Source of the DNA: Cryomorphaceae bacterium
GTDB taxonomy: Bacteria > Bacteroidota > Bacteroidia > Flavobacteriales_D > Cryomorphaceae
Assembly (NCBI GenBank): GCA_003565555.1
Contig: PXBH01000186.1
Span: 1 to 39,614 of the forward strand
Reading direction: 5' to 3'
DNA: 39,614 nt
The position numbers and the translations under genes were made by a program. Numbering within the stretch: position 1 is the stretch's first letter; every line of letters begins with the position of its first letter. The notes beneath the pieces were generated by a model, which saw only the letters and a program-made list of their open reading frames with translations, searched no databases and had not been told where the DNA came from. This document shows, piece by piece, positions 1 through 39,614 of this stretch.

Positions 1-84
1 ACTCGAATTAGTGTCTGTCTGTAATGTCCGCTATCTGCGTTGCACTTGGTCTGAAAACCCGCCTGCGGGAGTCGGGCAGGCTGT

Positions 85-157
85 CCCTTCGGCTGCGCTC
101 AGGGCAGCGCCCTTCGACAGGCTCAGGACAGCGCCCTTCGACAGGCTCAGGACAGCG
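85..157. repeat. Three tandem copies of a 24-25 bp GC-rich repeat
   Basis: Three head-to-tail units lie at 85-109, 110-133 and 134-157. The second and third are identical (24 bp, core CTTCGACAGGCTCAGGACAG). The first is a 25-bp variant in which the core reads TTCGGCTGCGCTCAGGGCAG. The core resembles a short dispersed repeat found between genes in many bacterial genomes; that likeness is from memory. No gene is credible in 1-275: the only open frame there (24-260) is made largely of this repeat read as a Ser/Gly/Arg-rich peptide. The rest of the stretch holds the hairpin at 177-199 and nothing else I recognise. Confidence 0.8.
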
Positions 158-176
158 CATTGATTTGAGTCAACTC

Positions 177-199
177 CCCGCCCGTACCGGTCGGGCGGG
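177..199. other. Perfect GC-rich hairpin, possible terminator
   Basis: An 8-bp perfect stem (CCCGCCCG / CGGGCGGG) encloses a 7-nt loop. On the plus strand it is followed by CCCGCTTTT, a short T tract offset from the stem, so it could terminate a plus-strand transcript entering from the left. On the minus strand, downstream of the porin gene, it has no T tract. It may equally belong to the repeat cluster just upstream. Confidence 0.4.
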
Positions 200-275
200 C
201 CCGCTTTTCAGATTTTCGTGCGCCTTGCTATCGAACATTATGATCCGGCCACTTGACTAAACGGACAAATACGAA

Positions 276-1616
276 TTAAAAAATGAAGCCCATCCCCACT
301 TCGAAACGGTTGCCCTCGAACTCACCGTTCGGCATGGCCTCTGAATTGTTTCGAAACTGATAGTTCGTTTTGAAAACGATGTTGCGCCGAGGGTTGAAAT
401 TCACACCCACGGTCAGGGCGGTGAGGTCACTGCGGAATCGGGGCAGCCCTTCGAGGGCCGAATCGACGGAGGCATGGGTATCCAAACGTTCGTAACGCAC
501 AAATACGGGAAGCTTGACCTCGTCGGGACGGTAGAACCTGCCGCCTTTTCGGTTGCCGGAATTTTTGTCCTTGTTTTTTCCGAAAAGGGATAAGATGTCG
601 TAGCCCACCTCCGCATAATAGCCGTACACCGAACTTCCCATCACTTGTCCGTCGGCGGGGAGCCCCTCGGGATCGGACATGCGGGTGAGGTCGTAAATCC
701 CGGTGGTATTGGCCATGTTTCCGTATGAACCCAAGGCCATGAAAGTCCAGTTTTTCCATTCGTTCCGCACAAAGGAGGAGACCAGCCATGTATCAGAACG
801 CACCGGTGAAGCGCCTTCCGTATCGCGGGCACGGGTCCACAAGCCGGAGAGGTTGAGTGTGGTATTTTTAAGCCCCGAGTATTCTAACTGGCTGTTGAGG
901 ATGGCTGAGTTAAAGGCCCCGCGAAATTCTTCATCGCGTCCGCGGCGTATCCATGTTCCTCCGTTGTAGGCGCGCGGATCGAGTCCCTGATAAACGGAAA
1001 AGGTGTAATTCAGATCCTTGCTGATACTTCCGTAGGTCATCACTCCGAGGTCGATCCACTGGGAAGGGATGATGATGCGCTCCACCTCGGGCCTGTTCAC
1101 GGAATAGAATTGAATCGGCTCGTCGTTGTTGTTCACATAGCCGATTTGCACCTGATGCGTACCTACGCGCACGTTGAAGCTTTCGTGGATCAAGACGTCT
1201 GCAAAAGCTTCGATGAAGTACTCGAAATCGGTTTCGAGATTTTTGTCCTGAAAAAATTCGGCAAAGACTTCACCGTAGAGGATGAGCCAAGAGGTCGGCT
1301 TGTAAGCCAGATAGCTCACGAAGCGATAGAGGTTGGTATTGTACAGCTCGAGGTCTTCGCTGGTGCGGTCTTTCGGTCCGTCGAAATGCGTGTAATTCAC
1401 CTCTCCGAAACCCGACCATGTGAACTTTCGGTCTGAGAAATATATCTTCGAAGCGGCCATGGGCAGTCCGGCACGCATCTCGTAGGTCAGGGTGTCTATC
1501 AGCGGCTTGGTTTTGTCTCCTCCGTCTTCGTAAAGGATACCCTCATTGCTCTGGGCGCTGAGGCCGATCCAGGCGGATGAAAGCGCAAAGCAGAACAGGA
1601 TTGTTTTTCGTAGCAT
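276..1616 (-). CDS. Porin-like outer-membrane beta-barrel protein
   Basis: This 446-residue protein has a Sec signal peptide (about residues 1-21, ending LSAQS). The rest alternates polar and aromatic residues in the manner of an outer-membrane beta-barrel, and it closes with GMGFIF, the C-terminal phenylalanine typical of barrel proteins. Segments such as PEVERIIIPSQWIDLGVMTYG recall the phosphate-selective porin-like proteins of Bacteroidota. The substrate cannot be read from sequence, and anion specificity is only a possibility. It lies downstream of a histidine kinase on the same strand, but a likely terminator (1707-1731) separates them. A regulatory link to that two-component system is therefore possible but unproven. 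Confidence 0.75.
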   Translation of the reverse strand: MLRKTILFCFALSSAWIGLSAQSNEGILYEDGGDKTKPLIDTLTYEMRAGLPMAASKIYFSDRKFTWSGFGEVNYTHFDGPKDRTSEDLELYNTNLYRFVSYLAYKPTSWLILYGEVFAEFFQDKNLETDFEYFIEAFADVLIHESFNVRVGTHQVQIGYVNNNDEPIQFYSVNRPEVERIIIPSQWIDLGVMTYGSISKDLNYTFSVYQGLDPRAYNGGTWIRRGRDEEFRGAFNSAILNSQLEYSGLKNTTLNLSGLWTRARDTEGASPVRSDTWLVSSFVRNEWKNWTFMALGSYGNMANTTGIYDLTRMSDPEGLPADGQVMGSSVYGYYAEVGYDILSLFGKNKDKNSGNRKGGRFYRPDEVKLPVFVRYERLDTHASVDSALEGLPRFRSDLTALTVGVNFNPRRNIVFKTNYQFRNNSEAMPNGEFEGNRFEVGMGFIF

Positions 1617-1706
1617 TCGAAACGTATAAACTCAGCTGCGGTACAGTTCGTCTGAATTTCGGATCGAAGTACGCGCAAAGGGCCTTAAAAAGTCCTTAAT
1701 ACGGAT

Positions 1707-1731
1707 AAAAAAGCCCTTAATTCCGGCTTTT
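1707..1731 (-). terminator. Intrinsic terminator after the histidine kinase gene
   Basis: Read on the minus strand, a 7-bp stem AAAAGCC / GGCTTTT with a 9-nt loop is followed by a run of six T. It begins 9 bp beyond the kinase stop codon and ends transcription moving toward the porin gene. The stem is short and partly A/T, so strength is uncertain. Confidence 0.5.
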
Positions 1732-1739
1732 CGGGCGGT

Positions 1740-3101
1740 TTAACGCGGGAGATGAACGGTGAAAACATTCCGACGTCCGGCTTCGGAACGGTAGGTGATT
1801 TCACCGCCGTGCATTTCCATAATTTTGTGGATGAATACCAGTCCGAGACCGAATCCGCGCTTGCCCCGACTGTTCTCCCCGCGGAAAAAGTGGCGGAACA
1901 TGAACTCCTGCTCTTTGGCGCCGATCACCCGGCCTTCATTGACGAATTCTACGGAAACCCCGCCCTTACGGCCGGAGATGTGCACTTCGGCCTCTTCCGT
2001 ATCGCTGTACTGTATACAGTTAAACATTAGGTTGGTCAATGCGCTTTTCAAGAGGCGCTCATTGCCTGACACCGTAAGGTCTTCCGCCGCCTCAACGGCC
2101 TCTGCATAGGCCACATTGAACTTGAACCCGGGCCGCAGCCTTTGCAACTCTTCGGCGATGTCGAAGATCATTTCGTCGGGCCGGATCGGCGTCTTTTTCA
2201 TTTCGCTCCCCGTTTCGGTCTTGGATATTTCCAGAAGGGCGTCAATGATTTCGCTCAGGGCCTTGGTGTCTTCCTTTTGGTCTTTGATTTGCGCCCGCAA
2301 TTTCTCGGGATCTTCCTCCTTTTCCATCCGTTCAAAATTGGAGACCAGAATGGATACCGGGGTTTTGAGCTCGTGGGAGATGTGGTGTATGGCGTGCTTT
2401 CGAAAGGAGAAGGCCTCGCGCATCCGCTGCATGAGCTCGTTAAATCGCGCCGTGAGCACCGCGATTTCGTTGTTGGTCTCTTTGGTCATCAGGGGGCTGT
2501 CATCGCGCTCGAAATTGTAGGCCGCTATGGTCTCTGCGACTTCCTTCAGGGGTTTGGAGATGCGCCGCGCGAGGTAGAATGACACGGAAATGATGATGAG
2601 AGAGATCAGGATGAAATTTATGATGAGTACGGTTCGCAGAAATTCCAGCTTGGTATACCCGTAGGCATCATAGGCTTTCGAGATCCCGTAGTAAGACTTA
2701 CTGTCCGACTCAAAGCAGATGCCCACTACATCATACCGCCCGTCTTTTTGCTCAATCCAGTTGAGGCCGGGGGAAAGCCTTTCCAAGATCTTCCCGTAGT
2801 AGGGAATTTCCGTATCGTCGATGCTCTCGTAGATGAGTTCTTTGTTACCATTGAATATCAAGAGCTTTTCATCATAAATGCGCTCAATGGTCACTTTGTC
2901 GAGTGAACTGACAATGTCGCTGTCCATCTGTTTTACCCGGCTCAGGTAGTCGAGGGTCACGGTAATCCGCTTCTTTTGACGCTGTTGAAATTCCTCTTCG
3001 CGAAACTCGTAGAAAAGGGTATAGATGAAAAACAGCGAAATGCCCGTAAGTCCTATCGCCGTAGCGGAGAAATAGGTAAGAATTTTTTGCTGAATGCTCA
3101 T
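1740..3101 (-). CDS. Sensor histidine kinase of a two-component system
   Basis: This 453-residue membrane kinase has a first transmembrane helix at about residues 8-30. A periplasmic sensor segment of about 125 residues follows, then a second helix (about 157-177) and a HAMP linker (about 178-230). The HisKA domain has its phospho-acceptor at His243 in the motif HHISHELKTP. The HATPase_c domain shows the N box (LTNLMFNCIQYS, about 355-366) and the G2 box RGFGLGL (415-421). The G1 box is degenerate: VNEGRVI stands where DxGxGI is usual, a variation I recall from other Bacteroidota kinases. The gene overlaps its response regulator by 4 bp (ATGA), so the two are translationally coupled. The signal sensed is unknown. 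Confidence 0.93.
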   Translation of the reverse strand: MSIQQKILTYFSATAIGLTGISLFFIYTLFYEFREEEFQQRQKKRITVTLDYLSRVKQMDSDIVSSLDKVTIERIYDEKLLIFNGNKELIYESIDDTEIPYYGKILERLSPGLNWIEQKDGRYDVVGICFESDSKSYYGISKAYDAYGYTKLEFLRTVLIINFILISLIIISVSFYLARRISKPLKEVAETIAAYNFERDDSPLMTKETNNEIAVLTARFNELMQRMREAFSFRKHAIHHISHELKTPVSILVSNFERMEKEEDPEKLRAQIKDQKEDTKALSEIIDALLEISKTETGSEMKKTPIRPDEMIFDIAEELQRLRPGFKFNVAYAEAVEAAEDLTVSGNERLLKSALTNLMFNCIQYSDTEEAEVHISGRKGGVSVEFVNEGRVIGAKEQEFMFRHFFRGENSRGKRGFGLGLVFIHKIMEMHGGEITYRSEAGRRNVFTVHLPR

Positions 3102-3799
3102 TCCGCGTCAAAGTAATATCCGAAGCCCACCTTGGTTTTAATCGAGGCTTTGCCGAAGGGCTTGTCCACTTTATTTCGAAGAAAATTGATGTACACCTCA
3201 ATGGTATTCGTGTTCGCGTCAAAAGCGCTTCCCCATATCTCTTTGATGAGCTCCCGTTTTGAGACCAATTCTCCTCTGTTTTTCAGTAGCTTCAGCAAAA
3301 TTTGGTATTCACGTGGCGTGAGTGTCAACTCCTTACCCTGCCGCATGACCTTGGCTTTTTCCGGATACACGGTGATATCACCTACCGTAACGGGCTGCTC
3401 GGGACCGCGGGCCTCCCTGTTTTCCGCACGTTTCACCAGCGCTCTCACGCGCATGAGCAATTCGCGCATATAAAAAGGCTTGGTGAGGTAATCATCTGCG
3501 CCCGCATCAAATCCGCTCACCTTATCATCCAGATCACCGAAGGCCGTGAGCATGATTACAGGGGTGTCTGCGCCTCGGCTGCGCAATCCGCGGCACAGCT
3601 CATAGCCATTTTTTCCGGGAAGGTTGATGTCCAGAATCACGCATCGGTAGCTGTGCTTTTGCAAGAGCTTTTCCGCGAGGGTACCGTCGAAAACGGATTC
3701 GGTGTGCAGTCCTTCCGCGGTCAGCGCCTCCTTGATATTTGCGTGGAGGGCCGGGTCGTCTTCTACGAGCAGGACTTTATGTGTTTCTTGCCATGTCAC
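3098..3799 (-). CDS. OmpR/PhoB-family response regulator
   Basis: This 233-residue DNA-binding regulator is the partner of the kinase encoded immediately downstream. The receiver domain (about 8-120) has acidic pocket residues Glu13 and Asp14, phospho-acceptor Asp57 (VILDINLPG), Thr85 and Lys107 (LTKPF). A winged-helix output domain follows (about 135-231), with LTPREYQILLKLL and the C-terminal signature TKVGFGYYF. The start is a GTG codon at 3799. It lies only 7 nt beyond an exact Bacteroidota -7 element, so the transcript has almost no leader. It is the first gene of the regulator-kinase unit. Confidence 0.93.
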   Translation of the reverse strand: MTWQETHKVLLVEDDPALHANIKEALTAEGLHTESVFDGTLAEKLLQKHSYRCVILDINLPGKNGYELCRGLRSRGADTPVIMLTAFGDLDDKVSGFDAGADDYLTKPFYMRELLMRVRALVKRAENREARGPEQPVTVGDITVYPEKAKVMRQGKELTLTPREYQILLKLLKNRGELVSKRELIKEIWGSAFDANTNTIEVYINFLRNKVDKPFGKASIKTKVGFGYYFDAE

Positions 3800-3806
3800 C
3801 TCAGTT

Positions 3807-3814
3807 CAAAGGTA
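3807..3814 (-). promoter_or_regulatory. Bacteroidota -7 promoter element for the regulator-kinase operon
   Basis: TACCTTTG on the minus strand matches TAnnTTTG exactly. No convincing TTG is seen at the -33 position. The predicted transcript start falls within a few bases of the GTG start codon at 3799. Confidence 0.55.
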
Positions 3815-3906
3815 GGTAATTCGGGAGGCATCCGCAGCGAGGCGGTTTCGGTTCACGCCGGTTTTGTCCGCTTTTGCCGAAAGGAGGTCATGTCCCGCAC
3901 CGGGTT

Positions 3907-6288
3907 TTATGCGGCGGAAATCAGCAAAGAAACCATTACATTTCTCCCCGGTTCGGGTAATTCGAGGAGGCGGTAGCGGCTGAGGTGCTGCAGGTAGAAG
4001 GTATCGCCGATATTGCGCACCTGTACGCTGAGGGAAAAATTGAACCTGCCGATCGGTTTTGACGCGGCGAATCCCGCATGGAATAAAGTGTAACCGGGCG
4101 TGGCTTTTTCATTTCGGTCTGTCCGATTTTGGGCGGAGGCCGTGACCGCTTCCGCAAAAAAGTACACGTCCCGCCGGCGTTCCCGCTTGAAGTACCATGT
4201 GGCCTCGGCGCGGGCGAGGAGCGGAGGGGTAAAGGGCAGGGGCAGATAGGTGTCGAGGTTCAGGTTGTACACGTATTCCAGCGAGGTGTTCAGGCTGAGT
4301 TTTCGCATAGGGTTCCAAGTCACCTCAGCCTCGCTCCCGGCGTGGAAGGCACGCGCCTGTGTGTACAGGAAAAGCTGTCCTGCCTCGGGAAGCGGGGAGA
4401 AGGTAGCTGTGGGGCGGAGGAAGATGAAGTTGTCGAAGTAATTCACGTAAGGGGTCAGCGCAAAGCTCACTTTGTCGCGGTAGTGGTAAATGCCCGCATC
4501 GAGTTGCCACCCCGTTTCGGGTGTCAGGGTCGGGTCGCCCTGTTCGTGGCGGAAGGTGCCGTGGTGTACACCGTTCATGCCGAGCTCCGGAGCGGTGGGA
4601 AAGCGAAAGCTGCGGCCGATGTTTGCCTTTAAATTCCAGGCATCTGCGGGATTCCACGAGAGGCCGGCGGCTCCGGACGGCTGTCCGAAAAAGGCGTTCA
4701 CCTCGGGGCCGCGTTGTGTCTCTCCGATAATCTCTTCCGGGGAGGCATATACGGGCATAAAATGCGGGTCGATGTCGACCCGTGCGAAGTCTTGCCGCAA
4801 GCCGAAGCTGAAGGTGAGCTCAGTTTTCGGCGCGTACTCGGCCATGGCAAAGATCCCGCCCTGAGCGGTCCTGAAATCTGAGAGGAGAAATTCGAAACCT
4901 GACCTTTCGTTCTGCTGTATTTGGCCGTTAAAACCGAATACCGTCTTCCACGCCTCATTGTGCTGTTTGTGGTAGCGGGTATTCAGCGTGAGTGTGATGA
5001 GGTCGAGCCCCAGGGCAAGGTTGTTTTCCGGACGGGGTCCCTGCCCGTGTACTTCGGGAAAAGATTCTTCGCGGCGGTCGTTGCGTTGAAATCCGGCATC
5101 GGTTTCCCAGCGTCCGCCGCCGATACGCAGGCGGCTGTTGAGTACGGTTTTGAAATGGTTGATTCTTTGGCGCGGGATATCGGTATTGCGGTGGTCGCCG
5201 TCGTGGTTGAGGGCATAGGCGCGGGGTATGCCCACGGCACCGGGAAACAGTCCGGTGGTTTGGCTGTAATTCGAGGCTGTGAGCCTTACGGTGCCGCGCC
5301 TCATCACCTTGCCCGCAGAGGCGGAAAAATGCCGCTCGCGACCTGCGGTGTTTTTCAGGCGCCGACCTTCGATGGGGAGCACAAAGCCGTTGTAGACAAA
5401 CTCATCCGCAGGTACCCGATAATCACCGTACTCCTGCCAGGTAGCCCGCGCGTCGAAAAAGAAATCCGAGGGGCGGCCGGACACGGCTACGGAGGTGCCG
5501 ATGTGGTCATTGTTGCCGCGGAATACCCCGAGCACACTTGACTTGAAAGTGCCGCGCGGCTCGGTGCGCGGCTCGAGTACGTTAATGACTCCGCCCATGG
5601 CATCCGATCCGTACATCAACGAGGCGGCCCCGCGAATTACTTCCGCGCGGTCTACATTGTAAGGATCTATTTCGAGGCCGTGGTCGCTGCCCCATTGCTG
5701 CCCTTCTTGCCGTATTCCGTGGTCGTTTACCGTGATCCGATTGCCCTGAAGGCCGCGTACCACCGGCTTGGCAATGCCCACCCCGGTGTTGATGCTGTTC
5801 AGCCCGGGGATTTTTTCGAGGCCCTCGCTGAAGGTGCTGTTGTAGTTGCGCTCCAGAAATTCCCTGCCCAAGACCCGAGTATTCGCGGGAGTGCGGCGCA
5901 GATCGCCTTCGATGAATGTACTGCGCACGATGACCTCTTCCATCTCAAAGGCGCGCGGCTCCATACGGATAGTGATCAGGGTATCCGCGTAGAGGTCGAG
6001 GTGAATTACATTTTCAGCGTAGCCCATGCGGTTGGTTCTGATATGGTAAGTTCCCGGATCCAGGTGGAAATGGAATTCGCCTTGTTCATCCGGATAGCTG
6101 CGGTTTCCCGTCTCCTCCACGATGACCTCGGCACCTGCGACAGCCTCCCCCGATTCTGCATCGATGACCTTGGCGTACAAAACATGGTTGAAAGCGGGGA
6201 TCTGCTGCGCGGAAGCGGCAATGCTGAAAAAAAGAAAACCCGCCCAAAGGGCGAGTATCTTTAAGCGGGTGTGACTTCCGGTTATCAA
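3907..6288 (-). CDS. TonB-dependent outer-membrane receptor, ZnuD/HmuR-like
   Basis: This receptor of about 793 residues should import a ligand across the outer membrane using TonB energy. It has a signal peptide (to about residue 28, ending ASAQ), then a carboxypeptidase-regulatory-like beta domain (about 35-115). The plug follows, with VVRGLQGNRI and AEVIRGAASLMYGSDAMGGV. Then comes the 22-strand barrel region. The segment GVHHGTFRHEQGDPTLTPE in the barrel resembles zinc/heme-type receptors of this phylum, which is family memory rather than a test. The chosen start is TTG at 6288, whose TTGA overlaps the stop of the upstream lipoprotein gene. The only longer start is TTG at 6336, which would overlap by 52 bp and bury the signal peptide. 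Unusually, the protein ends SLLISAA rather than in an aromatic residue. Confidence 0.88.
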   Translation of the reverse strand: MITGSHTRLKILALWAGFLFFSIAASAQQIPAFNHVLYAKVIDAESGEAVAGAEVIVEETGNRSYPDEQGEFHFHLDPGTYHIRTNRMGYAENVIHLDLYADTLITIRMEPRAFEMEEVIVRSTFIEGDLRRTPANTRVLGREFLERNYNSTFSEGLEKIPGLNSINTGVGIAKPVVRGLQGNRITVNDHGIRQEGQQWGSDHGLEIDPYNVDRAEVIRGAASLMYGSDAMGGVINVLEPRTEPRGTFKSSVLGVFRGNNDHIGTSVAVSGRPSDFFFDARATWQEYGDYRVPADEFVYNGFVLPIEGRRLKNTAGRERHFSASAGKVMRRGTVRLTASNYSQTTGLFPGAVGIPRAYALNHDGDHRNTDIPRQRINHFKTVLNSRLRIGGGRWETDAGFQRNDRREESFPEVHGQGPRPENNLALGLDLITLTLNTRYHKQHNEAWKTVFGFNGQIQQNERSGFEFLLSDFRTAQGGIFAMAEYAPKTELTFSFGLRQDFARVDIDPHFMPVYASPEEIIGETQRGPEVNAFFGQPSGAAGLSWNPADAWNLKANIGRSFRFPTAPELGMNGVHHGTFRHEQGDPTLTPETGWQLDAGIYHYRDKVSFALTPYVNYFDNFIFLRPTATFSPLPEAGQLFLYTQARAFHAGSEAEVTWNPMRKLSLNTSLEYVYNLNLDTYLPLPFTPPLLARAEATWYFKRERRRDVYFFAEAVTASAQNRTDRNEKATPGYTLFHAGFAASKPIGRFNFSLSVQVRNIGDTFYLQHLSRYRLLELPEPGRNVMVSLLISAA

Positions 6289-7100
6289 TCTGTCAATTCG
6301 AAAGTGCGGTAATAAATCGCAGTATTGTTTCTCCAATCAAAGGCCTCAATGCGCAGGGAGCAAAGTCCCGTTTGCACGAACCCGGGAATATTGTACGTGT
6401 GTGAAATTTCGGCTGTATCGCCGAAGTCATCGGGAAAGTCGACGCGTGCCACACTGAGTTCGATGCCTCCCGGCTCGATCAGTTGAATTTCATACCCGCC
6501 CGTGGCGAGTGAAGTTTCATCGGTGAGGAGGCCTTCGATGGTCAATGTTTCACCCTTGCTGTAGGTCCCGCCTTCGGAGGGGCTGTGCAGCGAGATGACA
6601 GGCGGAACAGTGTCTGCCGAGTCGACCACTAAGAGGTCAAAAAAACGCTCCGGGGCTTCCTGCCCTGCGGCGTCCAGCACTTGTACGCCGAGATGATAGA
6701 GGCCCGGACGCACATCATCGGGAGATTGGAAAGTCTTTGTCACCGTTTGTTCGGTACCTGAAAGGTCAATGATCTCGATCACATTCCAAATGGTGTTCTT
6801 ATGACCGTGGCAATCAAAATTGTTGTGCAAATCGAATTTGGCACTTCCGAGTTCCGTGTCGTCGGTAAAACGCACGGTAAGTTCAACCGCTCCGCCCGCC
6901 GCGATTCTCAGTACGAGATCGCTCGGCGCTTCACAAATTTCCGCTGATGTAATTTCCGGGACTGTTTTCACAAAGTGAATCTCGGGAGGAGTCAGATCGT
7001 CATCACGGTCTTTATCACACCCCGAGACCAGCAGTCCGGAGGCCAGAGCTATAACCCAAAACCCGAAACTGATCCTCGGACGGGCGATGCGGTTGTCCAT
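6285..7100 (-). CDS. DUF4625-type lipoprotein with a His-rich motif
   Basis: A signal peptide ends in the lipobox LLVSGC, making Cys28 the predicted lipidated residue, followed by an Asp-rich stretch (DKDRDDD). Two immunoglobulin-like segments follow. The first contains AKFDLHNNFDCHGHKN, which I recognise as the DUF4625 signature and whose His/Cys/Asp cluster could bind a metal. The second begins near DTVPPVISLHSP. The start is taken at ATG 7100; a TTG at 7118 would add six residues. The gene is preceded by a T9SS-exported protein gene (28-bp gap) and overlaps the TonB receptor gene by 4 bp. It probably acts at the outer membrane as a partner of that receptor. The metal-binding role is inference. 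Confidence 0.8.
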   Translation of the reverse strand: MDNRIARPRISFGFWVIALASGLLVSGCDKDRDDDLTPPEIHFVKTVPEITSAEICEAPSDLVLRIAAGGAVELTVRFTDDTELGSAKFDLHNNFDCHGHKNTIWNVIEIIDLSGTEQTVTKTFQSPDDVRPGLYHLGVQVLDAAGQEAPERFFDLLVVDSADTVPPVISLHSPSEGGTYSKGETLTIEGLLTDETSLATGGYEIQLIEPGGIELSVARVDFPDDFGDTAEISHTYNIPGFVQTGLCSLRIEAFDWRNNTAIYYRTFELTD

Positions 7101-7128
7101 GCTTACTCGGTCAATCAATTGAATACAT

Positions 7129-8067
7129 TTATTTTTTTACAACGGTACGGGCATAACGGTATTCCGCTGATTCCAGCGCTACAACATATGCCCCCGAAGG
7201 ATGTTCGTTCATGTTGATCTGAAGAATGTTTTCGCCGGCAACGGTCCTTGCTATCCTGCTCTCCAACATTTTTCCCGTAAGGTCGAAGAGGCGTACCACC
7301 ATCTCTCGCGACTCCACAGCGTCGAAACGAATGTTGAGAACGTCCGGGCAGGGCACCGGGTAGAAAGACGGCTCACTTCCGGCGAGAAGGCCGCTTTCAC
7401 TGCTCACCGTGCCTGAGCCGCTCATGATGGGATAGATGGCGAAGTAGGTGCTGATGTCGGTGAAATTCTGGGTGAGATAATCCTTCCAGTTCGGTGCGCC
7501 GTGCCCGTGCCAGCGGATTACATTTCTTCCGAAGACATCATCTGAGGCCGGGCGGCTTCCGTCGGGACCTGACATGAGCACAATGGTATCGTTGTGCGGC
7601 GCATGGCTGTAGTCACCTACGTCAAGCGTGACAAAAAAATTGTTCTCTACATCTACAGGCGCGTCGAACATCACCGTGGTAGGGCCGGTGGTGTTTATTT
7701 CAGCCATCGGCATAGATTCGGATGCAAGCTCGCTGCCCGGCAACCCGTTTGATGCGGTCTCATAAAGCCGCAAAGAAGCGGGAATGGCATTGCCGCCCGA
7801 AGAGACGGCCGTGCCTTGGATATGGGCAATGATGCCGACTACCTGACCGGGCCCGTCAATGTCAAATTTTTCTCCGAACTCTTCGTCTCCGAAAATATTG
7901 TGCCCGAGGTAATAACCCCAAAGTGGTGTCCCCTGCGATGTTTGTCCCCAGAAGTTGGGCGTAGCTGTGGCCTCTTCAGGCGGGATGTGCTGAAGAACGT
8001 GGGTATCTTGGGCGCCGGAATGAAGCGCGAGGGCTGCCAAGGCAGCTGAAAGGAAAAGGTGTTTCAT
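7129..8067 (-). CDS. T9SS type A-sorted exported protein, first gene of the TonB-receptor operon
   Basis: This 312-residue protein has a Sec signal peptide (to about residue 19, LALHSGAQ). A beta-rich body of about 200 residues contains several His pairs (SHAPHND, RWHGHGAPNW). The C-terminal T9SS type A sorting domain (about 235-312) begins SFYPVPCPDVLNI and ends YARTVVKK. I do not recognise a named family for the body. It should be exported through the type IX machinery and then attached to or released from the surface. It is the promoter-proximal gene of a three-gene unit with the DUF4625 lipoprotein and the TonB receptor. That context suggests it helps capture the receptor ligand. The operator just upstream implies control by a ligand-responsive repressor. 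Confidence 0.85.
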   Translation of the reverse strand: MKHLFLSAALAALALHSGAQDTHVLQHIPPEEATATPNFWGQTSQGTPLWGYYLGHNIFGDEEFGEKFDIDGPGQVVGIIAHIQGTAVSSGGNAIPASLRLYETASNGLPGSELASESMPMAEINTTGPTTVMFDAPVDVENNFFVTLDVGDYSHAPHNDTIVLMSGPDGSRPASDDVFGRNVIRWHGHGAPNWKDYLTQNFTDISTYFAIYPIMSGSGTVSSESGLLAGSEPSFYPVPCPDVLNIRFDAVESREMVVRLFDLTGKMLESRIARTVAGENILQINMNEHPSGAYVVALESAEYRYARTVVKK

Positions 8068-8084
8068 GGTGCATTATTTTGAAA

Positions 8085-8092
8085 CAAAGGTA
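8085..8092 (-). promoter_or_regulatory. -7 promoter element of the metal-uptake-like operon
   Basis: TACCTTTG on the minus strand is an exact TAnnTTTG match, 17 nt before the ATG at 8067. A TTG sits 18 bp upstream (8111-8113 read on minus), the expected -33 spacing, inside the palindrome at 8108-8124. This is the best-formed promoter in the window. Confidence 0.75.
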
Positions 8093-8107
8093 TGAATTTC
8101 CGCCTTA

Positions 8108-8124
8108 ATGCAACAATGTTGCAT
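8108..8124. promoter_or_regulatory. 17-bp perfect palindromic operator over the -33 box
   Basis: ATGCAACAATGTTGCAT is a perfect 8-1-8 inverted repeat whose core is 7-1-7. Fur-superfamily metalloregulators (Fur, Zur, PerR) often bind 7-1-7 boxes. It covers the -33 TTG of the promoter at 8085-8092, so a bound protein would exclude the sigma factor and repress the operon. Which regulator binds is not shown by the sequence; a Zur- or Fur-like repressor is inferred from the operon content. Confidence 0.65.
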
Positions 8125-8165
8125 AAAATTCTTTTCAGCGAAAAACAGGTCCTCGGGGGCCGGCC

Positions 8166-8939
8166 TTATCCGTAAAGCGCGTTGAGCACGCCGGCAATGC
8201 GCACACCTGCCTGAAGAAGACGGAGGTTGAGGGTCTCCTTGTGGTCGTAATCGTAGCGGAAGGAGAGTTTCTTGTTGGCAGGCAGGTCGTAGATTGCGGG
8301 GCGAAAGGTCATGGATTCGTGCGCCCAATCACGCACGGTGCTGTTTTGCCATTTGCGAACCTCATCGCCGTCAGGCCGGTTGATCCATTCCGCGTATTCC
8401 GTGTAGCTCAGTCGGGTTCCGTTGATCATTCCGGAATCCCATACGCGGTGCAGGTTGGAATTTCTCGAAAAGTAGCGCACCGACACATCATTTCCTCCGC
8501 GGTCGGTTCCGTTCCCCACATGCAGGGGCTGGTGGATATCGCCGATGAGGTGGATGAGCAGTTTGAGGGTAAAGGCCTCATCGCCCTGTGTGAATTCTTT
8601 GGTTCGGAGTTCTTCCGTGAGTTTTTCGATGGCATATACCGCGTCGCCCTCCTCGGGAGTTCCCGCTTCGTCGTAGGTCATTCCGTCGGGGATGGTGCAG
8701 TAATGCCAAGGCCGAAGGTGGTCGTATTTTTTATCGGACTTGATTTCATCCATGAAGGTGCTGACCATCGCAATACTTTCACCGCCGAGAATTTTCTGTA
8801 CGTTTTTCAGAGCATTCTCGCTCATGTACTTTTCGGCGATCAGCCCCGTGACGCGGTGACCCGTCGGCCCCCAAGCGAGCAGGGACGGAGTGAAGAGGAG
8901 CAGGAACAGGGGCAGCAGGATGGCATGTCGGAAGGTCAC
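8166..8939 (-). CDS. S1/P1-family zinc-dependent nuclease, secreted
   Basis: The predicted product is an exported single-strand nuclease with a trinuclear zinc centre. With GTG 8939 as start, a signal peptide of 22 residues ends SLLA, and the mature protein begins with Trp23. That residue is the N-terminal metal ligand characteristic of the family, followed by GPTGHR. Further ligand motifs are RPWHYC, LLIHLIGDIHQPLH, and HRVWDSG. Length (257 aa) fits the family. An ATG at 8975 would add 12 residues, but it lies upstream of an exact -7 element (8956-8963), so the GTG is preferred. It probably degrades extracellular or periplasmic nucleic acid for nutrients. The adjacent operon may concern metals, but no functional link is shown. 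Confidence 0.92.
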   Translation of the reverse strand: MTFRHAILLPLFLLLFTPSLLAWGPTGHRVTGLIAEKYMSENALKNVQKILGGESIAMVSTFMDEIKSDKKYDHLRPWHYCTIPDGMTYDEAGTPEEGDAVYAIEKLTEELRTKEFTQGDEAFTLKLLIHLIGDIHQPLHVGNGTDRGGNDVSVRYFSRNSNLHRVWDSGMINGTRLSYTEYAEWINRPDGDEVRKWQNSTVRDWAHESMTFRPAIYDLPANKKLSFRYDYDHKETLNLRLLQAGVRIAGVLNALYG

Positions 8940-8955
8940 GGTCTGTGTTTTTTTG

Positions 8956-8963
8956 CAAAAATA
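8956..8963 (-). promoter_or_regulatory. -7 promoter element for the S1/P1 nuclease gene
   Basis: TATTTTTG on the minus strand is an exact TAnnTTTG match. It lies between two possible starts (ATG 8975 and GTG 8939) and therefore favours the GTG. Confidence 0.55.
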
Positions 8964-9008
8964 GAGATAGCGCACAAAACGGGCCTCGGAAGACTGATTT
9001 CGTTTATG

Positions 9009-10685
9009 TCAGAACGCCAAGCTGATACCTGCCGAGAGTGAACCGCGTATAAGGCCCTCACCTTCACCTGACTCGAATTCAAGTTTGGTGGTGTTGCCGT
9101 TGATCTCTCCATCCATTTCCGTCAGGACCCCCGTAAAGAGGTTTGCCCCGATGCGGAGGAATAAATTGTCGGCCATGGCAATGTTTACACCTCCGTTCAG
9201 ACCCAGGCTCACGGCACTTCCGCTGAAGGAAAAGGGAACAAATACCGGTATGTCATCTATTTCGTAAGGCATACTTCCGGTGTTTCTGTAGAGCGCCGCA
9301 CCCGCAGCTACGCCCATGAAAAGGTGGGTGCCTGTGGGCCCCGGTACGGTGGTGACGGTGTATGTGAGCCCGACGAAGGATATGCCCGTGGTCTCCTCCC
9401 AAGTGCCCCGTGCGAAAGAGGTTCCGTTGTTCACCATAAATATATCGGAGTGGTTGCTTGAAAAGCGGTCAAATTGAATGCCGAGGTAGTTTCGGGGAGC
9501 GACCTTGAATACCAGCTCCGCGCCGAACACATGGCCCTTACGGGTTTCGTCGAGAAAAGTCTCCAAGCCGGGCGGCAGTCCGTCAGGCAACGGGGAGAGG
9601 CGTCTGGCGAAGCCTCCGTAAAGGGACATAACGCCAATCGGACCGAGTGCCATTTGATCTGTGATTTCTTTGGCCTCTTTCTCCCGCACGGCATGCCTTT
9701 CGGTTTGCGGCGCAGGGCTGTAGCCGAAGTATCCTCCGCCCTGCGGCGGTCCTGACGTTTTCTCGCGCTCTTCTTCTGCGGGGTCGGTTTGCTTGTCGGA
9801 TTTCTGTGATTCGTCCGGGGACGCTCCGGGCCGGGGTTCCGCAGATTTCTTCCCTTGTTCATCCGCCGCGCGGGGAGGGGAGTCGGGCGTGTTGTTACGG
9901 CGCTGTTCCCTTTCCGCGAAGTAAGCGGATTCGCGCGCGTCGTCCCATACCACAGCCTTCGACTGCTTGGGTTTTTTCGGCGGTTCGTTAACAGTTGTCG
10001 GATTCGCAGCCCTGTTTTTTGCGGAATCTTTATCCTCTTCCGGGTTTTCTGCGGGTTCGGCCTGTGCTGCTTCGTCCTGTGCGGCAACCGCGACATCTTC
10101 GCTTACTTCGGGCGCCGCTGCGGATTCCTCAGGACTTTCCGAAGGCAGGGCTTCCTGCGTTTCGCTTACGGCCGTTGTATCTGCCGCGGGATGTTCTCGG
10201 GCGGTCTCTTCGGGCGCTTCTTCGGTGATTTTTTCTTCTGTTTTGGGCAGGGGTTTGGGTGCCAAAATGTGGGTGGGCGGATCTTTTATGATGGGGTCAC
10301 CCTGTTGGGGTGTGCGGTAGAGGGTGGCGGTGAAGCTGTGGCAGGAATTATTTTGGTCCGGAGGATTGTGCTTCTCGATGAAGATGAAATCTCCGCCGAG
10401 CTTCCTTGCCTCCGCTCGGGTCAGTTCCAGAAGCTCTTCGAAGCTGCAGTATAGGGAATTGTTGTAAGTGTACGTGCGCAAATTTGCCACGGCTTCACTT
10501 CCTTCGGGCACATCGCGGAGGTCAAAACTGAAATTGACGGGATGGGCCTTATGAAACGGTTCCTGTCGGGTGAGCGGGATGGTGTACAGCGGGCGCGCAC
10601 AAGAGAACAAAACCGCTCCGGCCGCAGCGCACAAGAGCATGTTTAGCATCCACTTGCTCTTGAAGAGGTTTGACGGGCTTAACAT
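9009..10685 (-). CDS. Lipoprotein with acidic low-complexity linker and C-terminal beta-barrel
   Basis: This 558-residue protein of unrecognised function has a signal peptide ending in a lipobox-like VLFSC (Cys29). A small globular domain (about 35-125) contains ARKLGGDFIFIEKH and two cysteines, a pattern seen in small envelope lipoproteins. A linker of about 200 residues rich in Glu, Ala, Pro, Lys and Asp follows (about 130-330). The C-terminal region of about 200 residues begins MSLYGGFARRLSPLP, has outer-membrane-barrel-like strands, and ends SLSAGISLAF. The long linker could span the periplasm or extend outside the cell. The start is ATG 10685; an upstream start at 10715 is unlikely because a near-consensus -7 element lies between. 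It is downstream of uvrB on the same strand. Confidence 0.7.
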   Translation of the reverse strand: MLSPSNLFKSKWMLNMLLCAAAGAVLFSCARPLYTIPLTRQEPFHKAHPVNFSFDLRDVPEGSEAVANLRTYTYNNSLYCSFEELLELTRAEARKLGGDFIFIEKHNPPDQNNSCHSFTATLYRTPQQGDPIIKDPPTHILAPKPLPKTEEKITEEAPEETAREHPAADTTAVSETQEALPSESPEESAAAPEVSEDVAVAAQDEAAQAEPAENPEEDKDSAKNRAANPTTVNEPPKKPKQSKAVVWDDARESAYFAEREQRRNNTPDSPPRAADEQGKKSAEPRPGASPDESQKSDKQTDPAEEEREKTSGPPQGGGYFGYSPAPQTERHAVREKEAKEITDQMALGPIGVMSLYGGFARRLSPLPDGLPPGLETFLDETRKGHVFGAELVFKVAPRNYLGIQFDRFSSNHSDIFMVNNGTSFARGTWEETTGISFVGLTYTVTTVPGPTGTHLFMGVAAGAALYRNTGSMPYEIDDIPVFVPFSFSGSAVSLGLNGGVNIAMADNLFLRIGANLFTGVLTEMDGEINGNTTKLEFESGEGEGLIRGSLSAGISLAF

Positions 10686-10692
10686 TACTTCA

Positions 10693-10699
10693 CAAAGTA
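10693..10699 (-). promoter_or_regulatory. Near-consensus -7 element for the lipoprotein-barrel gene
   Basis: TACTTTG is one base shorter between TA and TTTG than the consensus TAnnTTTG. It ends 7 nt before the ATG at 10685, the same geometry as exact elements elsewhere in the window. Confidence 0.3.
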
Positions 10700-10799
10700 A
10701 GGCAATTTTCCCCATCCCAACCCTGCAGACCAGAATTTAACATTTGATCCGGGCTGTTTCTGAAGGCGAAGACTTCTCAACGGATATCGTATGCATCGC

Positions 10800-12818
10800 T
10801 TAATCCTTGCCTTCGACGAGCTTCTGCAATCCGAAAAGCTCGTCGCGCAGGCGGGCCGCTTCCATGAAGTCCTGTTCCCGCGCGGCTTTTTGCATTTTTT
10901 TTCGCGTCACTTCAATGCTCTTTTGCAGATCCTCCTTGGGCATGTAGGCAGTCACGGGATCGGCGGCCACATTGAGCTCGTCGGGGCCCGCATATGCTTT
11001 CTCGGGTGCTTTCTTTTCTCTGCGGGCCTGCCCCATCTCTACAGCCATACCCCGCTTGATCTGTCGGGGTACGATGCCGTGCTTGTCGTTGTAGGCCTGC
11101 TGTTTCACCCGTCGGCGCTCGGTTTCTTCGATGGTGTCCCGCATGCTTTCGGTCACCGTGTCGGCGTACATGATCACCCGGCCGTTTACGTTTCGCGCCG
11201 CGCGCCCTACCGTTTGTACCAGGGAGCGTTCACTGCGGAGAAATCCTTCTTTGTCGGCGTCGAGGATGGCCACAAGCGATACTTCCGGGAGGTCCAATCC
11301 TTCACGGAGCAGGTTTACCCCGATCAGCACATCGAAGATACCCGCGCGCAGATCGGCGATGATGTCCACGCGGTCCAGGGTATCCACATCGCTGTGGATG
11401 TATCTGCATTTCACCCCGGCCTTTTCGAAGAAATTTTGCAATTCCTCCGCCATGCGCTTGGTCAGCGTGGTCACGAGGGTGCGTTCGTTGCGCGCCGTGC
11501 GGATATTGATCTCGTCCAGGAGGTCATCAATTTGGTTCTGACTGGGGCGCACCTCAATCTCGGGGTCAAGCAATCCCGTGGGCCGGATCACCTGCTCCAC
11601 GACCACCCCTTCGGAAAGGGCCAGTTCATAATCTGCGGGGGTGGCACTTACGTAAACCGCTTGATTGATCAGGGTTTCAAATTCTTCAAATTTCAGCGGG
11701 CGGTTGTCCAGAGCGGCGGGCAATCGGAACCCGTATTCCACGAGGTTCACCTTGCGGGAGCGGTCGCCGGCATACATGGCACGGACCTGAGGCACCGTCA
11801 CATGGCTCTCATCCACCACGAAGAGGAAATCTTCGGGGAAGTAATCGAAAAGACAAAAAGGACGCTGCCCCGGCTCCCGACGGTCGAAGTAGCGCGAGTA
11901 GTTCTCAATGCCCGAACAGTAGCCCAGCTCGCGCATCATCTCCAGATCATAGGTGGTTCGCTCCTCCAGGCGTTTGGCCTCCAGGTGCCTGCCCTCAGCG
12001 GCAAATTGGTCTACCCGGGCTTTCATGTCTTGCTGAATTTCCCAAATGGCGGCATTGAGCGTGTCTTTCGAGGTCACAAAAAGGTTGGCCGGGTAAATAT
12101 TCAAGTGTTCAAATTCTGCGATGGTCTTTCCGGATTCCGGATCAAAACTCGTCAGACTGTCAATTTCATCTCCGAAAAACTCCACGCGGATGCAGTGGTC
12201 GGCGTATGCCAGGTAAATGTCTACCACATCGCCCTTCACACGAAACTTTCCGCGGCTCAGTTCGTGGTCATTTCTCGAATAGAGACTCGCGACGAGAAGG
12301 TGCAGAAAACTGTTGCGCGAGACGATTTGCCCGCGGGATACCGGAATTACACTTTTGTGAAATTCTGTAGGATTGCCGATTCCGTAAATGCAGGACACGC
12401 TCGCTACCACAATCACATCCCTGCGGCCGCTCAAAAGGGCAGAAGTGGCACTGAGGCGAAGCTTTTCAATGTCTTCGTTGATGCTCAGATCTTTTTCGAT
12501 GTAGGTATTGCTCGAAGGAATAAAGGCTTCGGGCTGGTAGTAATCGTAGTAGGATACAAAGTATTCGACGAGATTTTCGGGAAAAAACTGCTTGAATTCG
12601 CTGTAGAGCTGGGCAGCAAGGGTTTTGTTGTGCGAAAGTACGAGGGTGGGACGGTTGAGCTGCGCCACCACATTGGCCACCGTGAAGGTTTTACCCGAGC
12701 CGGTCACCCCGAGCAGGGTTTGGGCCCTGTCGCCGGCAACAATTCCCTGTACGAGCTGTTCTATTGCCGCGGGTTGATCACCTGTCGGTTCAAATTCCGA
12801 AGTGAGTTTGAATTTCAT
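10800..12818 (-). CDS. uvrB: UvrABC excision nuclease subunit B
   Basis: UvrB is the damage-verifying helicase-like subunit of nucleotide excision repair; it is loaded by UvrA and recruits UvrC. The 672 residues match the family length. Visible features are Walker A GVTGSGKT (37-44), the DNA-clamping beta-hairpin YYDYYQPEAFIPSSNTYIEKD region (about 90-110), the DEAD-type motif VDESH, VSATP, and LLREGLDLPEVSLVAILDAD. Then come QTVGRAARN and a C-terminal UVR domain (RKKMQKAAREQDFMEAARLRDE) that contacts UvrC. The start is ATG 12818 (MKFKLTSEF). A longer frame from 12878 crosses an exact -7 element and adds 20 residues not typical of UvrB. Confidence 0.97.
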   Translation of the reverse strand: MKFKLTSEFEPTGDQPAAIEQLVQGIVAGDRAQTLLGVTGSGKTFTVANVVAQLNRPTLVLSHNKTLAAQLYSEFKQFFPENLVEYFVSYYDYYQPEAFIPSSNTYIEKDLSINEDIEKLRLSATSALLSGRRDVIVVASVSCIYGIGNPTEFHKSVIPVSRGQIVSRNSFLHLLVASLYSRNDHELSRGKFRVKGDVVDIYLAYADHCIRVEFFGDEIDSLTSFDPESGKTIAEFEHLNIYPANLFVTSKDTLNAAIWEIQQDMKARVDQFAAEGRHLEAKRLEERTTYDLEMMRELGYCSGIENYSRYFDRREPGQRPFCLFDYFPEDFLFVVDESHVTVPQVRAMYAGDRSRKVNLVEYGFRLPAALDNRPLKFEEFETLINQAVYVSATPADYELALSEGVVVEQVIRPTGLLDPEIEVRPSQNQIDDLLDEINIRTARNERTLVTTLTKRMAEELQNFFEKAGVKCRYIHSDVDTLDRVDIIADLRAGIFDVLIGVNLLREGLDLPEVSLVAILDADKEGFLRSERSLVQTVGRAARNVNGRVIMYADTVTESMRDTIEETERRRVKQQAYNDKHGIVPRQIKRGMAVEMGQARREKKAPEKAYAGPDELNVAADPVTAYMPKEDLQKSIEVTRKKMQKAAREQDFMEAARLRDELFGLQKLVEGKD

Positions 12819-12826
12819 AGATTCGT

Positions 12827-12834
12827 CAAATATA
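12827..12834 (-). promoter_or_regulatory. -7 promoter element of uvrB
   Basis: TATATTTG on the minus strand matches TAnnTTTG exactly. A TTTG lies about 22 bp upstream (12857-12860). The element ends 8 nt before the ATG at 12818, giving a very short leader. Confidence 0.6.
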
Positions 12835-12884
12835 ATGAAGGGTTTGCTCCCCTTTACAAAGACAAAAACGCACCGCACTGCCTT

Positions 12885-13046
12885 ATGTTCCTACAGAAAA
12901 TTTTGCATTACCTGAATCCTGCCAACCTGTTTAAAAAGGATAAGGGCAACTTCAATCTCCGCATGATGCACGGGATCAATAAGATTTCGATTTTCATGTT
13001 CCTTTTTTGCATTGTTGTGCTCATCGTGCGCGCATTGATGCGGTAA
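12885..13046 (+). CDS. Small single-helix membrane protein, DUF6728-like
   Basis: This 53-residue protein is divergent from uvrB. Its amphipathic N-terminal part (FLQKILHYLNPANLFKK) is followed by the conserved-looking stretch NFNLRMMHGINKISIFMF and one transmembrane helix running to the C-terminus (IVVLIVRALMR). The pattern NLRxMHGINxISIxMF matches my memory of the small Bacteroidota family DUF6728. Function is unknown. It is hidden at the end of a long spurious frame antisense to uvrB; the family-like sequence begins exactly at the ATG 12885. The 132 bp after it hold a GC-rich imperfect hairpin (about 13059-13086) without a T tract. Confidence 0.72.
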   Translation: MFLQKILHYLNPANLFKKDKGNFNLRMMHGINKISIFMFLFCIVVLIVRALMR

Positions 13047-13166
13047 AAACCCCAAAAGCACGCCGCGCCGGGCGCGCTGCGGTGCATCACGGTCCTTTCG
13101 GGCCGCTTCACTACCCGCACTGACCATTCCTCTCCGGTCCTGTTTCGGCCTGTGCCGCCGAAAGCG

Positions 13167-13174
13167 TACTTTCG
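13167..13174 (+). promoter_or_regulatory. -7-like element (TACTTTCG) before the ABM-domain gene
   Basis: TACTTTCG differs from TAnnTTTG at one position. It ends 4 nt before ATG 13179, implying a leaderless or nearly leaderless transcript. The same 8-mer precedes the acyltransferase gene (35545-35552). Confidence 0.35.
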
Positions 13175-13178
13175 CAGC

Positions 13179-13475
13179 ATGGTACACAGATTTGTCAAGT
13201 TGCGGTTTGCTCCCAAACACGCGGCGGTCATTACACCCCTTTTTGAAAAAATTGCCCCCGAAGTCCGCAACTTCGAAGGCTGTCTCCATCTGGAAATTCT
13301 CTTCGACATTCGCGACGGCGGAAAAGTGATCACCTACAGCCACTGGGAGAGCGAGGCGCATTTGGAAAAGTATCGGCATTCCGAGGTGTTCAAGGAGTTC
13401 TGGGCAGAGATCAAACCGCTCTTTCTTCGGCCTGCCGAGGCTTGGTCGATGAAGCGCGCGATTTTTCTTCCCTGA
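13179..13475 (+). CDS. ABM-domain protein (antibiotic biosynthesis monooxygenase-like)
   Basis: This 98-residue single-domain protein has a ferredoxin-like dimeric alpha/beta barrel fold. The family pattern is visible: an opening strand MVHRFVKLRF, a helix (TPLFEKIAPEVRNFEGCLHLEI), then the strand-helix segment GGKVITYSHWESEAHLEKYRHSEVF ending EFWAEIKPLF. The family includes heme-degrading and quinol monooxygenases as well as many members of unknown role, so a substrate cannot be assigned. ATG 13179 is preferred over an upstream codon at 13152, which lies before the promoter-like element. Confidence 0.8.
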   Translation: MVHRFVKLRFAPKHAAVITPLFEKIAPEVRNFEGCLHLEILFDIRDGGKVITYSHWESEAHLEKYRHSEVFKEFWAEIKPLFLRPAEAWSMKRAIFLP

Positions 13476-13551
13476 GCGGAAGGGTGGAACGGCAGGTTCC
13501 CGGCATTCCCCGTTTGCGCCGAATCCGTCCTTCACAGGCATGGTAAAATTG

Positions 13552-13559
13552 TATCTTTG
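13552..13559 (+). promoter_or_regulatory. -7 promoter element of the gldF-gldG operon
   Basis: TATCTTTG matches TAnnTTTG exactly and lies 23 nt before ATG 13583. No clear -33 TTG is seen. Confidence 0.6.
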
Positions 13560-13582
13560 CCGACTGAAAATGTAAATGGCCT

Positions 13583-14317
13583 ATGTGGGCACTGGTCCGT
13601 AAAGAGATAAACAGTTTTTTGAGTTCCGTGATCGGCTACGTGGCCATCATCGTCTTCTTGCTTCTCACCGGGTTGTTTATGTGGGGATTTGAAGGTTCGT
13701 TAAATGTCTTGGATCAGGGCTATGCCAATTTGGACACCCTGTTTTACGTGGCGCCCTGGGTTTTTATGTTTCTCGTGCCCGCCGTGACCATGCGCTCCTT
13801 TTCGGAGGAAAAACGAACGGGTACCATTGAACTCCTCTTCACCCGTCCGCTTACCGATTTGCAAATTATCGGTGCAAAATACGCGGGCGCGGTGGTATTG
13901 ATTTTGCTTTCTCTCATTCCTACCTTGATCTACGTCGCTTACATCTACGTTCTCGGCAATCCTGCCGGAAATCTGGACGTCGGCGGCACTGTAGGTTCCT
14001 ACCTCGGCTTGTTTTTTCTGGCTGCGGGATTTGCCTCCATCGGCGTCTTTGCCTCAGCCATTAGTGAAAATCAGGTTGTGGCTTTTATCCTCGCGCTTTT
14101 TCTCTGTTTTTTCTGCTACAGCGGCCTCAATCAGATTGCCTCTTTTGAGTGGTTCGGAGGCTTAGACCTCTTTATCCGTCGGTTGAGCATCGCAGAGCAC
14201 TACGATTCCATGAGCCGCGGCGTGATTGACACGCGTGATGTGGTCTATTTCATCAGCCTTTCGGGGATTTTTGTTCTCTTCACGAAAACTGTTTTGCAAA
14301 GCCGTAAACTTTCATGA
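13583..14317 (+). CDS. gldF: Gliding-motility ABC transporter permease GldF
   Basis: This 244-residue inner-membrane permease has about six transmembrane helices. It begins MWALVRKEINSFLSS and contains the ABC-2 permease hallmark MRSFSEEKRTGTIELLFTRP. With GldG and the ATPase GldA it forms an ABC transporter required for gliding in Flavobacterium. GldA is not in this window and must be encoded elsewhere. The gene overlaps gldG by 4 bp (ATGA at 14314-14317). The order gldF, gldG, DUF4340, dnaN is one I recall from other Bacteroidota. Confidence 0.93.
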   Translation: MWALVRKEINSFLSSVIGYVAIIVFLLLTGLFMWGFEGSLNVLDQGYANLDTLFYVAPWVFMFLVPAVTMRSFSEEKRTGTIELLFTRPLTDLQIIGAKYAGAVVLILLSLIPTLIYVAYIYVLGNPAGNLDVGGTVGSYLGLFFLAAGFASIGVFASAISENQVVAFILALFLCFFCYSGLNQIASFEWFGGLDLFIRRLSIAEHYDSMSRGVIDTRDVVYFISLSGIFVLFTKTVLQSRKLS

Positions 14318-16050
14318 ATAAGCAGCTGAGCGAAAAGGTACGCGTATTTACAGAACTCCTGCTCGGGGTGGCCTTCTTTGCTGCATTGTCTTACCTGAGC
14401 GGATTTTTCTTCGTGCGCTTCGACCTCACCGAAGAGAAAAGGCACACCTTGACTTCTACCACCATAGACATGGTGAAGGAGCTCGACGATGTGGTTTATG
14501 TCAAGGTATTCCTGGAGGGCGATTTTCCCGCCGATTACCGAAGGCTGCAACGCGCAGTGAGAGAGAAACTCGACGAAATGCGGGCCTATGCGGGTGACAA
14601 TATTCAATACGAATTCATCAATCCCAGCGAGGATCCCGACCGAAAGGCGCGTGAGGCCATGTACGGGGAGCTCACGGAGCGCGGGCTGGACTACACCTCG
14701 TTGCGCATCAAAAAGAAAGACGGCACTGAGGAGAAAATTATCTTTCCCGGCGCCCTGATTACCTATAAGGACCGCGAGATTCCTCTGCAGATTCTCCGCA
14801 ATCGTCAGCGCGCTACCGATGCAGAGCTGGTGAACCGGACCATCAACAGCCTCGAATACGAATTTGTAAATGCCTTTTATTTGCTTAAAAGCCCTGAGCG
14901 CCGAAAGGTAGCCGTGATTCAGGGCCACGGTGAGCTGCCGCCCATCGCTCTGCGGTCTTTTCAAAACGAGATGCTCCGCTATTACGATGTGGAATATGTG
15001 GAACTCGACGGCTTGGTGGATGTGCTCAGCAGGAATGTAGCCGGGCGCGGTAAGCGCGAGAACCGTTATGATGCCGTGGTGATTGCCAAGCCCACCCGAC
15101 CTTTTTCCGAAAAGGATAAATACATCCTCGATCAATTTATCATGCACGGCGGGAAGGCACTCTGGCTCTTGGATGCCATGCAAATAGACTTGGACAGCCT
15201 GCGGAAAAATGAGACGACCATGGCCACACCGCTCCGGATCAACCTGGACGACATGCTCTTCAACTATGGCGTGCGCCTGAACCGCGACCTCCTCATCGAC
15301 CGCACCTGTGCTCCGATTGCGCTGAATACGGGCCCCCGCGGCAATGAGCGCACCGAACTCCTGCCGTGGTATTTTGCCCCCATTCTGATTCCGGAAGATC
15401 CGCACCCGATCACGGCCAATGTAGATCCCGTTCTCACTGATTTTATAGGAAGTATGGACACGGTGGCGGCGGAAGGAATAAACAAGCGCTTAATTTTGCG
15501 CACTTCTCCCTATACCCGAATCATGAAGTCTCCCGTTCGGGTGAGTTTCAATATTGTCGGTATTGACCCCGATTTCGGTGCTTCAAACCGGCCCAAACAA
15601 CCGGTAGGAGTGCTGCTCGAGGGGCAGTTTAAGTCCAACTTTGCCCACAGGCTTCCGCCCGAATTTTATGAGGAATCCGTGTTGGATTTTCGCGAAGAGG
15701 GCGCCTTCACCCGGCAATTGGTGATCTCTGACGGCGATGTGGCCCGAAATATTGTGAGCCCGGACAGTACGCGCTTCCGCGAACTGGGCTACGACCCGCA
15801 TCTCCGGCGCATCATGTACGGGAACAGGGAATTTCTCATCAATGCGATGAACTACCTCATGGGCGATGCGCGGCTGATCAATGTGCGCTCACGAAGCATT
15901 GCACTCAGAAAGCTCGATGACGAAGTCATTACGTCGCAACGGCTCTTGATTCAAGCGGCCAATATCGGCCTTCCCGCCGTTGCGGTCATCCTCTTCGGTA
16001 CTGCGGTGTGGTACATACGCCGCAGGAGATACGCGGTGCGAAAAAACTGA
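14314..16050 (+). CDS. gldG: Gliding-motility ABC transporter auxiliary protein GldG
   Basis: This 578-residue protein has one N-terminal transmembrane helix (about 14-35). Then comes FFFVRFDLTEEKRHTLT, the typical opening of the ABC-type uncharacterised transport domain found in GldG, and a large periplasmic domain with VAVIQGHGELP. A C-terminal helix (about 550-568) ends in a basic tail (RRRRYAVRKN). It partners GldF in the membrane. Start and stop are firmly set by the 4-bp overlap with gldF and the 12-bp gap to the next gene. Confidence 0.93.
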   Translation: MNKQLSEKVRVFTELLLGVAFFAALSYLSGFFFVRFDLTEEKRHTLTSTTIDMVKELDDVVYVKVFLEGDFPADYRRLQRAVREKLDEMRAYAGDNIQYEFINPSEDPDRKAREAMYGELTERGLDYTSLRIKKKDGTEEKIIFPGALITYKDREIPLQILRNRQRATDAELVNRTINSLEYEFVNAFYLLKSPERRKVAVIQGHGELPPIALRSFQNEMLRYYDVEYVELDGLVDVLSRNVAGRGKRENRYDAVVIAKPTRPFSEKDKYILDQFIMHGGKALWLLDAMQIDLDSLRKNETTMATPLRINLDDMLFNYGVRLNRDLLIDRTCAPIALNTGPRGNERTELLPWYFAPILIPEDPHPITANVDPVLTDFIGSMDTVAAEGINKRLILRTSPYTRIMKSPVRVSFNIVGIDPDFGASNRPKQPVGVLLEGQFKSNFAHRLPPEFYEESVLDFREEGAFTRQLVISDGDVARNIVSPDSTRFRELGYDPHLRRIMYGNREFLINAMNYLMGDARLINVRSRSIALRKLDDEVITSQRLLIQAANIGLPAVAVILFGTAVWYIRRRRYAVRKN

Positions 16051-16062
16051 CATTCCTTCGCC

Positions 16063-17094
16063 ATGAAAAAACTCTTGCCTTTTGCTGTTCTTGTGCTCAT
16101 CGCGGTGTCCGCAGCCGTCTATTTTTCCTTGACCGATACGGGCACTACATCCCGGATCGATCAGACTGATTTTGCCGTGAAGGATACCGCGTCTGTCGGG
16201 AAAATATTCATTGCCGACCAAAAAGGCCGCACCGTAACCCTGGAGCGAAAGGAGGCCGGGGTATGGATGGTGAACGATACCTACCGTGCAAGACCCGATG
16301 CGGTTCGAATTTTACTCATCACCTTCCGCAATGTGTATGTGCAGCGTCCCGTACCGAAGGAAGGCCGAGAGCAGGTAAACCGGGTAATGGCCGGAAGCGC
16401 CAAGAAAGCCGAAATTTATGACCTTGACGGGAAATGGCTGAAGACATGGTATATCGGCCACGGAACCATGGATAAAAAGGGAACATACATGCTCCTGGAA
16501 ACCCCCGAGTACGGAAAGTCGGACGCACCCTTTGTGATGGACAAAAAGGGCTTTCTGGGGGTGCTCGACACGCGCTTTTTCACCAACCTTGACGAGTGGC
16601 GCAGCGTGCGTGTGCTCGAATACGCTGACATGAACCTTTCGGAGATTGAGGTGACCTATCCTACGGACCCCGAGGCTTCATTTCGCATTGCCTATGCGGG
16701 AGGAAATGACATTTCGCTTTATGCCGAAGACAGTGATCGTGCGTTTCCGCAGTTTGACACCGCGCTGGTCAAGGACTACATGTTGAATTTCAAGCTGGCT
16801 TCTTTCGAAAACTTCAAGACGGGTCTCACCCGGGAACAGGAGGACTCGGTAATGACGGGTATGCCCTATCAGGTGATCCGAATCAGGGATCCCAAAGGGG
16901 AGCGCACGGTGCGGCTTTGGGCCAAGGCACCGCCTCCCGGTCAGTACGAAATGGACGGCGAAAGGCCCTCCGCTGTAGACCGTGAGCGTGTATTCGCAGC
17001 CACTGACGACAATCAGCTCGCGCTCGCACAGCGCTTGGTATGGGACCCTTTTCGTGCACCGCTTCAGGCTTTTGTTTCTGAAGATCAGCCCTGA
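16063..17094 (+). CDS. DUF4340 domain protein following gldG
   Basis: This 343-residue protein has an N-terminal hydrophobic anchor (LLPFAVLVLIAVSAAVYFSL). Its periplasmic body follows the DUF4340 pattern: an early repeat FAVKDTASVGKIFIADQKGRTVTL, then ARPDAVRILLITFRNVYVQRP and later FFTNLDEWRSVRVLEY. The family commonly accompanies GldG-type ABC transporters, so it is likely an accessory of that complex. No enzymatic motif is seen. The 12-bp gap after gldG indicates the same transcript. Confidence 0.82.
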   Translation: MKKLLPFAVLVLIAVSAAVYFSLTDTGTTSRIDQTDFAVKDTASVGKIFIADQKGRTVTLERKEAGVWMVNDTYRARPDAVRILLITFRNVYVQRPVPKEGREQVNRVMAGSAKKAEIYDLDGKWLKTWYIGHGTMDKKGTYMLLETPEYGKSDAPFVMDKKGFLGVLDTRFFTNLDEWRSVRVLEYADMNLSEIEVTYPTDPEASFRIAYAGGNDISLYAEDSDRAFPQFDTALVKDYMLNFKLASFENFKTGLTREQEDSVMTGMPYQVIRIRDPKGERTVRLWAKAPPPGQYEMDGERPSAVDRERVFAATDDNQLALAQRLVWDPFRAPLQAFVSEDQP

Positions 17095-17135
17095 GCGCTG
17101 TTTAAAAGTTCTCCCTTCGTCTCGGCTTATTGGCT

Positions 17136-17143
17136 TATATTTG
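17136..17143 (+). promoter_or_regulatory. -7 promoter element of dnaN
   Basis: TATATTTG matches TAnnTTTG exactly and lies 37 nt before ATG 17181. It indicates that dnaN has its own promoter in addition to any read-through from the gldFG operon. Confidence 0.6.
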
Positions 17144-17180
17144 TGCCCGTAAATACGGACGTCTAAACCCTGACAAAGCC

Positions 17181-18305
17181 ATGAAATTTATCGTAACCGG
17201 CACCGATCTGCTCAAGCACCTCCAGACCATCAGCGGCGTGCTGGGCAGTAACAATACACTCCCTATCCTGGATAATTTTCTCTTCGAGGTCGAGAAAAGT
17301 AACCTGACTGTCTCTGCAAGTGACTTGGAAACCACAATGATTACAACCCTTGAGGTGAAGTCAGAAGAGACCGGGGCTATAGCTGTTCCCGCGCGTATCC
17401 TGATGGATTACCTCAAGACCCTCCCCGAGCAGCCCCTGACCTTCACCATTGACCCCGAGTCTATGGGAATCGAGATTGCCAGCAGTTTCGGGAAGAGTAG
17501 GATGGCCGGTTACAGCGCAGATGAATTTCCCAAAAATCCCGTACTTGAGGATCCCGCTGAGATATCTGTGCCTGCCGAAGTGCTTTCGGAAGGGATACAG
17601 AAGACCATCTTCGCCACGGGCAATGACGACCTTCGCCCGGTGATGTCGGGCATTTTCTTTGAACTCGGCACCGAAGGGATACGTTTTGTCGGGACAGATG
17701 CGCACAAACTGGTGCGTTATTCCCGCTCTGACGTGAAGGCTGACCGCAACGGGACTTTTATTTTTCCGAAAAAGCCCCTCAACCTCCTCAAGGGTACCTT
17801 GGCCTCGACCGATGCTGATGTGAAGGTGGAATTTGACGATACCAATGTGCGTATGAGCTTCGACGAGAATACCGTCATTGCACGTTTGATCGACGGAAAG
17901 TACCCGAACTACGAAGCGGTCATTCCGAAAGACAATCCGAATAAAATGCTCGTAAGCCGCACAGCACTCTTGGGTTCCGTGAAGCGCGTTTCTATCTTCA
18001 GCAACAAGACCACGCACCAAGTGCGCCTCAGGATCAGCGGCACAGAACTCTCTGTTTCGGCCGAGGATTTGGATTACAGCAATGAAGCGAATGAACGCCT
18101 CACCTGCAGCTATGAAGGCGAAGACATGGAAATCGGATTCAACTCGAGGTTCCTGATCGAAATGCTTTCAAATTTGCAGAGCGAGGATGTACAACTTTCG
18201 CTCAGCGCACCCAACCGGGCGGGGATAATTATGCCTGCGGGAGAGGACGGCAGCGGCGACGAAGATGTGCTTATGCTCATCATGCCCGTGATGCTCAACT
18301 CCTGA
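17181..18305 (+). CDS. dnaN: DNA polymerase III sliding clamp (beta subunit)
   Basis: DnaN is the processivity clamp that encircles DNA and tethers the replicative polymerase. The 374 residues match the family (about 370) and show the three repeated clamp domains. Typical segments are MKFIVTGTDLLKHLQTISGV, LPILDNFLF and LRPVMSGIFFE. The C-terminal MLIMPVMLN matches the conserved final strand of beta clamps that forms part of the partner-binding pocket. ATG 17181 is the start; an upstream in-frame ATG at 17130 lies before the promoter. The stop codon abuts the convergent csaA stop codon with no spacer. Confidence 0.97.
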   Translation: MKFIVTGTDLLKHLQTISGVLGSNNTLPILDNFLFEVEKSNLTVSASDLETTMITTLEVKSEETGAIAVPARILMDYLKTLPEQPLTFTIDPESMGIEIASSFGKSRMAGYSADEFPKNPVLEDPAEISVPAEVLSEGIQKTIFATGNDDLRPVMSGIFFELGTEGIRFVGTDAHKLVRYSRSDVKADRNGTFIFPKKPLNLLKGTLASTDADVKVEFDDTNVRMSFDENTVIARLIDGKYPNYEAVIPKDNPNKMLVSRTALLGSVKRVSIFSNKTTHQVRLRISGTELSVSAEDLDYSNEANERLTCSYEGEDMEIGFNSRFLIEMLSNLQSEDVQLSLSAPNRAGIIMPAGEDGSGDEDVLMLIMPVMLNS

Positions 18306-18662
18306 TCAGCTCACTTTTTCACCGTTAGTTACAGTCCGCTCCGCAGTGAGCAGGATCACACCGCCTGCCTCGGGAATGCCGAGTACGAGACATTCGCTCA
18401 TAAATTTTCCGATTTGTTTCGGCGGGAAGTTGACTACAGCAACCACCTGCATTCCCACAAGGTCCTCAGCTGAATAGCGGTCGGTGATCTGTGCGCTCGA
18501 TTTTTTCACGCCCACAGAACCGAAATCAATCCTCAGCCGGTGCGCCGGTCGGTGAAGGTCTCGGGCGGGGACGGCTTCTAATACCGTTCCGACGCGGATA
18601 TCGAGTTTTTTAAAATTCTCAAAAGCGGCGCAGTTCTCGCTCGGGTTGTTTTTTGCGCTCAT
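18306..18662 (-). CDS. csaA: CsaA-like tRNA-binding domain protein
   Basis: This 118-residue protein consists of one OB-fold tRNA-binding domain, as in CsaA and the C-terminal domains of some aminoacyl-tRNA synthetases. Matching segments are FENFKKLDIRVGTVLEA, KKSSAQITDRYS and VVAVVNFPPKQIGKFMSE, followed by LVLGIPEAGGVILLTAE. CsaA proteins bind tRNA non-specifically and have been described as chaperone-like. The gene overlaps the upstream small membrane protein gene by 4 bp and ends directly against dnaN, so the two 3-prime ends must overlap in transcripts. Confidence 0.88.
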   Translation of the reverse strand: MSAKNNPSENCAAFENFKKLDIRVGTVLEAVPARDLHRPAHRLRIDFGSVGVKKSSAQITDRYSAEDLVGMQVVAVVNFPPKQIGKFMSECLVLGIPEAGGVILLTAERTVTNGEKVS

Positions 18663-18895
18663 GTCGTTTGAGCGCGTCCGGTTTTCATGGCTTTTTTTCT
18701 TCGCCCCAAGGGGAGGTACTCCGTGAGGTCCACACCGAAGTGCTTCAGTGCAGTGATAAATACCAGTGAGGCAGCGGCCTCGTCCAGATTTCCTACCACG
18801 GGCAGGTAGTCGGGAAGTTCAAAGACGCCGACGGTGAAGTTGAGGAGGTAAACTCCGGAGAGCAATAAGAGGAGTGCGGGAATAATACTTTTCAT
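18659..18895 (-). CDS. Small membrane protein, DUF1232-like
   Basis: This 78-residue protein has two hydrophobic segments: MKSIIPALLLLLSGVYLLNF at the start and AAASLVFITALKHFG in the second half. The central motif LPDYLPVVGNLDEAAASL fits the DUF1232 (YkvA-like) pattern of a Pro-Asp entry followed by Gly-x-Leu-Asp-[DE]. The function is unknown. It is co-transcribed with csaA through an ATGA overlap. An ATG at 18958 would add 21 polar residues before the helix and is less likely. Confidence 0.65.
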   Translation of the reverse strand: MKSIIPALLLLLSGVYLLNFTVGVFELPDYLPVVGNLDEAAASLVFITALKHFGVDLTEYLPLGRRKKAMKTGRAQTT

Positions 18896-19023
18896 GCGAT
18901 GCGGTTTCTTGATATAATGAACGTTTGAATCCGGGAGATATTGACGGAAGTTAAGCATTTCTTTGCTGAATCGGCCGGCTTAACGACCTCGGCAGGCGGG
19001 AATGCCGGGTCTCCCGCAGGGAT

Positions 19024-19057
19024 AAAAAAAACCCTCCGCGCGGGGCGCGGAGGGTTT
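19024..19057 (-). terminator. Strong intrinsic terminator of the 1534-aa protein gene
   Basis: A perfect 13-bp stem (AAACCCTCCGCGC and its complement) with a 3-nt loop is followed, on the minus strand, by a run of eight T. It begins 26 bp after the stop codon of the T9SS protein gene. The adjacent segment 18975-19020 is GC-rich with a short inverted repeat (GCGGGA/TCCCGC). It shares the 10-mer CTCCCGCAGG, in inverse orientation, with the repeat-rich stretch at 62-71. Confidence 0.9.
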
Positions 19058-19083
19058 GAGGTTGAGATTGTACTCAGATGTGG

Positions 19084-22000
19084 TTATCGGGCAATCATAA
19101 ATTTGTCCGTAATCACTTCATTCTCGGTAGTCATACGGTACATGTACACTCCGTTGGGGAGGCTTGTTCCGTCAAACTGCATGCGGTAGTCTTGACCCCC
19201 CGCAGCATTCTGGTTGAATACCGTTTTGATGTGGCGTCCTGCCATATCGAACACTTCTACCTGTACTTGCTGGGGCTCATCCACAGAGAATGTTACCCAA
19301 GAAGGACCTGCAGTCGGGTTCGGGTCAGAGGTGATGGCCGCTCCGGGAGAGCAGTCAAGCACCGTGATCTCGATTGCATTGGAAGTACCTGTACAAGCAC
19401 CCAAGTCGTTGAGATTCGACGTTGAAGACGACGGCGTGAATCCGTCTGCCCAGTTTACATTGTACAGTTTGTAATCACCTGCAGGCCGTGTATCCAAGTT
19501 GAAGTTGGAATTTGCGAAACGGAAGCTAACTACATTGTCAGCATCGTCGGTGAGTACCCATGCAGAACCTTCTGCACCGCTTCCGCCGGTAGCTGCTGCG
19601 ATGATGAACTTAGGCGTTCCTTCACCGGAGCATACCGTTGTCAAGCTGTTGGTGCTGATTGAAGGCGCTTCAGGTGCAGCAACGAGGTTGATTCCGATGC
19701 TGTTTGAGCGCTCCCAGCATCCCTCTACATTCGGAGCTGCAAGTACCAGGTTAATGTTCACATCATCTCTGTAGCTGATGTGACGGATGCGGTAGTTGCC
19801 GCCCGGAGTAAGACCGTCGAGGTCAAAGTCGGGACCTGTCTCTGAAGTGGCAATGACATTGGTATTACCCAAGGTGAGCACCCAAATGGAGTTGTCACCC
19901 GCCGCACCTGTGAGCACAGCATTGTCAAATGTAACTTCAGCACCTGTTCCTACGCACACACGGTTAGAACCTTCTACAGTAAGCGTTCCTCCTTCAGAGA
20001 GGCAAGGTACAATACATTCGCAGTTCTCGTCGATCACACCGTCGGTAGCCGCCGGCACAAAGTCGAAATCAAGGTCTACGAGGGCATTGATTGTTTCGCC
20101 TTCGTTAAAGGTCAAGCGAACTTCTACAGTCCACGTACCTTCGAGGATTACGTTGAGGTTTTCCAAGGTAGTGGTACCTGTAAATTCACCAACTCCTGAT
20201 GTAGTTGTCGGTTGCCAGTCATCAGCGAATGTCGGCGACGCGTCATTGGTGATTACCGTTCCGTCGGGAGCGGTCACACGTACGCGGAATTCACTTCTCC
20301 AGCTTCCGTTGAAAGTTTCACCTTCAGCTGTCATGGTGAGGTCGTAAGCGCCTACAAACCCTTGAGGTACTTCGAAAGTGTAGGTGTCGTTGGCCTCAAA
20401 GGTTGTGGGGTTACCTACAGCCTCTACAGAAAGGGAAGTGCTGAATGAGTCTCCTTCACCGTCAATGGTGCAAGGGTCACCGATGTTGGCAAAAGACCCG
20501 TTTTCATCACAGTCGAAAGGAGTTCCCGTACACTCACAGTTTTCATCGACGGTGGTGTCAAAGAATCCTTCGAGGGTACAAGGATCACCGATGTTGGCTT
20601 CGAGCTCGGCACAGTCAAATACGCACTCGCCCGCTTGTACAGATCGTGTGTGCGAAGTCGCACCGCCGCTGGTTTCGGGGCAGTCAGGACCTGCGTGGCT
20701 GTAGTACCTTACAACTCCGTCGAAGTCTGCAGTCCAAGTCACCGTTTCCTGTCCGAAGGCCAGAATATTCTGGTCTGCATCCGTGATGGTCACGAAGTAA
20801 TCGGGGTTGGAAAGCGTGAACGTGTAAGTGATGTTGTTGCTCACGTTGATGTTGGAGTACTCGTTAGTCCAAGAACTGGTAATATTCTCTTCGTCACCGT
20901 CGCACTCCGGAGTACGTGTACCGAAGAAAGTACCTGTGGTACATCCTTCAAATACAACAGTCTCTCCGCCGGCACATTCACAGTTTTCGTCCAGTTCGGT
21001 TCCTGTAGTGAAAGGATCTCCGTCATCACAGGGGTCTCCGATGTTTGCCTCGAGTTCGGGGCAGTCAAATCCGCTGAGATCACAAATCCTTTCGATGGTC
21101 TTGGTGTGAGCAGTCGCGCCTCCTGAAGTGGTCGGGCAGTCGGGGCCCGCATGGCTGTAGAAACGAACGGTGCCGTCAAGCGTGCTCGTCCAAGAAGCAG
21201 TCTCTTGACCGAATGCCAAGATGTTCAGGTCAGCGTCAGTGATGGTCACAAAGTAATCGGGGTTTGATACCGAGAAGATGTAGTCATCACCGTCTGCAAC
21301 GGTAATTGAGGCATATTCATTTGTCCAAGCGCCGGTCACATCAGCAGAGCTGTTGCACTCCGGATCCGCATTGCCGAATGAACCTCCTGTAGTACATCCT
21401 TCAAAAACGGGAGCAATGCACTCGCAGTTTTCGTTGATTACACCGAAGGGCACATCATCACAGCTGTCACCGATATTGGCTTGTGCTTCGGGGCAGTCAT
21501 AGGGCGTACCTACACAAACGCAGTCTTCATTGATCACTTCGTCGAATGTTCCGGGATCACCGTCATCACAGCTATCGCCGATGTTGGCTTCCAACTGAGG
21601 ACAGTCAAAGAGTGACTCTTCTATGGTAAGGGTGTAGGCCGTAGACTGAGGAGCCGGGAATGTCGAGATCACGACATAGTAAAGTTCTCCCGCCTGAACG
21701 GGCAGTCCTTCAATAGCGCGTCCGTTTGCGTCGCTGCCGATGTGGTAAGCCACAGTCTCGGTGAACTCGGGGCACCCTTTGAGTACCCAAAGACCCACCC
21801 ATGTTCCGTGGTCGGAAAGGGTAATGTCAACGGCACCGTTGGCAGAGGGAATATAGCTGTACACGGCGTCATCACCGTTGAGGTATGATCCGGATTGGAA
21901 CCCGGTCGAAAGGTCGGGGAAAGTCACACCGGCCGGCATGTCAGTACTTGAGTAAACGTCCAAGAAGTTTGCCGTATTGTCGGTATCTGTGAAGGGGAGA

Positions 22001-23688
22001 GAAGATACCATAATGGGATTGAAGCAAGCGCCGCCCGCGGGAACAGGAGTTCCGCCGCTGCATCCGCATTCTTCGTCAACAGTGGTATCTATTGTAAGGA
22101 TATCTCCGTCATCACAGGGATCGCCGATCATGGCCTCCAGCTCGGGACAGTCGAAAGCAAACTCCTCAATGGTGAGGTCATAGGTTGTCGAGGCTGTTTG
22201 CGCCTCCCAGGTAGAAACCACAATATAGATGGTCTCTCCCGTTGAAACAGGCATTTGAGAAATATTTCTGGTATCACCGGTTGTGGAGGTGCTGAATGCC
22301 AGGCGCTCATCAAAGGGACAACCTTTGAACGCAATCAAACTGGCCCAACCGCTTACGTTTTCCAGAGAGATTTCCAAGGCCCCGTCAAAATCAACAGTGT
22401 ACTCATAAACCGCCTCCGGTCCTGAGATGTATGAAGCAGAACCTGTACCGTTGGAAACAGGAGCGGGGTAAGTCGTCGTAGTCGGCATGGTGGCAGTGAA
22501 GTTGCCGAAATCAGCCGTGTTGCCGCTGTCTGTGAAGGGCAAGCTGCCCACAAGAATGGGATCAGAACACTGAGAACCCGCGCCGAGGCTTACACCTGCA
22601 CATACACAGTCCTCTGTAATCACGTCATTCGCGGTGTTGGGGTCACCGTCATCACAAGGATCGCCGATGTTCGCAGCGAGGGCGGGGCAGTCAAATACAA
22701 TGTTACTGCATCCCCAATCTACACGGCGGGTGTGTGCGGAAGCACTGCCTGTGATGTCCCCATCGCATGTCGGAGAACCGTGGGTGTAGAAGCGAAGGTT
22801 TCCTGCTTCGGTTGCTGTATACTCCAGCGGAGAAGTTCCGAAAGCCAGGATTTCGTTATTCACATCCGTAATTGTTATAAAAAAGATGCTGATACCTCCG
22901 GTATGGCCTGTCACCGAAAAGGTGAAATCCTGACCGTCACCGACATTGGTAAGAGTGCTGTATTCTTGCACCCAAGCACCGGTAGTTTGGGCGAATCCGT
23001 CGTCATTTCCTTGGCATTCTACGTTCTGCGTTCCGAATGAGCCACCGGTATTACAACCTTCGAAAACGGCCGGAACGCAGTCGCAATTTTCGTCGATGTT
23101 TCCGGCATCTCCTCCGCCGGCGTCACAAAAATCGCCGATGTTGCCTTCCAGTGCGGGGCAGTCGAACGGCGTACCTACGCAGTCGCAGTTTTCGTCTACA
23201 ACTGAGTCAAAAGTACCGGGATCACCGTCGTCACAAGAATCGCCGATGTTGGCATTCAGATCAGGGCAGTCAACCTCTCCGCAACGAACTTGTCGCGCGT
23301 GCAATGTTTGATCACCGTCGCAGGCATCGCTCAGGTGGGTGTAGAAACGCACCTCACCCGTGAGGGTGGAAGTCCATTCAACGGAACCTGTACCGAAAGC
23401 GGCAGCCGTAGCGCCCCCATCAGTACTGATGGTAATGTAGTGTGAAGCCTCACTTGAAGAAAAAGTGTAAGTTTCCCCCTCTTCAACGTTAACGACACTG
23501 TACTCATCTGTCCATGCGGCAGTGCTGATATTGTACAATGTGCCGTCACAAGTAGGCGGAGTGTAAGCCGAACCCGGCCACTGACCGTTGCCCGCGGTCA
23601 GACACTGCGCATTCGTCGTGCCTGTGGTTAGAAATAACAGCGCGAGGGTGCAACAGACACCAACCGCTTTAGTAAAAGACATCTTCAT
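19084..23688 (-). CDS. Giant Cys-repeat T9SS type A cargo protein (1534 aa)
   Basis: A signal peptide (to about residue 27, TTNAQ) is followed by a mosaic of repeated modules. One is a beta-sandwich of about 95 residues present four times, with the signature FVTITDADxNILAFG and RFYSHAGPDCP. The second is a Cys-rich unit of about 35 residues, DCPxLEANIGDPCDDGDPxT...DENCECxG, present nine times. The third is a module of about 140 residues, present twice (SLPFTDSGNTADF). Two further related domains near the C-terminus contain SAWVLTDDADNVV and SIWVLTLGNTNVI. The last 80 residues are a T9SS type A sorting domain ending ITDKFMIAR. It is exported and probably surface-displayed. Adhesion is the usual guess for such mosaics; no enzyme motif is visible. 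Confidence 0.9.
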   Translation of the reverse strand: MKMSFTKAVGVCCTLALLFLTTGTTNAQCLTAGNGQWPGSAYTPPTCDGTLYNISTAAWTDEYSVVNVEEGETYTFSSSEASHYITISTDGGATAAAFGTGSVEWTSTLTGEVRFYTHLSDACDGDQTLHARQVRCGEVDCPDLNANIGDSCDDGDPGTFDSVVDENCDCVGTPFDCPALEGNIGDFCDAGGGDAGNIDENCDCVPAVFEGCNTGGSFGTQNVECQGNDDGFAQTTGAWVQEYSTLTNVGDGQDFTFSVTGHTGGISIFFITITDVNNEILAFGTSPLEYTATEAGNLRFYTHGSPTCDGDITGSASAHTRRVDWGCSNIVFDCPALAANIGDPCDDGDPNTANDVITEDCVCAGVSLGAGSQCSDPILVGSLPFTDSGNTADFGNFTATMPTTTTYPAPVSNGTGSASYISGPEAVYEYTVDFDGALEISLENVSGWASLIAFKGCPFDERLAFSTSTTGDTRNISQMPVSTGETIYIVVSTWEAQTASTTYDLTIEEFAFDCPELEAMIGDPCDDGDILTIDTTVDEECGCSGGTPVPAGGACFNPIMVSSLPFTDTDNTANFLDVYSSTDMPAGVTFPDLSTGFQSGSYLNGDDAVYSYIPSANGAVDITLSDHGTWVGLWVLKGCPEFTETVAYHIGSDANGRAIEGLPVQAGELYYVVISTFPAPQSTAYTLTIEESLFDCPQLEANIGDSCDDGDPGTFDEVINEDCVCVGTPYDCPEAQANIGDSCDDVPFGVINENCECIAPVFEGCTTGGSFGNADPECNSSADVTGAWTNEYASITVADGDDYIFSVSNPDYFVTITDADLNILAFGQETASWTSTLDGTVRFYSHAGPDCPTTSGGATAHTKTIERICDLSGFDCPELEANIGDPCDDGDPFTTGTELDENCECAGGETVVFEGCTTGTFFGTRTPECDGDEENITSSWTNEYSNINVSNNITYTFTLSNPDYFVTITDADQNILAFGQETVTWTADFDGVVRYYSHAGPDCPETSGGATSHTRSVQAGECVFDCAELEANIGDPCTLEGFFDTTVDENCECTGTPFDCDENGSFANIGDPCTIDGEGDSFSTSLSVEAVGNPTTFEANDTYTFEVPQGFVGAYDLTMTAEGETFNGSWRSEFRVRVTAPDGTVITNDASPTFADDWQPTTTSGVGEFTGTTTLENLNVILEGTWTVEVRLTFNEGETINALVDLDFDFVPAATDGVIDENCECIVPCLSEGGTLTVEGSNRVCVGTGAEVTFDNAVLTGAAGDNSIWVLTLGNTNVIATSETGPDFDLDGLTPGGNYRIRHISYRDDVNINLVLAAPNVEGCWERSNSIGINLVAAPEAPSISTNSLTTVCSGEGTPKFIIAAATGGSGAEGSAWVLTDDADNVVSFRFANSNFNLDTRPAGDYKLYNVNWADGFTPSSSTSNLNDLGACTGTSNAIEITVLDCSPGAAITSDPNPTAGPSWVTFSVDEPQQVQVEVFDMAGRHIKTVFNQNAAGGQDYRMQFDGTSLPNGVYMYRMTTENEVITDKFMIAR
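20010..23275 (-). repeat. Nine Cys-rich repeat units coded within the 1534-aa protein gene
   Basis: The coding repeats read CPxLxANIGDxCDDGDPxTxD, then 5-10 residues, then DENCxCxG, each with four or five cysteines. They are interspersed with larger beta modules. The ninth unit is split: it opens as ANIGDPCTIDGEGDSF near 20450, and its closing half GVIDENCECIVPC appears near 20020. About 130 residues of a separate beta domain lie between. Some copies are near-identical at DNA level (gatcaccgtcatcacaggg-like segments), so the array could expand or shrink by recombination. Confidence 0.8.
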
Positions 23689-23942
23689 AATGTTGAAATT
23701 TGGTTTGAAAAATGGTTTTCATTTGAACACGTTCAAGCGATTCAAAATTTCGTCCAATTTACGAAAATGAACGACGAAAACGCAAGTTTACGGGCAAATA
23801 AACTTTTAATCGAAGGTTAATTCAGGCATTAATATTCGGTAAGGTGTTGTTTTTCAAATGTCTTTGAAAGTTTAAAAAAGTTTCACCAAAATATCTTAAA
23901 TACCTCCTTATCTCACCCGAAAGGGGAGGAATTGATTGTTGT
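23689..23942. other. AT-rich intergenic leader region with a 14-bp inverted repeat
   Basis: Between the two giant genes lies AT-rich DNA with no credible gene. A perfect inverted repeat TTGAAC-AC-GTTCAA occupies 23723-23736, about 35 nt before the start of the 1534-aa protein gene. It could be an operator or a hairpin in the mRNA leader. No exact TAnnTTTG was found for this gene; the nearest resemblance is TAAACTTG further upstream. Confidence 0.45.
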
Positions 23943-23975
23943 AAAAAAAAAAGCTGCGGATCAAATCCGCAGCTT
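23943..23975 (-). terminator. Strong intrinsic terminator of the 1323-aa protein gene
   Basis: A perfect 11-bp stem (AAGCTGCGGAT and its complement) with a 3-nt loop is followed on the minus strand by a run of about ten T. It lies 28 bp past the stop codon of the upstream T9SS protein gene and isolates it from the 1534-aa protein gene. Confidence 0.9.
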
Positions 23976-24002
23976 CGGCACAATTTCAGGCATTTCAAAA
24001 AT

Positions 24003-27000
24003 CTATCTGGTGATCATGAATTTGCGTGTAAACGTTGCGTTTTCTGTGGTCAGCCTGTACAGGTAGATGCCCGCCGGAAGCCGGCTTCCGTCAAAATTGC
24101 GGAAATACGTCTTGTCGGCTTCCGCTTCGCCGCTGAAAAGAGCTGCGACAGAGCGTCCGCTTGTATCAAATACTTCCAAAACGGCTCTCCCGGAACGGGG
24201 AATCTTGAATTCAACACGAGCGGCGCCGTCGGTGGGGTTGGGGTATCCCTCAAGGACTCCGCTGCGCCCTGTCCACTGCGCCGTAGCCTGTTCTCCCGGA
24301 GGCAGGGGAGAAGTCTCCTCTTCGGGACAATTGTGCAGTGCCACTATTCCGTCCACATCAAATGCGTCGTGGGTCGTACTCAAAGCATCATTGTTCACGA
24401 GCTTGACATGCGTGATGTAGCTCAGTCCCTCAGAGGCATCGCTGATATCCGCAAAAGGTTCGGATTTACATACGGTACCCGCTGAAAGCCAGGTCTCCCC
24501 GTCGGCAGATACGTAGACGTCAGCATACTCGGGATAGGCGGTACAACCGGTTGTATTAAAGCTCGTTTCCACAATTTCGAGGTCATAACCGGGTCCGTTC
24601 CACACCACTCCGTCAAAGGCGACCGTCAGTGAGCCCCCGTAACCGAGTGTGACGAAAACGAGCGCATCTGTTCTCGCGGGGGCACCGAGTGCATTTTGGG
24701 GATCCGTGCGTTCCGCGTCGATCATGCCGCCGTTCAGGGTTGTTCCTTCCGTGTAATTGATGATTTCCGTAGCATAGCAGTCGCCGAGTGCCGGTGTGTA
24801 GGGGGTGTTTACACAGCCGCCCGCGAGATTGCCGTTGAAGTAGGTCTCGGGTCCGCCCGATGCGGCGAGCAGGTTGAGTTCACCGGTTTCGGGCATGTAT
24901 TGATAGAGTCCGCCGGCCACTCCCGCTTCCGCAAAAATAAGGCTGCCGTCCGGACCGGCACTCATCCCGTGCACCGCTCCGAGCGGCAGGTGGGTTTCCG
25001 TGCCTTGGGAGAGGTCGTAGAGGGTGCTGTCCGTTCGGTTGACCAAAAGAACGCGGTCACCGGACCAATCCGTCGGGATCAGGGCCAGATCTCCTCCGCT
25101 TACGGGCACGTCCGTAAATTGCGGAACAACAACGGCCGAGGAGTCGGTAAAGGATACCTTATATATGGTGTTGTCAGCAGATCTGCCCAACCAAAGGTCG
25201 TCATTGCTGTCGGTTGCAGCGGCTGCAAAATGGGCGAGAGACTGTCCTGCCTCATTCACCACGGGGATATTTTCTTGAATGTAAATGCCCGAAATAGGGT
25301 CGAAAATGTCAATAAAACTTCCGCGAACGGCGTAGATGAGACTTTCTTTGGTGAGTGCGATCCGATTGTCGGCTTCTGAAAATCCCGGAATCTCTGTCAT
25401 TGTCACATTTTCACCGGCGATCTCCGCCATGTAGAGTTTATTGGCCGCGCCGTTTTCCGGATAGCCCGTGTAGTAAAGGCTGTATTCAAAGCACACCACG
25501 CCGGGCGATCCGCCCTGACATGTGGCAGCGGTTACGGAAACGGGCTCCGAGAGCGCGAAGCAGTCGCCGGAAATGTCTTCTGCATGGGCGCCGGGCATCA
25601 CGCCGGTCACCTCGCCGAAACTGCCCAATCTGTAGATTTGGTAATTTCCCGATTGTCCGAAGATAAAAGGCGGAGCGGTCTCGGTTTCGAGAATATTCCC
25701 GGCTGCGTCCGTGATGAGCCAAGTCACGTCTTGTCCTTCGGCATCGGGGTTGCTCACGGCATCAATGTCTACGCTTACTTGGTCAGTTACGCAAAAGGAG
25801 CTCAAACCGTCGTACAGAAGGGTTCCTCCGTCGGCTGTGCATGACTGCTGTGCGCATGCTTCCGCAGTTACCTCGACGGGCCCGGAAAGGTCGAAGCACG
25901 TTCCCGAGATATCGGCGGCATTCGCCCCCGTTGCGATGCCGTCTATCTCTCCCACAAAGCCGATACGCCATATCAATCTTGTTCCCGGGGTGTCAAATAC
26001 GAAGGAAGATGAGGCCGAAAGCGCCGTAATGACCAAAGCGGTATCCGTGACAATCCAGCCGGTGGTTTGTCCGTTGGCACCTCCGGTTCCCGAGACCTGA
26101 ACGGAGACGGGCGTGAGGTCTTCCGCGCAGAGTACTTCGGGCAGCACTGCCGAAATGATACCCGCATTGGCAAAGAATTCTTCTGTTTCGATGGGGTTGG
26201 AGAGTGCGAAGCATTCACCTTCGATGTCGTTTACATTTTGCCCGACGGCCACACCGCTGATTTCTCCGGAATAGCTCAGGTGCCAAAAGGCACACACCCC
26301 GTTGCCCGGCACGCCGGCCAGGTCGAATACATTTTCTTCGCTCGTCATGAAAATGTTTCCGTTGGCCCAGGTAGCCAAGTAGAGGCTGTGCTCCCCGGAA
26401 GCCCCTTCGAGGTCAATCACGAAAGTATTGTCGGCGTCTTCGTCGCTCTTGCAAAAGGAGAGGGGCGAAGCCGTCGAGATGCTCCCGCCGTCCGCTTCAC
26501 AGGGGGGAGGTGCGCAGCTCTCAGCGGTGACTTCTACAGGGCCGGTGAGGTCGAAACAGGCGCCCGTGATGTCGCCCGCATTTTGCCCGGGCTCTGCACC
26601 GGCAATGCTCCCCGCGTAGGCGAGGTGCCAGATCAGATAATCGCCTGCGGTTTCGAAAAAGAAAGGCGGAGCCGAGCCGTTGTCGATAATGTTGAGGTCC
26701 GCATCGGTGATGAGCCAGGCGAATGCCGTACCCGCTGTTTCCCCCGTGAGGTTGACCTGTACGCCTGCATCCTCTTCGATGCATACCTCTGCGGGGCCTT
26801 CATGGGAGATCTCACCTGCTGCAGCGGCAAATTTTTCGAGGGCAAGGGGGGCGGACAGGGCGTAGCAATCGCCGGTGATTGCGCCGGCATCAGCACCCGG
26901 AACGGCCCCTTCCGCTTCTCCGTCGTAGCTTAGGTGCCACAAGAGGTAGGTGCTCAAGGTATCTGCACCTTCCGGCAAATCGGCCAAATCGATCGGTCCC

Positions 27001-27974
27001 GATTCCGCGGTAAGCAAGATGGTACCTGCCGTATCGGTCACAAGGAACAAACCGAATTCTCCCGCGGCACCCTCCACTTCGGCCTCCACCACAGTGCTGC
27101 CTCCCGTACCGAAATTACAGAGTCCTTCGGCCGGATCGATCAGCAAGGTGCCTCCCTCGGCCTGGCATGTTTCGGAGATCAGGCTTCCGGATTGTATGAA
27201 GACACCGGAATCGAAACTCCCGTCGCCCACATCGGCAATGGCGAACTTGAAGGTATAGGTCGCTCCCGGGGTTACATCCAGAGTAGCGCTGAGCGGCACG
27301 GTAAATCCGTCGTACTCAATACTTGCTCCCCCGATGTTTTCTACAAAAAATTCGCTGTTCCCGAGGTCTTCTTTGGAGCAGTTGTCGGGATTTCCGTTTG
27401 AGCCGGGCGCGCCGTTGTTCACCGTATTAATGGTCACGGGAATATCCGTGCCGGGAAGCAGGGCGAGGTTGTCGTTGTCAAGTTCGGGACCGTTGGCAAA
27501 AAAGGCAAAAACATCATTGAAGGCAGAGCACACATATTGGTTGTACTCTTCCGAGGCAAATACGTAGGTGAAACTCACAGATTCTCCGTCGGGGATGAAG
27601 GTGAATTCGAGATAGCAGGCATCGAAGGTGGGGAAGGGCGCGACGAGGGCTGCAAGGTCGGCATCTCCCGGTGCCCCCCAGTTTGTGGAGGTGCTTCCGG
27701 AGGTGTTCGGACCTACGGCGTCTGCGGCCTGCCCGGTGGTGAGAAGAATGCCTTCGGTGAGGCCGATATTGGTGGTCTCTCCCTGCGAGAAAAATCCCGC
27801 GGCACCCTCCGGGCATACCAGCTCGGCCGAAATAATGGTTACTCCTTCTCCCACAATGTTTTGAGCAAAGGCTTCGGCTGTGATACCTTCAAGGGAAACA
27901 TCGAGCTGGGCGCAGGCATCATTCAATGTGAAAACTGCGCAAAGTGCGGCGGCTGCGGTTGTGATTGGTTTCAT
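24003..27974 (-). CDS. Giant choice-of-anchor L / repeat T9SS type A cargo protein (1323 aa)
   Basis: A signal peptide (to about residue 22) precedes a domain of about 240 residues matching the choice-of-anchor L pattern: ITAEAFAQNIVGEGVTI, GILLTTGQAADAVGPN, FVFASEEYNQYVCSAFNDVF-like spacing and FKFAIADVGDGSFDSGVF. Then come five units of about 105 residues, alternating in two types. Next is a probable beta-propeller segment (about 830-1060), followed by a domain beginning CYATEIINYTEGTTLNGG that ends VKLVNNDALSTTHDAFDVDG. The T9SS type A sorting domain ends TFTRKFMITR. It is probably secreted and surface-bound. No catalytic motif was recognised. The 24-bp gap to the upstream small secreted protein gene suggests one transcript. 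Confidence 0.9.
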   Translation of the reverse strand: MKPITTAAAALCAVFTLNDACAQLDVSLEGITAEAFAQNIVGEGVTIISAELVCPEGAAGFFSQGETTNIGLTEGILLTTGQAADAVGPNTSGSTSTNWGAPGDADLAALVAPFPTFDACYLEFTFIPDGESVSFTYVFASEEYNQYVCSAFNDVFAFFANGPELDNDNLALLPGTDIPVTINTVNNGAPGSNGNPDNCSKEDLGNSEFFVENIGGASIEYDGFTVPLSATLDVTPGATYTFKFAIADVGDGSFDSGVFIQSGSLISETCQAEGGTLLIDPAEGLCNFGTGGSTVVEAEVEGAAGEFGLFLVTDTAGTILLTAESGPIDLADLPEGADTLSTYLLWHLSYDGEAEGAVPGADAGAITGDCYALSAPLALEKFAAAAGEISHEGPAEVCIEEDAGVQVNLTGETAGTAFAWLITDADLNIIDNGSAPPFFFETAGDYLIWHLAYAGSIAGAEPGQNAGDITGACFDLTGPVEVTAESCAPPPCEADGGSISTASPLSFCKSDEDADNTFVIDLEGASGEHSLYLATWANGNIFMTSEENVFDLAGVPGNGVCAFWHLSYSGEISGVAVGQNVNDIEGECFALSNPIETEEFFANAGIISAVLPEVLCAEDLTPVSVQVSGTGGANGQTTGWIVTDTALVITALSASSSFVFDTPGTRLIWRIGFVGEIDGIATGANAADISGTCFDLSGPVEVTAEACAQQSCTADGGTLLYDGLSSFCVTDQVSVDIDAVSNPDAEGQDVTWLITDAAGNILETETAPPFIFGQSGNYQIYRLGSFGEVTGVMPGAHAEDISGDCFALSEPVSVTAATCQGGSPGVVCFEYSLYYTGYPENGAANKLYMAEIAGENVTMTEIPGFSEADNRIALTKESLIYAVRGSFIDIFDPISGIYIQENIPVVNEAGQSLAHFAAAATDSNDDLWLGRSADNTIYKVSFTDSSAVVVPQFTDVPVSGGDLALIPTDWSGDRVLLVNRTDSTLYDLSQGTETHLPLGAVHGMSAGPDGSLIFAEAGVAGGLYQYMPETGELNLLAASGGPETYFNGNLAGGCVNTPYTPALGDCYATEIINYTEGTTLNGGMIDAERTDPQNALGAPARTDALVFVTLGYGGSLTVAFDGVVWNGPGYDLEIVETSFNTTGCTAYPEYADVYVSADGETWLSAGTVCKSEPFADISDASEGLSYITHVKLVNNDALSTTHDAFDVDGIVALHNCPEEETSPLPPGEQATAQWTGRSGVLEGYPNPTDGAARVEFKIPRSGRAVLEVFDTSGRSVAALFSGEAEADKTYFRNFDGSRLPAGIYLYRLTTENATFTRKFMITR
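25510..27180 (-). repeat. Five alternating ~105-residue repeat units in the 1323-aa protein gene
   Basis: Units 1, 3 and 5 open with CxAxGGxL and contain a following FC or LC. Units 2 and 4 open with AGxIS and contain VC or LC. All share WLITDAxxNI-like and GQNAxDIxGxCFxLSxPVEV-like stretches. The A-B-A-B-A order implies that a two-unit block was duplicated, with a further A unit at one end. Confidence 0.75.
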
Positions 27975-27998
27975 AAATCGGTTTTGGTGTGGTCAGAA

Positions 27999-28349
27999 TT
28001 AATCTTCGAGGGAGGACGGGTCCGTGATGGGGTGCTCCGAGAAATAGGCGTTCCATTGCTGCGCCGTGCGGTCGGGATAGGCTTTCTTGTCGGGAAAGAG
28101 CACGGCTTTGTTTTGACTGAGCACAGGGCGGATAAAGTGGGCCTCAGCCGCCTGTACACGAAAAAATTCTACGGCTTCACCTTCGTTCTGAAAGGCCATG
28201 TCGGAAATATCAAATTCGTAGCTGTCAGCGACGGGTTCCCCTTCGGGAATTTCTAAGCGACCGTCATCGTGAAGGACGGCGGTTTTGGCCTGCCCCTGAG
28301 CGGCAGCACAAAATATCAGGGAAGAAAAAAGGATGAAGAGGGATTTCAT
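27999..28349 (-). CDS. Small secreted protein of unknown function
   Basis: This 116-residue protein has a clear signal peptide (MKSLFILFSSLIFCAAAQGQ) and no T9SS sorting domain, so it is probably periplasmic. The body reads FDISDMAFQNEGEAVEFFRV, then about 25 residues, then RTAQQWNAYFSEHP. I recall unnamed Bacteroidota proteins with the same layout (an AxxFF helix and a closing W-N-x-Y/F motif), but I cannot name a family. The start is ATG 28349; a frame extending to 28409 would put 20 polar residues before the signal peptide. It is upstream of, and close to, the 1323-aa T9SS protein gene. The 152 bp before it show no clear promoter. Confidence 0.75.
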   Translation of the reverse strand: MKSLFILFSSLIFCAAAQGQAKTAVLHDDGRLEIPEGEPVADSYEFDISDMAFQNEGEAVEFFRVQAAEAHFIRPVLSQNKAVLFPDKKAYPDRTAQQWNAYFSEHPITDPSSLED

Positions 28350-28501
28350 GGGTTCAGAAATTGGTTTTATTGTCGGCTTGTCCGTATAAAGTAAACCATT
28401 CTGAAGCACACGGCGAAGGGAGTTCGCGAAAAAATATCCATAGTCGTCGGTGAATTACGTTCGTTGATCGCAATTCCCGTTTACTTAATCGGCGGCCCGG
28501 T

Positions 28502-29509
28502 TCAGGAGAAGCTTGCTCGGGGTAACTGCAGCCACTCGAGGGCGGCCCCGGCGAGGAGGGCTTCTTTGGTTTTTTCCGGTAAGGAAGACCCGCGGATGAG
28601 GGTGCCGGGCGCAAGTTCTCCGAGCGGAAAGGGGTAATCCGTGCCGAGGGCTACACGGTTTTCGCCGAAAAGGCCCACCACATAATCGAGCATGGCGGGA
28701 TCGTGGACCAGAGAGTCGATCCAAAACTTCCCGAGGTAGTCGCGCGGATTCACGTTATTGTCGATCGCGCAGAGGTCGGGACGCACATTGAAGCCGTGCT
28801 CGATGCGGCCTATGGTAGCGGGGAAGGAGCCTCCGCCGTGCGCGAATGCCACCTTAAGCCGTGGGAGGCGCTCGAATACGCCCCCGAATATCATGGAGCA
28901 GATGGCCAGCGAGGTCTCGGCGGGCATCCCTACGAGCCAAGGGAGCCAATAGCGCTCCATTTTGGACTTGCCCATCATGTCCCAGGGATGGACGAATACC
29001 GCCATCTCCAGGTCTTGGCATGCTTCGAAAACGGAAAAGAGCTCGGGGTCGTTGAGGTTTTTATCGTTCACATGCGAGCCGATTTCGATGCCCGCCATGC
29101 CGATGGATTTGCAGCGCTCAAGCTCTGCAACGGCCAGCTCGGGATCTTGCATGGGCAGGGTCCCGAGTCCGATAAAGCGTTTCGGATACCGATCAACAAT
29201 GCCTGCAATATGGTCGTTGAGAAATTTTGCCACCTCGAGGCAGTCTGTCGGCTTGGCCCAGTAGCTGAACATCACCGGTACGGTGCTGAGCACCTGCACA
29301 TCCACGTGGTGCGTGTTGCACTCTTTCATCCGGGTTTCGGCATCCCAACAATTGTCTTCCACTTCCCGAAAAAACTTGTTGTCCATCATCATCCGCGCGC
29401 AGCAAGGCTTGTGGTGATCGAGGCTGATAAAGCCGCCGTAGCCGAAACGCTGCCTGAAGTTGGGGATGTTTTCCGGAAGGATGTGGGTGTGGATGTCAAT
29501 GGTAAACAT
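28502..29509 (-). CDS. ACMSD-family amidohydrolase/decarboxylase
   Basis: This 335-residue metal-dependent enzyme is of the amidohydrolase fold. It resembles 2-amino-3-carboxymuconate-6-semialdehyde decarboxylase, which diverts the kynurenine pathway of tryptophan breakdown away from NAD synthesis. Metal ligand positions agree with that enzyme: His7 and His9 (DIHTHIL), His174 (VFVHPWD), His224 (FAHGGGSFP) and Asp291 (LGTDYPFPLG). The segment HDPAMLDYVVGLFGENRVALG is also typical. It overlaps hemB by 14 bp and is the last gene of that operon. No other kynurenine gene is present in the window. A related decarboxylase acting on another substrate cannot be excluded. Confidence 0.88.
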   Translation of the reverse strand: MFTIDIHTHILPENIPNFRQRFGYGGFISLDHHKPCCARMMMDNKFFREVEDNCWDAETRMKECNTHHVDVQVLSTVPVMFSYWAKPTDCLEVAKFLNDHIAGIVDRYPKRFIGLGTLPMQDPELAVAELERCKSIGMAGIEIGSHVNDKNLNDPELFSVFEACQDLEMAVFVHPWDMMGKSKMERYWLPWLVGMPAETSLAICSMIFGGVFERLPRLKVAFAHGGGSFPATIGRIEHGFNVRPDLCAIDNNVNPRDYLGKFWIDSLVHDPAMLDYVVGLFGENRVALGTDYPFPLGELAPGTLIRGSSLPEKTKEALLAGAALEWLQLPRASFS

Positions 29510-30482
29510 AACCGTCTTTCATTAATTGCGCGAAGTGCTCCGCCCAGTAGGTGAGAATGACTTTAGCTCCCGCGCGGCGCAGACTGAGGAGCATCTCACA
29601 AACGGCGGCATCCTCATTGAGCCAGCCGCGCTCTGCGGCGGCTTTCAGCATGGCATACTCCCCGCTCACATTATAGGCCGCCACGGGCAGGGCGGTATTT
29701 TCGGCGAGGGCGGCGATCACATCCATGTAGCTGAGGGCGGGCTTGACCATAAGGATGTCTGCCCCCTCCGCTTCGTCGAGCGCAGCTTCGCGGAGCGCCT
29801 CAGCCCTGTTGGCGGGGTCCATTTGATAGGTTTTTTTGTCGCCCCCTTTGGGAGCCGAGTCGAGGGCCTCGCGGAAGGGGCCGTAAAAGGCACTGGCGTA
29901 TTTCGCCGTATACGACATAATGCTGACTTCGCTGTGGCCCTCCCGGTCGAGGGCGGTGCGGATTTTTTCTACCCTGCCGTCCATCATGTCTGAGGGCCCG
30001 ATCACGTCGATCCCGGCTTTCGCCTGTGCCACGCTCATTTCCGCGAGGATCTCCAGGGTGGGATCGTTGAGGATCTTTCCGTCTTCCACATAGCCGTCGT
30101 GGCCGTCGCTGCTGTAGGGATCCATGGCCACATCGCTCATGAGCACACACTCGGGGAAGCGCTCTTTCACCGCACGGATGTACCGCAGGTAGAAGTTATC
30201 GCGGTCATGGCTGTAGGTAGCGGTCTTGTCTTTCAGCGCCTCGTCCACCGCGGGAAAAAGAACGAAGCTGCGGATGCCCAGCTCCATGGAGGCTTCCGTT
30301 TGGCGCAGGAGATCATCGAGTCCGAGCCTGAACCGACCGGGGAGGGAGGGAATCTCCTCTTTCAAGGACGCCTTATCCGTCACAAAAAGGGGAGAAATAA
30401 GGTGCTCAACGCCGAGGGAGGTTTCCCTCGCCCAAGCGCGTACGGCCGGTGATTTTCGGTTTCTTCTCGGGCGTTCAATCAC
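29496..30482 (-). CDS. hemB: Porphobilinogen synthase (delta-aminolevulinate dehydratase)
   Basis: HemB joins two 5-aminolevulinate molecules into porphobilinogen in heme biosynthesis. The 328 residues match the family. Schiff-base lysines are Lys194 (SYTAKYASAFYGPFR) and Lys247 (MVKPALSYMD). The metal-site segment reads DVAMDPYSSDGHDGY (117-131). The cysteines that bind catalytic zinc in one enzyme class are replaced by Ala/Asp, so this is the zinc-independent, magnesium-type class. The start is a GTG at 30482, overlapping the upstream His-rich lipoprotein gene by 8 bp. Translation is probably coupled through the operon. Confidence 0.96.
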   Translation of the reverse strand: MIERPRRNRKSPAVRAWARETSLGVEHLISPLFVTDKASLKEEIPSLPGRFRLGLDDLLRQTEASMELGIRSFVLFPAVDEALKDKTATYSHDRDNFYLRYIRAVKERFPECVLMSDVAMDPYSSDGHDGYVEDGKILNDPTLEILAEMSVAQAKAGIDVIGPSDMMDGRVEKIRTALDREGHSEVSIMSYTAKYASAFYGPFREALDSAPKGGDKKTYQMDPANRAEALREAALDEAEGADILMVKPALSYMDVIAALAENTALPVAAYNVSGEYAMLKAAAERGWLNEDAAVCEMLLSLRRAGAKVILTYWAEHFAQLMKDGYVYH

Positions 30483-30978
30483 GTCGCTCGTACATTTCGA
30501 TGGTGTCCATCAGGTTATCTATTTCTGCCTTCACTTCATTGAGTCGGCTGCGCAGGGCTTTTTGAAGTTCGAGGATTTCTTTATCGCTCATGCCGCGGAG
30601 CATTCTGTCATTTTCACGCCCGTGGTGGTGATGGTGGTGGTCATCCCCGTGGTCGTGGTCGTGGTGGTGATGGTGCTCAAACTCATATCCGGGCACACCT
30701 ACAAGGGATTCTTCCCATGTATTGAGGATGTCCATGCTCTTTTTGATGCTGCGCAGCATGGATTCATTGGCGGATTTCTTGTCGGGCGGCAACCCGTCGA
30801 TGCGGGCGTTGATTTCCTCGCGCTTGTCGACAAGGCGGTGGTAAATGCTGTCGTGGGTCGCAAGAATTTCTTCGTGCACGGCGGCGGCTTCGCGGAGCTG
30901 TCGGTTGCCCGCCTTTCCGTCGCAAGCGACAAATGCTGCACACATTACGGCAGCGGCAGCGATCATTCTCAGTCTCAT
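30475..30978 (-). CDS. His-rich lipoprotein, probable metal binder
   Basis: This 167-residue protein has a lipobox-ending signal peptide (AAFVAC, Cys19) and two helical, charged, coiled-coil-like segments (about 25-90 and 125-165). Between them lies an exceptional cluster: 13 histidines in 18 residues at 102-119, reading [18 protein letters not shown]. The helical part ([30 protein letters not shown]) recalls small Bacteroidota lipoproteins often labelled viral A-type inclusion protein, a name of no functional meaning. The His/Asp cluster should bind zinc, nickel or copper. Its genes overlap yidD (4 bp) and hemB (8 bp), so it is made together with them. Confidence 0.8.
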
Positions 30979-31232
30979 GAGTTTTGTTTTTCTGTTGATT
31001 TTTGTTTTGCTTTTCGGGGCACGGGGTCATAGCCGGAACTGCCCCAAGGGTGACAGGATGAAATGCGCTTTACCGCCAGCCACACCCCCCGGAAGGCCCC
31101 CCATTCGCGGATGCTCTCCACGGCGTAGTTCGAGCAGGTCGGCGTGTGCCGACAGTTGCTCCCGAGCAGGGGAGAGATCAGGTATTGGTACACCCTTACG
31201 GGAAAAATCGCTATGGCGGAAAGAATTTTCAA
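30975..31232 (-). CDS. yidD: Membrane protein insertion efficiency factor YidD
   Basis: This 85-residue protein carries the compact YidD signature: [20 protein letters not shown], then [22 protein letters not shown] and [13 protein letters not shown]. YidD assists YidC-dependent insertion of inner-membrane proteins. In many bacteria it lies in the rnpA-yidC region, but here it heads a heme/lipoprotein operon. The start appears to be TTG at 31232, giving [10 protein letters not shown]; no ATG or GTG is available in the right place. A -7-like element ends 6 nt before it. Confidence 0.92.
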
Positions 31233-31238
31233 GTTTCG

Positions 31239-31246
31239 CGAAAATA
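31239..31246 (-). promoter_or_regulatory. -7-like element (TATTTTCG) before the yidD operon
   Basis: TATTTTCG on the minus strand differs from TAnnTTTG at one position. It ends 6 nt before the TTG start codon of yidD, predicting a leaderless or nearly leaderless message for the four-gene operon. Confidence 0.35.
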
Positions 31247-31324
31247 CGCAAAACTGCCGTGTTCACCGTTTTTCGGATGCGCTTTAAGTTTTCTTCACAG
31301 CCCGGTGCAAGGCTCGCCCCGCGA

Positions 31325-32530
31325 TCAGAGGCGCAGCTTTTTCGCAATGCCTTTAGGGAGTGCGTCCTTGTGGATGAAGATGTTCATGGTTTTGAGGCGC
31401 ACGTAGGCTTCGCTCGCCAGGAAGTAGCCGCCCAGATCGTTGTGGCCGGTGCCCCAGGAATTTTTTACGGTAAAGTACTTGTCTCCGTTTTGGTCTTTGA
31501 CCAGGCCGGTGATTTGCATGCCGTGGTCGTCGGTGGTCTGCCAATTGTCAAACTGCTCCTGCCGCATGGATTGGGTTACCGTACGTTGCTTGACGGGTTC
31601 TTCAAAGGCATTGCTCACCTTTTCCGCGCCCGCATCGCTGAAGTGCACGTTGTCCCGTCCTTTGACCTGAATGGTGCTCTCGTCCTCGGGGAGTATGGCC
31701 AGGCCCTCCCTGAAGGCAAATCCCTTCTCTGATACATCGGCTCCCCAGGCAAAGGTATGCCCGTTCATCAGGGCGTGCTCCATGACTTCTGTCAATTCAT
31801 CAATCGGGAGGTTGTAGCTGTGCACATGGAGCCAATTGTCGGGGATTTCGAGCATAAAGGTTTCATAAAAAGGATGGTGGGTATAGCTCGTAATGCTGAT
31901 GTAGTCGTCCATATCGAGCCCGAGGGATTCGGCGTAGCTCTTCGGGGTGTACTGCTCACCGCGGTATTCAAATTTTTCCGGAAGGGCGCCGAGGTAGGCA
32001 TCCACTACGGCATTGTAGCCGTCCTTCCACCGGGGTGTGAGGCTTTTTTGTTTGTTCTCGATCACGGCATCCACGTAGGCTTTGAGCACGGCATCGAGTT
32101 CGGCGTGGTTGTGTGTTTCGGAGCCGTAATTGAGCCCGGAGTACACCTCTTCGGGTACGATTCCGTAGCGCTTCCACACATGGGGAATGTCTGCAAATGC
32201 CCCGCCCGCACCGAAATTGGTATGTCCGTGCATCCGCACGTACCGATCGGCTTTTTCGCGGTAGGTGTGGTTCACCACGTACATCTCGCTGAGGTTGTGT
32301 TCGCCCTTTCCGGTGCGGATGAGCTCGCTCTCGAAGTAAGCCAGCGCGGAGAAACTCCAGCAGGTTCCCGTGCGGAATTGGTTTTGAACGGGCGTGGCTT
32401 CGAGGTCTTTGATTACCGTAAATTCGTATTTGCTCCCTTCTTTGAGTTTGATGGTTTCGCCGTCTTGGGCGGTGAGGTGGGCGGCCGTCAGTGCGGCTGC
32501 GGCAAGGGTGATGTACTTCAACAGGTTCAT
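31325..32530 (-). CDS. Secreted C1-family cysteine peptidase, aminopeptidase C/bleomycin hydrolase-like
   Basis: This 401-residue papain-fold peptidase belongs to the PepC/bleomycin hydrolase branch. It has a signal peptide (to about residue 21, HLTAQ). Active-site residues are all present: Gln51 and Cys57 in NQFRTGTCWSFSALAYFESE, His336 in TTDDHGMQITG, and Asn357 in FTVKNSWGTG. PepC enzymes are usually cytoplasmic aminopeptidases; the signal peptide places this one in the periplasm or outside, as I recall for several Bacteroidota homologues. It is divergent from bshC. No T9SS domain is present. The 92 bp between its stop codon and yidD hold only the yidD promoter-like element. Confidence 0.92.
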   Translation of the reverse strand: MNLLKYITLAAAALTAAHLTAQDGETIKLKEGSKYEFTVIKDLEATPVQNQFRTGTCWSFSALAYFESELIRTGKGEHNLSEMYVVNHTYREKADRYVRMHGHTNFGAGGAFADIPHVWKRYGIVPEEVYSGLNYGSETHNHAELDAVLKAYVDAVIENKQKSLTPRWKDGYNAVVDAYLGALPEKFEYRGEQYTPKSYAESLGLDMDDYISITSYTHHPFYETFMLEIPDNWLHVHSYNLPIDELTEVMEHALMNGHTFAWGADVSEKGFAFREGLAILPEDESTIQVKGRDNVHFSDAGAEKVSNAFEEPVKQRTVTQSMRQEQFDNWQTTDDHGMQITGLVKDQNGDKYFTVKNSWGTGHNDLGGYFLASEAYVRLKTMNIFIHKDALPKGIAKKLRL

Positions 32531-32630
32531 ATCAGTTCGGATGATTTTGAGCAGCGCAAATTAAGCAAACTTTGAACAAAGCCCGTCTGTAACCGTTGCC
32601 GCTCCCGAATTCTGACATGGCCCAAATGCG

Positions 32631-32638
32631 TACTTTTG
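32631..32638 (+). promoter_or_regulatory. -7 promoter element of bshC
   Basis: TACTTTTG matches TAnnTTTG exactly and ends 5 nt before ATG 32644, so the transcript probably begins at or very near the start codon. No clear -33 TTG is seen. Confidence 0.55.
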
Positions 32639-32643
32639 CCGAA

Positions 32644-34272
32644 ATGGAACCTCATACCGCCGAGAAAACCTCTTTTGTGCTGACCGAAATACCTTATGCG
32701 GATACGGGACAGTTTTCGCGCATTGTCAGGGATTACCTCCGTCGGGATGAAAAACTGAGGCCTTTTTACGGCCGTTTTCCCGCGCCCGATCAGTTCGGAG
32801 CACAGTCGGAAGAGAAGGGGAGGCACTACCCGCATCGGAAGGCGCTCACTGCGGCCCTGGGTGCGCAGTATGCCGCTGCGGGACTCAAATGCCCCGGCCT
32901 CGATATCTTGCAAGAAGCGAAAGCCTTCACGGTGACCACCGGACATCAGGTATGCCTCTTCACGGGCCCCGTGTATTTCATCTACAAGATTATCACCGCG
33001 GTGAAGACCTGCCGCGTTTTGTCCGAGACGTACCCTTCCGCGCGTTTTGTCCCCGTTTTTTGGATGGCCACCGAAGACCATGATTTTGAGGAAGCCAACC
33101 ACTTCGCGATGCGCTCGGGCCGCTTCGAGTGGGAGAGCGGACAGGGCGGCGCCGTGGGGCGCATGCGTCCGGAGGGTATGGAGGAGCTCGCCCTCAGCCT
33201 GGAGCAAACCTTGGGTACGGGCTACAATGCGGGTGCCCTGGTCAGGCTCTTCCGCCAGGCATATCTCGGCCATGATACCGTTGCCGCCGCCACGCGGTAT
33301 TTGGTGCATTCCCTTTTCGGGAAATACGGGGTGATTTGCGCAGACGGGGATGACCCCGCGCTCAAGGCGCTCGCAGCGCCGGCATTTCGGAGGGAACTCT
33401 TTGAAGGCCTTGCGGAAAAAGCCGTGAACGAAACGGATCCCGCTCTGGCCCGACACTACGGTACTCAGGCCCACGCCCGAGAGATCAACCTCTTCTACCT
33501 GAATGAGGGCTTGCGCGAACGCATCGTGCGCGGGGAGGACGGGCGCTTTCGCGTGCTGAATACCGACCTCGACTTCGCACCGGAAGAGATCGAAAGCCTC
33601 CTCCGCGACCATCCCGAGCGCTTCAGCCCCAATGTGATTTTGCGCCCGCTCTATCAGGAAATCATCTTGCCCAACCTGGCTTACGTGGGCGGGGGAGGGG
33701 AGCTGGCCTACTGGTTTCAGCTCAAAGGCGTATTCGGCGCTTTTGACATTCCCTTTCCCATCTTGATGCTTCGGAATTCTGTGCTCATTGTGGACGCGGA
33801 GACCCGCGACCTCGCCGGGAAACTCGGACTCGATGATGCAGCCGTTTTTGCGGAAGCAGACCTGACCGAAACCCGACTCCTGCGGCGTGAGAGCAGTGCG
33901 GTGCTCAATCTGGATGACGAGCGCGACCGGCTCGATGCCGTTTTTGAAGACATTCGCAAGCACTTGGGAGACATAGATTTCACCTTGGAGCGCTCCGTGG
34001 GGAGTGCCCATGCACGTACCGAACGCGTGGTGAAAAACTTGGAAAAGAAAATGCTCCGTGCCGAGCGCAAGAGGCAGGAGGTTCTGCTCGACCGCTTTGC
34101 GCGTTGGCGTGAACGCCTGTTTCCGGGCGGAGCCCTTCAGGAGCGCACCTTGAATATGGCGGAATTCTACTTGCCCTACGGTCCCGACTTTATAGCCGGG
34201 CTTACCGAAGCCTTAGATCCTTTCAGTTTTCAATTTTCGCTGGTGCACGCAGCGAAAGAAAAGGCCGGATGA
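32644..34272 (+). CDS. bshC: Bacillithiol biosynthesis cysteine-adding enzyme BshC
   Basis: BshC catalyses the last step of bacillithiol synthesis, adding cysteine to glucosaminyl malate. The 542 residues match family length. Recognisable segments are FTVTTGHQVCLFTGPVYFIY (the TxGHQ nucleotide-site signature), FWMATEDHDFEEANHF, SPNVILRPLYQEIILPN and YVGGGGELAYW. The C-terminal part has a coiled-coil (VKNLEKKMLRAERKR) followed by LQERTLNMAEFYLPYGPDFI. ATG 32644 follows directly after a -7 element; an earlier ATG frame from 32596 crosses that promoter. A weak 6-bp hairpin without T tract (34290-34306) follows the gene. Confidence 0.94.
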   Translation: MEPHTAEKTSFVLTEIPYADTGQFSRIVRDYLRRDEKLRPFYGRFPAPDQFGAQSEEKGRHYPHRKALTAALGAQYAAAGLKCPGLDILQEAKAFTVTTGHQVCLFTGPVYFIYKIITAVKTCRVLSETYPSARFVPVFWMATEDHDFEEANHFAMRSGRFEWESGQGGAVGRMRPEGMEELALSLEQTLGTGYNAGALVRLFRQAYLGHDTVAAATRYLVHSLFGKYGVICADGDDPALKALAAPAFRRELFEGLAEKAVNETDPALARHYGTQAHAREINLFYLNEGLRERIVRGEDGRFRVLNTDLDFAPEEIESLLRDHPERFSPNVILRPLYQEIILPNLAYVGGGGELAYWFQLKGVFGAFDIPFPILMLRNSVLIVDAETRDLAGKLGLDDAAVFAEADLTETRLLRRESSAVLNLDDERDRLDAVFEDIRKHLGDIDFTLERSVGSAHARTERVVKNLEKKMLRAERKRQEVLLDRFARWRERLFPGGALQERTLNMAEFYLPYGPDFIAGLTEALDPFSFQFSLVHAAKEKAG

Positions 34273-34361
34273 TGCACGGCTGCGCGTCCGCCGCATGCCC
34301 TGCGGCTACCGTTTCGATTTCCGGACAGATTCACGAACGTCGGAGCGGTCAAGCCTAAAAA

Positions 34362-35507
34362 TCACGCGGAGACCACGCTCATGTGGTTCTTCACGGGGTT
34401 GGCGTACATCTTGAGCAGCCACCTGTAGTCTTCTTCGGCGTCGAGGCCCGCCTCCGTGAGCCGCTGCTTGGCAGCTTCCGTAAACTTTTTGCGTGCTTCG
34501 GCGGTGTATTCCGAGGCATGGGCATCCTCTCCCGTGAGGATGTCATAGGCCATCAGGTTGGTGGGCCAAAGCTTGTAGATTTCGAAAATTTGTCGGTCGA
34601 TGGCTTCGCCGATTTCGCGGAGCTTGTCGTTGGTATTGACGGTATTGCTTTCCGCCGCTTTCTCCGTGTCGATGGTTTTTCCGATGCTGACGTGGATTCG
34701 GCCTTTGAATCCCTTAAGGCCCGTGATGATGCTTCGGAAATCTTCTCCCGGCTGTTTCTCGTATTTCTCATCACGCGATACGGCTTTCAGCTCGGGAATT
34801 TTCAGTACATCGCAGGGGTCCAGTTCGTAGGAGATGGCCACGGGAGTAACGCGAAGGTTCTTGAAACAGGTCGCGAGCGGTGTATCACAGCCTATGCTCA
34901 GCATTTTGAGCAGGCCGGGCTGTGTTTTGTCGAGGCCGTCCTTGGTGCGTCCTTCGCGCTGGGCAATCCACACGCCGGAGTGCCCCCCGGTGATCTGGTG
35001 GCGGATATAGTTCGAGAGGCGGAGCGAATTTTCGTAAAGTTCGCGCGCCCCCGTATTTCGGATCACCACAAAGTTTTTGTTCAACTTGGTGAGATCGGTG
35101 ATCAACTCGCTGGACAGGAGGTTATTTCCAATCGCTGTTTCCGTGGTTTGGTGCCCGTTTTCGAGCAAAAATACGTTGAGCAGTGCCGAGTCGAGGATGA
35201 TGTCCCGGTGGTTGGATATAAAGAGGTAGGTCTCGCCGGGGCGGATGTTTTCCAGTCCGGACACTTCAATCCCCGCAGAGGTCGCGTCCACCAGTTTGCG
35301 AATGGCAGGGTGCGCGATTTCGGCCTGAAATTGATCAACGGTTTTGATCTTGCTTAAGTGCTGCCTGATGTCCTCTTCCGAGCGCTCGGGAAATACAAAT
35401 TGCATCACTTCCGTAAATCCGGGATTTGCGGCGAGTCTGTCGGTAATTCGGGGGACTTCTTCGTCTCGGTACGGGCGGATATCATCGAATGCAGTCTGCA
35501 TTTCCAT
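34362..35507 (-). CDS. Glycerol-phosphate-type acyltransferase (PlsC-like)
   Basis: This 381-residue protein has a lysophospholipid/glycerol-phosphate acyltransferase domain in its middle. Motif I reads FISNHRDIILDSALL, a variant with five residues between His and the downstream Asp rather than four; it also has an Asp three from the start. Then come KNFVVIRNTGAREL (arginine motif II) and GVWIAQREGRTKDG (motif III), then VTPVAISYELDPCD. It should transfer an acyl chain in membrane phospholipid synthesis; the exact acceptor is unclear. ATG 35507 is preferred because a -7-like element lies at 35545-35552 and overlaps a spurious upstream start at 35555. The gene converges on bshC, with 89 bp between the stops. 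Confidence 0.82.
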   Translation of the reverse strand: MEMQTAFDDIRPYRDEEVPRITDRLAANPGFTEVMQFVFPERSEEDIRQHLSKIKTVDQFQAEIAHPAIRKLVDATSAGIEVSGLENIRPGETYLFISNHRDIILDSALLNVFLLENGHQTTETAIGNNLLSSELITDLTKLNKNFVVIRNTGARELYENSLRLSNYIRHQITGGHSGVWIAQREGRTKDGLDKTQPGLLKMLSIGCDTPLATCFKNLRVTPVAISYELDPCDVLKIPELKAVSRDEKYEKQPGEDFRSIITGLKGFKGRIHVSIGKTIDTEKAAESNTVNTNDKLREIGEAIDRQIFEIYKLWPTNLMAYDILTGEDAHASEYTAEARKKFTEAAKQRLTEAGLDAEEDYRWLLKMYANPVKNHMSVVSA

Positions 35508-35544
35508 GGTTGAGGTCCGGTTTTGTTCAAGTAGGTCGATTCGG

Positions 35545-35552
35545 CGAAAGTA
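35545..35552 (-). promoter_or_regulatory. -7-like element (TACTTTCG) of the acyltransferase gene
   Basis: TACTTTCG on the minus strand differs from TAnnTTTG at one position, 37 nt before ATG 35507. The identical 8-mer precedes the ABM-domain gene at 13167. Confidence 0.4.
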
Positions 35553-35555
35553 CAT

Positions 35556-35947
35556 ATTTCCGCCGAAAGCCTTCGGAAAGGCAGGCTGTCAGGGACAGTT
35601 TTACCTTTTCTTAACCGAAAGATATTTTTATCCGGGCTCAGCCACGTGCACGGGGACCGGCACAAGAAGTGCGGCATAAAGCGGGCAATCCGAATTTCTC
35701 CGCGTCCGCTGTTGCGGTGGATTTCCCGCGTCTTCGGGAGTATTCCCTTTCGGGAAATGATTGATTCTGCAGAGTGATTCGGTCAGTCTCGTTCGTGGGC
35801 ATCAAAGGGCATTGTCCCGCATGAGGGGTATAATTACCTCAGTTTTTGCGTGCGGCGCTCGCGTTCGCTGAGCACAGTCTCCTGCGCCTTTGCGGGCGAT
35901 GCTCGGGCCGATTCCCCGGAGCCCGGCGGGGCCGCAGAGGAGGGCGC
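35556..35947. other. Gene-poor intergenic stretch
   Basis: This stretch of 392 bp lies between the acyltransferase promoter and the orphan sorting-domain frame. It contains short inverted repeats such as TTCCC-TTTC-GGGAA near 35741-35756, and a GC-rich segment (about 35845-35940). I see no credible gene, tRNA or strong terminator in it. An open frame at 35802-36011 on the minus strand has no protein-like character. Confidence 0.5.
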
Positions 35948-36355
35948 TTACCATTTGATCACAAGTTTTTTGGCCGTACTTCTGCCCGCGCCTTGCAGCT
36001 CGACGATGCACACCCCGTCGGCCGGGCCGGCATCTGTTTCAATGCGCTTGCTTTCGAAGGGGCTGCTGAGATTTTGCCGCAAGCAGGGCCGGCCTTGTAT
36101 GTCGGTGAGGGTGATTTCGGTGTACTTGTCGATGTCTTCTGTCGGTAGCTTGAGGGTGAAGGAATTTCCCGAAAGGGGGTTGGGGCATATTTCGAAATCG
36201 GAAGGCACTGCCGAGACGGCTTGCGGCGGCGGTGCCGAAGAGGTAAAGGCAGCTTCGCAAATACAGGTCGAACGGTTCCGGGCGGGAAGCAGTGAGCATT
36301 TACCGAAGCAAGTACAACCGCCACTCCCGTTCGGAGTGAAACTGCACACGCTCAT
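35948..36355 (-). pseudogene. Orphan T9SS type A sorting domain, probable gene remnant
   Basis: The frame encodes 135 residues. The last 85 are a clear T9SS type A sorting domain: FEICPNPLSGNSFTLKLP, then ITLTDIQGRPCLRQNLSS, then GVCIVELQGAG and the end KKLVIKW. The first 45 residues are Cys-rich (GGCTCFGKCSLLPARNRSTC) with no signal peptide. The frame cannot be extended far, because an in-frame stop, that of the upstream giant gene, is only 78 bp away. A sorting domain without a signal peptide cannot reach the T9SS, so this is most likely the 3-prime remnant of a deleted cargo gene. A small intact protein with an unrecognised start is a less likely alternative. Confidence 0.6.
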
Positions 36356-36433
36356 TCGGGTAATTGAACCGGCAATCGGGGCTATGGATTTTCGAAGGCT
36401 CGGTCTGAGATGATCGGCCGATTGTGCGGCACC

Positions 36434-39400
36434 TTACCGCAGCAATACCACGTGACCGTTTCGGCGCTCCGTGCCGTAAGGCGTTACCAACATCAGCTGC
36501 CACTGATACACTTCGGGCTCGGCGTAGTGCCTTCCGTTCGGTGTACTTCCGTTCCAGCCTTTATCGGGGTCGTTGGTATGGAAGATTCGCCTGCCCCAAC
36601 GGTTGTGTATTTCGAAGAGATAGAAATCGCCGTCACCGTTGTCAAAGTATTCCACGCCGTGAATGACGGGTTTGAAAACCTCATTGATGTTGTTGCCGTC
36701 GGGACTGAAAGCATTGGGCACATAAATGGCCAAATGATCGCAGGCGAGGAGGCGCGAAAAATTCGCACTGCACCCGAAGCTGTTTTCTACGGTCAGCATC
36801 ACGTTGTAATTTCCCGCACGGCTGAACACGTGGGTAGGATTTCTTTGAAAGGACACGTTATTTGTCCCTGTTTGCGGATCGTCAAAATTCCAAAGACTTG
36901 AGGTGTTCGCCGTGCTGAGGTTGGTAAACTGAATTTCGACGGCCTGCGCACATCCTTCCAAATCACCGTGGGTGAAGTGTGCTTCGGGAATCGGGTACAC
37001 GAAAACCGATCCTTCACCCGAGGCACTGCAACCGAAACGGTCTTCCAACTCCAGGGTCACTTCCCATTTGTCGATCTCGTCAAAGGAAGTATTGGTGAAG
37101 CCGGCGGTAACTGATTGCGCTGCCGTGAATATCAAGGTGTCTTTTCCGGGCAGGAGAAATTCCCAGTAAATTGAAACCAAGTCCTCCTGATCGGGAAAAG
37201 TTGCGGTGGTGCTGTCTCCGCTGCACAGGGCGTCATCCGCCAAAATCACCTCGGGATCGGGGCCGAAAATGTCGATCCATTGAAAGGTAGAATCCGTGCA
37301 TCCCTCAGCCGATACGGCAATCAGCTGCACCCCGTATACGCCCGGATAGCCGAAGCTGTGGCTCGGAAATGAAAGCTCCGATTCAGTCCATTGCACGGAG
37401 TCGCTGCCGAAACTCCACACGAAGTGCTCAGCACCCTCGGTGAGGTTCACGAAGTCTATTTCTTCTTCGGTGCAGGCGTTCTCGGGCATGGCGAAGTCCA
37501 CATCGGGAACGGCAAAAACTTCGAGAAAAGTAAAGTCCGACCACGATCCGCAGCCCTCTACCGTGGTCTCGATGGTGTAAACCCCCGCCGGGGTACTCGG
37601 CGGCACGGCCACGGTCACCGAGTCAAAATCCGCATGGCACACGTTTGCCAGACCGGGAATCAGCGGATCGCTGCTCACCGAGCACGAGGTCGGGTTGCCC
37701 TCCACCTGCAGGGTCGGGATGGTCACCTCATCGCCGGGACAGAGGCCCTCTGCCCAATCGGGCATCTCAAGGTATACCGACGGCGGCACCAGTACAAAGC
37801 TCAGCGAGTCGCTCCCGCTTCCGCAAATGTTGTAGGCCGTGGCCTCCACATACACCGTGTCCGACACCCCGTTGTTCTGAAAAGAAAAGGGCGGCGGATA
37901 CTCCAAATTGTAGAACACGGTGTCGGTGATGTTGCCGTAATCGTAGAGCGAAGTGAAGCTCCACGCCACCGAGTCGATGTACTGCGTGGCAAACTGCCCG
38001 ATTTCAAACTGCAGATCTTGCGGCAGACAAAACACGCCGCCCGGTTCCCCGGAAATGTCGATCCCGATGGAGGGAGGCGCAATGAAATTGACCGTATCGG
38101 TCAGCACGAGTGTGTCACATACATTGGCGACAACTACCTCCACATAAAAAGTGGTGTCGGTGGGCAGGAAAAGCGAACTCAGCGGGACGGGGTTCGGCAC
38201 GGGTTCATCTCCGTCAGTGGCCTCAAGGAGGTAGCTGAAATCGTTTCCCGGGTTGTCGTAAATGCTCCATTCAAATTCGAGCAGGTCTCCGGACAGGTTC
38301 AGCAAGTCGGCCCGCACATCGGCTACGCAAGGGTCGTAGTCCAATGCCAAATCAGCCGACGGAGGCTGCGGCACAAAGAGATTTCCCGAAAGGGTATCCG
38401 TGCAGCCCTGGTAGTAGAGAAACACCTCATAGGTAAACTCCCCGTAGAGGCTGTCGGGGATGGTGATATTGCCGCAATCGGGATAATCTGCCACACCGTG
38501 AAGTGAAAATAGGCAGCCGTCGTAGAGGGCGGCATCCACATCGAGGTCGATCGTTTCGCCCGGGCAGGCAAAGGCAGGCAGGTCGGGGTAATTGCCGGGC
38601 GAAAACACGGGTTCAATCGTGTGGCAGGCTTCCGCGCGGCAAGTGTAGGGCTGCCCCTCCACCACATGGTCGAGTTCAGCCCAAAGGCATATGTCGAGCA
38701 CCTCGGGATTGCCGATGTTCTCGAAGCACACCTCATTTCCCGAAAGGGCACCTCCCCCGCCGTCCGCTTCATAGAGCCAGCCGAAGCTGCTGTAATTCTC
38801 CACCACCTCGGGCGCGAAGGGAAAGCACTCGTTGAGGCAGGGCGTGTCGTCTTCGGGAATCCACGAAACCACGGGCCCGTCGAGAAGCGTGAACGTGTGG
38901 GTGACCGTCTGCAGGCATTCGCCGCCGTAGGTCATGGTATAGGTGCCGAGCGCTGCGCCGACACTGCTCCATTCAAAGGCGTCCGGCGTTCCCGACTCGG
39001 TGATGCAAGGCGGCTGCGGACAATCGGTATTGGTCCATGAGCCGTTGTACCCGCCGTTGTTCAGTGCCTCGAGTTCTACCGTTTCGCCCGCGCAGAAGCC
39101 CACCTCTCCTACAATTTCGGGCACGGTAAGGGGAGTAACTTCAAAGGAGCAGCCGTCCGCAAATGTGCAATTCGGCACATCTCCGTGCACGTAGGTGTAG
39201 TCGAGTGTGTAGTCGCCCGGGGGCAGCGATTCTATGGCGATATCGGGAGTGCCGTACGCTTCACCGTTCAAAAACCACGTCAATGTTCCGTTTTGCGGTG
39301 CCGAGGAGAGCAAGTCCGCGAGCAATATCACCTCGGGCGAATTGTCGCAGTAGCTCGAGTCGATCGGGGTGCAGTCGAAGGTGAAGGGCTGCTCTTGAAT

Positions 39401-39614
39401 GTCGATGTCTACAGTTTGCACATTGGCGCAGGCGTTGGTATCGGTCACCGCCATGGTGTAGGGGCTTTGCAGGCCTTCCGGCAAAAGCGTCCACGCGCAG
39501 TCGCCGTTCGGGACGAGGGTATCGCCGAGCGCGTTGAAGAGGAAGCAGGACTCCGTCGCGGAGGTACCGCTGTATTGCAAGGTCACGCTGATCGTATCTT
39601 CGGCGCAGGCCGTG
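36434..39614 (-). CDS. Giant T9SS type B (gliding-motility-associated C-terminal) protein, 5-prime end outside window
   Basis: At least 1059 residues are visible, and the frame stays open to the right edge, so the true start lies beyond it. The apparent GTG start at 39586 is internal. The N-terminal visible part is a series of beta domains of about 90 residues with paired cysteines (for example FCAGETVELEALNNGGYNGS). At about residues 710-960 there are PKD-like domains (HFVWSFGSDSVQ, SLWNFDDPQTGTNN, HVFSRAGNYNVMLTVEN). The end is the type B sorting domain: YVPNAFSPDGNNINEVFKP, FEIHNRWGRRIFHT and RRNGHVVLLR. Type B proteins are exported by T9SS, often with a PorP/SprF partner encoded nearby; none is seen downstream here. 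Possible roles are adhesion or a surface filament. Confidence 0.9.
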   Translation of the reverse strand, partial: TACAEDTISVTLQYSGTSATESCFLFNALGDTLVPNGDCAWTLLPEGLQSPYTMAVTDTNACANVQTVDIDIQEQPFTFDCTPIDSSYCDNSPEVILLADLLSSAPQNGTLTWFLNGEAYGTPDIAIESLPPGDYTLDYTYVHGDVPNCTFADGCSFEVTPLTVPEIVGEVGFCAGETVELEALNNGGYNGSWTNTDCPQPPCITESGTPDAFEWSSVGAALGTYTMTYGGECLQTVTHTFTLLDGPVVSWIPEDDTPCLNECFPFAPEVVENYSSFGWLYEADGGGGALSGNEVCFENIGNPEVLDICLWAELDHVVEGQPYTCRAEACHTIEPVFSPGNYPDLPAFACPGETIDLDVDAALYDGCLFSLHGVADYPDCGNITIPDSLYGEFTYEVFLYYQGCTDTLSGNLFVPQPPSADLALDYDPCVADVRADLLNLSGDLLEFEWSIYDNPGNDFSYLLEATDGDEPVPNPVPLSSLFLPTDTTFYVEVVVANVCDTLVLTDTVNFIAPPSIGIDISGEPGGVFCLPQDLQFEIGQFATQYIDSVAWSFTSLYDYGNITDTVFYNLEYPPPFSFQNNGVSDTVYVEATAYNICGSGSDSLSFVLVPPSVYLEMPDWAEGLCPGDEVTIPTLQVEGNPTSCSVSSDPLIPGLANVCHADFDSVTVAVPPSTPAGVYTIETTVEGCGSWSDFTFLEVFAVPDVDFAMPENACTEEEIDFVNLTEGAEHFVWSFGSDSVQWTESELSFPSHSFGYPGVYGVQLIAVSAEGCTDSTFQWIDIFGPDPEVILADDALCSGDSTTATFPDQEDLVSIYWEFLLPGKDTLIFTAAQSVTAGFTNTSFDEIDKWEVTLELEDRFGCSASGEGSVFVYPIPEAHFTHGDLEGCAQAVEIQFTNLSTANTSSLWNFDDPQTGTNNVSFQRNPTHVFSRAGNYNVMLTVENSFGCSANFSRLLACDHLAIYVPNAFSPDGNNINEVFKPVIHGVEYFDNGDGDFYLFEIHNRWGRRIFHTNDPDKGWNGSTPNGRHYAEPEVYQWQLMLVTPYGTERRNGHVVLLR

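Follow-up and report, generated by a model that had tools for sequence, protein, structure and literature searches.

A perfect palindrome over the promoter of a TonB receptor operon

Upstream of an operon encoding a T9SS protein, a DUF4625 lipoprotein and a TonB-dependent receptor, the DNA analysed here (hereafter the window, that is the whole stretch of 39.6 kb) carries a perfect palindrome that overlaps the promoter. This raises the question of whether the palindrome is an operator and, if so, to which regulator it belongs. The initial annotation had suggested a Fur-superfamily operator that could define a metal (Zur/Fur) regulon. The analysis supports such a regulon, and the evidence favours Zur (zinc) over the iron-type Fur paralogue: we give a probability of about 0.9 to the reading that the palindrome is an operator of Zur, of the zinc rather than the iron type, to which the regulator would bind in a zinc-dependent manner. 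The features are collected in Table 1.

Table 1. Features of the window operon and of its promoter, and box sites in the same genome
Feature	Position	Strand	Basis or remark
Putative Zur box ATGCAACAATGTTGCAT	8108..8124	.	Sequence; genome-wide and cross-genome pattern comparison
Conserved core TGCAAC-NNN-GTTGCA	8109-8123		Within the box
-33 element TTG	8111..8113	-	Inside the box; sequence; register matches sister species
-7 element TACCTTTG	8085..8092	-	18 bp from TTG; position class +31 to +34 common among boxes
T9SS type A sorted secreted protein, 312 aa	7129..8067	-	First operon gene; PF18962
DUF4625 lipoprotein, predicted all-beta, two domains	6285..7100	-	PF15418; conserved His cluster
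ZnuD-like TonB-dependent receptor	3907..6288	-	PF07715, PF00593; 3/4 ZnuD zinc ligands conserved
OmpR-type response regulator	3098..3799	-	Adjoins receptor; neighbour in sister species too
Sensor histidine kinase, partner of the OmpR-type regulator	1740..3101	-	Neighbour in sister species too
Box site 1			Promoter of the window operon
Box site 2	C106		Between two divergent lipoprotein units
Box site 3	C172		Between Fur-family gene and ZigA-type zinc GTPase

As initially annotated, ATGCAACAATGTTGCAT is a perfect 17-bp inverted repeat. Its symmetry is 8-1-8, and it is the sole one of its kind in the window; the minus strand has it as TGCAACATTGTTGCA. Since 0.6 palindromes of any 8-1-8 type are expected by chance in 39.6 kb, its symmetry by itself is not significant, and the comparison across genomes is what decides in favour of the box. 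The promoter layout that had been described, with a TTG placed 18 bp from a TAnnTTTG element, proved to be exact: on the minus strand, the inner TTG (8113-8111) is followed by the 18 bases CATTAAGGCGGAAATTCA and by TACCTTTG (8092-8085), and the first operon gene, encoding the T9SS protein, starts with an ATG at 8067. Directly upstream, on the same strand, lies a gene for an S1/P1 nuclease (PF02265, 8166-8975), a member of a zinc-dependent enzyme family, and the box is located in the gap between this gene and the operon. Short direct repeats of the CCTGAGCCTGTCGAAGGGCGCTG type were also observed close to the window start, at about 70-160.

TAnnTTTG elements were found near boxes 123 times, as compared to 22 in shuffled sequences, and at preferred offsets. 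In 35 cases the offset was -6, which places the box over the -7 element; the other preferred offsets were +21 to +26 and +31 to +34, the latter corresponding to a box over the -33 element, the arrangement seen in the window. These registers agree with repression of the occlusion type, which would be the mode of action of the bound regulator.

The box in the same genome and in related genomes

A sequence-pattern search of the 3.72-Mb genome with TGCAAY-N3-RTTGCA (TGCAAYNNNRTTGCA) returned exactly three exact sites, and none was found with the reversed control pattern. When up to two mismatches to the box were allowed, two perfect sites and one site with a single mismatch were obtained, and three additional sites with two mismatches resemble the background. 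The inverted repeat that had been annotated stands, with the correction that the core conserved across genomes is 6-3-6 (TGCAAY-N3-RTTGCA) and not 7-1-7. The site on C106 is 21 bp upstream of a gene for a lipoprotein with a partial DUF4625 match; on its divergent side there are a 198-aa protein without assignment and then another DUF4625 lipoprotein. Other copies of the box precede metal genes, and the Fur-family gene itself has one as its neighbour, which is the distribution anticipated for a metal regulon. None of the box sites of this genome is at its znuA homologue, on C234.

Conservation of the box extends to the orthologous operon and to related genomes. In a sister species of the same genus (G002), whose operon proteins are 53-66% identical to those of the window, the promoter reads TGCAACTTTGTTGCATTAACGAAAGAATTGCTACCTTTG, with the core, the TTG, the TACCTTTG element and the spacing all as in the window. 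A perfect box was found in 27 of 120 related genomes (reversed control, 0); with Y/R allowed, this number rose to 37 of 120, with two control matches. A Zur homologue (E<=1e-12) was present in 33 of these 37 box-bearing genomes vs. 66 of the 120 overall (Fisher p=2e-7). In several families, boxes immediately precede zur, and these often lie in the gap that separates it from a divergent TonB receptor gene; upstream of some zur genes, no recognisable box was present. In the sister species, a DUF1826 gene and a gene for a tricorn-type protease are also preceded by boxes (L113 802, 3043), neither of which has a counterpart among the own-genome sites.

A test free of circularity was provided by 80 named Bacteroidota loci picked by receptor homology alone. 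In the 1.02 Mb covered by these loci, the box occurs 30 times and the reversed pattern never; most receptor genes have a DUF4625-type gene as a neighbour, and several have zur. In one such arrangement (L171, from Bacteroidetes bacterium 43-16), the box, the T9SS homologue, the DUF4625 gene, the receptor gene and zur are consecutive, and the box is repeated upstream in an imperfect form.

In the fetched loci, 68 of 100 boxes directly precede a gene from one of the labelled target families (40 TonB receptor, 23 Zur, 6 ZigA/COG0523 and 13 DUF4625-type); some of these loci were selected by the box itself, so that the figures tell us which genes adjoin it and nothing more. The remaining boxes, about one third, precede some plausible metal genes and others that are apparently unrelated. 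Further neighbours include two carbonic anhydrases, one DUF1826 gene and one P-type ATPase. Genes of the MerC family (PF03203) were observed near the box in five loci (L041, L055, L057, L060 and L063), a hint that zinc is the metal handled by the MerC proteins encoded there.

The Fur-family protein encoded next to site 3

The genome contains two Fur-family genes. The product of the one adjoining site 3 (P0001, on C172) shows the FUR-family domain (PF01475, 43.8 bits vs. a cut-off of 23.1). Its best PDB match is Zur from Streptomyces coelicolor (3mwm), and Zur/FurB from M. tuberculosis (2o03) is among its top four. When P0001 was compared with 51 homologues, the cysteines of the structural CxxC pairs (C97, C100, C131 and C134) were found in 52 out of 52 sequences, as were H92 and H94, while C79 was present in 51. 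We take C79 to be the regulatory cysteine of Zur proteins, belonging to the second metal site (ScoZur/MtZur); at this site of P0001, the canonical Asp is apparently replaced by His65. The iron-type Fur paralogue is devoid of C79, C100, C131 and C134, and keeps only the first CxxC cysteine.

P0001 scores 30.7 bits against the NCBIfam Zur model PRK11639, as compared to a cut-off of 167, and is far under the cut-off for every NCBIfam equivalog. We took PRK11639 as representing a narrower (enterobacterial) group and did not treat it as defining for Zur. Because the equivalog scores are below threshold, the naming of P0001 as Zur relies on site residues, genomic context and weak similarity. In its conserved residues, the protein carries the hallmarks of Zur, and it would bind DNA in a zinc-dependent manner.

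The ZnuD-like receptor and its companions

The three downstream genes had been correctly named, as domain searches indicated. The receptor (P0003), whose gene has a probable TTG start that overlaps the stop of the DUF4625 gene, has the plug and the beta-barrel of a TonB-dependent receptor, and its best PDB match is ZnuD (4rdr). The zinc ligands of ZnuD are Asp99, His100, Glu340 and His499 (PMC4557270). In the alignment, the ZnuD numbering of the construct differs from that of the paper by 14 throughout, equally in both segments; on this basis, Asp99, His100 and His499 correspond by manual residue count to Asp182, His183 and His555 of P0003. Glu340 has no aligned residue, and Glu387 is a candidate for its role. 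All 87 close relatives have His183 and His555, together with an Asp or Glu at position 182; the two histidines are also present in 28 of 30 more distant receptors. With respect to the NCBIfam ZnuD model, the score is 110.8 vs. a cut-off of 950 bits; since it is below the curated cut-off, we call the receptor ZnuD-like and not ZnuD.

In the T9SS protein, His155, His187 and His189 are invariant in five out of five homologues, and the DUF4625 proteins share a histidine cluster of the form DxH...FDGHxH...YH. These conserved histidines are hints of possible metal sites in both proteins. The predicted structure of the DUF4625 protein is all-beta (mean pLDDT 88.7), and a fold search with this model gave beta-sandwich matches (Ig/FnIII-type) with TM-scores of just 0.3-0.4, which are uninformative on function. 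As for the response regulator, its membership of the operon is uncertain. The regulator and histidine kinase genes (1740-3799) also adjoin the receptor gene in the sister species (L112), and both may possibly be co-regulated with the receptor operon.

Alternative readings and proposed mechanism

The box might instead belong to the iron-type Fur paralogue (C106:5147-5506), in which case the operon would import iron or haem. The very existence of a second Fur-family gene goes in this direction, as do the facts that the top NCBIfam scores of the receptor are to haem/haemoglobin receptor subfamilies and that ZnuD itself is similar to haem receptors (PMC4557270); yet three zinc ligands of ZnuD are conserved in P0003, and the box is also found upstream of ZigA-type GTPases. 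Moreover, the C106 Fur gene has no exact box nearby, the sole C106 site being about 14 kb away, whereas boxes repeatedly flank zur. For these reasons, we regard an iron or haem operator as very unlikely.

Marginally less probable still is that an unrelated repressor, for instance of the DtxR/MntR type, binds the palindrome, and that the latter lies near zur genes by coincidence. In one locus (L049, 4997; G036) a box is indeed flanked by a DtxR/MntR-family gene on one side and a TonB receptor gene on the other, but this is a single case, whereas adjacency to zur recurs in several families; the exception perhaps reflects cross-talk between metal regulators. That the palindrome arose by chance and has no function would be in line with the number of such palindromes expected in the window, but the orthologous promoter and many other genomes retain this specific sequence, with controls at or near zero, which leaves this explanation hardly any probability.

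We therefore return to Zur, the putative zinc-sensing Fur-family repressor encoded on C172. When zinc is ample, dimeric Zn-Zur would sit on TGCAAC-NNN-GTTGCA, cover the -33 TTG and block the promoter. When zinc is scarce, Zur would be released, and production of the T9SS protein, the lipoprotein of the DUF4625 family and the ZnuD-like receptor would follow. At the surface of the cell, these may capture zinc, which is then imported. Zur would also regulate its own gene and zigA, plus the second locus for DUF4625-type lipoproteins. In a broader reading, to which we give a little better than even odds, DUF4625 lipoproteins, in some lineages with a T9SS companion, form together with a ZnuD-like receptor a Zur-controlled zinc-capture machine widespread in the Bacteroidota, in which secreted or surface-exposed histidine sites would take zinc from the environment and pass it to the receptor.

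Significance and comparison with known systems

In the searchable open literature we found no mention of DUF4625, and no Zur site for Bacteroidota in the open literature, although a prior prediction in subscription papers or regulon databases is possible. A 2021 review on Zur contains no mention of Bacteroid- or Flavobacter-, and a survey of COG0523 and Zur does not mention Bacteroidetes. Zur operators are already known; what appears to be undescribed is the consensus in Bacteroidota, along with DUF4625 and T9SS proteins as targets. The box can be used to search for operators of zinc control in a phylum that is dominant in gut, soil and sea, and a testable role in zinc capture can be proposed for DUF4625. 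Further candidate targets follow, such as MerC-family proteins, carbonic anhydrases and DUF1826.

Single components of the proposed regulon resemble known proteins. The GTPase encoded on C172, beside zur and sharing its box, is similar to the ZigA/COG0523 zinc metallochaperone GTPases (PMC2770081), with 544 bits to the NCBIfam zinc metallochaperone ZigA (NF038288), slightly below the curated cut-off of 600. The receptor is akin to ZnuD, the neisserial outer-membrane zinc transporter (PMC4557270, 4rdr), in being matched best by it in the PDB and in the three aligned zinc ligands, and differs from it in an extra N-terminal CarbopepD_reg domain and in a low overall similarity.

As a regulatory system, the closest parallel in this comparison is the Zur regulon of Caulobacter crescentus (PMC4176598), in which a Fur-family regulator acts through a palindromic operator over promoters, TonB-dependent receptors (znuK and znuL) are targets and a box is found at zur itself. 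Unlike in Caulobacter, the core is here TGCAAC-N3-GTTGCA, the promoters are of the -33/-7 Bacteroidota type, DUF4625 and T9SS proteins are among the targets, and a response to zinc is what we infer. The pairing of a surface lipoprotein with a TonB receptor for metal capture also recalls XusB-XusA, the xenosiderophore pair of Bacteroides (PMC12574912), with the differences that the lipoprotein family is judged to be another one, and that the ligand is presumably zinc and not a ferric-siderophore.
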